Shown here: piece by piece, positions 1 to 46,013 of the stretch
How the letters are laid out: every line of letters starts with the position of its first letter
How positions within the stretch are numbered: the first letter of the stretch is position 1
NCBI GenBank assembly: GCA_937934305.1
Contig: CALHAG010000008.1
Location: 80,377-126,389 of the forward strand
Direction of reading: 5' to 3'
Length of the DNA: 46,013 nucleotides
Origin: Candidatus Caldarchaeum subterraneum
Lineage (GTDB): Archaea > Thermoproteota > Nitrososphaeria_A > Caldarchaeales > Caldarchaeaceae
The notes under the pieces: model-generated
What the model saw: only the letters and a program-made list of their open reading frames with translations
Databases searched by the model: none
What the model was told of the DNA's origin: nothing
Made by a program: the position numbers and the translations under genes

Positions 1-391
1 TGGGTTTGATTTGTGTGGGTAAGGGTCTTGGTGAACCTGTTCTATCGACCGCTACGAAAAACATGTGTGATGTGGTGGTGAGCATGGGTTCTCCGACGAT
101 TCTTGGATATGCGTAGGCTGAGACACCGACCTCCATCGATGAATGTCCTGCATACTCCACCCATGCCTTAACCACAACCATGTCGCCGACGGAGACAGGA
201 TTCATGAAGAAGAGGTCATCCAACGCCGCCAACACCACTTCGCCCTTGCTGAACCTGACCCCACAAAGAGCCGCCGCCGAAACCATCCATTCCATCAACA
301 CACCTCCATGCAGCCTGCCAATCGCGTTACTATCATGCGGCATAACGAAAAACCTTGACTCGGTAACTGTGCTAGATATGCTGGAGAACAT
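1..391 (-). CDS. acyl-CoA thioesterase, hot-dog fold (3' end cut off by window)
   Basis: 130 residues are visible before the window edge. It reads as a single hot-dog acyl-CoA hydrolase of the YciA/ACOT type, which would cleave acyl-CoA to free acid and CoA. The family N-terminal signature is clear: MPHDSNAIGRLHGG at residues 17-30, then a helix and FFMNPVSVGD at 61-70, followed by the SMEV strand at 85-88. ATG at 391 is preceded by GGTGA, which supports the start. Odd point: in bacterial YciA the residue a few positions after the GG is a catalytic Asp, and here the aligned position is Val37. Either the catalytic residue is supplied elsewhere or activity differs. The family call is firm; substrate unknown. 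Confidence 0.85.
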   Translation of the reverse strand, partial: MFSSISSTVTESRFFVMPHDSNAIGRLHGGVLMEWMVSAAALCGVRFSKGEVVLAALDDLFFMNPVSVGDMVVVKAWVEYAGHSSMEVGVSAYAYPRIVGEPMLTTTSHMFFVAVDRTGSPRPLPTQIKP

Positions 392-437
392 GTATCACCA
401 AACCCTAAATTTCCCAAAATAAAAACATGGAAAGAGA

Positions 438-1145
438 TTGAGGAGAAGAGACTTCATCACATCAATTATGCTCGTAGGTTCCGCCGCTTTCTTCATCACG
501 GACAATTCACATCTTCTCGACAAAACCGTTATCGACATCGGGCTTGGAGCCAAAGCCGTGTTCTTACCAGACCTGCATCTACACAGCGAAAACACCCAAA
601 CCAGCCAACTACTTTCTGTACTCGACCGAGAGGAGCCTGATGCTGTTGTTCTGGGCGGCGACGTGGTTGACGAGCTCACAACCGACCTCAGCTATGTCAG
701 AAGATTTCTTTCCGAGATACCGGGTTCTGAGAAGTTATTCGTCATGGGTAACCATGATTACTGGAGCGGATACGATGAATGGCTCCGTGAAAACCTGCGG
801 GCCATGGGGTATAGTGAGGTGAGGAACGGTGTTGAGAGCCGTTACCTCGGCAAAATACATGGAATCGATTGGCGTGACAATAGAAGATATGAACCGTTTC
901 AGGCTAATGGGTTGGTTTTTGCACACGACCCCCACGTCGCCGACAGCGTTTCGGGAGACTGCTTAATATTCGCAGGCCACACCCATGGCGGCATAATTTT
1001 CAACGGCGTCACCCTACTCAGCAACTCGCGGTATACAAGGGGATGGTATAGTTGGGGAAGCAAGAGGCTTTACGTTTCACGGGGACTTGGACAGATGCTC
1101 GCCTACAGACCTACTTCTCCTCGGGAGCTTGTTGTCTTGGTGTAG
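438..1145 (+). CDS. calcineurin-like metallophosphoesterase with Tat-like leader
   Basis: 235 residues. All metal-binding blocks of the calcineurin-like phosphoesterase fold are visible: D45-x-H47, GD at 74-75, GNHD at 104-107, H163 and GHTHGG at 180-185. It resembles the YkuE/YaeI group of small metallophosphoesterases. The N-terminus RRRDFI followed by a hydrophobic stretch (residues 8-20) looks like a twin-arginine signal, so the enzyme probably acts outside the membrane or is anchored to it. The start is TTG at 438; the ATG at 427 runs into a stop at once and is not usable. The gene diverges from the thioesterase. Substrate cannot be told from sequence. Confidence 0.88.
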   Translation: MRRRDFITSIMLVGSAAFFITDNSHLLDKTVIDIGLGAKAVFLPDLHLHSENTQTSQLLSVLDREEPDAVVLGGDVVDELTTDLSYVRRFLSEIPGSEKLFVMGNHDYWSGYDEWLRENLRAMGYSEVRNGVESRYLGKIHGIDWRDNRRYEPFQANGLVFAHDPHVADSVSGDCLIFAGHTHGGIIFNGVTLLSNSRYTRGWYSWGSKRLYVSRGLGQMLAYRPTSPRELVVLV

Positions 1146-1151
1146 CTAAAC

Positions 1152-1158
1152 TCTTAAA
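1152..1158 (+). promoter_or_regulatory. TATA-like box for the Ard1-type acetyltransferase
   Basis: The A/T-rich motif CTTAAAT is centred about 28 bp before the ATG at 1184. This is the spacing expected for a leaderless archaeal transcript, and it lies only a few bases after the stop codon of the phosphoesterase gene. Confidence 0.5.
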
Positions 1159-1183
1159 TGAGAGCGGTAATACGCGAAAATGA

Positions 1184-1696
1184 ATGCAACAAGCCTCTAA
1201 GCTGGGCGACATAGACGTAGTGTTTCGCAACGTGACTCAACCGGATTTAATCGATGTGATGAACATCAACAGGCTTTGTCTCCCCGAGAACTATACCTAC
1301 AGCTTCTTTGACGAGCTTGCCAAAGATTATCCAAAGGCTTTCTGGGTGGCCGAGGTGGGCGATAAGCTGGTCGGCTACATAATGTGCAGGGTTGAACGCG
1401 TCTTCTCAAAAATCGATTTCCTCAAGATTCGCCGGGCGGGCCATATCGTTTCGGTGGCTGTTCTACCCAATTATCGCAACAGAGGTATAGGGGAGCAGCT
1501 TATCCGCCGAGCGCTTCACTCTCTGGCGAACGATTATGGATGTGAGGAGGCTTTTCTCGAAGTCCGTGTCAGCAATCACGTCGCAATCAGTCTCTACAGG
1601 AAAATCGGGTTTGTCGTCAAAGAGGTGCACCGCCGCTACTACGCCGACGGTGAAGACGCCTACGTCATGGTTGTGAAGCTTCCTTTAACTGGCTAA
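1184..1696 (+). CDS. Ard1/RimI-type protein N-terminal acetyltransferase
   Basis: 170-residue GNAT enzyme that would transfer acetyl from acetyl-CoA to protein N-termini. The substrate loop LCLPENY (31-37), the acetyl-CoA loop RNRGIG (98-103), and the C-terminal RRYYADGEDAYVM (150-162) match archaeal Ard1 (the Naa10/Naa50-related enzyme of Sulfolobus). The ATG at 1184 fits a leaderless mRNA from the box at about 1155. The last base triplets interlock with the convergent nucleotidyltransferase gene: CTAA at 1693-1696 gives TAA on one strand and TAG on the other. Confidence 0.93.
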   Translation: MQQASKLGDIDVVFRNVTQPDLIDVMNINRLCLPENYTYSFFDELAKDYPKAFWVAEVGDKLVGYIMCRVERVFSKIDFLKIRRAGHIVSVAVLPNYRNRGIGEQLIRRALHSLANDYGCEEAFLEVRVSNHVAISLYRKIGFVVKEVHRRYYADGEDAYVMVVKLPLTG

Positions 1697-2376
1697 ACTT
1701 TTTCCACCACACGCTTGGCTTCCTCAAGGTCTTTGTGGCTGTCGATGCTTATCCAATCATCTTCTTCATACAAAACAGCCATCAAGGCTTTTTTCTCAAC
1801 GAGACGTGGGAAAGTTTGTTTCTCGAGGTCTCCCTGCTCAGGTAGATAGCTTAGGACATCTGTTGTGAAGGCGTAAACACCTGCGTTGATGTAGTTTGGT
1901 AGCCGCGGTTTCTCCTCAAACCTTTTCACCAGACGGGTTTCTCTGTCAAACTCGACTATCCCGTAGGGTGATGGGAGACGGGTCAGCGCCATGCATGCAA
2001 GCGATGAACCGAGGCCTTCAATTAGCTTGAGCGGGTTCAGGGTTGTGAGAACATCGCCGTTGAGGACGAGGAAAACTTTGTCAGATTTCAGCAGATGCTC
2101 AGCGTTCTTAAGGGCCCCTCCAGTGCCAAGAGGCTCGTCCTCAACAGAGTAGCCGATTTTCACACCGAGTCTATGCCCGCTGCCAAGCGTCTCGATTATC
2201 TTTTCACGCAAATAGCCGACGCAGATGATAAACTCGTCTATGCCATGTTTTTTCAGCCACTCAATCTGCCAGACAATGATGGGCTTGCCCGCGACCTCGA
2301 GCAAAGGCTTTGGAAGAGACTCTGTCAAGGGTTTGAGACGTTTACCATAGCCTCCCGAAAGCAAAACAGCTTTCAC
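1693..2376 (-). CDS. sugar-phosphate nucleotidyltransferase (NTP_transferase family)
   Basis: 227 residues, a single GT-A-like nucleotidyltransferase domain that would make an NDP-sugar from NTP and a sugar 1-phosphate. The nucleotide-binding loop LLSGGYGKRLKPLTESLPKP is at residues 5-24, LGTGGAL at about 83-89, and the metal-binding NGDV at about 105. There is no C-terminal beta-helix, so it is shorter than GlmU- or RmlA-type fusions and resembles mannose-1-phosphate guanylyltransferase or RfbF-like single-domain enzymes. It lies 7 bp downstream of cysS on the same strand, so the two may be co-transcribed. Exact sugar unknown. Confidence 0.88.
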   Translation of the reverse strand: MKAVLLSGGYGKRLKPLTESLPKPLLEVAGKPIIVWQIEWLKKHGIDEFIICVGYLREKIIETLGSGHRLGVKIGYSVEDEPLGTGGALKNAEHLLKSDKVFLVLNGDVLTTLNPLKLIEGLGSSLACMALTRLPSPYGIVEFDRETRLVKRFEEKPRLPNYINAGVYAFTTDVLSYLPEQGDLEKQTFPRLVEKKALMAVLYEEDDWISIDSHKDLEEAKRVVEKV

Positions 2377-2383
2377 TTCTCAT

Positions 2384-3811
2384 CTACCTCACTATCCTAA
2401 TTCTCTCACCCTCCTTGGTGTCCTCGAGCATGATGCCGCGTTCAGCCAACATGCTTCTAATCCTGTCAGCCAAGTCATACATGCCTCTTTTGCGTAATTC
2501 TCTACGGACCTCAACCAGCATCTTTACGAACTCCATGACCTCTGCTGCGGAGCTTCTCCGCTCAATTTTCTGAAGTAGTCCGAGGGCTCTACATGTCTCG
2601 AGAAAGAGCTGCCGTAGATGGGTCGCCTGCTCGTGTCCGATGACATCCAACCTTGTGTTGACCTTTTTTATGAAGTCGTAGACGGTTGCAAGCGCGTTGG
2701 GTGTGTTGAAGTCCTCCGACATAGCTTCTACAAAACTTTGCTTGAAGACGTTGCTTAGCTCGTCGAGCGATGGGTCGCGGGGTTTAGGTCTACCCTCTTC
2801 CGCTATGAGTGAGAGATTCTCGAAAAAGTTGATGAGCTTTTCGAAGTTTTCCGCCGCCTGCTCCATCGCTTTCTCGGAATAGTCCAGAGGAGTTCGGTAA
2901 TGTGCGGAAAGTATGAAGAGACGCAGCACGTCAGATGGATATGTTTTGAGCGCATCCTGTATGGTGATGAAGTTTCCATAGCTCTTGTGCATTCCTCGGC
3001 CACCCACCGTCAGCTCACCGGTGTGCATCCAGTATTTGACGAAGGGTTTCTTCCCTGTCAAGGCCTCTGACTGGGCTATCTCGTTTTCGTGATGTGGGAA
3101 AATCAGCTCCTGACCCCCGCCGTGTATGTCTATCTGCTCACCCAGGTACTTCATGCTCATTATCGAGCACTCTATATGCCATCCCGGAAAACCTCTGCCC
3201 CAAGGCGTTTTCCATGAAAACGGGTAAGAGGGCGGCGACTCTTTCCAGAGTGCAAAGTCTGCGGGATTTTTCTTGCGTGGGTCAGGGTCGATACGGTGCA
3301 TGAGCAGTTCCTCGGGCTTTATGTTGGAGAGCTTTCCATAATCGGTGAATTTGCTGATGTCGAAGTAGACGCTTCCGTCGATGACGTAGCCGTAGCCTTT
3401 GTCGACGAGCTTCTCAACAGCTTCTATGATTTCGGGGATGTGCATGCTTGCTCTCGGCTGGATGTCGGGCCTCCTTATCCCAAGCGCATCCATGTCTCTG
3501 AAAAACTCCATCATGTACTTGTCGGCAACCTCCATCGGATGCTTCCTCAGCCGCTCCGCCCCCACAATCATCCTGTCCTCACCAGTTTCACGCAGATGAC
3601 CCACGTCCGTCACGTTACGAGCATATTTGACACGGTACCCCATGAACTCGAGAAAACGTATGACCGCGTCAAACGCCACGTAGGTCCGCGCATGGCCTAG
3701 ATGCGCCACATCGTATACTGTGGGGCCGCATACATACATTGTGACGTGTCCGGGGAGATGCGGCTCGAAAACCTCGAGGCTGCGCGAATATGTGTTGAAA
3801 ATCTTTATCAA
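2384..3811 (-). CDS. cysS: cysteinyl-tRNA synthetase
   Basis: 475-residue class I aminoacyl-tRNA synthetase charging tRNA-Cys. [15 protein letters not shown] (28-42) carries the zinc Cys28 and the HIGH-type motif HLGH. The other zinc ligands align as C215, H240 and E244 (GWHIECS, FPHHENE). The usual KMSKS is replaced by G273-M-H-K-S277 followed by YGNF, so only the second Lys and the Ser are kept. TTG at 3811 is the start, with an A/T box about 29 bp upstream (3836-3844). The matching tRNA-Cys is also in this window, at 39.6 kb. Confidence 0.96.
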
Positions 3812-3898
3812 CTTCGTATAGTTTGCTGGTTGTGGCTATTTATCTCATTTGGGTGCATAATATTTATATATTGCTTTGAGGATGTAATAAGCGAAAGA

Positions 3899-3949
3899 CT
3901 TATAGCGAGAGGATGAAAAACGCCTCTCCTATATGTCTGAAAAAGGTGA
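3899..3949 (+). promoter_or_regulatory. TATA-like box and Shine-Dalgarno for tfb
   Basis: CTTATAG at 3899-3905 is a candidate TATA box; a second A/T stretch TATTTATATA lies further up at 3861-3870. GGTGA at 3945-3949 lies 6 bases before the TTG at 3956 and picks that start over the out-of-frame ATG at 3933. This gene therefore has a short leader, unlike the leaderless genes around it. Confidence 0.55.
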
Positions 3950-3955
3950 TAAAAG

Positions 3956-4879
3956 TTGGTTAGGAAAACTTGGAGAGAAGTCGCATTATGTCCCGAATGT
4001 GGAAATGAGATGCTCGTGACAGACCAGAGGACCGGTGAGATTACCTGCTCGGTCTGCGGGTTCGTCATACAGGAAAAAGATGTGGACATGGGCCCCGAGT
4101 GGAGAAACCTTGAAGACGAGGAGGGGAGCAGAAGCAGAGTAGGGGCTCCTCTTTCACCAATGTATAGAGACCATGGTCTCTCAACGGTAATAGAGGGTGT
4201 GGATGAAGACGCTTCAGGCCGCAAACTCTCAAAAGAAACGCGGGAGAAGATGATTAGGCTCAAGAAGCTCGACGCCACGTCTCAGATAAACTCGAGCGAA
4301 ACAAGAAACCTGCAGCAAGCTGTGAACATTCTACAGATATATGTCGATAAGCTAAGGCTATCACAAACGGTTGCAGAAAGAGCTATGCTCATCTACAGAA
4401 GAGCCCTCAGAGCAGGGCTCGTCAGAGGAAGATCAATTAAATCCATCATGGCGGCAGCCACCTACGCCGCGTGCAGGATGCTGGGCACACCCCGAGACCT
4501 TCGAGAATTTGAACGCAGCTACCCAGCAGTCAAGCGAAAAACCATCGCACAGGGCTACAGGCTGTTGCTTAAGCATCTCGGGCTGAAAGTCCCCGTTGCG
4601 GACCCGTCGATATATGTTAACAAGATTGCGGCCAAGGTTGGGCTGGACCAGAGAACTGTCCAAGAAGCCATCCGTCTGCTAAATGAGGCGGTCAAACGTA
4701 AAGCAACGGTAGGAAAAGACCCCGTCGGAATAGCGGCAGCCGCCCTCTACATGGCCTGTCAAGAGACCACACAAAATCTAACACAGAAAGACATCGCGAA
4801 AGCGGCCGGCGTCACCGAAGTGACTGTGCGAAACCGTTTCAAGGGCCTCAAAGACGTTCTAGAGACGGTGGCAGCCTAA
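3956..4879 (+). CDS. tfb: transcription initiation factor TFB (TFIIB)
   Basis: 307 residues. TFB bridges TBP-DNA and RNA polymerase at the archaeal promoter. The N-terminal zinc ribbon has C12-x2-C15 and C31-x2-C34. A B-reader/linker follows (WRNLEDEEGSRSRVG, about 51-65), then two cyclin repeats (about 110-200 and 205-307), the second ending in a helix-turn-helix (QKDIAKAAGVTEVTVRNR). Length is normal for the family. The start is TTG with GGTGA upstream. It converges on the aIF1 gene with a 4-nt overlap of stop codons (CTAA). Whether the genome has other tfb copies cannot be seen here. Confidence 0.97.
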   Translation: MVRKTWREVALCPECGNEMLVTDQRTGEITCSVCGFVIQEKDVDMGPEWRNLEDEEGSRSRVGAPLSPMYRDHGLSTVIEGVDEDASGRKLSKETREKMIRLKKLDATSQINSSETRNLQQAVNILQIYVDKLRLSQTVAERAMLIYRRALRAGLVRGRSIKSIMAAATYAACRMLGTPRDLREFERSYPAVKRKTIAQGYRLLLKHLGLKVPVADPSIYVNKIAAKVGLDQRTVQEAIRLLNEAVKRKATVGKDPVGIAAAALYMACQETTQNLTQKDIAKAAGVTEVTVRNRFKGLKDVLETVAA

Positions 4880-5184
4880 ATTACCTCTATATTTTCTTCA
4901 GAGAGACCAAGTTCAACCAAAGCTTTTCTGACTCTGTCGCGATGGTCGCCCTGCAGCAAAATTACGCCATCCTTGACTACGCCGCCGCATGCCAGTGTGG
5001 ACTTTAGCTTCGAAGCTATCTCCTGCAAATCTTTCTTGCTGCCGTTCAACCCCTCGATTACCGTTGTGGGTTTGTTCCACTTTCTCAGCTCAAGCTTAAT
5101 TTTCACACGCTGCTGCTCCCGGCTTATGGTTTCGCAAACGCATATCGACTTCGGTAGACCGCATGTGTCACATATTTCAGCCAT
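4876..5184 (-). CDS. translation initiation factor aIF1 (SUI1 family)
   Basis: 102 residues. The SUI1/eIF1 fold occupies roughly residues 25-102. An archaeal-type N-terminal Cys cluster precedes it (C5, C8, C15, C17: CDTCGLPKSICVC). The family core is visible as TVIEGL (about 41-46), ACGGVVKDG (about 65-73) and LQGDHRD (about 77-83). It helps start-codon selection on the small ribosomal subunit. It stands alone and converges on tfb, overlapping by 4 nt. Confidence 0.95.
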   Translation of the reverse strand: MAEICDTCGLPKSICVCETISREQQRVKIKLELRKWNKPTTVIEGLNGSKKDLQEIASKLKSTLACGGVVKDGVILLQGDHRDRVRKALVELGLSEENIEVI

Positions 5185-5252
5185 TATTTACTCCTCAGCC
5201 TCACCTGATTTTCTATGCGTGAGGTTGTTTTTAAGGTTTTGAGAGCGTGTAG

Positions 5253-5960
5253 TCATTTCTTCAGGTATGCCTGCCGCTTCCTATTGTATTCATCTACGTC
5301 ATAGGCATATTTCGCAGGGTTTCCGAAAACAACGGCTCTAGGCGGAACGTTCCGTGTGACAACAGAGCCCGCTCCCACCACAGCGCCCTCACCCACCTCA
5401 ACACCCGGCAGAATCACCGCACCCGCTCCAATTATCGCCCCCGTCGCTATGGTGGGGCCCTTCAGGGGCGAGCCCACAGGGTAAGGGTCGTTGGTCATCA
5501 CAACATTGGGACCAATGAAGACATTGTCCATTATTTTCGTGAGATGCGGAATATAGACGTTGGATTGTATGTTGACACCGCGGCCAACCAACACAGAGCC
5601 ATCGAGCATCGAGCCGCTGCCTATCCGGGAACCGCTCCGAATCATCGTGCCCGAGCGGATCAACACGTTGTGTCCAAGCTCCACATCTCCTTCGATAATA
5701 ACCTCGTCATAGATTATGCATCCCCTTCTTATCAAACATCCTGGGCCGATGAAGCTTCCCAGGCTCGCATCCTCCATTACCGAGATGTGGTCTGTGAGCC
5801 TTTTTTCTATGGCTTGTAGAAGACGATGGCGCGCGGGATAACCAATTGTAACCATATCGTCCACAAACGTGGCTTCCCCTATCTCCGTAGCACCAAACAC
5901 AAACGCGTTTGGAGAAGCCGTGCCCTTGATTCTTGAACGCGGGGAGATAAACCCCGACAT
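5253..5960 (-). CDS. hexapeptide-repeat acyltransferase (left-handed beta-helix)
   Basis: 235 residues. Repeated hexapeptide turns run from about residue 60 to 215 (for example VIIEGDVELGHNVLIRSG and GAIIGAGAVILPG), the signature of a left-handed beta-helix acetyl- or acyltransferase trimer. HLTKIMDNVFIGPNVVMTND near the middle matches WbbJ/WbpD-type sugar O- or N-acetyltransferases. A basic tail ends the protein. An ATATATTTTT box at 5984-5993 lies about 28 bp before the ATG, so the gene is probably leaderless. Substrate is unknown; a role in surface polysaccharide or glycolipid assembly is inferred from family relatives. Confidence 0.87.
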   Translation of the reverse strand: MSGFISPRSRIKGTASPNAFVFGATEIGEATFVDDMVTIGYPARHRLLQAIEKRLTDHISVMEDASLGSFIGPGCLIRRGCIIYDEVIIEGDVELGHNVLIRSGTMIRSGSRIGSGSMLDGSVLVGRGVNIQSNVYIPHLTKIMDNVFIGPNVVMTNDPYPVGSPLKGPTIATGAIIGAGAVILPGVEVGEGAVVGAGSVVTRNVPPRAVVFGNPAKYAYDVDEYNRKRQAYLKK

Positions 5961-6044
5961 TATCGGTTACCTGTTTGATTGCCATATATTTTTTTCGCAC
6001 CACCTCGATGGGTTTAGGAAAACTGTTTTTACAAGGGCCGGTAT

Positions 6045-6881
6045 TTGCTCTTTAGATTGGTCAGCTGGTCCGAGCATCTGACTACGGGTTCTTGGATAGA
6101 CGTGGATGATGTGAACATTTTCTATGTTATGCGTGGTGTTGGTCAGCCTGTTGTGTTTCTTCATGGATGGGCCGCCTCCTCCTTCAGCTGGCGCAAGACA
6201 TTGCCCGTGATATCCCAACATTTCAGAGCGTTGGCGCTGGACCTTCCCGGCTTTGGGCTGTCAAAGAGACCTCCAACAGGCATCAGCCTTCCATCTGTTA
6301 CAAATCTTTTGATGAAGGCGCTTGATAGACTCGGTGTAGAGAAGTTTTGCTTAGTGGGTCACTCCATGGGGGGAGCAATATCGGCGCACATAGCGGTACA
6401 ATATCCTGAGAGGGTTGATAGGCTTGTCCTCGTTAACCCGAGCTTGGTGGGAGGAGATGATGGCCGGAGGCCTTTGGCTATGGAGCTGGCTAGAAAAAGA
6501 TTCATCAGCACCTTGATAACCCGCTTGTTCGTTAGAAAATATTTCATAAAACGCGTTCTGAGCAAAATCTATGTTGACAAGAGTGCTTTGGATGATGAGG
6601 CTGTAGAGGGATATTATGAGTCGGTTAAGAGGGCTGGGCCTGTTTTGGTTGAAGCGGGTAATATATGGCGTGATTTTCGTACAGACTGCGTTTACGATAT
6701 TAGATGTCCGAAATTGTTTGTCCTCGGCGGAATGGATAATGTGGTGCCGTTTCGGAAAAACTTGGAGCTTGCTCAGAAAATCGGGGCCGAGATACATGTC
6801 GAACCCGATGCTGGACACAGTGTTCACGAAGAAAAGGCGGAGTCTTTCAACAACGTTATATTGCGATTTCTACGGGGCTGA
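6045..6881 (+). CDS. alpha/beta-hydrolase
   Basis: 278 residues with a full alpha/beta-hydrolase layout: oxyanion-loop HGW at 40-42, nucleophile elbow GHSMGG with Ser107, acid Asp231 (GGMDNVVP) and His258 (DAGHSVHEE). A cap domain lies between about 140 and 210. The closest families are esterases and C-C bond hydrolases; the substrate cannot be assigned. The TTG at 6045 is one start choice and the TTG at 6057 is another, the latter 28 bp after a TTTTTACA box. The gene leads a forward run into the small protein and the LLM oxidoreductase. Confidence 0.85.
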   Translation: MLFRLVSWSEHLTTGSWIDVDDVNIFYVMRGVGQPVVFLHGWAASSFSWRKTLPVISQHFRALALDLPGFGLSKRPPTGISLPSVTNLLMKALDRLGVEKFCLVGHSMGGAISAHIAVQYPERVDRLVLVNPSLVGGDDGRRPLAMELARKRFISTLITRLFVRKYFIKRVLSKIYVDKSALDDEAVEGYYESVKRAGPVLVEAGNIWRDFRTDCVYDIRCPKLFVLGGMDNVVPFRKNLELAQKIGAEIHVEPDAGHSVHEEKAESFNNVILRFLRG

Positions 6882-6892
6882 GCATAGCTGGG

Positions 6893-7105
6893 ATGAGGAG
6901 AAGAAGGGTTGCTGAGCAGCTTCTCGAGGTGCTAATGTCTAGCGTCAACGGCAACCTTGTCCCTCCCGAGCTCGGCTGGGAGCTTTTTGGATATTTTGTA
7001 GAGGATGAGTTGTGGCGTGGTAAAGGTTTCAGAGTTCTTCTCAAGGCCTGTCGGATATGTGAGCCTGAGAAGACGCGGATGGCTCTGCGAGGTGAGTTTC
7101 GCTGA
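6893..7105 (+). CDS. small basic protein, function unknown
   Basis: 70 residues, starting MRRRR and ending in a Cys-containing segment (LLKACRICEPEKTR, about 49-62). I do not recognise a family. It fits tightly between the hydrolase and the LLM oxidoreductase and has a stop codon that overlaps the probable CTG start of the next gene. A strong Shine-Dalgarno for that next gene lies inside its 3' end. These points suggest a translated, co-transcribed small gene. In-frame codons extend back to a CTG at 6878 that overlaps the hydrolase stop, but no Shine-Dalgarno precedes it, so ATG 6893 is preferred. Confidence 0.55.
   Translation: MRRRRVAEQLLEVLMSSVNGNLVPPELGWELFGYFVEDELWRGKGFRVLLKACRICEPEKTRMALRGEFR
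7089..7095 (+). promoter_or_regulatory. Shine-Dalgarno that points to a CTG start
   Basis: GAGGTGA is fully complementary to the usual archaeal 16S 3' end. It sits 6 bases before CTG at 7102 and 33 bases before GTG at 7129, the first conventional start codon in the frame. The spacing decides in favour of CTG. Confidence 0.65.
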
Positions 7106-8040
7106 GCATAAGGTTCTCGGTCGAGGTTGTGCCGAAGGACCCGTTGTGGAAGCTTTCGATGGCCGCTGTGATGGTTGAGAAGCATGGGTTTGACGGCTTG
7201 TGGGTGAGTGAACATTTTTTCAACCGAAACAGCTTCATCACCCTCTCCACAATAGCCCGCCACACTCGCCGTATTCTACTGGGCCCCGCCGTTGTCAACC
7301 CCTACGTGTATCATCCGGCTCAGATGGCTCAGGCTGCAGCCACGTTGTGGGAGCTTGCTCCTCATAGGGTGAGGATGGCTATCGGAGCTGGTGACGCATC
7401 AGCTCTTAAACAACTGGGCTATGCTCGGGAGAAGCCTGTCGAGAAAGTGTTATGGGCTGTCGAGGAGATGAGGAATTACTTTGAGAAGCTCGAGACCTAT
7501 AGAGTCTGGGATGTCAAGGTTTTTGTTGGAGCTCAGGGCCCTCGCATGCTTAAAGCATCAACAAAAGCTGACGGCGTGCTCATCAACTGGTCTAACCTCG
7601 AGATGTTGAAAGAATCTGTTCGTCTGTTGGGGGATGACGTGGCTAAGGGATTTACCCGCGCAGCCTATCTGATGACATCTATTCATGATGATGCGGAGAA
7701 GGCGTGGAAAACCGCTGTCCCCTACGCCGCCTACCTTATGATAGGGTCGTCGCCAAGCTACTTAAACCGAATAGGTGTCGACGAGGCTCATCGGAAGGAG
7801 GTTGAAGAGCTTGTGATAACCCGTAATTGGGACAGGCTTTACCAGGCTGCCCGGAGTGAGTGGGTAGACTTTTTCAGCGTCTGGGGCAAGCCTGAGAAGC
7901 TCCGCGAATTCGTCGACGAGGTCGTTGACATGGGTTTTGACGAGGTTGTTTTCGCGGGACCTCTCGGGCCGCGGTATATGAAAGCCCTTAAAAGCATCGC
8001 CAAAATCTGTCGGGCAGTGAAGAGGCGCGCTAAACCTTGA
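7102..8040 (+). CDS. LLM-class (luciferase-like) F420-dependent-type oxidoreductase
   Basis: 312 codons from CTG at 7102, or 303 from GTG at 7129. The barrel follows the luciferase-like/Mer pattern, with KHGFDGLWVSEHF near the start, a glycine-rich IGAGDASALKQLGY segment in the middle and GFDEVVFAGPLGPR near the end. Archaeal members use coenzyme F420; substrate is unknown. With the GTG start the first beta-strand of the barrel would be missing. With CTG the chain begins SIRFSVEVVPKDP, which restores that strand, and CTGA overlaps the previous stop. Its own stop overlaps the TTG start of elp3. Confidence 0.87.
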   Translation: MSIRFSVEVVPKDPLWKLSMAAVMVEKHGFDGLWVSEHFFNRNSFITLSTIARHTRRILLGPAVVNPYVYHPAQMAQAAATLWELAPHRVRMAIGAGDASALKQLGYAREKPVEKVLWAVEEMRNYFEKLETYRVWDVKVFVGAQGPRMLKASTKADGVLINWSNLEMLKESVRLLGDDVAKGFTRAAYLMTSIHDDAEKAWKTAVPYAAYLMIGSSPSYLNRIGVDEAHRKEVEELVITRNWDRLYQAARSEWVDFFSVWGKPEKLREFVDEVVDMGFDEVVFAGPLGPRYMKALKSIAKICRAVKRRAKP

Positions 8041-9536
8041 CAGCTAACGCAGCGCAGCTCACAAGGCGGGAAGTGGAGCGGCTGAAAAAACAACTGGCTA
8101 TAAGTCTCAAGCTTGAAAAGTATCCATCAGACGATGAGTTGGCCCAGCTGCTCAAATCAAACATTACACGCAAACCCGTCAAAACTCTTAGCGGCGTATC
8201 GGTCATAACTGTTGTCGCACCGCTCTACACATGTCCCCATGGAAAATGCATCTACTGCCCCGGAGGAGCACCGGTGGGGACACCACAAAGCTACACCGGT
8301 GAAGAAGCAGCAGTCAAGACCGCGGCTCATCTGGGATATGACCCGAAGAAACAGGTTGAAGCAGCGGTCAACAGACTCCGACAAATGGGCCATAATGTGG
8401 ATAAGGTGGAGCTGATAATAATCGGGGGAACATTCACCGCAAGTCCGCCAGAGTTCCAGATGTGGATGATAAAAGAGTGTGTCGACGCCTTGAACGGTGT
8501 AGCGAGCAACAGTCTCGAGGAGGCGCTGCGCATCAACACATCCTCCACAAAACATGTTTCGGGAATAACTGTGGAGACGAAGCCTGACTGGGCTAAGAGA
8601 GAGAAGGCGGTGCAATTGGTTGAGTATGGTGTGACCCGTGTTGAGATAGGTGTCCAAGCTCTCGACGACAAAATACTCACTACACTGAACAGGGGACATA
8701 GTTTAGAGGACGTGGTTGAAGCATCCGCTGACCTCAAGGACACGGCTTTCAAGGTATGCTATCACATTATGCCTAATCTCCCCGGCTCAACGCCTTACAA
8801 AGACCTAAACATGTTCACCACACTCTTCGACGACGAGCGATTCAGGCCAGACCAGTTGAAAATCTATCCAACATTGGTTCTCCCCCACACAGGGCTGGAG
8901 ACGATGTGGCGGCACGGCCTCTACAAACCCTACTCCGACGAGGAGCTTGTCTATGTCTTGAGAGAATTCATGAAGAGAGTGCCGCCCTATGTGAGGATAT
9001 CTCGGATACAGCGGGAAATCCCGCTCAACATAGTTCTCGACGGTCTCCATATCCCGAACCTCCGGCAAGTGGTTGAGAAAGAATTGGACGGCATGTGTCG
9101 ATGCATACGATGCAGAGAACATGGACACAGGAACAGGCCCGTCGACGTAGGAAGAGCTGTTTTGAAGAGACTGGTTTACCGTGCTTCAGGTGGGTTGGAG
9201 TATTTTGTCTCGGTCGAGGATGAAGAGGCTGATGCTCTTCTCGGGTTTGTGAGGGTGCGTATACCTCCGAGGACCCTGAGACCTGAGCTGGAGGACGCTG
9301 GACTGGTTAGAGAGCTTCACGTATACGGTTCGATGAAAGCCGTCGGAGCACCTGCCGATCACACAACCTCCCAACACCGAGGCATAGGCAAACAACTTAT
9401 GCAAGAAGCGGAAAACATAGTCTACGAGGAGCATGGCCTCAGCAGAGTGGCTGTAATCAGCGGAGCCGGGGTGAGAGGATACTATGCTAGGCTTGGATAC
9501 CGTCTCGAGGGTCCGTATATGGTTAAGGACCGGTGA
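8037..9536 (+). CDS. elp3: Elp3, tRNA wobble-uridine carboxymethylation enzyme
   Basis: 499 residues. Elp3 joins an acetyl group from acetyl-CoA to U34 of tRNAs by radical chemistry. The N-terminal radical SAM domain carries C66-x4-C71-x2-C74 (CPHGKCIYCPGG). A Cys pair near residue 360 (CRCIRC) fits the linker zinc site. The C-terminal GNAT domain (about 385-499) has the acetyl-CoA loop HRGIGKQL. Length and order match archaeal single-subunit Elp3. The TTG start at 8037 overlaps the upstream stop (TTGA), and the stop overlaps the next start (GTGA), so translation is probably coupled along this run. Confidence 0.96.
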   Translation: MTANAAQLTRREVERLKKQLAISLKLEKYPSDDELAQLLKSNITRKPVKTLSGVSVITVVAPLYTCPHGKCIYCPGGAPVGTPQSYTGEEAAVKTAAHLGYDPKKQVEAAVNRLRQMGHNVDKVELIIIGGTFTASPPEFQMWMIKECVDALNGVASNSLEEALRINTSSTKHVSGITVETKPDWAKREKAVQLVEYGVTRVEIGVQALDDKILTTLNRGHSLEDVVEASADLKDTAFKVCYHIMPNLPGSTPYKDLNMFTTLFDDERFRPDQLKIYPTLVLPHTGLETMWRHGLYKPYSDEELVYVLREFMKRVPPYVRISRIQREIPLNIVLDGLHIPNLRQVVEKELDGMCRCIRCREHGHRNRPVDVGRAVLKRLVYRASGGLEYFVSVEDEEADALLGFVRVRIPPRTLRPELEDAGLVRELHVYGSMKAVGAPADHTTSQHRGIGKQLMQEAENIVYEEHGLSRVAVISGAGVRGYYARLGYRLEGPYMVKDR

Positions 9537-10882
9537 AAGTTATGCTGGAGCCTCAAAACCTTCTCCCCACATTTGTGAAGAGGCTTAGGTTCGACCAAAA
9601 ACTCGCAATAGCCGTCTTCATCATATTGCTGGGATTAAGACTCATGATTATCAACTCACCGTCTCCAGAAGTCAAGGTTGTTGATGGCGAGACACGGGTT
9701 GAAGGCGGCCTGGTATTCGATGAGGCACACTATGTTCCAGCTGTTAGAAAACTGTTGAGAGGCGAGTCGGTGAACCATGAGCATCCGCCTCTTTCTAAGC
9801 TGCTTATAGCAGCTTCTATGCTGGTTTTCGGCGACAACCCTCTTGGCTGGCGGCTGATGCCCTCTCTCCTTTCCTCAGCCGCGGTCGCACTCATACCTCT
9901 TATAGCATATCGTCTAACCCGCAGTAGATTCGCCACCTTCTTCACAACATTACTATTGGCTACGGATGTGATGTTCTTCAACATAGGCACCATAGCCATG
10001 CTCGACGGCCCCGCCTTCTTCTTCCTCTTACTAGGTACCTACATGTTTCTGCAAACCCGCTACACCAGCGCAGCCATCTTTTTCGGGCTGGCGTTTCTCT
10101 CAAAGACCTCCATAGTCTTTAACGTCGCCGGCCTACTGCTCTTCAGCTTCCTGGCAGTTTACATTAGACATGGAAAAATTTTGGAGAGCGTCCAAAACTG
10201 GTCACCCCTGTTCGAGAAAACAGTTTTGATTGGGTTGGCCGTGTTTATGGCAGGGCTCACAGTCTACGACATCGGATACGGGGCTTATAGCAACCCGTTC
10301 GCACACCTCGACTACATGCTCAACTACCACGCCCAGCTCAAATACAACTGCACAGAATACGAGCTCCCCCTCCGCTGCACAGTAGTCAACCAAGACGGCA
10401 GCACATCCATAGTCGACCTACCCCTAAGCTGGATTTCACCCATTTCGCCTTTCGCCGCCGCGCCCTACATGGTTGTTACCATGACAGCTGGAGACAGGGT
10501 TTGGCACCCAATAGCTTACTACGGTATATACAGCCCCTACTGGTGGACAACGGCCCTTGTGCTTGTTTACTCCCTTTACATGGTGGTGAAAAGCAGGGGT
10601 GAGGACACTGTGAACTTGTTTGTCTTTTCGTGGACGGCTATGAGCTACCTACCCTACTTCGCTCTTGCACATCTTCTCCAGCGATGGGTCTACACCTTCT
10701 ACTTCCTGCCAACGCTCCCCGCAGTGGCCCTCGGTCTCTCCATGATGCTGCGCGAGGACAGGTTCTCGAGATACGTGTTATATGGAATAGCCGCTCTCCA
10801 GCTCATCTGGTTCTTCATCTACTTCCCCGTCAAATCAGACACCCACATACATATACTCGAGCTGCTAAACCTTCCAAGGTAG
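9533..10882 (+). CDS. PMT-family membrane glycosyltransferase
   Basis: 449 residues with about 10 hydrophobic segments. The first luminal loop has FDEAHY (62-67, acidic D63-E64) and EHPPLSK (83-89). This is the signature of dolichyl-phosphate-mannose protein mannosyltransferases and ArnT-like GT-C enzymes. It would move a sugar from a lipid phosphate carrier to a protein or lipid on the outer face of the membrane. The C-terminal soluble part is short. GTG at 9533 overlaps the elp3 stop. Acceptor is unknown; the secreted surface protein at 44.2 kb is one candidate type of target, by inference only. Confidence 0.87.
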   Translation: MKVMLEPQNLLPTFVKRLRFDQKLAIAVFIILLGLRLMIINSPSPEVKVVDGETRVEGGLVFDEAHYVPAVRKLLRGESVNHEHPPLSKLLIAASMLVFGDNPLGWRLMPSLLSSAAVALIPLIAYRLTRSRFATFFTTLLLATDVMFFNIGTIAMLDGPAFFFLLLGTYMFLQTRYTSAAIFFGLAFLSKTSIVFNVAGLLLFSFLAVYIRHGKILESVQNWSPLFEKTVLIGLAVFMAGLTVYDIGYGAYSNPFAHLDYMLNYHAQLKYNCTEYELPLRCTVVNQDGSTSIVDLPLSWISPISPFAAAPYMVVTMTAGDRVWHPIAYYGIYSPYWWTTALVLVYSLYMVVKSRGEDTVNLFVFSWTAMSYLPYFALAHLLQRWVYTFYFLPTLPAVALGLSMMLREDRFSRYVLYGIAALQLIWFFIYFPVKSDTHIHILELLNLPR

Positions 10883-10886
10883 CCCG

Positions 10887-11609
10887 ATGAAGTGGACCGA
10901 GAAGATAAGGCAGGCAATCGCCGCGGGACATGTCGCGGTTATAGCGGGTAGATGCAGCATATCATACGTCGGCCGTGCCTCGTCAGAACTCGGTGAAGGC
11001 GAGAGACTCGTCATCATCAAACGTGATGGAAGCGTCTTGGTTCACAGGCCCTCTGGATATGAGCCGGTTAACTGGCAGCCTAGCGGCTCAAAAATCGAGA
11101 TCTACATGGAGGATGATGAGGTGGTGTTACGGGCCGCCCGTGCAGATGAGGTGCTTAAAATCAGGTTTCACGGCGAGCCGCAGGTCAACGTTTACCAGCT
11201 GGTGGATGAGGCTGAGATGGTTATGTATGCGTCGGAGGCTGAGATGAAGAGGGCGGTGTTGCTGCGGCCGGAGCTTGTTGAGGAGGGGTTTAGGGCTGTG
11301 GAGGAGGAACGTGCTGCTGGAAGAGCGGGTAAAGTAGATGTCTTCGGGGTTGACAAAAACGGCGTGTTCACCGTGGTTGAGTTGAAGAGACGGGCTGCCA
11401 CACCGGAGGATGTCAAACAGCTGGACCGCTACCTTGAAAGCCTCGCGGAAGAGTGGGGAAAAAGGCCCCGCGGGATAATAGCGGCTCCCTCAGCCACCAA
11501 ACGTGCCCTCAGCCTGATGAAAACCATGAACTTGGAATTCAGGTGTCTAACGCCGCGAACATGTATGGAGGTTTTGAGAAAACAGAGAGGACTTGACGCC
11601 CATCTCTAG
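10887..11609 (+). CDS. nucS: NucS/EndoMS mismatch-specific endonuclease
   Basis: 240 residues. An N-terminal beta-rich dimerisation/DNA-binding domain (about 1-110) precedes a RecB-like nuclease domain. Catalytic residues are visible as D151 (GKVDVFG), E165-L-K167 (VVELKRR) and Q178-x3-Y182. NucS cuts both strands near mismatches and provides mismatch repair in archaea and actinobacteria that lack MutS/MutL. The ATG start lies 4 bp after the glycosyltransferase stop. The end interlocks with metK by CTAG at 11606-11609. Confidence 0.95.
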   Translation: MKWTEKIRQAIAAGHVAVIAGRCSISYVGRASSELGEGERLVIIKRDGSVLVHRPSGYEPVNWQPSGSKIEIYMEDDEVVLRAARADEVLKIRFHGEPQVNVYQLVDEAEMVMYASEAEMKRAVLLRPELVEEGFRAVEEERAAGRAGKVDVFGVDKNGVFTVVELKRRAATPEDVKQLDRYLESLAEEWGKRPRGIIAAPSATKRALSLMKTMNLEFRCLTPRTCMEVLRKQRGLDAHL

Positions 11610-12835
11610 AAGACCGAAACCTGCCTCGATATAATTAACTCGGTGACGCGTCTGATGCTTGCGACCTCGTCGTAGACGATTCCCTCGATATCCCTCACCA
11701 AGCCAACGTCCATCCTGTCATCGGGAATAACCTGTACAGACACTGAGAGCGGCTCGTTAATCGGCTTCCCTATCTGGCTCAGCATCCTCACATAAACCTC
11801 CTTAACACGTTTGGTCTCCTCGTATATTCTGCGGGCTACAAGGCCCGCGGCGACGTTGTATATTTTTCCAACGTGGCTGATGGGGTTTTTTCCAGCGGTT
11901 GCCTCAAGCGACATCTGTCTGTTGGGTGTTATGAGGCCGTTGGCCCGGTTACCGCGGCCTGTGTTGCCGTCGTCCCCGTGCTCCGCGGACGTGCCTGTGA
12001 AAGTTAGGTAGAAAACCTCGTCACCTATGTTTGTTCCATATTTGTCGGCGGTGTTTACATAGACTTCAACGTCATGGTCTCCTGCGAGTTTTGCCGCCAA
12101 GTCTTCAACCTCTTTCTTTATCTGCTCTTTCACCGCTATGTAGTGGTCCCGGTCCTTAGTCAAGGTGCTTACGATGCCGTCGGCGACTGTCAACGTGATT
12201 TTGGAGCCTTTCCTCAGCCCCATCACCTTAACATCTTCACCGCTCTCCTTCACCCTCGACTTGAACTGCGGAGAGTTGAGATGCCTCTCAGTCGTGAGGA
12301 CAAGGTTTTCCAGTGTAGTGAATGGATAAAACGCGACACCATAGGAGGTGTCGTTTGCTAGCGGCATCTCCTTACCCATTTCAACCACCGCCTTTAGGTC
12401 TGGGCTGCTTTCCCTCACACGTATCTCGAGCTCGATGTGCTGGTCAAAGTCGAGAAACCTGAAATTCCTCTTTACCATAGACCTCACAGCCTCTGTTATT
12501 ATTTCGCGGTAGGGGATTTTCTCCTCACCCGTCGGAGTCTTCACAGATGTCGAAGCCCTTCCAGCTATGATGATGGTTATCGGCTCCTCAAGCCTACCAT
12601 AGCCGAACCTGTTGTATGCTCTACCACCAACCAGTAGCCCCTTGTCCAAGTTGTGGTGGAGAATCTGCCCATAATTCGACAAATAGTACTTGGAAAGGTG
12701 TAGGGAAGCCTCTTCACAGGCGCTGTCTATTATGTAGTCGGGGTGGCCCAAACCTTTTCGCTCAACCATCTCAATCTCCTGTTTCTCGACAGGTGTTTTA
12801 TCAAGCGGCTCAACGGTTACAAAGGATTTCCTCAT
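11606..12835 (-). CDS. archaeal S-adenosylmethionine synthetase
   Basis: 409 residues, the archaeal MAT type (COG1812), which has little similarity to bacterial MetK. It forms S-adenosylmethionine from ATP and methionine. Diagnostic stretches are ERKGLGHPDYIIDSACE (25-41), NLDKGLLVGGRA (about 62-73) and the glycine-rich GDDGNTGRGNRANGLI near residue 290. Length is normal. The ATG at 12835 has a purine-rich Shine-Dalgarno-like stretch just upstream and an A/T box about 35 bp upstream. It would supply the radical SAM enzymes in this window and all methyltransferases. Confidence 0.96.
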   Translation of the reverse strand: MRKSFVTVEPLDKTPVEKQEIEMVERKGLGHPDYIIDSACEEASLHLSKYYLSNYGQILHHNLDKGLLVGGRAYNRFGYGRLEEPITIIIAGRASTSVKTPTGEEKIPYREIITEAVRSMVKRNFRFLDFDQHIELEIRVRESSPDLKAVVEMGKEMPLANDTSYGVAFYPFTTLENLVLTTERHLNSPQFKSRVKESGEDVKVMGLRKGSKITLTVADGIVSTLTKDRDHYIAVKEQIKKEVEDLAAKLAGDHDVEVYVNTADKYGTNIGDEVFYLTFTGTSAEHGDDGNTGRGNRANGLITPNRQMSLEATAGKNPISHVGKIYNVAAGLVARRIYEETKRVKEVYVRMLSQIGKPINEPLSVSVQVIPDDRMDVGLVRDIEGIVYDEVASIRRVTELIISRQVSVF

Positions 12836-12894
12836 CGCTGCCTCGCTTCTCCTAAAAAAGCCTCAATATTAAGGTCTAAACCCTTTCTACACTG

Positions 12895-13128
12895 TTATTT
12901 TTCGGCGAAGATGACATACATGATGTTGTTTCCCCGTATCAGGACTTTTGGATAACCTGCGGTTTTGCTGTCACCCATGTATTCGACGACGTGCTCGAGA
13001 AGCATGTTCATGTAGCCGTCGCACTCGACCATGGTGCCTTCGTAACGTGCATCGTTCTTGAGAAAAACTTTGACAGGCTTGTTTATCTGCCGCATCAGGG
13101 TTGTCAAAGGTTTAGTGGCTTCCAACAT
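12895..13128 (-). CDS. Sm-like archaeal protein (SmAP/LSm)
   Basis: 77 residues, one Sm fold that forms an RNA-binding ring. The Sm1 motif spans YEGTMVECDGYMNMLLE (29-45) and Sm2 is IRGNNIMYV (64-72). In many archaea lsm is followed by the ribosomal protein L37e gene; here it is followed instead by metK, 59 bp away. An A/T box (GTATTTTAAC on the plus strand, 13163-13172) lies about 39 bp upstream, implying a leader of about ten bases. Confidence 0.96.
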   Translation of the reverse strand: MLEATKPLTTLMRQINKPVKVFLKNDARYEGTMVECDGYMNMLLEHVVEYMGDSKTAGYPKVLIRGNNIMYVIFAEK

Positions 13129-13168
13129 TCACGCACCGGTTCCGGTAAACCACCCAATTAGACGTATT

Positions 13169-13831
13169 TTAACCTGCGTTTGGTTTGATTTCACTAAAAC
13201 AAATTTTGCAGACGATGTTTTCTCCTATTTTATATGTCTCGTCGAGTGGTGCGCCGCAGACGGGACAAGGCGTGGCTTTTGCGTCTGGTTGAAATAGCTG
13301 GGCGCCGCATGATGAGCATACCTTCGAGCCCAGCGGGTTAACCGCTCCACAGGATTGACAAACCATATCCACTCCACGGGTCACGACAACCATTCCACCT
13401 TTCTTTTCCGTTGTCTGCACAGCCACTGCTTCTTGCTTTGCTGGTGCGCGCTTGGGCGGAGGTTGCTGAACAGTTCTTATCTCCATCGTGGGCTGGTTGT
13501 CGAGCAGGTTTGAAATTTCCTGCTCTATTTGTTCAAGCTCTCTGTTTTCATGCCGTGGCCGAGACAAGGGCCTCCGGATAGGGGCTGGCGCCGTCGGATA
13601 CGCGGGCCCCTCTCTCATACCTTTTATGAAGATTAGTAAGCCAACCGCTGTTACGGCAGCTCCCGCGGCCGTCACCAATATCCCCATAGGCAGACCCGGC
13701 GCCAGAGACGAGTCATAGAACCTCTGGATGGGTGAATTATATCCGCCTGTTATGAACAGTGCAAGTATGGGGAGGAGAACAACAATTACGCCTATCGCTC
13801 CTAGGATGATGCCGAGCCTTGGATTGACCAT
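13169..13831 (-). CDS. membrane protein with two C-terminal zinc ribbons
   Basis: 220 residues. Two membrane segments (about 8-27 and 48-69) form an N-terminal hairpin. A charged, proline-rich linker (about 80-150) follows, and then two zinc ribbons: C158/C161/C172/C175 and C189/C192/C208/C211. The first ribbon (CQSCGAVNPLGSKVCSSCGA) is the common zinc-ribbon type of archaeal membrane proteins. Function is unknown; scaffold or protein-interaction roles are usual guesses for this layout. It starts 4 bp after ileS and is probably translated from the same mRNA. Confidence 0.75.
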   Translation of the reverse strand: MVNPRLGIILGAIGVIVVLLPILALFITGGYNSPIQRFYDSSLAPGLPMGILVTAAGAAVTAVGLLIFIKGMREGPAYPTAPAPIRRPLSRPRHENRELEQIEQEISNLLDNQPTMEIRTVQQPPPKRAPAKQEAVAVQTTEKKGGMVVVTRGVDMVCQSCGAVNPLGSKVCSSCGAQLFQPDAKATPCPVCGAPLDETYKIGENIVCKICFSEIKPNAG

Positions 13832-13835
13832 CGCG

Positions 13836-16800
13836 TCATTTCTCTGACGGCATATTATAAACGTTATCGGCCAATCTTCTAAAACCTATTCTCATCTCTA
13901 CACCGTCGACATCCCATGACCTTACAAAATATCCATCGGGTAATGGGGTAGCCGGGTCTGTGAAAACTATTCTGGAACGGGTCTCTGTTTCGATGTAGCT
14001 TTTCTTCTCGGTCAGTAGGCTTTTAAAAGCCTGGTCATCCAGTTGAACGATGCATTCTATCTTTTCCAGTATGTCGAGGTTTGCCTCTTTCCTCATGACT
14101 TGGATGCGGCGAATGAGTTCACGTGCAGCAGAAACCGCCTCCAGCTCCCGCGAAACACTCAGGTCAACATAGACCGTCGCCGCTGCTGTGTCGGCGGTGG
14201 AGTAGTTTGAGGGCGCTTCGGCGTGGATTTTGAAGAACTCTGCGGGCAGAAACCTCTCCATGTCCGAGAATTTGATGCGTAGACCTTTTTCCGTCTCAAG
14301 TTCTTTTCTTAGACTTGAACCATCAGCTTGTTTAAGATATGCGAGTAGTTCGGGAAGTTTTCTGCCCAGCATCGGCCCTAGACGGGCTAGGTCGGCCTCC
14401 ACAACCCACTTAAGCTCCGCAAACTCTCTATCCGGAGGCAAGACCTCGAGCACTTCTGTGTTTACGCTTTCCTTAACAAATGAGTGAAAAGCCTCTAGAG
14501 CTTTAAGGCATTCCTGTGTCTTCGCCGCCACTACTACACGTGCGACGGGTGAGCGTAGTTTTCGTCCGCCTTTTTGACGGGCCGCCAAGATAGCGGTCAG
14601 AACCTCTTTGACAATATTCATTTGTTCTATGATTTTCGGCGAGTACAGCTCGGTGTCTATCTGAGGCCAGTTCTCCAAATGTATGCTCTCCTTATCGGTT
14701 TCTGTTTTCTGAAGCTGGTAGAGGATTTCGGCGGTGTATGGGGCGAAGGGGGCGAGAAGAAGCAGAGTCCTCCTCAACACGTAGTGTAGACAGGCGTAGG
14801 CAGCCATCTTCTCAGGCGTCTCAGCCTCGGTCCACGCAAGCCTCCTCACAGACCTGAGATAAGTTCTGCTGAGGTCTTCTACGATGAAGCTCATGATTTC
14901 CCTCACGGCCCTATGTATCTCCATCTCCTCGAGACTGTTTGTGACTTTGGCGACGAGGTCGTTAACCCGTGACAGTATCCATTTGTCCTCCGGCCTTAGG
15001 AGATGCATATAGTTGGTTAACTTGTGTGTCCGTGGGTCGAATTTATCCAGCTTCTGATAGGTAGAGGCGAAAGCGAAAATGTTCCATAGTATGTTCAGGT
15101 CCTCAGCTGTTTCCCTCACTTCTGAGGGGACGAAGTTTATCGTGCTCCATGGCTCTGCTTTGCTCACGAGATAGATTCTCAGAGGGTCTACTCCGTAGGT
15201 GCTGAAAGCGTCTTCAGCCCATATGACGTTGCCACGTGATTTGGACATCTTTTTGCCGAATTCGTCGAGCACATGTCCCTGGTTGAGCACGGATTTGAAG
15301 GGTGCTTTTCCTGTGAGTAGGGTGGATGTGAACAGGAGTGTGTAGAACCATCCCCGGGTCTGATCTATGGCCTCGGTGATAAAGTCATAGGGGAAGAGTT
15401 TCTTGAACAACTCGGTGTTACGGAGAGCGTCGATGCTTGCGTAGAAGGCTACGCCAGAGTCAATCCATGTGTCGAGAACAAATGGAACACGCTTCATCAA
15501 TCCACCGCATTTTTCGCACTTGAAGACATATTGGTCCACCCAAGGCCTGTGAAGACGTTTGACAGCTGGTTTCTCGACAGCTTCCTCAAGCTCGGCCCGT
15601 GAGCCAACCACATGTTTCTCGCCGCATGACTCGCACCTCCATACATTCAGCGGGGTGCCCCATATCTTGCTGCGGCTTATACACCAGTCCTGAGCGTTCA
15701 AGAGCCAGTCGCCGAAACGGTTTGAACCAGCCCATTCAGGCCACCATTTAACAGACCTGTTCTCCTCAACCATGCGCTGCTTGATACGGTCGACGCGGAG
15801 AAACCACTGCACGCTCGCCAAGTAGATTAGCTTGCTGCCGCATCTCCAACAATGTGGATAGCTGTGGACAATCTCCGCCCGCTTCACCAGCAGGTTTCTC
15901 TCTTTCAAATCTTGGATGATTTTTTCAGAGGCTTCCCAGACTGAGAGCCCCGAATATGCACCGGCCTCGGCCGTGAACACCCCGGATGAGGTGACCGGGC
16001 AAAAGATGTTTAACCCGTTTTTTACACCTATTTCATAATCCTCGGGCCCGTGACCGGGAGCAATGTGGACAAAGCCCGTGCCTTCCTCGAGAGAAACATG
16101 CTCGGAGGCCACCAAGACATGTCTATGGCCCATGTGCTGCGGGACCTTGTCCAGAAGAGGATGGCGATAGGCTTTTCCCACAAGAGAAACGCCGTCAACC
16201 TTTCCGACTACCTTGTAGTTTTTTGTCTGTGTTATTTCCGTGAATGCCGTCAACAGGTTTTCTGCGACATACCATCTTTCTTCACCTACTTGGAGCTCGA
16301 GATATGTGGCGTCGGGTTTGACGGCCACTGCTTCGTTGCCCGGCAGCGTCCACGGGGTGGTGGTCCATATTATGACGTAGCCTCCTTCTTCGAGAGGCAT
16401 TTTGACGTAGATGGATGGGTCGGAAACCTCCTCATATCCCTGCGCCATCTCATGCTGGGACAACGCTGTCTCGCAGTGTGGACACGTGGGCACAACTCTT
16501 AGACTCTCCACCAAGTCCCCCGTTTCATGGGCTTTCTTCAACAGGTGCCACACATGCTCCATGTATTCATCCCGCCGGGTTTCATACGCATTGTCATAGT
16601 CGAGCCAGAGGCCCAGTCTTTCGCTGGCCCTTCTCCAGTGGCTGAGGTAATGGTCCACCACCTTGTTTGCCTCCTCAACAAACCTCTCGAGACCGATTTT
16701 CTCGATGTCTCTTTTGCTGGTGATGCCGAGCCTTTTCTCCACCTCTATCTCGGTGGGTAGCCCTTGGCAGTCCCATCCACCTCGGCGCCAGACGTTGTAG

Positions 16801-17030
16801 CCTCTCATGGTTTTGTAGCGGAGGACGATATCTTTGTAGACACGGCCTCTTGTATGGCCTATGTGCATGTATCCGTTGACGGTTGGCGGGCCCTCTAGGA
16901 AAGAGAAAAGTGGTCCATCACTGTTAGCCTCGAAAACTTTTTCCACAATATTCAGACTTTTCCAAAGCTCTGAGACACTTTTCTCAACGGCTAGAGGGTC
17001 GTATCTCCGTGAGAGCGGCGGCGTGCTCAT
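13836..17030 (-). CDS. ileS: isoleucyl-tRNA synthetase
   Basis: 1064 residues, class I synthetase charging tRNA-Ile. The HIGH motif is at 56-59 (NGYMHIGHTRG), the KMSKS motif (KKMSKSRGN) near residue 595, and zinc-type Cys pairs flank the catalytic region (CPHC near 188, CWRCG near 395, CESCG and CEKCG near 455-500). An editing CP1 insert with TTTPWTLPGN begins near 223. The C-terminal anticodon-binding region and a DUF5915-like tail complete the archaeal/eukaryal-type length. The ATG start has a CTTTAAAG box about 32 bp upstream. Confidence 0.97.
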   Translation of the reverse strand: MSTPPLSRRYDPLAVEKSVSELWKSLNIVEKVFEANSDGPLFSFLEGPPTVNGYMHIGHTRGRVYKDIVLRYKTMRGYNVWRRGGWDCQGLPTEIEVEKRLGITSKRDIEKIGLERFVEEANKVVDHYLSHWRRASERLGLWLDYDNAYETRRDEYMEHVWHLLKKAHETGDLVESLRVVPTCPHCETALSQHEMAQGYEEVSDPSIYVKMPLEEGGYVIIWTTTPWTLPGNEAVAVKPDATYLELQVGEERWYVAENLLTAFTEITQTKNYKVVGKVDGVSLVGKAYRHPLLDKVPQHMGHRHVLVASEHVSLEEGTGFVHIAPGHGPEDYEIGVKNGLNIFCPVTSSGVFTAEAGAYSGLSVWEASEKIIQDLKERNLLVKRAEIVHSYPHCWRCGSKLIYLASVQWFLRVDRIKQRMVEENRSVKWWPEWAGSNRFGDWLLNAQDWCISRSKIWGTPLNVWRCESCGEKHVVGSRAELEEAVEKPAVKRLHRPWVDQYVFKCEKCGGLMKRVPFVLDTWIDSGVAFYASIDALRNTELFKKLFPYDFITEAIDQTRGWFYTLLFTSTLLTGKAPFKSVLNQGHVLDEFGKKMSKSRGNVIWAEDAFSTYGVDPLRIYLVSKAEPWSTINFVPSEVRETAEDLNILWNIFAFASTYQKLDKFDPRTHKLTNYMHLLRPEDKWILSRVNDLVAKVTNSLEEMEIHRAVREIMSFIVEDLSRTYLRSVRRLAWTEAETPEKMAAYACLHYVLRRTLLLLAPFAPYTAEILYQLQKTETDKESIHLENWPQIDTELYSPKIIEQMNIVKEVLTAILAARQKGGRKLRSPVARVVVAAKTQECLKALEAFHSFVKESVNTEVLEVLPPDREFAELKWVVEADLARLGPMLGRKLPELLAYLKQADGSSLRKELETEKGLRIKFSDMERFLPAEFFKIHAEAPSNYSTADTAAATVYVDLSVSRELEAVSAARELIRRIQVMRKEANLDILEKIECIVQLDDQAFKSLLTEKKSYIETETRSRIVFTDPATPLPDGYFVRSWDVDGVEMRIGFRRLADNVYNMPSEK

Positions 17031-17058
17031 GCCTGGGAGACTTTCAATCGCCTTCGCT

Positions 17059-17088
17059 CTTTAAAGGTTGCGGATAAAAAGTTATATC
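17059..17088. promoter_or_regulatory. back-to-back TATA-like boxes for ileS and the molybdopterin-domain gene
   Basis: CTTTAAAG at 17059-17066 lies about 32 bp before the ileS ATG at 17030 on the minus strand. GTTATATC at 17081-17088 lies about 26 bp before the GTG at 17110 on the plus strand. The start codons are 80 bp apart. Confidence 0.5.
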
Positions 17089-17109
17089 AGCTTCGGAGAT
17101 TGTTTATAC

Positions 17110-17604
17110 GTGACTCTTAAGGACCTGCCGACCTTTCCCAGCCAGAAGAAAGGGAGAGATTTTCTTCTCATTCGAGGCAAAGTCTCGAAAACGGTTGTGT
17201 TTTCGCTCAACGAGTTGATGCGTCTCCCCACAGTGTCCTTGACTTTTGACTTTAGATGTCTGGAGGGGTGGGTTGTGCCAGATACCGAGTGGCAGGGGGT
17301 AAAGGTATCCACTCTTCTCGAGGCGGCAGAGCCTCTGCCCGATGCAAGGTATGCAGTGTTCAAGTCAGGCGATTATTCAGAGTGTTTTCCGGTCTCAGAG
17401 GCCAAGGAAATGGTCGTCGCATACCGGTATCGTGGAAAAGAAATCCCAGCCGAGCACGGTGGACCTCTGAGGCTTGTTTTCCCGGGTCAGGAGTGTTACC
17501 AGAGTATCAGGTGGCTTGAGGAGATAGAGTTGACAGGCGAGTATGTGGAGGGGACGGCTCGGTCGACGGCGTTGTCCAGGATTGGGTTAGTAGCAAGCAG
17601 GTGA
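17110..17604 (+). CDS. stand-alone molybdopterin-binding oxidoreductase domain protein
   Basis: 164 residues from GTG at 17110. It belongs to the sulfite oxidase/YedY molybdopterin domain family (Oxidored_molyb). The predicted molybdenum-ligand Cys is C50 in FDFRCLEGW, and EHGGPLRLVFPG near residue 115 fits the cofactor-binding loop. It lacks the C-terminal dimerisation domain of sulfite oxidases and has no Tat or Sec leader, so it looks cytoplasmic. An upstream TTG at 17068 would put the TATA-like box inside the gene, so 17110 is preferred. Substrate unknown. The end TGAATTCA (17602-17609) is a palindrome giving the stop codons of both convergent genes. Confidence 0.8.
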   Translation: MTLKDLPTFPSQKKGRDFLLIRGKVSKTVVFSLNELMRLPTVSLTFDFRCLEGWVVPDTEWQGVKVSTLLEAAEPLPDARYAVFKSGDYSECFPVSEAKEMVVAYRYRGKEIPAEHGGPLRLVFPGQECYQSIRWLEEIELTGEYVEGTARSTALSRIGLVASR

Positions 17605-17606
17605 AT

Positions 17607-18116
17607 TCATAGCTTAAGTGGATTGCCCATCTTTCCGCTGAATGCAAGAGCCTCGATGGGCTGTCTGTTTTTTCGGCCAATTATTTTATGCTTCGGGTAG
17701 CCGAAACCTATGACGCATGCTATGTGGTATTCTTGCGGGACTCCATATTTTCCTCGCATAGCCTTTTCGTCATAGCCCGTGTATACACGTGAGCCGACGG
17801 ACCTGTTCCAGGCCGCGAGCTGCATGTGAGTGGCTACTCTTCCAGCGTCAAACAAATGCCATGGATACTTTGGAGAAGTGAGAACAATCACCGCCAACGC
17901 AGCGTTCTCAACCCATTTGCCTGACGTGCTCATCTCAGCCAACTGCTTCAGCTCATCAGCTCCCTCAACCAAGATAAAACGCCAGTGCTGCGAGTTAAGC
18001 CCGCTCGGCGAAAGCCTCGCCGCCTCGAGAATCTCCTTAACAACCTCGCGTGGAACCGGTTTATCAGCGAATTCCCTTATCTCTAGCCGGGTTTTTATCG
18101 CTTCAAAAACATCCAT
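17607..18116 (-). CDS. nitroreductase-family flavoprotein
   Basis: 169 residues from ATG 18116. An FMN-binding nitroreductase fold: MDVFEAIKTRLEIREF at the start, AARLSPSGLNSQHWRF (about 33-48), and the C-terminal GFGYPKHKIIGRKNRQP. Members reduce nitro compounds, quinones, enones or flavins with NAD(P)H. ATG 18116 is chosen because a TTTAAA box at 18141-18146 is about 27 bp away; an ATG at 18125 is possible. It lies downstream of the PurM-like gene but seems to have its own promoter inside the 38-bp gap. Confidence 0.87.
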   Translation of the reverse strand: MDVFEAIKTRLEIREFADKPVPREVVKEILEAARLSPSGLNSQHWRFILVEGADELKQLAEMSTSGKWVENAALAVIVLTSPKYPWHLFDAGRVATHMQLAAWNRSVGSRVYTGYDEKAMRGKYGVPQEYHIACVIGFGYPKHKIIGRKNRQPIEALAFSGKMGNPLKL

Positions 18117-18154
18117 GCCATTCATGTGTTTCTGGATGGTTTTAAAGGTTGGGC

Positions 18155-19135
18155 CTAGGAGATGATTCTCCACAGCTCGTCCTGTATGGGGCCCTTGATT
18201 TTCTCCTCGCGTCCATTCTCTGTTACCCTCATCCCCTGTCTGCGGGGAAGTATTTTCCCTATTATTCTCCCTCCTATCTTTGCCAGAACTCTGCTGCTGA
18301 AACGTGGCGCGGTGGCTATCAGTGCTCCCGAGCTTATTAGCCTGAGAGGGTCAATATCCATTTTTTCGCAGACACGCTGCACAAGAGGATGAATCGGCAC
18401 CCTCGACCTGTCGATTTCGAATCCAACGCCAGCGGCTTCAGCGACTTCATACAATCCGCCGAGAAGACCGCCCTCTGTCGGGTCATGCATACAGTTTACA
18501 CCCGTCGAAGCCAGAGACAAGGCCTCATCGACGACTGATGTTTTTTTGATAAGCAGAGACCCCATCCTCAGCTCCTTTTCTGTGAAGCCTTTACGCCTAA
18601 GCACGTCGGCAAAGTCCGCGGATAATATTGCCACGCCTTCAAGCCCCGGAGACTTCACCAAAAGAATCTCGTCCCCCGGTTTTGCTCCACTGGTGGTCAC
18701 GGGGGTCGGCGCGACCAGTTTACCAGTCATGTGTCCTACGACTACTGGTGATGAGACGAAGGGAGCGACCTCTGAATGACCCGTCACAACAGCCACATCC
18801 ATCCGTCTACAGGCGAGATGTATCTGGTCGACGATTCTCTTGAGGTCGGCTGGTGTGCTGCCCTTCGGCAACAGTATGGTTGAGGAGAACCACTGTGGTC
18901 TTCCACCACATACTGCGACATCGTTAGCCGAGGCGTGGACAGCGAGCCAGCCGACGAAGCTTTTCGAGCCGGTGATCGGGTCCATTGAAACTATGTAGAT
19001 GTCCTTTGACGTCTTGACCGCTCCCGCGTCTTCGCCGAAATTTGGCCAGAGAACAACGTCTCTCCGCCTAGCACCCACTCTACGCAGCACAACATCCTTC
19101 AAAACCTTCTCCGGAAGCTTGCCCAGAGGAAGCAA
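18155..19135 (-). CDS. PurM/HypE-like ATP-binding protein, specific role unknown
   Basis: 326 residues of the AIR-synthase (PurM) superfamily. The N-terminal ATP-binding half has NFGEDAGAV (32-40) and MDPITGS; the C-terminal half has HDPTEGGLLGGLYE (about 216-229). It is closest in style to archaeal HypE-like 'AIR synthase related' proteins. HypE ends in a reactive Cys that becomes the thiocarbamate for hydrogenase cyanide; this protein ends in WRIIS with no terminal Cys, so it is not a working HypE. No selenium-binding Cys/Sec loop of SelD is seen. It is tightly packed behind etfBA and the MobA-like gene. Confidence 0.8.
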   Translation of the reverse strand: MLPLGKLPEKVLKDVVLRRVGARRRDVVLWPNFGEDAGAVKTSKDIYIVSMDPITGSKSFVGWLAVHASANDVAVCGGRPQWFSSTILLPKGSTPADLKRIVDQIHLACRRMDVAVVTGHSEVAPFVSSPVVVGHMTGKLVAPTPVTTSGAKPGDEILLVKSPGLEGVAILSADFADVLRRKGFTEKELRMGSLLIKKTSVVDEALSLASTGVNCMHDPTEGGLLGGLYEVAEAAGVGFEIDRSRVPIHPLVQRVCEKMDIDPLRLISSGALIATAPRFSSRVLAKIGGRIIGKILPRRQGMRVTENGREEKIKGPIQDELWRIIS

Positions 19136-19137
19136 AC

Positions 19138-19746
19138 CTACTCCCCCGTAACCGACTGAAGAATCTGAGCAGCTTTCCTGACATCCGACTGCGTTTGAAC
19201 CTTGACGAGGAAACGGAGCTTGTCATCAAAAACTTTGAAGCTCTGAAGAGATATGTATAAAACATTTCCCACATGTTTCACGAGGTCTCCCATCTTTAGC
19301 TCTGGATTCTGGTCCATGGCTTGGAGAAATGGTTTGACACGGTAGGAGGCGGGGGTGAACTCTGGCTTGTCAAAAACAGGCCGCGGTATCCCCGCGGAGA
19401 ATCGTGTCACAACATCTCGTAGAAACATGACCACCTCTCTGTTGATAAGAGGTGTGTCACAGGAGAGGGCGACCACTGCGTCGCATGATTTCTCGCGGAA
19501 AAGCTGTTCAAGATGGAAACGGATATCGAGCTCCTTTGGTCCAGCGTCCAACAGCTGCGCTCCATAGTTCTCGGCTATGTCTCTATACTCGTTCAGAGAA
19601 GCTTGCTGGGCCATGATGACGATTTCATCGGTGTCTTCAGGGACAGCGTCGAGCACATATTCTATCATGGGCCTCTTGTTTATTTTTATGAGGCCTCTGC
19701 GTCCGCCAGGGTCTTGGTTAGCGAGAACGGTTGTTAGGTAATGCAT
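19138..19746 (-). CDS. MobA-like nucleotidyltransferase with altered nucleotide-binding loop
   Basis: 202 residues, a Rossmann-like NTP transferase fold of the MobA/CobY type. Family blocks seen are IKINKRPMIEYVLDAV (21-36) and LSCDTPLINREVV (about 93-105). The nucleotide-binding loop, normally LAGGxSxRMGxDK, here reads LANQDPGGRRGLIKIN, so the first GG is lost. It may use another nucleotide, or have lost activity. It is 4 bp from etfA and 3 bp from the PurM-like gene, which makes a role in preparing a cofactor or nucleotide linked to the ETF system plausible. That link is inference. Confidence 0.72.
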   Translation of the reverse strand: MHYLTTVLANQDPGGRRGLIKINKRPMIEYVLDAVPEDTDEIVIMAQQASLNEYRDIAENYGAQLLDAGPKELDIRFHLEQLFREKSCDAVVALSCDTPLINREVVMFLRDVVTRFSAGIPRPVFDKPEFTPASYRVKPFLQAMDQNPELKMGDLVKHVGNVLYISLQSFKVFDDKLRFLVKVQTQSDVRKAAQILQSVTGE

Positions 19747-19749
19747 GTT

Positions 19750-20691
19750 TTAACTGCCCAGTTTCTTTTTGAGAATTTCGATGGTGAGGGGTAGGATTTT
19801 GTAGAGGTCTGCGACAAAGTAGTAGTCTGACTCCGTGGCCATTGGAGCGTTGGGGTCTATGTTGACTGCTATCACGGTTTTGCTGTCACGCATTCCGACG
19901 AGATGCTGCACCTGCCCAGATATGCCCAACGCTATGTAGAGGTTGGGTCTCACACGTTTACCGGATAATCCTATGTGCCGCTCCTCCTCAAGCCATTTAA
20001 GGTCACCTGATATCGGCCTGCTGCATCCAATCTCTGCGCCAATCAGTTTCGCAAGCTCCTCCGCAAGCGATAAATCCTCCTTTTTCTTGAATCCGCGGCC
20101 AACAGACACAATCAAACTAGCTTTCTCAAGGTCCACCCGTGTCTTCTCAGGCTTGATGGTTTCTAACACCTCGACAGCGGGGGCGTCGATACCTGGGTCA
20201 AACTCCTCCACAGCCGGCTTCATGCCCTGAGAGGTCTCCGATGCCGATACCTTCACGGAAGCCAAGGCAGGCTTGCTGTTAAGCGAAACAGTGGCCACGT
20301 AACCGCCACCCAACACAAGGCGTTTAGCCACAAAACCTTTCTCACCTTTCTCGACGGCGAAGGCCTCAGATGCATAGGCCGCGTCAAGCCGCTGCGCCAA
20401 TCGGCCACATATCTCTACACCTTTCTTTGACGCATAGATTAAAACAAGAGCGGGGTCGAGTTTCTTCACCAGCTCCGCCAAAGCCGCTGCAGAGGCCGCT
20501 GCTCCAGAAGCCAGATATTTTTCGGGTATGTGGATGAGTTTTTCGACTCCTGCTCCGCCAAGCATAGCAAGCTCGTTTTCCGTGAAGGGTTTGAAGGCCG
20601 CTGCGACGACTTGAGCTGGGTTGAGTGATTTTGCGTAGTTGGCTGTCGTGATGACTTGCTCCGGTTTTTCACCTGCAACGAGCACTTTCAT
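19750..20691 (-). CDS. etfA: electron transfer flavoprotein, alpha subunit
   Basis: 313 residues. The C-terminal FAD-binding domain (about 190-313) is complete: SVGRGFKKKED, ERHIGLSGKRVRPNLYIALG, SGQVQHLVGMRDSKTVIAVN and a closing ADLYKILP helix. With EtfB it carries electrons from acyl-CoA or other dehydrogenases to a membrane acceptor. The start overlaps the etfB stop by 4 nt (ATGA-type), the usual sign of 1:1 translation. The gene order etfB-etfA follows a membrane Fe-S oxidoreductase gene, which should be its quinone-linked partner. Confidence 0.96.
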   Translation of the reverse strand: MKVLVAGEKPEQVITTANYAKSLNPAQVVAAAFKPFTENELAMLGGAGVEKLIHIPEKYLASGAAASAAALAELVKKLDPALVLIYASKKGVEICGRLAQRLDAAYASEAFAVEKGEKGFVAKRLVLGGGYVATVSLNSKPALASVKVSASETSQGMKPAVEEFDPGIDAPAVEVLETIKPEKTRVDLEKASLIVSVGRGFKKKEDLSLAEELAKLIGAEIGCSRPISGDLKWLEEERHIGLSGKRVRPNLYIALGISGQVQHLVGMRDSKTVIAVNIDPNAPMATESDYYFVADLYKILPLTIEILKKKLGS

Positions 20692-21503
20692 CTTCTACCA
20701 CCCATGTGTGCGATGATTCTTTCCGCTAGTTTTTCAGCCAGCTCCTCCACCTTTCCCTCGAAAACCTGTCTCCTTCTCTCGGTCTTCAGGGCCTTTACCT
20801 CGAGTGTCTCAGCCCTCGGCATGAGGTCGTCCTTGGTGAGCCCAACATCGTTGAGTGAGAGCTCCTTGAGAGGCTTTTTCTGCGCGGCCCTAATCATCAA
20901 CAGGCTTGGGAGACGTGGTGTGTTGATTTCCAATCCTACCGTGACCACGGCTGGCAAGCTGCATGAAACAACCTCCACTCCGTCTTCGACGGCCCGCCAT
21001 GCCTTCAAAACACGGTCCCCTACCTCCAGCTTGTTAACGTATGAAACATGTGGAACGTTGAAAATTTCTGCGAGACGTGGACCGGTTTGGTAAGCGTTCT
21101 GGTCTAGAGAGGCTTCTCCGCACAGTATAATGTCCCATTTCGGTGAAGCTGTCTTTATGACCGCTGCGAGGGCTTTTGCGGTCGCTGCGCCGTCAGCCTG
21201 TGCGAGAGATGGGTCTGAGAGAATGTAGGCCTCGTCCGCTCCCATGGCTAGACACTCCCTCACCAGAAGCTGCTTAACCTCAGGCCCCACGCTGACGACG
21301 ACCACCTTGCCTCCGCTCTTTTCCTTGATGCGGACAGCCTCTTCAACAGCGTTGAGGTCGAAGTCGCTGTTCTTCCACTGCGCCTGAGAAAGCTGTGGCG
21401 CAAGAGTCTCGGGATGCGGCTTCAACTGATAAACGTCAACAGTCTGCTTGACGCAAACCACGATATCGGGCATAGTTCTCGACATCATCCGATATGTGCC
21501 CAT
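20688..21503 (-). CDS. etfB: electron transfer flavoprotein, beta subunit
   Basis: 271 residues. The family opening DIVVCVKQTVDVYQLKPHP is near residues 12-30, NDFDLNAVEEAVRIKE-like NSDFDLNAVEEAVRIKEK near 46-63, and the nucleotide-binding region SVGPEVKQLLVRECLAMGADEAYIL near 72-96. The first ten residues before MPDIVV may not be translated; internal ATGs at 21488, 21485 and 21473 are options. The gene starts 15 bp after the membrane oxidoreductase stop. Residues for bifurcating flavin binding cannot be judged without an alignment. Confidence 0.95.
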   Translation of the reverse strand: MGTYRMMSRTMPDIVVCVKQTVDVYQLKPHPETLAPQLSQAQWKNSDFDLNAVEEAVRIKEKSGGKVVVVSVGPEVKQLLVRECLAMGADEAYILSDPSLAQADGAATAKALAAVIKTASPKWDIILCGEASLDQNAYQTGPRLAEIFNVPHVSYVNKLEVGDRVLKAWRAVEDGVEVVSCSLPAVVTVGLEINTPRLPSLLMIRAAQKKPLKELSLNDVGLTKDDLMPRAETLEVKALKTERRRQVFEGKVEELAEKLAERIIAHMGGRR

Positions 21504-21518
21504 CTAAAAAACCATGTC

Positions 21519-23528
21519 CTAGATGCTTTCCGCGACTATCTCCGCTATGTCCTTTATCTTGAGGCTCTGGTCGACGCCTGTGACACGTGCTGCGTCGGCG
21601 AACATCTGCATACAGTAGGGGCATTCGACGGCGAGGATAGAGGCCCCCGTCTCCACAGCCTCCCTAAGACGTATAACGCTTTCTCTATCCGTTCTCCTCA
21701 CCTCATACCAGTAGGTGCTTCCTCCGGCACCGCAGCAGAAGCTTTTACGACCGCTTCTACTCATCTCCACATAGGCTCCATCCTTGTTAGCCGACTGGAT
21801 GACAAACCTCGGCTCCTCGAAAACATCGTTAATCCTCCCTATGTAGCATGAGTCATGAAGCGTTATTTTTTCGGATAGAGGTTTCGTGAGCTTGAGTCTA
21901 CCCGTTCTCAGCAGCTCGCCGATAACCTGTGAATGATGCTTCACCTCCAGCTCGAGCCCAAAGTCTCTGTATTCTTTCTTCAAAGTGTTGAAGCAGTGTG
22001 GACAGTTCACTATTATTTTCTTCACAGATTTCTGTTTGAGTGTCTCGATGTTTTGGAGAGCAAGTTCTTGGAAACGTCCTTCCTCTCCTATGCGGCGGGC
22101 GGGGTCGCCTGTGCATGTTTCCTCAACGCCGAGAACCGCGAATGAGACTCCTGCTTTGAGCAAGATTTTTGCAACACTTTTAGCTATCTCTCGTCCACGT
22201 GCATCATATATCGAGGCGCATCCAATCCAGTAAACATATTCTGCGTCGGGTTTTTCTTCAAGTGTCTGCACACCCATCTCGGCAAGTTCCTCGAAAAACT
22301 TCTGTTTCTCGCTTTGGTCGAAGCCGTATGGGTTACCGTATCTGCTCAGGTTAGTTAACATCGCTGTTTTGCGTTTATCCAGCTTACCCTCGAGAGTAAG
22401 GGCCCTCCTCATCTCAAGAATGTAATCCATGGGCCTGATCAAGACTGGGCAGGCCTCTATGCATGCTGAGCAAGTGGTGCATGCCCAGACCTCCTCCTCA
22501 TCTATCAACCCCGAGGCAAATACATCTTCGTCGAGGCCGTCGCTTCTCCAAAGCTGTCTCCGAAGCTTCTGCATTATGTCACGGGGGGAAAGAGGGGTGC
22601 CTGCGGCATGGGCGGGACACGCGGCTTCACATCTTCCGCAGTCGGTGCAGGCGTCTAGACCCAGCTTCTCCATCCACCCAAGCTCCGACAAACTCCTGAA
22701 ACCTAGCTTGATGTCAGCCGAGGGGTCGAGCTCATCTATCCTAAAAGGTGTTTTCATCTTACCGAGAGGAAGTTGCCGAGGCGCGTTGACGGCGATGTTC
22801 AACAGTGTGGAAAAAATGTGTCCAAGAGGTGAGTAGGGCAGCACAGCAACCATCGCGAAAGCCACGATTGCGTGGCTCCACCAAATGCCTCGATAAAGCA
22901 GGGTCAGCGGCTCCGTTGGCAGGTTTACGAAGAAGGCCGTTGATACGGCTTTGCCGACGAAGCTATACCCGCTCCACGGCCTCGGCTCAACCGTGAGCCT
23001 AATGGCCTCCAATACATATCCCGACAACCCTATAAAGAGAAGACCCGCCAGAGCCATGGAATACTCCAACCTGTTCCGAAGCCTCGGCTCATGCCTGATA
23101 AAACGCCTGTAAATGAGGAGAGCTAATCCGAGCAGAAACGCCACACCCATCACATCGAGGACAAACTCGAACCCGAGATAGAAATCTCCGCGGAGAAGCC
23201 GGAGACCCAGAACACGTAGAATGTCATGGTCTATGAAGACGAGGGTGGTGCCTATGAAGAGAGCGATGATGCCGGTGTATATCAACAAATGCATAACCCC
23301 CGCCAAATGCTCGGAAACAACCTTGCGCTGCAATAAGCCATACCTAGCCATGTAGCCAACGCCTCTGAAAACACTGTTAAGCAACTCACCAACGCTCCTC
23401 ACACCCAAACGCCTAAGCCGATAAACAACCCCGAAAACAAACACCAACGCAAAAGGCACAAGGACAAGATACATCAAAAAATCCGTTCCCGGAGGCAGCA
23501 GAATGTATGTCTCCCGGATAGGCTCCAT
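21519..23528 (-). CDS. membrane HdrD-like Fe-S oxidoreductase with cytochrome b domain (putative ETF:quinone oxidoreductase)
   Basis: 669 residues. The N-terminal third has several membrane helices of the NarI/HdrE cytochrome b type. A ferredoxin pair follows (CTDCGRCEAACP near 291; CTTCSACIEACP near 348). Two CCG-type Cys-rich blocks come next: WIGCASIYD with CPHCFNTLKKEY, then HDSCYIGR with FCCGAGG near 596. The same fused plan is seen in the membrane ETF:menaquinone oxidoreductase (EMO) of syntrophic bacteria, which passes electrons from ETF to quinone. Position directly ahead of etfBA strongly supports this role here. The ATG has a TTTTAAAG box about 28 bp upstream, so it leads the operon. 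Confidence 0.9.
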   Translation of the reverse strand: MEPIRETYILLPPGTDFLMYLVLVPFALVFVFGVVYRLRRLGVRSVGELLNSVFRGVGYMARYGLLQRKVVSEHLAGVMHLLIYTGIIALFIGTTLVFIDHDILRVLGLRLLRGDFYLGFEFVLDVMGVAFLLGLALLIYRRFIRHEPRLRNRLEYSMALAGLLFIGLSGYVLEAIRLTVEPRPWSGYSFVGKAVSTAFFVNLPTEPLTLLYRGIWWSHAIVAFAMVAVLPYSPLGHIFSTLLNIAVNAPRQLPLGKMKTPFRIDELDPSADIKLGFRSLSELGWMEKLGLDACTDCGRCEAACPAHAAGTPLSPRDIMQKLRRQLWRSDGLDEDVFASGLIDEEEVWACTTCSACIEACPVLIRPMDYILEMRRALTLEGKLDKRKTAMLTNLSRYGNPYGFDQSEKQKFFEELAEMGVQTLEEKPDAEYVYWIGCASIYDARGREIAKSVAKILLKAGVSFAVLGVEETCTGDPARRIGEEGRFQELALQNIETLKQKSVKKIIVNCPHCFNTLKKEYRDFGLELEVKHHSQVIGELLRTGRLKLTKPLSEKITLHDSCYIGRINDVFEEPRFVIQSANKDGAYVEMSRSGRKSFCCGAGGSTYWYEVRRTDRESVIRLREAVETGASILAVECPYCMQMFADAARVTGVDQSLKIKDIAEIVAESI

Positions 23529-23552
23529 CGCATAGTTAACACGGCACCCGGT

Positions 23553-23584
23553 TTTTAAAGATAAGCAAACTAAACATATTTATC
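23553..23584. promoter_or_regulatory. back-to-back TATA-like boxes for the ETF operon and malic enzyme
   Basis: TTTTAAAG (23553-23560) is about 28 bp from the oxidoreductase ATG at 23528; CATATTTATC (23575-23584) is about 27 bp from the malic enzyme ATG at 23607. The starts are 79 bp apart, so both transcripts should be leaderless. Confidence 0.55.
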
Positions 23585-23606
23585 AACACACTTGACAATA
23601 TTTTTC

Positions 23607-24929
23607 ATGAGTGATGAACACGGCAAACTTGCCGTAAAATCTGCTCCCTACTATGGGGGCAAGCTTGAGATAGTGCCCAAAATCCCCGTGAAGTCTCTTG
23701 AAGACTTTTCTGTGTGGTACACCCCCGGAGTAGCCGCTGTCTCAAAAGCAATTAGTGAGAACAGGGAGCTGAGTTTTGAGTATACTTGGCGGTGGAACAC
23801 TATCGCCGTCGTCACTAACGGCTCGAGGGTGTTGGGTCTCGGGGACATAGGGCCCGAGGCCGCTCTACCCGTTATGGAGGGAAAGTCTCTCATCTTCAAA
23901 TTCCTCGGCGGAGTTGATGCTTTCCCCATTTGTTTGAACGTGAAAGACCCGCAGAAGTTTGTTGAAGTGGTTAAGTCGCTTGAGCCAGGCCTCGGAGGAA
24001 TAAACCTCGAAGACATCTCCTCACCCGATTGCTTCTACATCCTAGATAGGCTGCGGCAGCAGATGTCGATACCTGTCTGGCATGATGACCAGCTTGGAAC
24101 AGCGGCGGCCACCACAGCAGCACTCATCAACGCGCTCAAGCTAACAAACAGGAAGCTGAACAAAGTATCCATCGTGTTGTATGGAGCGGGCGCCGCAAAC
24201 ATAGCCACCGCAAGACTTCTCGAGAAAGCAGGAGCCGACATCACGAAGATGATACTGGTCGATACAAAAGGTATTCTTCACTCGGAGCGGGAGGACATGG
24301 ACGAGTTGATGCTCAAACATCCATGGAAATACGAGCTTGCGCTGAAAACCAACCGTGCCAAGCTATCGGGCCAACTTCCCGACGCACTTGAAGGCGCAGA
24401 CGTCTTGATAGCCGCGTCTACGCCGGGCCCTGATAGAATCAAGAAGGATTGGATACAGAGGATGGCGCAGAACCCTGTTGTTTTCCTTTTGGCCAACCCT
24501 GTTCCAGAGATGTGGCCATGGGAGGCTAAAGAAGCCGGAGCAGCCGTGGTTGCCACGGGCCGCAGCGATTTTCCAAACCAGGTAAACAACAGCCTCGTCT
24601 TCCCCGCAGTGTTCAGGGGAGCGCTTGACGTCAAAGCCCGCGCAATAACTGACACCATGGCCCTAAGAGCCGCCCAAGCCCTCGCAGAATATGTGTCAGA
24701 CGAGAAACTACATCCCGACCACATCATCCCAACGATGGATGAATGGGAAGTCTACATTCACGTAGCCGCATCAGTCGCCGAACAAGCACGCGATGAAAAC
24801 GTTGCACGAAACCCGCTGAACTATGACGAGGAGTTTGTAAGAGCTAAGAAGATAATTCAACGGTCCCGAAAGCTATTAATGTCGCTCATGGACCAGCATT
24901 TCATAAAGCCGCTTCCAAAGGTCGATTGA
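23607..24929 (+). CDS. malic enzyme (malate dehydrogenase, decarboxylating)
   Basis: 440 residues from ATG 23607. It converts malate to pyruvate and CO2 with NAD(P)+. Family blocks are VWYTPGVAAVSKAI near the start, GGVDAFPICLN near 110, LEDISSPDCFYI and VWHDDQLGTAAA near 140-170, and the Rossmann VLYGAGAANIATARLLEKAGA near 195-215. This is the short prokaryotic form without a phosphotransacetylase-like tail. The upstream codon at 23592 is disfavoured because a TATA-like box places transcription start at about 23607. Being divergent from the ETF operon suggests a shared role in organic acid use. Confidence 0.94.
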   Translation: MSDEHGKLAVKSAPYYGGKLEIVPKIPVKSLEDFSVWYTPGVAAVSKAISENRELSFEYTWRWNTIAVVTNGSRVLGLGDIGPEAALPVMEGKSLIFKFLGGVDAFPICLNVKDPQKFVEVVKSLEPGLGGINLEDISSPDCFYILDRLRQQMSIPVWHDDQLGTAAATTAALINALKLTNRKLNKVSIVLYGAGAANIATARLLEKAGADITKMILVDTKGILHSEREDMDELMLKHPWKYELALKTNRAKLSGQLPDALEGADVLIAASTPGPDRIKKDWIQRMAQNPVVFLLANPVPEMWPWEAKEAGAAVVATGRSDFPNQVNNSLVFPAVFRGALDVKARAITDTMALRAAQALAEYVSDEKLHPDHIIPTMDEWEVYIHVAASVAEQARDENVARNPLNYDEEFVRAKKIIQRSRKLLMSLMDQHFIKPLPKVD

Positions 24930-24930
24930 A

Positions 24931-25398
24931 ATGACTGAACTTGTTTTCAGAAAAGCGGAGGAAAAAGACATACCAAGGCTAGTGGAGCTAAACATCCGCC
25001 TCAAACGACTAAACGAAGAATTCGACCCCCTCTTCAAGACAAGGGACGACATTGCAGAAACGTCGAAAAAATACTTCGCGGAGGCCATAAAGTCGCCGAA
25101 CTCTGTTGTCATCGTGGCGGAAAACAGCGGCAGAGTGGTGGGCTTCTTGAAAGCGGACATCGTCGAAAGACTGTTCTACCATCCGAAGATAGAGGGGAAA
25201 ATCGTCGAATTCTACCTCCTTCCCGAGTATAGAAGAAAGAAACACGGGGCAGAGCTGCTCGACTATGCCGTGAAAATGCTCAAAGACAGGGTTGAAATCA
25301 TCACAGCCGAGTTCCCATCCCTAAACGAGATAGCGGTCGAATTCTACACACGCCTCGGATTCAGAGGAATAGTAAGCATATACGCCCGCGAAAGCTAA
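24931..25398 (+). CDS. GNAT-family N-acetyltransferase
   Basis: 155 residues with a standard GNAT fold. The acceptor region is N-terminal, the acetyl-CoA strand FYLLPEYRRKKHGAELL is near 89-105, and FYTRLGFR ends the fold. The loop RRKKHGAEL differs from the classic RxxGxG by His in place of the first Gly. ATG begins one base after the malic enzyme stop, so the two are co-transcribed. Target unknown; a lysine acetyltransferase acting on the neighbour is possible but unproven. Confidence 0.85.
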   Translation: MTELVFRKAEEKDIPRLVELNIRLKRLNEEFDPLFKTRDDIAETSKKYFAEAIKSPNSVVIVAENSGRVVGFLKADIVERLFYHPKIEGKIVEFYLLPEYRRKKHGAELLDYAVKMLKDRVEIITAEFPSLNEIAVEFYTRLGFRGIVSIYARES

Positions 25399-25448
25399 AC
25401 GAAAAACCTACATATCACCGCATCCAACAAACAAATGAAGCCTAAAAA

Positions 25449-25523
25449 GCTCCGGTAGTATAGTCCGGTCAAGTATGCGGGCCTCTCGAGCCCGAGACCC
25501 GGGTTCAAATCCCGGCCGGAGCA
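25449..25523 (+). tRNA. tRNA-Glu (anticodon CTC)
   Basis: 75 nt cloverleaf. The acceptor GCTCCGG pairs with CCGGAGC and the discriminator is A. The anticodon stem CGGGC/GCCCG encloses loop CTCTCGA, giving anticodon CTC. The T-stem CCGGG/CCCGG encloses the normal TTCAAAT loop. No intron, and CCA is not encoded. The last 19 bases overlap the 3' end of the photolyase gene on the other strand. Confidence 0.95.
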
Positions 25524-26878
25524 CTCCATCGTTGCAGATAGGTCTTTATCAGCTTCTTCCTCTTTAGGCTCTCAGCCGTCATTCTCCTCACTTTTCCATA
25601 GATGCTTGATTCGGTGAAGGGTCTGTCGAATGCTCCGAAGCACCAGCCTATTCCGAGGTAGCTGTTAGGGTCTTCGGCGTCAAGTCCATATTTGTTGTTA
25701 AGGTAGACTGCGTATCTGTACGCGGTTTCTGGGCTATCGGTCCATTCAAGCAGTTTTTTGCACCAGTACATGCGCATATAGTTGTGTATCTTACCAGTCA
25801 TGAGCAGCTCTCGCTGAGCCGCGTTCCAGTAAACGTCATGGGTTTCAGCTCTCTCCAGCTCACCTAGACTGTACACGTAGTCCCTGTGATCCCGGGCATG
25901 TATGCCGAGTGTCTCTCTAGCCCATTCAGGCAATCCTTCATACCTCTCAAAAAACGGGTTGTAGACCTCGGCGTTCCGGGCGAGTTCTCGCCAAACCACC
26001 AGCTCATTAATCAAGCTTTCAACATTAACGTCTCCCCGTCTCCTATACTCAAACACATGTTTCAAAACCTGGACCGGAGATATCATCCCGTAGCGGAGAT
26101 AGGGACTCAGCTCCGAGCATGAGTCAGACCCAGGGTCGCTGCGCTCCGCGGCGTATCTGTCGAGCCTCTCTTTGACAAATGTCTCCAACCTTTTTTGAGC
26201 CTCGTCTTCGCCACCTACCACATGTTTAACGGGCTCCACAAACTCAATTGACCCAAAATCTTTCGACAAATCATAGAATGTTTCATACCGTAGTCCCTCT
26301 ATGTCGAGGTCTGCGGAGGCTTGTTTCACAGGTATCGCCGGTACGGTCTCCAAAAAGTCGGTCAGCCTGTTCAGAAGTTTAGGCCTAATTGTTCTGGCAT
26401 AGGGTTCGGCCCTATTTGAAGCTGTTTTGACGGGAACAATCACGTCACCTTCAACCATCGTCACCGAGTGACAATGCTTTGCCAACGTTTTTCTAAAGGT
26501 TTGTTGGTGGCGTGTGTATCCCGCATCGACGATGACTGATACGGCTTCGTTTACGAGTTTCAGCAAGCTTTCGGTTTTGCGGACCAAAAAAAGAATTCCT
26601 CTTTTCCGCAGCTGTTCACCAACATTCTTCAACGCTCTCTGTATAAAGTGGAGTTTCCTCGTGTTCATGAAAGGCTGTTTTTCATCAAGATTGTAGACGA
26701 CGACCAGGCTTCGCCCCAGTCTGTTTGCCTCAAAAACCGCGTATTCCAAGGCATGGTTCCAAGATGAGCGGAGACTAGCATCCATGACATATACAAGATA
26801 ATCACCCCCATTATCCAGCGCCGTTTGAGCCAAACTAGTTAATCTCTCCGGCCTAAGGAAATCCGGAAAATACTTCAT
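25505..26878 (-). CDS. class II CPD photolyase
   Basis: 457 residues from ATG 26878. A light-driven flavoenzyme that splits cyclobutane pyrimidine dimers. Class II hallmarks are THDVYWNAAQRELLMTGKIH and MRMYWCKKLLEW, then YAVYLNNKYGLDAEDPNSYLG, and a final IYGKVRRM. The N-terminal antenna-type domain is present. The start fits a TTTATT box about 28 bp upstream; GTG at 26881 is the alternative. The C-terminal WSAPAGI is encoded by the antisense of tRNA-Glu, and the TGA stop comes from its T-loop. The gene lies between two tRNA genes, but no flanking direct repeat was found. Confidence 0.93.
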   Translation of the reverse strand: MKYFPDFLRPERLTSLAQTALDNGGDYLVYVMDASLRSSWNHALEYAVFEANRLGRSLVVVYNLDEKQPFMNTRKLHFIQRALKNVGEQLRKRGILFLVRKTESLLKLVNEAVSVIVDAGYTRHQQTFRKTLAKHCHSVTMVEGDVIVPVKTASNRAEPYARTIRPKLLNRLTDFLETVPAIPVKQASADLDIEGLRYETFYDLSKDFGSIEFVEPVKHVVGGEDEAQKRLETFVKERLDRYAAERSDPGSDSCSELSPYLRYGMISPVQVLKHVFEYRRRGDVNVESLINELVVWRELARNAEVYNPFFERYEGLPEWARETLGIHARDHRDYVYSLGELERAETHDVYWNAAQRELLMTGKIHNYMRMYWCKKLLEWTDSPETAYRYAVYLNNKYGLDAEDPNSYLGIGWCFGAFDRPFTESSIYGKVRRMTAESLKRKKLIKTYLQRWSAPAGI

Positions 26879-26933
26879 CACGGGTTCGACACAATCTCAT
26901 CAAATAAACTTACAACAATTTTTTCCGGGTGAA

Positions 26934-27007
26934 TGGACCGGCGGGGATTTGAACCCCGGACCTTCCGCGTGCAAGGCGGACGATCTTCCAGACTGATCTA
27001 CCGGCCC
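26934..27007 (-). tRNA. tRNA-Ala (anticodon TGC)
   Basis: 74 nt. The acceptor GGGCCGG pairs with CCGGTCC, including the G3-U70 wobble pair that is the alanine identity element; the discriminator is A. D-stem GATC/GATC, anticodon stem TCCGC/GCGGA with loop CTTGCAC (anticodon TGC), T-stem CGGGG/CCCCG with TTCAAAT. No intron, no encoded CCA. An A/T box (CTTAAATC) lies about 30 bp upstream. Confidence 0.97.
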
Positions 27008-27039
27008 CTTATCTGTGTGTTGGTTTTTTGATTTAAGGT

Positions 27040-28320
27040 TTAGCCCTTGTTGCCGCTTTCATTATGAAGGAGCTCCACCTCAACCTCCTGCCCCTCTTCA
27101 AACCCCTCAACCCCCTCAGGCACAACCAGTAACCCATCAGCCTTTGTCAACGTGGAGAGGAGACCTGAGCCCGTGAGCATTAAAGGTTCAACCAAAACCC
27201 CATCCGGTGTTCTTTTAACACATACACGGACATACGTCCTTGTTAAGGCGGGGTTGGCGACGCGTCTAGTCAACTTGCCTCTCACGGTGCATGTCATGGA
27301 AGATTTTCTGCCGTAGGCCCTCTCCAGCAAAGGCTTGACGAACAGCATAAAACCCAACGCAGCAGACACAGGATATCCCGAGAGCATGAAGACCGGTTTA
27401 CCTTTGACCACCGCGGCGCCTGTGGGCTTGGCGGGCCTTATCCTGACTCCGTGGAAAATGATATCTGAGCCGTCGACCTTTTTCACCGCCTCTGGAACTA
27501 AATCTTTCCCGCCGACGCTTGTGCCACCCGTTACGATGAGCATGTCCAAGACATCAACGGCCTCGGAGATCTTAGCGGCTATGAGGCCCAAGTCATCCTC
27601 AACCGTGCCCCAATCCACGGGCTCTGCACCATGTTCCTCCAGCAATGCTTTCAGCATCGGCTTAGAACTGTTTATGACCTGGCCTTCGCTGGGCTGGGTG
27701 CCGGGTTCGACCAGCTCGCTTCCCGTGCTCATGACACCTACCCGTACTTTCTTGTAGACAGGTATGGTGGTTATGTTGAGAGAGGCCAGTGCGCCTATGT
27801 GCCATGACCTTATCCGTGTCCCTCTCGCAACAACCAGCTCATTCATTCTAAAATCTTCACCAACTCTCGAAACATTTTGTAGAGGATGGACTTGGCGAGT
27901 AACTTCCAAAACATATTCCCCGATTCTCTTAGCATGTTCAGCCATCACCACAGCGTTAGCCCCCTCTGGAAGAGGCGCGCCCGTGTAGATCTCCACAGCC
28001 TCGCCTTGCGAGATCTTTGGAACATCCATTCTTCTGACACCTGCATGAGAGAATCCTTTGACGACAAGATACACGGGGTTGTTCGGCGACGCTCCGAAGG
28101 TGTCTTCAGCCAACACCGCGTAGCCGTCAACCGCGCTCTTCTCAAAAGGCGGCACATCAACAGGTGAAAAAATGTCATCCGCACAGTATCTGCCTAAGCT
28201 ATGTTCGAGAGAAACTTTCTCGACATCGGGATGGGTTGTTGATGTTTTCTCGAGAAGGAGTGATAATGCTTCAGAGAGAGTTGGTAAGGTGGCGAAGCCT
28301 GTCATTCTACGTGTGGACAT
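27040..28320 (-). CDS. moeA: molybdopterin molybdotransferase MoeA
   Basis: 426 residues. MoeA inserts molybdate into adenylylated molybdopterin. Blocks in order: PPFEKSAVDGYAV near 59-71 (family P-x-x-x-x-S-x-x-D-G-Y-A), IYTGAPLPEGANAVVMAE near 111-128, STGSELVEPG near 215, and VTGGTSVGGKDLVPEAV near 264-280, followed by SGYPVSA and a C-terminal domain IV. Length is normal, with no PBP-like extension. It follows the small helical gene by 6 bp and is probably in one operon with fdhD. Confidence 0.96.
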   Translation of the reverse strand: MSTRRMTGFATLPTLSEALSLLLEKTSTTHPDVEKVSLEHSLGRYCADDIFSPVDVPPFEKSAVDGYAVLAEDTFGASPNNPVYLVVKGFSHAGVRRMDVPKISQGEAVEIYTGAPLPEGANAVVMAEHAKRIGEYVLEVTRQVHPLQNVSRVGEDFRMNELVVARGTRIRSWHIGALASLNITTIPVYKKVRVGVMSTGSELVEPGTQPSEGQVINSSKPMLKALLEEHGAEPVDWGTVEDDLGLIAAKISEAVDVLDMLIVTGGTSVGGKDLVPEAVKKVDGSDIIFHGVRIRPAKPTGAAVVKGKPVFMLSGYPVSAALGFMLFVKPLLERAYGRKSSMTCTVRGKLTRRVANPALTRTYVRVCVKRTPDGVLVEPLMLTGSGLLSTLTKADGLLVVPEGVEGFEEGQEVEVELLHNESGNKG

Positions 28321-28326
28321 GAGTGT

Positions 28327-28560
28327 TTATTCACCAGTATTTTGTTGATTAACTTTTTCAGCCGCAGAGGCTCCTCTGCTCAAAAGCGTTGTGAGTACGG
28401 AAAGTATCTCGGTCAGGCTTTCAAGGAGTTTTCTCTGGCTGTCCAGGTAGTTGCGCAGGTTTTCCAGAGATGGGTTTTTCTCGAGAAGGGCCACAGCTTC
28501 CTCCAGCTGAGTTGTTTGTATGCCGAATGTTTTGAGAGCTGCGCGGGTTTGCTCTGACAA
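28327..28560 (-). CDS. small helical (coiled-coil) protein between fdhD and moeA
   Basis: 77 residues, no Cys, no membrane segment. The centre (about 18-60) is a run of heptad-like Leu/Ile spacing in a helical pattern (LEEAVALLEK, RKLLESLTEILSVLTTLL). I recognise no family. A GGTGAGGA Shine-Dalgarno overlapping the fdhD stop region precedes the TTG start at 28560 at proper spacing, which supports translation. Its place inside the fdhD-moeA operon suggests a part in molybdenum cofactor handling, perhaps a partner or chaperone, by inference only. Confidence 0.62.
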   Translation of the reverse strand: MSEQTRAALKTFGIQTTQLEEAVALLEKNPSLENLRNYLDSQRKLLESLTEILSVLTTLLSRGASAAEKVNQQNTGE

Positions 28561-28566
28561 GCTTCC

Positions 28567-29379
28567 TCACCTGGTGGCTATTTTGAGGACGGCTCCGGTT
28601 ATTCTCTCGGGGTAAGAGTACACTGTCAAGCCTTTACCCCTGACGACACTTGCCATGGTTACCCCTGACTTCAACGCGGCGTAAACCCCTGAGAAAATTG
28701 GACCACGAAGCGAGACGGTTATAGGTATTCCGACCCGGGCGGCTTTTAACACCATGTCAGACGCCTGACGCCCCGTTGTCAAAAGCAAGCTCCTGGTGAA
28801 ATCGATGCGTTGGAGAGCTGCTTTCCCAATAACCTTGTCAACGGTCACATGGCGGCTAACGTCCATCGCCAAGCTGACAAGCTGCCCCTCGGTGTCTGAA
28901 TATATGCCTGCCGTGTGAACCGAGACAGCGCGTTTAGAGTGTCTGCCGAACTCGGCCATCACATTCCTGAGCTTATCCACTCCGATTCTAAAGTCGCTGT
29001 TTACCCTGGGTTTTGTGTTATTGTCAAAGGCTCTGAGATAGTCTTCGACCGAGCCGCAGGAAGTTATTATGAGTTTAAACGTTTTGTATCTCTCCAGACG
29101 TTTCTCCAACTCCCCGTTACCTATGTTCAAGTTGACGAGGATGTCGAGACCATCGACCACGACATCACCAACCTGCTCCACATCATCCACAACACCATGG
29201 CCCAGGAGATGGCCCACAACCATCTCCTTCAGCTCATGCGGCGTCGCAAAAACCGTGACGAAGTGCTTCTCGTTAACGTATATGTTTATTGGAAACTCTA
29301 GAGCAACCTCGTCAACCACCGCTTCTCCGGTGTCAAGACGCACCCCTCTGACGCTGGTTGACAGGCCTTGTCCATGCAT
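28567..29379 (-). CDS. fdhD: FdhD, formate dehydrogenase accessory sulfurtransferase
   Basis: 270 residues from ATG 29379. FdhD transfers sulfur to the molybdenum cofactor of formate dehydrogenases and related enzymes. Blocks: DEVALEFPINIYVNE near the start, ELKEMVVGHLLGHG, then TSCGSVEDY, VHTAGIYS, DVSRHVTVDKVIGKA and LLLTTGRQASDMVLKAARVGIP. The family CxxC reads C-G-S-V, so only the first Cys is present. The upstream ATG-free extension to 29496 is rejected because a CTTTTAAG box at 29402-29409 lies 26 bp before ATG 29379. No formate dehydrogenase gene is in this window. Confidence 0.94.
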   Translation of the reverse strand: MHGQGLSTSVRGVRLDTGEAVVDEVALEFPINIYVNEKHFVTVFATPHELKEMVVGHLLGHGVVDDVEQVGDVVVDGLDILVNLNIGNGELEKRLERYKTFKLIITSCGSVEDYLRAFDNNTKPRVNSDFRIGVDKLRNVMAEFGRHSKRAVSVHTAGIYSDTEGQLVSLAMDVSRHVTVDKVIGKAALQRIDFTRSLLLTTGRQASDMVLKAARVGIPITVSLRGPIFSGVYAALKSGVTMASVVRGKGLTVYSYPERITGAVLKIATR

Positions 29380-29401
29380 CTGGTGAGAGAATACGCAGAG
29401 G

Positions 29402-29428
29402 CTTTTAAGCGTTAATGAATTAAAATAT
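29402..29428. promoter_or_regulatory. back-to-back TATA-like boxes for fdhD and the tRNA thiolase
   Basis: CTTTTAAG (29402-29409) serves fdhD on the minus strand (26 bp to ATG 29379). ATTAAAATAT (29419-29428) serves the thiolase on the plus strand (28 bp to TTG 29452). The starts are 73 bp apart. Confidence 0.5.
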
Positions 29429-29451
29429 CCGGGTAAGGGAGTTGGAGCGGG

Positions 29452-30378
29452 TTGTTGTCGACAGTTGAGAGAGAGGCTGTTTGCAACGTCTGCCACGACG
29501 GCAAGGCTGTTTACTATAGGGTGTATTCTGGTGAGAGGCTTTGCAGGACATGTTTTGTCAAGACCTTTGAGAAGCGGGTTATCCGAACAATCGGCAGATA
29601 CAAGCTGTTTAAGCCTGATGATAAAATAGCTGTGGCTGTCTCGGGCGGCAAAGACAGTCTATCTCTTCTCTATGTCTTGAAAAAGATTGAGAAGAGGTTT
29701 CCACGTGCCGGTTTGTTGGCTGTCACGGTTGACGAGGGTATAGAGGGCTACCGCGACGAGGCTTTGGAGTATGTTGAGGAGGTGACACGGATGCTGGAGG
29801 TGCCTCTTTACAAGACAAGTTTTGAGGAGGTGTTTGGAAAAACCTTGTCCGAGATAGTTGCTTCTAGACAGTTCAGGTTGAGTGGGTTGGCTGCGTGCAG
29901 TGTCTGCGGGCCGTTGAGGAGACGGGCTATAAACATAGCCGCTAAGAGGGCGGGAGCAACTGTGATAGCCACCGCACACACTTTGGACGATGTTGTTCAA
30001 ACCTATTTTCTCAAGACGTTTAGAGGCGAGCTTGGCACGTCGGAGATAGGGCTTAGGCTCGAAGGGCCTTTCATACCGCGTGTTGCACCCTTCAGACTCA
30101 CACCTGAGAGGGAGGTGGTTTTCTACGCCTACCTCCACAACATACCTTTCCAGAGCCAAGTCTGCCCCAACGCAGCGGATAGCATGCGAAACATGATACG
30201 CAGGTTTCTCGCAGAGTTTGATGAAAGATATCCAGGCTCACTCTTCGCCGCGCTCAGAAGCTTCGAGAAAACAGCAACACTTGGAAAGAAGATTCAAATG
30301 GTCTGCAGCAGCTGCGGTGAGCCGAGCAGCAGGGAGCTTTGCCGCGTCTGCGAGTTGACACAAACCCTCATACACTGA
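29452..30378 (+). CDS. TtuA/NcsA-type tRNA 2-thiouridine synthetase
   Basis: 308 residues. It adenylates and thiolates a uridine in tRNA (position 54 or 34, depending on subtype). The N-terminal zinc finger has C11, C14, C31 and C34; the PP-loop ATPase motif SGGKDS is at 64-69; the three Fe-S cysteines align as C149, C152 and C238; a second zinc finger closes the protein (CSSC near 302, CRVC near 313 by pattern). TTG 29452 fits a leaderless transcript. U34 or U54 specificity cannot be separated without phylogeny. It may act on the same wobble uridines as Elp3. Confidence 0.93.
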   Translation: MLSTVEREAVCNVCHDGKAVYYRVYSGERLCRTCFVKTFEKRVIRTIGRYKLFKPDDKIAVAVSGGKDSLSLLYVLKKIEKRFPRAGLLAVTVDEGIEGYRDEALEYVEEVTRMLEVPLYKTSFEEVFGKTLSEIVASRQFRLSGLAACSVCGPLRRRAINIAAKRAGATVIATAHTLDDVVQTYFLKTFRGELGTSEIGLRLEGPFIPRVAPFRLTPEREVVFYAYLHNIPFQSQVCPNAADSMRNMIRRFLAEFDERYPGSLFAALRSFEKTATLGKKIQMVCSSCGEPSSRELCRVCELTQTLIH

Positions 30379-30384
30379 GCGATG

Positions 30385-31557
30385 CTATATTTGGAAGAAA
30401 CCGAAGGTCGCGTAGGTGAAAGATATGTTTGCGACAACGAGCCCTATGCACAGAAGCGCAGCCGTGTTGACAATTACTTTTGCATGTCGGGCGTCTTTCA
30501 CAAACTTTTCCAAAACCGCTCTGAGGACAAGGCTGCCGTCAAGCATATAGATAGGCAGCATGTTGAAGACCGCGACCCCTATCGAGACGAGCTGCAGCCA
30601 GTAAAGTGTTCTATAGAAGTTGTAGGCTGAGAGCGGGTCCAGCCATGTGATGCGTGATGGGAAAAATGTGTCGACCTGTGTGACACCGAGTCCTCTCAAC
30701 ACACTGCCGAGGGTGAACTCTCTGCCTCTCACATCGGGGTTGGTGTCGAAAACATACTCATCTGTCAATGTTTTTATTCGGATGGTTTCTTTGATTGTTA
30801 TCGATGTGCCAAGTGTGCCGCGGTTGACTGGGACATCGTCGACGGAGACAATTATGTCGTTGACTTTGATGCGGGAGTTGCTGTCTACCTGGAGAGCGAT
30901 TAACCCTGATTCCTGAGGCATGAACGCCCCGAACATCAGCATCAGCGCCAGCATCCCGACGATGATGTTTGCAAACGAGCCTACCGCGGCCACCCTCATA
31001 CGTGCTCCTGGGCTGGCGGATTTGAAAGCCTCTTCATCTGGTTCAACAAATCCCCCCGGCACGATGAAAATCATGAAAATGCCGGCTGATTTTACAGGCA
31101 GGCCTTCTCTTCTGGCCGCTATGCCGTGCAGCCCTTCATGCGTTATCAACACTATGGCGAATGCGAGGAATAGGTAGGGCAGATTCTCGAGACGGATTGT
31201 TACGCCGATTATCAGGGGTATTACGATGTTTTGTCCACCGACTTGCTCAGGTCTGAAAAGATATGTTGACAGGTTTGTTGAGAGTATGTAGATTGCGAGA
31301 GCCATCAAGCCGAAGCCCATCGCCACAGCCGCCCTTGAAACAGCGTCCCATAACCTAGGCATCTTATCAGCCAAAAAATCAAGAGGCCGTGTTATGCGTC
31401 GGCTTTTAACAATCAAGAAAAGCGGGTAAAGCGTGACTGATGAGCCCGAAGCTGCTTCTTCGCCTCGCCCTCGCCGCTGCTTAACAACCCTGTATAGTAA
31501 GTAGGCTGCAACCCATCCGACAGCCAGCACGGCGAGAGCTTCGTAGATTGAAACCAT
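30385..31557 (-). CDS. site-2 protease-like membrane metalloprotease (M50)
   Basis: 390 residues. The zinc motif is H140-E-G-L-H144 inside a membrane helix. A later NMLPIYMLDGSLVL (near 345) provides the third ligand Asp of the LDG motif. A PDZ-like domain lies between about 215 and 290 (IKVNDIIVSVDDVPVN). At least six hydrophobic segments are present. Such proteases cut transmembrane anchors of regulators inside the bilayer. The family's usual LDGG reads LDGS. The ATG has an ATAAAATATA box about 26 bp upstream. Confidence 0.9.
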   Translation of the reverse strand: MVSIYEALAVLAVGWVAAYLLYRVVKQRRGRGEEAASGSSVTLYPLFLIVKSRRITRPLDFLADKMPRLWDAVSRAAVAMGFGLMALAIYILSTNLSTYLFRPEQVGGQNIVIPLIIGVTIRLENLPYLFLAFAIVLITHEGLHGIAARREGLPVKSAGIFMIFIVPGGFVEPDEEAFKSASPGARMRVAAVGSFANIIVGMLALMLMFGAFMPQESGLIALQVDSNSRIKVNDIIVSVDDVPVNRGTLGTSITIKETIRIKTLTDEYVFDTNPDVRGREFTLGSVLRGLGVTQVDTFFPSRITWLDPLSAYNFYRTLYWLQLVSIGVAVFNMLPIYMLDGSLVLRAVLEKFVKDARHAKVIVNTAALLCIGLVVANISFTYATFGFFQI

Positions 31558-31578
31558 CGCTTCCTATGACAAGACCGA

Positions 31579-31618
31579 TAAAATATAGGTTTACGGCTGA
31601 CGCATATTTTTTTATAAT
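31579..31618. promoter_or_regulatory. back-to-back TATA-like boxes for the protease and MscS-like genes
   Basis: ATAAAATATA (31579-31588) is about 26 bp from the protease ATG at 31557; TTTATAAT (31611-31618) is about 24 bp from the MscS-like ATG at 31638. The starts are 81 bp apart. Confidence 0.55.
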
Positions 31619-31637
31619 ACAACATAGTTTGAGAAAC

Positions 31638-32252
31638 ATGGCCTCGTCTCCTGAGCAGAAACAGGTGGCGAGAAAAACCGTTCAATCCTCCCTTCGGCTG
31701 GTGATGTATGTAATTCTCTACGTAGCTGCGGCGGCTGTTTTTCAGCTGCTGCTTTTTGATGTGTTGCCTGGATATGGGATTGCACTCGGTGACTATGCTG
31801 TGTATGGACAGGTTCTTCTGGCTCTGGGTTTTGGTTACCTGATTGTGTCCAGCATAAGCGCATTTGTTTACTGGACCCTGAGAGTTCGCTATGAGCATCC
31901 TGTCGCAGCTGCGGTGAGGAATCTTTCTAGGATACTTGGTTTAGGTGCTTTGGTGGCTTCTATAGCTGGAGGAGTTGGCGGCGCGGCCTCGGGCGTGGCT
32001 TTAGGAGGCTTTATCGGCATAGTGATTGGCTTCGCGTCTCAGCAGATACTTGGACAAGCTCTCGCAGGGCTATTCGTGCTCATAACACGCCCCTTCAAGA
32101 TAGGCGACAGCGTTAACGTCGCCGGAGAGGAAGGATTGGTAGAGGATATCACAACCCTCTTTACAATAGTCGCGAAACCCGACGGCACAAAAACACTCAT
32201 CCCCAACAACGCAATCCTCGGCGGAAAAATCCACATCAAGCCCAGTCAATAG
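31638..32252 (+). CDS. MscS-like small-conductance mechanosensitive channel
   Basis: 204 residues from ATG 31638. Three membrane segments (about 18-38, 48-78, 95-125) precede the pore-lining glycine/alanine-rich helix (GGVGGAASGVALGGFIG). The beta domain follows (PFKIGDSVNVAGEEGLVEDI, then TLIPNNAIL). The C-terminal alpha/beta vestibule domain of E. coli MscS is absent, so this is a minimal channel of about 200 residues. It would release solutes at hypo-osmotic stress. The upstream frame from 31548 is disfavoured because the TATA-like box lies inside it. Confidence 0.88.
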   Translation: MASSPEQKQVARKTVQSSLRLVMYVILYVAAAAVFQLLLFDVLPGYGIALGDYAVYGQVLLALGFGYLIVSSISAFVYWTLRVRYEHPVAAAVRNLSRILGLGALVASIAGGVGGAASGVALGGFIGIVIGFASQQILGQALAGLFVLITRPFKIGDSVNVAGEEGLVEDITTLFTIVAKPDGTKTLIPNNAILGGKIHIKPSQ

Positions 32253-32282
32253 TTATAGAAAAGGAAACAATCATTTATTCAA

Positions 32283-32705
32283 ATGCCTCACTACATCAGA
32301 TGCATAGAGGAGGAGACTTGGCTGACGGAGTCGAGGCCGATTGCGACTTGGCGGGCGCTGGAGAGGCTGGCTAAACAGCTTATGCCCGACACCGTTATAC
32401 AGCTTCCTCTGAGGCCTAAAACATACACACGGGAAGAGTCCGTGGCTTGGACAAATTTTTTCTTTAAAGTGAGAGACTACAAACCCAAGCCGCCTTTCGA
32501 TGTCTCGGTTTTCTACGTCGCGCCGCATGTAATTGATTACGAGAGACTTGCCTCGGCTTTAGGCACCACATCCGAAGAGGCGGCGATAATTGTTAAAACA
32601 CTTGACAAAACCTTGATGCTTGCTGCGGCGGAGGAGGCTCTACAGGCGGTTCTCCACAGTAGCCAGTATGGCCATGCTGTGGAGCTTGTTAGGGGCAGGG
32701 TCTAG
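32283..32705 (+). CDS. conserved-looking protein of unknown function
   Basis: 140 residues, soluble, no recognised domain. It is rich in charged and aromatic residues at the start (MPHYIRCIEEETWL), and the second half is helical (SEEAAIIVKTLDKTLMLAAAEEALQAV). Coding is supported by an AGTTATAGAA box about 28 bp before the ATG, good length between two genes, and a 4-nt interlocked stop (CTAG at 32702-32705) with the convergent gene. Function cannot be inferred. Confidence 0.7.
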   Translation: MPHYIRCIEEETWLTESRPIATWRALERLAKQLMPDTVIQLPLRPKTYTREESVAWTNFFFKVRDYKPKPPFDVSVFYVAPHVIDYERLASALGTTSEEAAIIVKTLDKTLMLAAAEEALQAVLHSSQYGHAVELVRGRV

Positions 32706-33244
32706 TCGCTCTCTTTTCTGAAGAGTTCGCTGAGGTCGAGCAATAGGATTATGCCTTTCTCGGATGGGAAGGGTTTTCCCTGACCAAGGTCCTCCAAAAC
32801 GTCTTCAGCCCTGTTGGTAAGCTCCTCGAAATCCTGCTTCTCCACGGGGATTAGGAATACTGAGAAACGCGGGGACGCTTCTATTTCCTTGAGGTCTGAG
32901 TCGGTCACGGGGAAAACAACCCATGTCAGCCTCCGAAGCCTATGCATGGGGACAGCGATAACCCAGAGGTCGAAACCTTCTCCACGTAGAGGGGCCATTA
33001 GAGTGAATGATGCAGATTCTTTGAAGCCGCTCCAGAGCTCCGCATAAAACTCGGCGGGAACACCGACTAGCAGCAGGTTTTTCCCCGGCAGACTCGAAAA
33101 CTCCTCAACATCTATTTCTCCCAACGCCGTGAGAGTTCCGGGTAGAACTCTTTTTTCATAGCCCTCATAAGTTTTGAAAATCTCTTTGTAGGACTCTACC
33201 TGCGACAGAGAGGCCAGCAATCTTTCTTCTTCGTCGTTCTTCAA
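32702..33244 (-). CDS. protein of unknown function
   Basis: 180 residues, acidic, no Cys, no membrane helix, no signal peptide. Alternating beta/alpha pattern with hydrophobic strands NLLLVGVPAEFY (about 55-66), FDLWVIAVPMHR (about 90-101), LTWVVFPV and IILLLDLSELF at the end. I recognise no family. It interlocks at CTAG with the convergent unknown gene, and 130 bp separate it from the aspartokinase stop; that gap shows nothing clear. Confidence 0.7.
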   Translation of the reverse strand: MKNDEEERLLASLSQVESYKEIFKTYEGYEKRVLPGTLTALGEIDVEEFSSLPGKNLLLVGVPAEFYAELWSGFKESASFTLMAPLRGEGFDLWVIAVPMHRLRRLTWVVFPVTDSDLKEIEASPRFSVFLIPVEKQDFEELTNRAEDVLEDLGQGKPFPSEKGIILLLDLSELFRKESD

Positions 33245-33374
33245 CGGTTAATGTCTGTTTAGCGTGTTATGAAAGGATTTCTTTTCTGGAGCTTGGATGA
33301 GCCACCCTAATAGATTAGCTGATTATGTGTTTGTGTCCATGAATGGTGTGTGGCTTGGTTGCTTGTTGCATCGG

Positions 33375-34778
33375 TTATGCACTTGGTTTTCCTAGCTTGT
33401 ATTCGTCGTGGATTGCTTTGACGGCTTCGGGGCCGTCGTTTTCCTTGACCACGAAGCTGATGTTTAGCTCCGAGCTTCCCTGCGCTATCATCCTGATGTT
33501 GATTCCACATGAAGCCACGGCTCCGAAGACTTTGCTCGCCACCCCGGGTGTGCCCTTCATGCCTTCGCCGACCACCGCAACCACCACCACATCCTCCTCA
33601 GGCTCAACAGAGGCAACTATGCGAGTTCCTAGCAGCGATTTCTCGATGGCTGTGACGGCTTTGTCGAGATGCCTCCGCTTAATTATGAGTGATATGCTGG
33701 ATTCGGATATGCTCTGCGAAATCATCATCACGTTAATTCCCGCGTGGTAGAGTGTTTCGAGGATTTTGGCGGCTGTTCCAGGCTCGCCGACCATGCTGGG
33801 CCCTTTGACCGTGAGCATCGCTGTGTCGTTAACCAGCAGAACCGCTTTGACAGGTGAAGCTGTTTTCTCCGATGTGTCACATATTAGAGTCCCCTCGGCT
33901 GATGGGTTGAAGGTGTTCTTTATCCTCACAGGTATCTGGGCGGCCATTACGGGCTCGAGGGCCCTTGGATGCAGGCCCTTGGCTCCGAACAAGGCCATCT
34001 CGATGGCCTCATTGTATGAGATTTTTTTGATGACGACGGCGTTTGGGATGAGCTTGGGGTTGGCTGTCATCAATCCGTCGACATCGCTCCAGAGCCACAC
34101 CTCGTCAGCGGGCAAGCTGCTCGCCAAAATTGTTGCAGTATAGTCTGAGCCGCCCCGTCCCAGAGTTGTTATAACACCTTCCTCGTTGGTTGCGATGAAC
34201 CCTGTTACAACGGGTGTTATTCCCTCGTCAAGCATCCGCCCTATCCTTCTCCTGATGTTAAGCCTCGTCACCTCAATCAGTGGAGCGGCTTCTCCGAAGT
34301 TGGAGTCTGTCACTATGCCTGCCTCCCCTCCGTCGAGATACTGAGCCTTGACCCCGAGCGAGTTAAGCGCCCCAGCCATGACAAGGGTGGAGAATTTTTC
34401 ACCAAATGAGAGAACGTAGTCTGTGCTGCGTGGTGTGGCTTCGCGTAGATACAGTATTCCGAGCACGGCTCTGCGGAGCTCTCTGAGCCACTGTTTCAGG
34501 GTTTCCGCTGTTTCTTCTCGAACCCGTTCATCCGCCACGGCGTCCAGCAACCCGAGATGATGTTCCTCAATCGCGGAAAGCCTATGCTCAACTTCTTCAC
34601 TTCGTCCACGTCGAGCTGTTTCGACGAGCTGCAGCAGGTCGTCTGTGGTGTCGCCCGAAGCTGAGCAGACAACCACCACCTCGTTTCTGTCCGTGTGTTG
34701 TTTGACAAGGGTTGCGCAGTGTTTTATGAGGTCGGCTGTCGCAAGAGATGAGCCGCCGAATTTCATCACAACCCTCAA
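33375..34778 (-). CDS. aspartate kinase with C-terminal ACT domains
   Basis: 467 residues. First step of the aspartate family pathway (lysine, threonine, methionine). The kinase domain opens with MKFGGSSLA (5-13) and includes GRGGSDYTATIL near 215-226. Two ACT domains follow (about 310-460; for example VNDTAMLTVKGPSMVG and VAVVGEGMKGTPGVASKVF), the usual site of lysine or threonine feedback. The ATG start overlaps the homoserine dehydrogenase stop by 4 nt, so the two are one operon. Confidence 0.95.
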   Translation of the reverse strand: MRVVMKFGGSSLATADLIKHCATLVKQHTDRNEVVVVCSASGDTTDDLLQLVETARRGRSEEVEHRLSAIEEHHLGLLDAVADERVREETAETLKQWLRELRRAVLGILYLREATPRSTDYVLSFGEKFSTLVMAGALNSLGVKAQYLDGGEAGIVTDSNFGEAAPLIEVTRLNIRRRIGRMLDEGITPVVTGFIATNEEGVITTLGRGGSDYTATILASSLPADEVWLWSDVDGLMTANPKLIPNAVVIKKISYNEAIEMALFGAKGLHPRALEPVMAAQIPVRIKNTFNPSAEGTLICDTSEKTASPVKAVLLVNDTAMLTVKGPSMVGEPGTAAKILETLYHAGINVMMISQSISESSISLIIKRRHLDKAVTAIEKSLLGTRIVASVEPEEDVVVVAVVGEGMKGTPGVASKVFGAVASCGINIRMIAQGSSELNISFVVKENDGPEAVKAIHDEYKLGKPSA

Positions 34779-35800
34779 ACCTTTTCACCAGCCTCCGAGC
34801 GATACATCTTAATCGATATGATGTCACGGATTACGGCGGTCGCGGTCTCCACACCCCCCGCGCCTTTCCCCGATATCACGTGGCTTCCCGAGTAGGTTGT
34901 TTTGAACCTGACAGCGTTCATGGCCATTTTCACGGCCAATGGGTCTTTGGCGTCGATTTCCCGGGGACTGACCTCCAGCACATCCTTCCCAGCGTAGCCT
35001 ATCAGCCGCATCGCTTTCCCCGTCATACGGGCTCTATTTACCTCTTGAGAGGACAAGGTATCTATCCCGGTCACCTTGACATCGTTGATTGTCGCCTTCA
35101 TGCCGAGCACTTCGTTGGCGAGGATTGTGATTTTACAGGCGGTGTCGAGGCCCTTGATGTCGAGGGTTGGGTCGGCCTCCGCGTATCCAAGCAGCTGAGC
35201 CTCGGCGAGCGCCTGCTTAAACTCGAGACCCTCTTCCTCCATTCTTGTCAAAATATAGTTAGTGGTCCCATTTAGAATGCCCTCTATCTGCTCGACTCTA
35301 TCCGCCTTGCTGCATTCCCTCGCGAAGGCGAGAACAGGCATTCCTCCTCCAACCGTTCCACTGAATTTGAGAAGTATCCGACGCCTATTCGCCATCTCCT
35401 TTAGAGCAGGCATGTAGAGAGCGAGGGCGCCTTTGCTCACCGTTACAACGTCCATGCCGTTGAGAATGGCTTTGCGGATTATGCTGTAGCTAGGCTCGCC
35501 ATCGACTATGTTTGTTGGAGTGGCGTCGACGAGCACATCGGCTTCAGCATCCTCTAAAGCGTCGAAAATGTTGTTGAAGGCTTTGGCGTCGGCGACCTTT
35601 GTTACTCCTCCTCTTTTCTTTGCTTCGAGAAGCTCGTCGGGGCTGAAGCCCGTAGCTCGGTGGACGGCTCCGCTGCGGTCGGCCGCGTAGACCACTCTGA
35701 CACCCAGACCATATCGGGCTACTAGTTCGGACCTGTTTTCGGCGATGAGTTTGAGCAGGCTTTGGCCAACCACTCCCATTCCAACCAGCGCTATCCTCAA
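34775..35800 (-). CDS. homoserine dehydrogenase
   Basis: 341 residues. It reduces aspartate semialdehyde to homoserine. The Rossmann loop GMGVVGQS is at 7-14; VDATPTNIVDGEPS near 111; KGALALYMP; FSGTVGGGMPVLA near 165; ILNGTTNYILT near 196; and EADPTLDIKGLDTACK near 233. It lacks a C-terminal ACT domain, so regulation probably rests on the kinase. The start is TTG at 35800, 28 bp from the A/T box it shares with the divergent membrane gene. Confidence 0.95.
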   Translation of the reverse strand: MRIALVGMGVVGQSLLKLIAENRSELVARYGLGVRVVYAADRSGAVHRATGFSPDELLEAKKRGGVTKVADAKAFNNIFDALEDAEADVLVDATPTNIVDGEPSYSIIRKAILNGMDVVTVSKGALALYMPALKEMANRRRILLKFSGTVGGGMPVLAFARECSKADRVEQIEGILNGTTNYILTRMEEEGLEFKQALAEAQLLGYAEADPTLDIKGLDTACKITILANEVLGMKATINDVKVTGIDTLSSQEVNRARMTGKAMRLIGYAGKDVLEVSPREIDAKDPLAVKMAMNAVRFKTTYSGSHVISGKGAGGVETATAVIRDIISIKMYRSEAGEKV

Positions 35801-35823
35801 ACCACGGTGAAGCCTTGACGGAA

Positions 35824-35833
35824 GCTAAAATAC
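35824..35833. promoter_or_regulatory. single TATA-like box shared by two divergent genes
   Basis: GCTAAAATAC reads GTATTTTAGC on the other strand, so it is TATA-like in both directions. It is 28 bp from the homoserine dehydrogenase TTG (35800) and about 26 bp from ATG 35854 of the membrane gene. No second A/T-rich box exists in the 53-bp gap. Confidence 0.5.
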
Positions 35834-35853
35834 CTCTGCAGAGAATGTTGGAT

Positions 35854-36417
35854 ATGGGGTTGCGGGCTTTTTTCCGTGAGGTTTGGTGGGACACTAGGGC
35901 CCGGGTCGCTGGAGCTGTGGCGGGGCTGGTTTATGCCACAGCTTACCTTTTTCTCGTCGGCATCATTTTCCCGTTATCCTTCACACTTCCACCGAGCATC
36001 CCTACGCCTTCTTACGAAGTTGTCGAAGGCCAGTTTCCACAGTTCCCCGTCCTAACCATATACATAAGCCGTGGCTGGGCCCTGTCCATCAACCCGGAGG
36101 CATTCATCACCCTAACGATGCTGACACTTTTGGTAAGCCTTAACACAGCAGCACTCATCTACCTAAACAGGCACGGTGTCTGCAACCTTGGGAAACGGTT
36201 GCCAGCATCCTATGCGGCTCTGTTGCCATCCCTCTTCACATTCTTCTCCTGCTGCGGAGGCGGAGTAGTCTCCACACTTTTACTCTCTACGGGCGCCGGG
36301 CTATCAGCTCTTGTTTTCCTCCAAGACTATGGACGGATATTCACACTAATCTCAGGGGCCATACTCACAAGCAATCTTCTGCTGCTGAGGAGAAGCTACA
36401 GGTCTATATCTTCTTGA
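35854..36417 (+). CDS. membrane protein with CCGGG motif, unknown function
   Basis: 187 residues from ATG 35854. Four or five membrane segments, starting with AGAVAGLVYATAYLFLVGII. The most distinctive part is FFSCCGGGVVSTLLL (near 135-149), a Cys pair in a glycine-rich turn at a membrane segment, which could bind a metal or form a disulfide. The upstream TTG at 35815 would bury the TATA-like box inside the gene, so 35854 is preferred; ATG 35845 is a second option. Function unknown. Its end overlaps the convergent PspC gene by 14 nt. Confidence 0.75.
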   Translation: MGLRAFFREVWWDTRARVAGAVAGLVYATAYLFLVGIIFPLSFTLPPSIPTPSYEVVEGQFPQFPVLTIYISRGWALSINPEAFITLTMLTLLVSLNTAALIYLNRHGVCNLGKRLPASYAALLPSLFTFFSCCGGGVVSTLLLSTGAGLSALVFLQDYGRIFTLISGAILTSNLLLLRRSYRSISS

Positions 36418-36829
36418 GGTTGTCGACCAGTAAAACCAGGCCTATCACCGCTATGACGAGGCCCGCAACTGTGGCGAATGTGATTCTGAGAAATGGGTAT
36501 CCGAGGATAAATAATGGCGGGTTTCCCATCAACCACATACCCACTAGAAGCAGAACCAGTCCAACGATAACCGGCCCAACCCTCGACATATCAACCGTGG
36601 GAGAAACATATGAAACACCGCCACGGCGTGGAATCAACAACGCCGCAAACGTGTAGAGAACAATCATCAAGGCAGGCGAGACAATCAGGAGAATGACGCC
36701 GACAAGGCGGAGAAGGTTGGGGTCAACGTTAAGATACTCGCCTAAACCGCCGAAAACACCGGCCAAAACCTTTTTTGAGTCACTTCTCTCAAAAACCCTT
36801 GAGGACACACCATCTATAACCTGTGACAC
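36404..36829 (-). CDS. PspC-domain membrane protein
   Basis: 141 residues from GTG 36829. The PspC domain runs from about 20 to 75: RSDSKKVLAGVFGGLGEYLNVD, followed by LLRLVGVILLIVSPALMIVLYTFAALLIPR. Two further membrane segments follow (VGPVIVGLVLLLVGMWLMG; FATVAGLVIAVIGLVLLVD). PspC proteins sense or respond to membrane stress in bacteria; the archaeal role is unclear. The upstream ATG at 36877 would place the TATA-like box inside the gene, so GTG 36829 is preferred. Confidence 0.85.
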   Translation of the reverse strand: MSQVIDGVSSRVFERSDSKKVLAGVFGGLGEYLNVDPNLLRLVGVILLIVSPALMIVLYTFAALLIPRRGGVSYVSPTVDMSRVGPVIVGLVLLLVGMWLMGNPPLFILGYPFLRITFATVAGLVIAVIGLVLLVDNLKKI

Positions 36830-36850
36830 CCAATTAAAGTGTTTATTGCT

Positions 36851-36858
36851 TAAATATT
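36851..36858. promoter_or_regulatory. single TATA-like box shared by pspC and the radical SAM gene
   Basis: TAAATATT reads AATATTTA on the other strand. It is about 26 bp from GTG 36829 and about 31 bp from ATG 36886. The starts are 57 bp apart and no second box is seen. Confidence 0.45.
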
Positions 36859-36885
36859 CGGCCACACCCCTAAGCATCCAGGAAT

Positions 36886-38607
36886 ATGGTGCAGGTGGTT
36901 CTGACCTTTGACCCCTCGCTGGGTCATAGGTTTCACGACTTTCCGCTGCTAAGCTTCCTACCTTGCGCCCCCGTCAAGTTCATCCCCTCACCTATCTATT
37001 ACTATCTAAGCCTCCCCGACGTGCCTTTTGACGAGGCTGGACGAGCTCTGCTCGCGCCCTACGCCATCAGAAAAATAGAGGCCTGTTTGGTGAAGAAGTC
37101 GAAGCTACAGGTTGTCGTGGCTCATCCGAAGCTTGTCTCAAGGTTCATAGGCCCCGACACAAAAATCATCGGCGTCAACACCATGGACCCCCTCGGTTTA
37201 GGTCCTCTGACCCTGATGTTCAACAACGCTGGACGTGAGAAGTCGTGGGTCACGAAAGAGTTTGAGGACCTTATGCAGCGTATACAGGTTGCGAAAAAGA
37301 ACACGGGATGCAGGGCCAAGGTTGTGGTCGGCGGCTCCGGTGAGTGGGAGTTTGAGCACAGGCCTGAGATGATTGAGCAGCTTGGAATAGACCATGTCGT
37401 ACAGGGCGAAATGGATGACATTATTCATCTATTATTTGAGCAATTGATAGAGGACAGCCTCGACCACAGCATCTTCATGTATGGACATAAGACAACCACC
37501 TTCGACGCCCACGGCAGACCGTTTATACGCTACGTCAAAGACGATGCCGGCAGGTTTATCTGCAGGAACCCCGCTTCACGATACCGTCTCCCAAAAATAG
37601 AGGACATCCCCACCATCGTAAACCCGGCGATAAGCGGCCAAGCGGAGATAATGCGTGGCTGCGGAATTGACTGCGATTTCTGCGAGGTCACGACGAGGCC
37701 TCTCCGCTACTATCCGCCTGAGAAGGTTGTTGAGGAGGTTTTGGTCAATCTACGTGGCGGGATAAACAACGCATGGTTTGTGACGGATAACCAGTGGGCT
37801 TACATGGTGCGTGACCCCATGTTCTGGCCCAACAAGGAGGCGATTTTCCGGCTTTACAGAGCCGTTATGCAGCATGTCTCGAAGGCTAACCCGATGCATG
37901 CAACGCTCGCACCCGTTGCAGCGGACCCCGAAGCAGCGATGGGAGTGGCTAAAATTGTTGGAGCGGGCCCCGACAAGCATATTGGTGTCCAGATAGGGCT
38001 GGAAACGGGCAGCGACAAACTCGTTCTCAAACACATGGTTAACAAGGCCAAGCCCCTGAAAGTAGGCGTCGATGGAACTTGGGCCGAAATCGTCGTCGAA
38101 GCTCAGAAGGTCTACAACGCAGCCTACTGGATACCTGCCTACACCATCATACTGGGGCAGGAGGGTGAAACGGATGAGGACAGCTGGGACACCATAGGAC
38201 TCATCAACTACATGGCGTCGCTGAACCTCTACTTCACGGTAACACCAATGGCGTTAGTAAACCTCGGAAGTCTACGTGGAACAAACGTGTTGACAGATGT
38301 TTACGCAAACCTCACACCGGCGCAAGCGGCACTAATCTATGTCTGCTGGCGGAACACAAAACGCATGGCTCAGTCCGTCGCCTTCAAAATCGCCAAGGAC
38401 AACTTCCTCTTCCGCATCCTAACAACAACCATACTGAACGTTGGCGCCAACTTCTGGCTTGACAGGCTGGAGAAATACTTTGCACGTTTGGGTAAGGAGT
38501 ATGAGAAGGCTATTGACAAGGCGAAAAACTATGTCCACATAAAGACCATGGGAACCGACTTCAACAAGCTTAGGCAGATGTATAAAGCTATGAAAGTCTC
38601 CGTCTAA
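36886..38607 (+). CDS. radical SAM enzyme (B12-binding-type architecture), substrate unknown
   Basis: 573 residues. The N-terminal 230 residues resemble a cobalamin-binding-like Rossmann region (IIGVNTMDPLGLGPLTL; KVVVGGSGEWEF; HVVQGEMDD), though no DxHxxG motif is seen. The [4Fe-4S] motif C258-G-I-D-C262-D-F-C265 then opens the SAM barrel. Later parts have IGLETGSDKLVLKHMV near 367-382 and YTIILGQEGETDEDSWDT near 425. The tail (about 500-573) is basic and helical. COG1032-type enzymes of this build modify lipids, cofactors or RNA. I cannot name the substrate. Confidence 0.88.
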   Translation: MVQVVLTFDPSLGHRFHDFPLLSFLPCAPVKFIPSPIYYYLSLPDVPFDEAGRALLAPYAIRKIEACLVKKSKLQVVVAHPKLVSRFIGPDTKIIGVNTMDPLGLGPLTLMFNNAGREKSWVTKEFEDLMQRIQVAKKNTGCRAKVVVGGSGEWEFEHRPEMIEQLGIDHVVQGEMDDIIHLLFEQLIEDSLDHSIFMYGHKTTTFDAHGRPFIRYVKDDAGRFICRNPASRYRLPKIEDIPTIVNPAISGQAEIMRGCGIDCDFCEVTTRPLRYYPPEKVVEEVLVNLRGGINNAWFVTDNQWAYMVRDPMFWPNKEAIFRLYRAVMQHVSKANPMHATLAPVAADPEAAMGVAKIVGAGPDKHIGVQIGLETGSDKLVLKHMVNKAKPLKVGVDGTWAEIVVEAQKVYNAAYWIPAYTIILGQEGETDEDSWDTIGLINYMASLNLYFTVTPMALVNLGSLRGTNVLTDVYANLTPAQAALIYVCWRNTKRMAQSVAFKIAKDNFLFRILTTTILNVGANFWLDRLEKYFARLGKEYEKAIDKAKNYVHIKTMGTDFNKLRQMYKAMKVSV

Positions 38608-38860
38608 CGGCGAACGACACAATAGCAAACACGGTGAAAGCAGCGGCTATGGAGCCTAAGCCGATGTAGACCAGGAGCTGCCCATCAACGGTCTCAGCCC
38701 GCTGCGCTTTTATCTCAGGCGTCGCCGCCAAAGCACGAGGCTCGGTTTTTACAGAGGTTTCCGCGATAAAAATTCCTGTAAACAGTGTCGCGGCGACGAT
38801 AGCCCCCAAAACCTGAGGCAGAAGCTTCTTCAACACCAATTCTTCATCACCCCTGTTCAT
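38588..38860 (-). CDS. small membrane protein, unknown function
   Basis: 90 residues from ATG 38860. Two membrane segments (about 11-30 and 62-82) flank a polar loop with many Ala and Glu residues, and the tail is basic (AVRRRLS). It follows the wHTH membrane regulator closely on the same strand, suggesting a regulator-target or two-part membrane unit. A GTG at 38893 is a possible earlier start that would overlap the regulator by 22 nt. The 3' end overlaps the radical SAM gene by 20 nt. Confidence 0.6.
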   Translation of the reverse strand: MNRGDEELVLKKLLPQVLGAIVAATLFTGIFIAETSVKTEPRALAATPEIKAQRAETVDGQLLVYIGLGSIAAAFTVFAIVSFAVRRRLS

Positions 38861-38871
38861 AAGTCCAGAGA

Positions 38872-39303
38872 TTAGAACGGTTTTTTGCGCCACGTTCTCA
38901 GGGCTTCGTAGAGGGTTACGGCGGAAGCGGCTGCTCCCAGGGTGATGGCGTAGAGGTCCGGGGACTCGGGGTGTGTTATGAGATAGAGGAGCGTGAATGT
39001 TATGAAGAGTGTTGCGTAGAAGGCCATTCGGGGCAGCAGCTTTCCCCCGATGAGTATGAATGACTGAAGCACGGAGACATCGACTTTCTCAACGGCTCGG
39101 TATGAGCCTTTTTCATCCTTCTCCAACACCCCGAGGCCGTGAAGCTTCTCAAGATGATGGAACGCAACGCTGGGGCTTGACAACCCGAGCCCACGCTGAA
39201 CATCCCTCACACCAACCGGGCGACCAGCTTTCAAAACATAGATGTAAACATCGAACGTCCTCCCCCTCAGCTCAGCTTCAACCCTTCTACGGTCCACAGA
39301 CAT
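38872..39303 (-). CDS. membrane-anchored winged-helix transcription regulator
   Basis: 143 residues. An N-terminal winged helix (about 8-75) has GRPVGVRDVQRGLGLSSPSVAFHHLEKL as the recognition region and GVLEKDEKGSYRAVE as the wing. A membrane hairpin follows (LPRMAFYATLFITFTLLYLIT near 89-109 and DLYAITLGAAASAVTLYEAL near 115-134). ArsR/HVO-type archaeal regulators with C-terminal membrane helices are known, but the signal is not. It is divergent from a small membrane gene through a shared promoter box and may control it. Confidence 0.85.
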   Translation of the reverse strand: MSVDRRRVEAELRGRTFDVYIYVLKAGRPVGVRDVQRGLGLSSPSVAFHHLEKLHGLGVLEKDEKGSYRAVEKVDVSVLQSFILIGGKLLPRMAFYATLFITFTLLYLITHPESPDLYAITLGAAASAVTLYEALRTWRKKPF

Positions 39304-39326
39304 CCTTTACCACACAACGCAACCAC

Positions 39327-39335
39327 TAATAAAAA
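39327..39335. promoter_or_regulatory. single TATA-like box shared by the wHTH regulator and a small membrane gene
   Basis: TAATAAAAA is 28 bp from ATG 39303 (minus) and about 27 bp from TTG 39358 (plus). Starts are 55 bp apart. The regulator could autoregulate both directions from here. Confidence 0.45.
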
Positions 39336-39357
39336 GATGTTAATCAACTGGAACAGG

Positions 39358-39576
39358 TTGAATGCTGGTAAGAAGCTCGGCTACCTGCTCATGTTTCTGT
39401 CAGTGGTAGGAGCTATTCTATATGGTTTCTGGCTGCTCGGCGCCATCCCTTTTCTCGACCCCGATGCAGCAGTCAAGACAACAGCCTTCTTGATAATGTT
39501 GTTTCTATTTGTCGTCATAGGCTTCATAGGCTACGTAGCAGCTACAACCACGCCACCCAAGCCCATCAAACGTTAA
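39358..39576 (+). CDS. small two-helix membrane protein
   Basis: 72 residues from TTG 39358 (or 79 from ATG 39337). Two membrane segments (about 8-29 and 40-62) joined by a short loop (FLDPDAAVKT). The tail ends PPKPIKR. No family recognised. TTG 39358 is chosen because the ATG at 39337 lies only about 6 bp from the centre of the TATA-like box. Divergence from the membrane wHTH gene suggests joint control. Confidence 0.6.
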   Translation: MNAGKKLGYLLMFLSVVGAILYGFWLLGAIPFLDPDAAVKTTAFLIMLFLFVVIGFIGYVAATTTPPKPIKR

Positions 39577-39609
39577 AATCAAAAGTAGGCATGTAGCATG
39601 AGTTGATGG

Positions 39610-39681
39610 GCCGGGGTGGCCGAGCAGCGAGGCGGCGGCCTGCAGAGCCGCTTTACAGGGGTGCAAATCCCCTCCCCGGCT
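39610..39681 (+). tRNA. tRNA-Cys (anticodon GCA) with atypical elbow
   Basis: 72 nt. The acceptor GCCGGGG pairs with CCCCGGC, and the discriminator U73 is the cysteine identity base. Anticodon stem GCGGC/GCCGC with loop CTGCAGA gives GCA. The T-stem AGGGG/CCCCT encloses TGCAAAT, where G replaces the near-invariant T55. The D-arm is GCC/GGC with a 9-nt loop that lacks the usual GG pair at 18-19. No intron; CCA not encoded. T73 is also the first base of the antisense TCA stop of the flavoprotein gene. Confidence 0.9.
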
Positions 39682-41336
39682 CACCTCCGCAGTGTTTCTA
39701 TGATATGTTTGGCTGCGATGTATGCAAAAGTGCATGCGGGCCCGAGTGTGGAGCCTGGGCCTGGATATGTTCCGCCGAAGACCGCTGCTGTGGTGTTTCC
39801 CGCCGCGTAGAGGCCTGGTATGGGGTGGCCGTCGACATGCATTACCCGTGCTTTCTCATCGGTGAGGAGGCCGCCGCATGTTCCGAGTTCGCCGGGGTAG
39901 ATGGCTGTGGCGTAGTATGGTGGCTTGGTGAGAGGGCCGAGGTTGGGGTTGGGTTTGACACGTGGGTCTGAGTAAAACCTGTCGTAAGCACTTTCTCCGC
40001 GGTGAAAATCCTCGTCCACACCTTTTACAGCCAGTTCGTTAAACCGCTTAACAGTCCTCAGCAAACCTGTTTCATCCACGCCTATCTTCCGGGCCAACTC
40101 CTCGAGACTATGCGCTCTCACCAGATACTGTGGCCCAGTGGCTTTTTCAGGTGTTCGACCGGGCATGAGAGTTCCGAAAAGATAATTGGACCTATGCCTC
40201 TGGTCGATTATCAGCCACGAGGGTATACAAGGTGTCGCTCTATGGTGTTCGTAGATGTTGCGCCAGCAGTCAACGTAGGAGGCTGACTCGTTCATGAATC
40301 TTTCACCATTCGCATCAACGATTATGCCGAAGGGTAGAGAGCGCTCGGCGAGTATGAAAACGGGTTTTCCGTCAGGTGTTATGGCTATGGGCCCGCCCCA
40401 GGCCTTGTTCATCAGAGCTGTCGCAGCACCTATTTTGACAGCCGCCTGTATTGCGTCGCCCGTGTTGCCGGGAGAGCCGACGGCCCACTCGGTTTTGGTC
40501 GGGTTGGGTAGATACTTTTCCCGCATGGATTGATTGTGTTCAAAGCCGCCTGATGTGAGAAGAACGCCTCCACGCGCAGCAACGACCACATCCCTACCTT
40601 CGTGATTAACCACGGCCCCCGTAACACGTCCATTCTCAACAACCAGTTCCCTGAGCGGAGACTCGAGCCAAATTCTGACACCCTGTTTAAGACAGAGATA
40701 GAGCAGCTGCCCCACTAAAGAGCCGCCCATAGTCAAAGGCCTACGTCCGAGGAGACTGTGACCGAGTAATCGTGCGCCAAGCCTCAGAAAAGCGGCGATA
40801 CCTATTCTGCTTCGTGCTAGATACATTTTCCACGCCTCGTTTGTATGGATGGGTATCGGAGGCGCACCGGGGTAGCGTCTCAGCTTCCTTGCCCATGGCC
40901 CCAGTTTACGTGCATCAAAGACCGCGCCCTCTATGCAACGGCCCTTGACCGAGCCGCCTGGCGCCTCGGGATAGTAATCGGGATATCCGAGCGCGGGCCT
41001 CCATCTAAACCCCATGTCTGCTAGAAACTTCACCATCTCGGGTCCGTGGGTTAGGTAGGCTCTCAATCGCTCGGGAGAAGTTGCTTCACCTGCCTCGGGA
41101 ACGACATGGGTCAGATAGGTCCATGCAGCCTCGAACGAATCCTCTACACCCGCTTCTCTCGAGACATGATTGTTTGGAATCCATAACCCGCCGCCTGACA
41201 TGGCGCTGGAACCTCCGACCAAATCGGTTTTCTCCACAACCAGAACATCGTATCCAGCGCTTCTGACTGTGAGGGCGCCTACTAGGCCCGCGGCCCCACT
41301 TCCAACAACCAAAGCATCTACCGCATAATCACTCAT
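39681..41336 (-). CDS. FAD-dependent dehydrogenase, 3-ketosteroid dehydrogenase / fumarate reductase flavoprotein type
   Basis: 551 residues from ATG 41336. FAD-binding loop ALVVGSGAAGLVGAL (near 7-21), VEKTDLVGGSSAMSGGGLWIPN (about 33-54), a central GGVLLTSGGFEHN, and the C-terminal GTCGGLLTDEKARV and GLYAAGNTTAAVFGGTYPGPG. This pattern is closest to 3-oxosteroid 1-dehydrogenases and related flavoproteins that oxidise a CH-CH bond next to a carbonyl. The true substrate in an archaeon is unknown. It could feed electrons to the ETF system. The start fits a CTAAAT box about 28 bp upstream. Confidence 0.87.
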   Translation of the reverse strand: MSDYAVDALVVGSGAAGLVGALTVRSAGYDVLVVEKTDLVGGSSAMSGGGLWIPNNHVSREAGVEDSFEAAWTYLTHVVPEAGEATSPERLRAYLTHGPEMVKFLADMGFRWRPALGYPDYYPEAPGGSVKGRCIEGAVFDARKLGPWARKLRRYPGAPPIPIHTNEAWKMYLARSRIGIAAFLRLGARLLGHSLLGRRPLTMGGSLVGQLLYLCLKQGVRIWLESPLRELVVENGRVTGAVVNHEGRDVVVAARGGVLLTSGGFEHNQSMREKYLPNPTKTEWAVGSPGNTGDAIQAAVKIGAATALMNKAWGGPIAITPDGKPVFILAERSLPFGIIVDANGERFMNESASYVDCWRNIYEHHRATPCIPSWLIIDQRHRSNYLFGTLMPGRTPEKATGPQYLVRAHSLEELARKIGVDETGLLRTVKRFNELAVKGVDEDFHRGESAYDRFYSDPRVKPNPNLGPLTKPPYYATAIYPGELGTCGGLLTDEKARVMHVDGHPIPGLYAAGNTTAAVFGGTYPGPGSTLGPACTFAYIAAKHIIETLRR

Positions 41337-41381
41337 CAAATGATAGATGTGTTTGAGGCATTTAGCTTTTCTAAACAATGG

Positions 41382-42044
41382 TTATCCGAATGCTCTGTCT
41401 CCAGCATCCCCTAAACCGGGCACAATAAAGCCTCTCTCATTCAGCTTCTCATCTATCGCCACCGTGAAGATTTCTATCTCGGGATAAACCGTGTGGACAC
41501 GGCTGATTCCCTGCTTCGTGGATATCACAGTGGCGAACATAAGCCTTTTCGGTTTCCCAACTTTGTAGACCTCCTCAACAACCTTAAGCATGGTCGAACC
41601 TGTTGCCAGCATGGGGTCGGCGATAATCACTATCTCCGAGCCGTTTAATCTGGGTATCCGTAGATATGTTAGCTCGATTTCAAAGTCCATGCCTCCTGTA
41701 TAGGTTTCCTCAACCCTTCTCGCGCTGACCACACCCTGCCTAGCCGTTGGAAAGATTTTCAACAAACCCTCGGCAAGAGGCATAGCCGCTCTCAATACAG
41801 TGATGAGGACGATGTTGTCTATGTCCGGTATCTCGACACCCTCTGCCTCAACCTCAAGCGGCGTGGTGACAAATTTTCTCGACACGGGCAGATGTCTCGC
41901 TATCTCGAAGCCTATTAGCCTCCCCAGCTTCACAAGCCCTTTACGGAACTCAATCTGGCCAGTGGACTTGTCGCGAAGCCTTGTCAAAACCATCTGAGCA
42001 TAGGGATGGTCGAGAACATAGACGTTGGGTAAGCTCTCCCCCAC
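41382..42044 (-). CDS. upp: uracil phosphoribosyltransferase
   Basis: 220 residues from GTG 42044. Makes UMP from uracil and PRPP. Blocks: VLDHPYAQMVLTRLRD near the start, VLITVLRAAMPLAEGLL, VSARRVEETYTG, the PRPP loop IIADPMLATGST near 145, and GLGDAGDRAFG at the end. Extending to 42257 would add about 70 residues that overlap the kinase promoter and kinase start, and do not match the family. A GCATATGA box at 42067-42074 lies about 26 bp upstream of GTG 42044. Confidence 0.95.
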   Translation of the reverse strand: MGESLPNVYVLDHPYAQMVLTRLRDKSTGQIEFRKGLVKLGRLIGFEIARHLPVSRKFVTTPLEVEAEGVEIPDIDNIVLITVLRAAMPLAEGLLKIFPTARQGVVSARRVEETYTGGMDFEIELTYLRIPRLNGSEIVIIADPMLATGSTMLKVVEEVYKVGKPKRLMFATVISTKQGISRVHTVYPEIEIFTVAIDEKLNERGFIVPGLGDAGDRAFG

Positions 42045-42066
42045 CAAAGAACCACAGGCCAAAGAT

Positions 42067-42100
42067 GCATATGACTTGATTAATTTTTCGGATAAATATC
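42067..42100. promoter_or_regulatory. back-to-back TATA-like boxes for upp and the FGGY kinase
   Basis: GCATATGA (42067-42074) serves upp; GATAAATATC (42091-42100) lies about 25 bp before ATG 42121. The starts are 77 bp apart. Confidence 0.5.
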
Positions 42101-42120
42101 CGCCTAAGGGCTGTAAAATG

Positions 42121-43500
42121 ATGCCGGAGGGTGGTAGATGCTTAATAGGCGTCGACGTGGGGACGACGGCTGTCAAGTCCGTTGCCGTCGACGAATGCTG
42201 TGAGCTTCTCGCTGAAGCAAGGCTGCCGCTTACCCTTTTTTCACCATCCCGCGGCATCTTTACTCATGATGCTGGCGAAATCAGGGACAAGGTGTTTGAA
42301 TCGCTTAGGCTTGTGATGAGAAATTTGGAGAAAAGGAGAGTTGAGGCCGTGGGTGTCACGGGTCAGAGTGTCTCCCTTGTTCTTCTCGATAAATCAGGTA
42401 ACCCTGTGTATCCTGTGCTGAGTCATCTAGACAACAGAGCTGACTTGGCCGCAATGGGGTTGGAAAACTCGTTGGGGAAGATGGGATACATCGGGCGAAA
42501 GCTGGTAGGCAACCTTGCTTGGTTGAAGAAACATGAGCCGAATGTGTTTGAGAAAGTCTCGAAGGTCTTGGACATGAAAGAGTATGTTGGATACTTGTTG
42601 ACGGGGCGGAGCTCTGTGGATAAGCTTTGGTTCATGGTTGAGGACTTGGAGCGGCTTTGCCTGGACGCGGGAATCAATCCAAGCTTGCTGGGTGAAGTTA
42701 TGAGCTACAGCGATGTTCTAGGGTATGTGGATGACAAAGCCGCGGAACGTGCTGGGCTTGAGAGAGGCGTTCCCGTTGTGGTGGCTTTGGGGGATAGCCT
42801 CGCAGCCATGATTGGCTCAGGTGCTGTAGAGGAGGGGGATATGGTGGATGTGGCGGGAGCCACAGAAGTCATGGCCATGCTGGTAAAAGAGAAAACACCA
42901 CACTCCTATCCTTCATACATCAGCGGCCTCAACATGATAAGCATCTCTCCCCCGCTCGGGCTTATCCATAAATGGCTAGTCGAAAAAATTTCCCCCAACA
43001 GTGACTACATGGCTTTTGAGAGGCTCGCCGAAGATGCTTCACCAGGCTCCGACGGCTTGATGTTTGTTGCCCAAGGGTCGAAGACGATGAAGGATGTGGA
43101 GGCCTCACTGGTCAGTCTATCCTTTTGCCATGGCTGGAACCATGTTGCACGCAGCTTTTTCGAAGCAGTCGCCTACGAGCTGCGCCGTGTCGTCGAGATT
43201 TTCGAGCAGGTAACCAAGGTGCGGAGAATTGTATCAAGCGGAGGCGGTGCGACGCGGTTTGTCACAAAGCTCAAGGCCACGGTCGTGGGAAAACCGTTCC
43301 AAATACCCAAGATACGTGAAACAGCAGCCCTCGGCGCAGCGCTCACAGCAGCCACAGCCACGGGCCTCTTCAAAAACCTCGCAGAAGCAGCCTCCAGCGT
43401 CAAAATAGCCGAAACCATACACGGCGAAAACCAACCCATCTACGACGAACTCTACCGACAATATCTCGCGTCCAAAAACAGGCTGGGAGCAGATTTTTGA
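42121..43500 (+). CDS. FGGY-family carbohydrate kinase
   Basis: 459 residues from ATG 42121 (ATG 42118 is the tandem alternative). An ATP-dependent sugar or polyol kinase with two actin-like domains: GVDVGTTAVKSVAVDE near the start, GVTGQSVSLVLLD near 79, catalytic-type Asp in SHLDNRAD near 101-108, GDSLAAMIGSGAV near 222, and SSGGGATRFVTKLKATVVGKP near 376-396. It is closest in style to xylulokinase-like members; the substrate is unknown. It has no sugar-uptake gene beside it. Confidence 0.9.
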   Translation: MPEGGRCLIGVDVGTTAVKSVAVDECCELLAEARLPLTLFSPSRGIFTHDAGEIRDKVFESLRLVMRNLEKRRVEAVGVTGQSVSLVLLDKSGNPVYPVLSHLDNRADLAAMGLENSLGKMGYIGRKLVGNLAWLKKHEPNVFEKVSKVLDMKEYVGYLLTGRSSVDKLWFMVEDLERLCLDAGINPSLLGEVMSYSDVLGYVDDKAAERAGLERGVPVVVALGDSLAAMIGSGAVEEGDMVDVAGATEVMAMLVKEKTPHSYPSYISGLNMISISPPLGLIHKWLVEKISPNSDYMAFERLAEDASPGSDGLMFVAQGSKTMKDVEASLVSLSFCHGWNHVARSFFEAVAYELRRVVEIFEQVTKVRRIVSSGGGATRFVTKLKATVVGKPFQIPKIRETAALGAALTAATATGLFKNLAEAASSVKIAETIHGENQPIYDELYRQYLASKNRLGADF

Positions 43501-43548
43501 AAAGTTTTCGCAACCCTTAATATCCTCTGATACGTTTTGGCCCCTGGG

Positions 43549-44085
43549 TTGCAGGCTGAGGATGCGGAGGTTAAGCGGCTCGCCGAGCTCAAGACCTATC
43601 TCGAGCAGCGTCTGAGTGATTTGGAGAAGGAGGCCGAGGCTGTCAGGTCTTTGCTCGAGCTGGTTGACCGGGAGCTTGTGGCTAAGAGCTTCAAAAAGGC
43701 TCAGCCTCCACCTGAGCCGGCTGAGAAAGAGCTGGCTTCTCTAAAGATGATAAGAAGCAGGTCTGGCAGCCTTCTCGCGACCATGACCCTGAAGGAAAAA
43801 GAGGCACGGATAGTCTTTAACCCTGAAATCCGTGTGACACAGGACATGCGGCCCTTCTCCTCTTTTCTCCTAAGGAAAGTGCTTGACTCTATGAGGGAGG
43901 CCGACCTCCAGAAGGTTGCGGAGGGTAAGCTTGAGCAATCCAGTGTATTGTCCTATGAAGTGGTCTATGACGGAGACGTTGCGCGGGAGATTGTTGTAAA
44001 AAACTACCGAGACGAGGCGAGGCTGCGGGAAATAGTCAACTCAGTAAAATGGACCCTTGACACAATAGCCTCCTCATACAAGTGA
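43549..44085 (+). CDS. archaeal coiled-coil protein, function unknown
   Basis: 178 residues from TTG 43549 (TTG 43537 gives 182). The N-terminal 45 residues form a clear coiled coil (RLAELKTYLEQRLSDLEKEA). A compact alpha/beta domain follows (about 70-178) with LLATMTLKEKEARIVFNP, RPFSSFLLRKVLDSM and VVYDGDVAREIVVKNY. I recognise no characterised family. TTG 43549 is about 28 bp after the CTTAATATC box at 43515-43523. It is a monocistronic gene between the kinase and the surface protein. Confidence 0.75.
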   Translation: MQAEDAEVKRLAELKTYLEQRLSDLEKEAEAVRSLLELVDRELVAKSFKKAQPPPEPAEKELASLKMIRSRSGSLLATMTLKEKEARIVFNPEIRVTQDMRPFSSFLLRKVLDSMREADLQKVAEGKLEQSSVLSYEVVYDGDVAREIVVKNYRDEARLREIVNSVKWTLDTIASSYK

Positions 44086-44135
44086 CCCACACTCCGGTAA
44101 GACCCGCGAATACTTGAAAATCCTCGAAAAACATC

Positions 44136-44145
44136 AAAATATATG
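44136..44145 (+). promoter_or_regulatory. TATA-like box of the surface-protein gene
   Basis: AAAATATATG is centred about 28 bp before ATG 44168. It supports that start and a leaderless transcript for the long secreted protein. Confidence 0.55.
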
Positions 44146-44167
44146 TCGGTGAATAGATGGATGTGGC

Positions 44168-46013
44168 ATGGGGATAATCAACCGCCTACAGCCGATTCTA
44201 TTGACAGCGGCGTTGCTGGCATCCTGCTTTCTACTTCTCGGGTCATTACCCGAGGCCCATGCCACTACAGGCGTAACCATCAGAGTTCTCACCATCGACA
44301 CCAACCAGCCTCTGAAAGGTGCCGAGGTAAGGATTAACGGAACCGCGATAGGGGCCACGAACGCCACAGGCCATGTCAACGCAAACACCCTCAATAGGAT
44401 GTCAAATTCCACAGTGGAAGTGTTTTTCCGAGACGTGAGAGTTTACCATCATCCATATTTCAACGCTACTAGGCTGAACCCGTCTAACCCTGCCCAGGTA
44501 ACCATCAGAGTAAATGTCACAACCATGGTGCTTTTAGCGAGAACGGCGCTGGGCAACCCTGTCCCAAACGTACGCATCACACTAGTCTACGGCTCGTACA
44601 CGAACACGACGACCACGGGCTCCGATGGCCGTTCATCACTTGCCTTCATGCCTAACACGACATACACGATTTCCACGAGCTACCGGGGATATGATGTGGG
44701 AACGTTCACAAAGGCTTACGGGGGCTCGGGGCTGACGCTTGACCTAAACCTTTTCAGCATAAGGGCTATTGTTGAGGACCTGAACGGCAACCCCGTGCCC
44801 TCGGCGACCGTCAAAGTATGGTATGGTGTGAGACAGTCGGGCAACACCACGGGATTCGAGTCGGCGACCACCGACTCTGACGGCGTCGCCATACTTGACA
44901 AGCTTCCCGCGGGAAACTATCCCCTCGACGTGGAGTATCGTGGGGAGAACGTTTACCAAACCACGTCAAACATAGCTCTCTCAAGTGGGCAGGTCGTTCA
45001 CCGGGCCCGAACAGACCTTGTAAACTACCGTGTCCGCATCCTTGACTTCGACGGCACCGAGCAGATTACGGGAGTAAGCCTACAAGCCCAGCTTTATCGC
45101 GACGCCACCCCCTACGGTGACCCAGTGACAACAGCGACCGGTGAGTTCGCCTTCGGGTTGGTGAAGTCGAGAACCTACAGCCTCGTCGTCAAAATGGGTG
45201 ACACAGAGGTTTTCAGAGGCGATGTAAGAGTGCCGGATGACACATCTGTTGCTGGAAAGTTTTTTGATGTTTTCTTTAGGGTGGATGCATCGGGAACGCG
45301 TAGCGAGAGGCTTGTTTCCACGGTGGGGCTGAGGATACAGCTGGGCAGCTTTAGCAGCGAGAGGACAACGGTTAACGGGGCGACAGGTTTCCAAAACATT
45401 CCAGCGGGAAGATACAGCTACGAGATTACGAGAGGCACCTACGTAATCGGCTCGGGAACGGTTGAGATAAACCAAGATGAACAGAGAATAACACTGAGAC
45501 CGACCCTTTGGACGGTCAAGCTGCTGATAAACAACGACCAGGGAGAGGGAATAGCAGGCACCGTGGAGCTCAAATCCTACGACGATGTTTCATTGGGAGT
45601 TTTCCAGGCTGGTGAAAACGGAGAGCTATCGGTGTCTGGCCTTCTGCCGATACTTTACCGTGGAATGGTGAATTATAAAGGGGTCAAGGTTAACGACGGC
45701 TTCGAGTTTACCTTGGACGTTGACCAGAAGGAGGTGGTTGTCGCAACAAAGGTTTACAACGTTGTGTTCCTTGTCTTCGACGCCGACGGCGAGACAGCTC
45801 TTTCCTCAGCACAGGTAACAGTATCGCTTGGAGAAATCTCCGCCGAAAGCGTCACCGACTCAAATGGCCGCTCATCTGTGAAAAACCTGCCAATCGGCAG
45901 CTACAACGTCGCCATCAACTACCTCAGCATCGGAGTGCATGAGGAAACGGTCAGAATAGAGTCTAGCAGAGAAATCGTGCTGAAGGCTAAGAATGTGGTG
46001 GATGTGATTGTGG
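44168..46013 (+). CDS. secreted repeat-domain surface protein (3' end beyond window)
   Basis: 615 codons are open to the window edge. The start gives a Sec signal peptide: a basic start, then PILLTAALLASCFLLLG, then a probable cut after PEAHA near residue 32. The rest is at least seven tandem beta-sandwich units of about 75-95 residues. Each has a V-x-D-x-x-G-x-P-x-x-x-A-x-V start, a T-x-S-D-G-x turn and a G-x-Y-x-V end, as in carboxypeptidase-regulatory-like/CNA-B/Ig-like domains (for example DLNGNPVPSATVKVWYG, TTDSDGVAILDKLPAGNY). N-glycosylation sequons are common in the first part. Likely an extracellular or S-layer-associated stalk; ligand and anchor cannot be seen. Confidence 0.85.
   Translation, partial: MGIINRLQPILLTAALLASCFLLLGSLPEAHATTGVTIRVLTIDTNQPLKGAEVRINGTAIGATNATGHVNANTLNRMSNSTVEVFFRDVRVYHHPYFNATRLNPSNPAQVTIRVNVTTMVLLARTALGNPVPNVRITLVYGSYTNTTTTGSDGRSSLAFMPNTTYTISTSYRGYDVGTFTKAYGGSGLTLDLNLFSIRAIVEDLNGNPVPSATVKVWYGVRQSGNTTGFESATTDSDGVAILDKLPAGNYPLDVEYRGENVYQTTSNIALSSGQVVHRARTDLVNYRVRILDFDGTEQITGVSLQAQLYRDATPYGDPVTTATGEFAFGLVKSRTYSLVVKMGDTEVFRGDVRVPDDTSVAGKFFDVFFRVDASGTRSERLVSTVGLRIQLGSFSSERTTVNGATGFQNIPAGRYSYEITRGTYVIGSGTVEINQDEQRITLRPTLWTVKLLINNDQGEGIAGTVELKSYDDVSLGVFQAGENGELSVSGLLPILYRGMVNYKGVKVNDGFEFTLDVDQKEVVVATKVYNVVFLVFDADGETALSSAQVTVSLGEISAESVTDSNGRSSVKNLPIGSYNVAINYLSIGVHEETVRIESSREIVLKAKNVVDVIV

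Follow-up and report, generated by a model that had tools for sequence, protein, structure and literature searches.

The stretch of DNA analysed here (the window, 46,013 nucleotides) comes from Candidatus Caldarchaeum subterraneum, an archaeon whose genome of 1.56 Mb is 97% complete (G000 in our genome set). By ORF and domain analysis, five tightly packed genes lie on the minus strand with an end-to-end span of 18155–23528. Read from 5' to 3', they encode a predicted membrane ETF:quinone oxidoreductase of the EtfD/EMO type (21519–23528, 669 aa; Pfam CCG and Fer4 domains), the ETF beta subunit EtfB (20688–21503, 271 aa; PF01012, E = 1e-42), the ETF alpha subunit EtfA (19750–20691, 313 aa; PF00766, E = 4e-34), a MobA-fold protein without the GGxSxR loop, here called NTPT (19138–19746, 202 aa; NTP_transf_3, PF12804, 38 bits), and an AIR-synthase-related protein of the HypE/ThiL fold, here called AIRS (18155–19135, 326 aa; AIRS PF00586 and AIRS_C PF02769). 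The successive junctions are a gap of 15 bp, an overlap of 4 bp, and gaps of 3 and 2 bp, which bears out the original prediction of five genes with these domains and without real gaps. The same prediction ended the cluster at the fifth gene and missed a sixth, co-directional one, which encodes a nitroreductase-family FMN protein (17607–18173, minus strand, 188 aa; PF00881, E = 1e-23) and shares 19 bp with the AIRS gene. In the relatives' loci that we read, the nitroreductase gene adjoins AIRS only within the genus (L031–L033) and was not seen beside it in other genera. A candidate archaeal TATA-like element read from the sequence (ctttaaaaac, 23551–23560, minus strand) is situated about 28 bp 5' of the first start codon of the EtfD-type gene.

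The membrane protein consists of N-terminal helices, a 4Fe-4S pair and two CCG domains. It matches EtfD of M. smegmatis in the PDB (9ojn_A, E = 1.5e-84), for which the cluster and heme ligand residues (D1–D4 and a His pair) are given by the cryo-EM structure (PMC13083937). All 17 Fe-S cysteines, the cluster ligand His511 and the heme ligands His80 and His237 are present in the Caldarchaeum protein, and the alignment of 15 full-length homologs contains a single exception, C512G. The D1 ligands of EtfD (Cys503, 538, 581 and 584) correspond to C437, C472, C509 and C512, with Thr473 at the position of EtfD Thr539, the residue linked to the linear [3Fe-4S] cluster (PMC13083937). The counterparts of the D2 ligands (Cys637, 672, 673, 709, 712 and His583) are C561, C598, C599, C636, C639 and H511, all invariant, and the two cubane motifs (C294, C297, C300, C304 and C350, C353, C356, C360) are likewise invariant in the alignment. 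The heme b ligand H237 aligns pairwise with EtfD His241; H80 was matched to EtfD His78 by spacing, this stretch being outside the pairwise alignment. H80, H219 and H237 are all invariant, and the protein has about five hydrophobic helices. The match to a solved EtfD and the conserved ligands uphold the earlier assignment of the membrane gene and etfBA to a predicted membrane ETF:(mena)quinone oxidoreductase route.

The membrane gene adjoins etfBA in several Caldarchaeales lineages; etfB is found 3' of it also at loci L111 and L045–L047 and, with one gene between, at L109. Genome-wide statements in this work are based on family searches, and the labels f1–f4 for families and g1–g14 for genera are those assigned by the search tool. 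Among 44 Caldarchaeales genomes, 30 contain both a full-length EtfD and PF00441 acyl-CoA dehydrogenases, 1 contains EtfD only, 3 contain PF00441 only, and 10 contain neither, where EtfD was called present at a manual threshold of about 330 bits and split and contig-end copies were counted. The co-occurrence is significant with p = 1.2e-6 by Fisher's exact test, a value that overstates the independent evidence because the genomes are related. In Caldarchaeales the EtfD/EMO route tracks acyl-CoA dehydrogenases. The locus had been described as lacking FixC/FixX, and a FixC or FAD-type ETF dehydrogenase is indeed absent from this operon; elsewhere, however, the genome has one more ETF set, an EtfB-EtfA-FixC(X)-like cluster at L116:8552-12540, in which the FixC(X)-like gene spans L116:8552-10240. 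The occurrence of the route in an archaeon was also offered as a novelty, but a haloarchaeal precedent with EtfAB, an adjacent membrane EtfAB:menaquinone oxidoreductase and FixABCX has already been published (AArc1_1643-5, PMC6176080). Two papers on Caldarchaeales/Aigarchaeota (PMC6053391, PMC10547907) mention beta-oxidation or acyl-CoA dehydrogenases, and neither ETF nor EtfD/EMO was found in them.

By analogy with the EtfD structure and the EMO of S. aciditrophicus, the genes, ligands and co-occurrence observed here would describe a chain in which acyl-CoA dehydrogenases reduce EtfBA and the reduced ETF passes electrons to the membrane protein, where they would travel through the D1 linear [3Fe-4S]-type site, the D2 noncubane site, two cubanes and heme b to the membrane quinone. 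The ETF module is an ordinary archaeal version of the known electron route from fat breakdown to the membrane, and it puts the EtfD/EMO link between acyl-CoA oxidation and the respiratory chain, with all unusual ligands kept, into an order of thermophilic archaea.

NTPT was found in all 44 Caldarchaeales genomes. Its AF2 model (pLDDT 93.8) has A. fulgidus MobA (3ngw) as the best fold match, and a PDB sequence search with NTPT gave no match below E = 0.2. The GGxSxR loop is lost in every one of the 37 Caldarchaeales NTPT sequences aligned, with the Arg missing in 37 and the first Gly in 34. All 4 outgroup orthologs have an intact LAGGxSxRxG loop, and reading another 20 homologs from the phylum by eye showed it whole or almost so in 19. 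The 37 Caldarchaeales sequences group as a single clade (support 100/100), and the loop loss is a single event at the base of the order. The gene is not decaying and is under strong purifying selection, since its dN/dS between two Caldarchaeum species (0.094) is like those of AIRS (0.093) and EtfA (0.084). The loss of the loop runs against the earlier statement that both added enzymes use nucleotide/ATP chemistry. NTPT is probably a pseudo-nucleotidyltransferase, and its automatic annotation as a MobA-like nucleotidyltransferase is probably wrong. A missing GGxSxR is no proof of lost activity, and residual nucleotide binding is possible, because most of the sequences retain the basic K/R residue (32/37) and the metal-binding Asp (31/37). 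Loop-less yet conserved across the whole order, NTPT is the part of the locus that merits follow-up. NTPT was also considered as CofC and rejected, as a canonical CofC is encoded elsewhere in the genome.

Of the alternatives for the last two genes, the least improbable takes NTPT to be a divergent MobA-type guanylyltransferase for the Mo/W pterin cofactor and AIRS to be an accessory ATP enzyme. The fold match to A. fulgidus MobA, the full signature of the orthologs outside the order, and the MoeA, FdhD and molybdopterin-binding domain genes that the window contains at distances of up to about 11 kb are all consistent with this scenario. It is nevertheless unlikely, given the loop loss and the presence in the same genome of another MobA-like protein (G000:C21) and of MocA-like proteins with near-canonical loops. 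NTPT scores 27.2 bits against TIGR02665, whose cut-off of 151.85 was unreached by any member in 61 genomes. A PF00384 bis-MGD enzyme is missing from 18 of the 44 NTPT-carrying genomes, nearly complete ones included, and a remaining MobA role is disfavoured because these genomes keep NTPT all the same. Conversely, most f2 genomes (G030 excepted, where AIRS is about 99 kb from NTPT) and both f3 genomes are without a close AIRS ortholog, some of them despite having PF00384 enzymes.

The relationship between the two ends of the cluster was assessed from gene order across Caldarchaeales. The order membrane gene–etfB–etfA–NTPT–AIRS is found in 7 of the 8 genomes of f1, the family of the window genome. 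It exceeds chance, as it recurs over a range of NTPT identity that spans 95% to about 38%, and selection for co-expression is a possibility since the order is kept in three genera. In the eighth f1 genome (G006) the NTPT gene lies apart from both etf and AIRS, and in Pelearchaeum a spacer of about 150 bp, which contains an AT-rich element, lies between etfA and NTPT and would fit two transcription units. NTPT and AIRS are adjacent by coordinates in all 22 genomes of the sister family f4, mostly far from etf; full-length EtfD is missing in 11 of these genomes, 8 of which also have no PF00441. In f2 and f3 genomes NTPT is present without AIRS beside it. Over the 44 genomes, AIRS and EtfD occur together in 20, EtfD without a close AIRS ortholog in 11, AIRS alone in 11 and neither in 2, a null association (p = 0.28). 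The two modules have been neighbours more widely than in one family, because five genomes of genus g7 carry the etf-EMO cluster on the other strand at a distance of 4–5 kb from NTPT-AIRS; in a further g7 genome, G025, etf is about 190 kb away. Those of the five loci that were read have two genes between etf and NTPT-AIRS, one RtcB-like and one CDC48-like, both identified from the sequence by eye. Our main reading, to which we assign a probability of about 80%, is that EtfD with EtfBA (19750–23528) and NTPT with AIRS (18155–19746) are two unrelated modules in one shared directon.

The original prediction suggested instead that the last two genes may make or alter a cofactor of the ETF/EtfD complex, such as a modified flavin or nucleotide. 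The five-gene order in f1, with gaps of 2–3 bp in the window genome, the closeness of etf to the pair in g7, and the riboflavin-type ECF transporter component that adjoins AIRS in many Bathyarchaeota could be understood in this way. We nonetheless consider it improbable, somewhat more so than the MobA-type scenario. AIRS shows no association with EtfD in the test above. The pair is retained where full-length EtfD and acyl-CoA dehydrogenase are both missing, and it is fixed in f4, where etf is mostly elsewhere; 11 genomes have EtfD but no close ortholog of AIRS. NTPT has lost its loop and the genome has a canonical riboflavin kinase. Co-occurrence of the last two genes with etfBA in relatives had been named beforehand as the check that could refute the proposal, and its outcome goes against the proposal: in f4 the two genes are a fixed pair, etf is mostly elsewhere, and half of the genomes carry the pair without a full-length EtfD.

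AIRS is a member of an uncharacterised archaeal family. Its AF2 model (pLDDT 95.0) is closest in fold to HypE (3wjp/3vyt, TM ~0.8). In the alignment, the family has the motif GHTEV (GHSEV in Caldarchaeum) at the position of GDTKV in HypE, together with a DPITG motif of its own. The C-terminal Cys of HypE carries the carbamoyl group. This residue is missing from AIRS, which ends in ...DELWRIIS; a HypE-like paralog in L113 ends in PRIC. The best curated family is TIGR02124 hypE with 105.6 bits, below the cut-off of 251.6, and the ThiL score of 75.2 bits is below the cut-off of 184, compared with 215.7 for the genome's own ThiL, the sole further member of the AIRS family that a search with AIRS brought up in this 97% complete genome. 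The idea that AIRS is simply a misnamed hydrogenase maturation enzyme (HypE) or thiamine phosphate kinase (ThiL), that is, ordinary cofactor housekeeping, agrees with the best family match and with the folds, but both scores, the missing Cys, the altered motif and the real ThiL elsewhere make it the least likely of the alternatives and lead us to reject it. A role as riboflavin kinase was rejected as well, with a PF01982 riboflavin kinase present in the genome; canonical genes for the obvious roles (CofC, ThiL, riboflavin kinase) thus all occur in it.

AIRS has at least 578 relatives, and the best 80 are nearly all archaeal, the named ones being Candidatus Caldarchaeum, Pelearchaeum, archaeon HR01, Wolframiiraptor, Geocrenenecus and Terraquivivens, names that place the window genome in the order Caldarchaeales (Aigarchaeota). 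No universal partner of AIRS was found outside Caldarchaeales in 62 AIRS loci, where the neighbours are lineage-specific: a threonine synthase-like gene and an ECF riboflavin-type S component in Bathyarchaeota, and in Thorarchaeota a MoxR/chelatase-like AAA ATPase pair and a SurE-like gene, both identified by sequence reading alone.

In the two-module reading, NTPT and AIRS are an independent Caldarchaeales pair that ended up behind etfBA in f1. AIRS would be a functional ATP-dependent enzyme with the HypE/ThiL/SelD fold, and NTPT would descend from a MobA-type nucleotidyltransferase and probably no longer transfer nucleotides. In the weakest step of this scheme, NTPT, which sits beside AIRS in two families, would most likely be a non-catalytic binding or scaffold protein. 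It is possible, and we put it forward tentatively, that the pair represents an undescribed archaeal two-protein system in which a core-gene pseudo-nucleotidyltransferase binds and steers the AIRS ATP enzyme.

Compared with known systems, the membrane protein shares with M. smegmatis EtfD (9ojn; PMC13083937) the membrane domain with heme b, the two cubane 4Fe-4S sites and the pair of CCG domains. It also has counterparts of the D1–D4 ligands, of Thr539 (Thr473) and of the heme His pair. At 669 aa it lacks the disordered C-terminus of roughly 30 kDa. It also shares its domain set with the EMO of Syntrophus aciditrophicus (PMC8805022), which has two hemes; the Caldarchaeum protein may have one or two. 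Unlike mycobacterial EtfD and S. aciditrophicus EMO, the Caldarchaeum version is archaeal and has its partner etfBA directly downstream. The haloarchaeal AArc1_1643-5 system (PMC6176080) is likewise archaeal, with a membrane oxidoreductase beside etfAB and a FixABCX-like set in the genome, but it belongs to a different phylum; in Caldarchaeum the two ETF sets are on different contigs and NTPT-AIRS sits behind one of them. NTPT shares its fold and sequence family (PF12804) with MobA (A. fulgidus 3ngw, E. coli 1e5k), whereas LAGGxSxR has become LANQDP in Caldarchaeum and the loop is shorter by 3 residues. AIRS shares the two-domain fold (TM 0.7–0.8) and the DPTxGG and ND motifs with HypE and ThiL (3wjp, 3vyt, 3c9u), and differs from them in the absent C-terminal Cys, in its own GHTEV and DPITG motifs, and in scores well under both cut-offs.

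The genome that carries the window also encodes a second ETF system on contig C6 (L116:8552-12540), composed of an EtfB-like protein of 410 aa, an EtfA-like protein of 392 aa, and a FixC-like protein of 562 aa with a ferredoxin-like C-terminus. Around the operon in the window itself, a stand-alone sulfite-oxidase-type molybdopterin-binding domain of 178 aa (17068-17604) is convergent with the operon, with MoeA (27040-28320) and FdhD (28567-29496) encoded no more than about 12 kb away.

In many Bathyarchaeota, the AIR-synthase-related gene (AIRS) has as neighbours a gene for the S component (PF07155) of a riboflavin-type ECF transporter and one resembling threonine synthase, as exemplified by L139:3513-4301, with AIRS at L139:4342-5328. 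Some genomes of the Caldarchaeales family f4 contain an additional AIRS-like copy with ~35% identity (G013:C1:316448-317446, G015:C7:14088-15086 and G037:C24:36200-37186).

The LAGG loop is also missing from a homolog of the MobA-fold protein NTPT in G049, a genome from outside Caldarchaeales (L269:2963-3676), which possibly reflects an independent loss in family f10.
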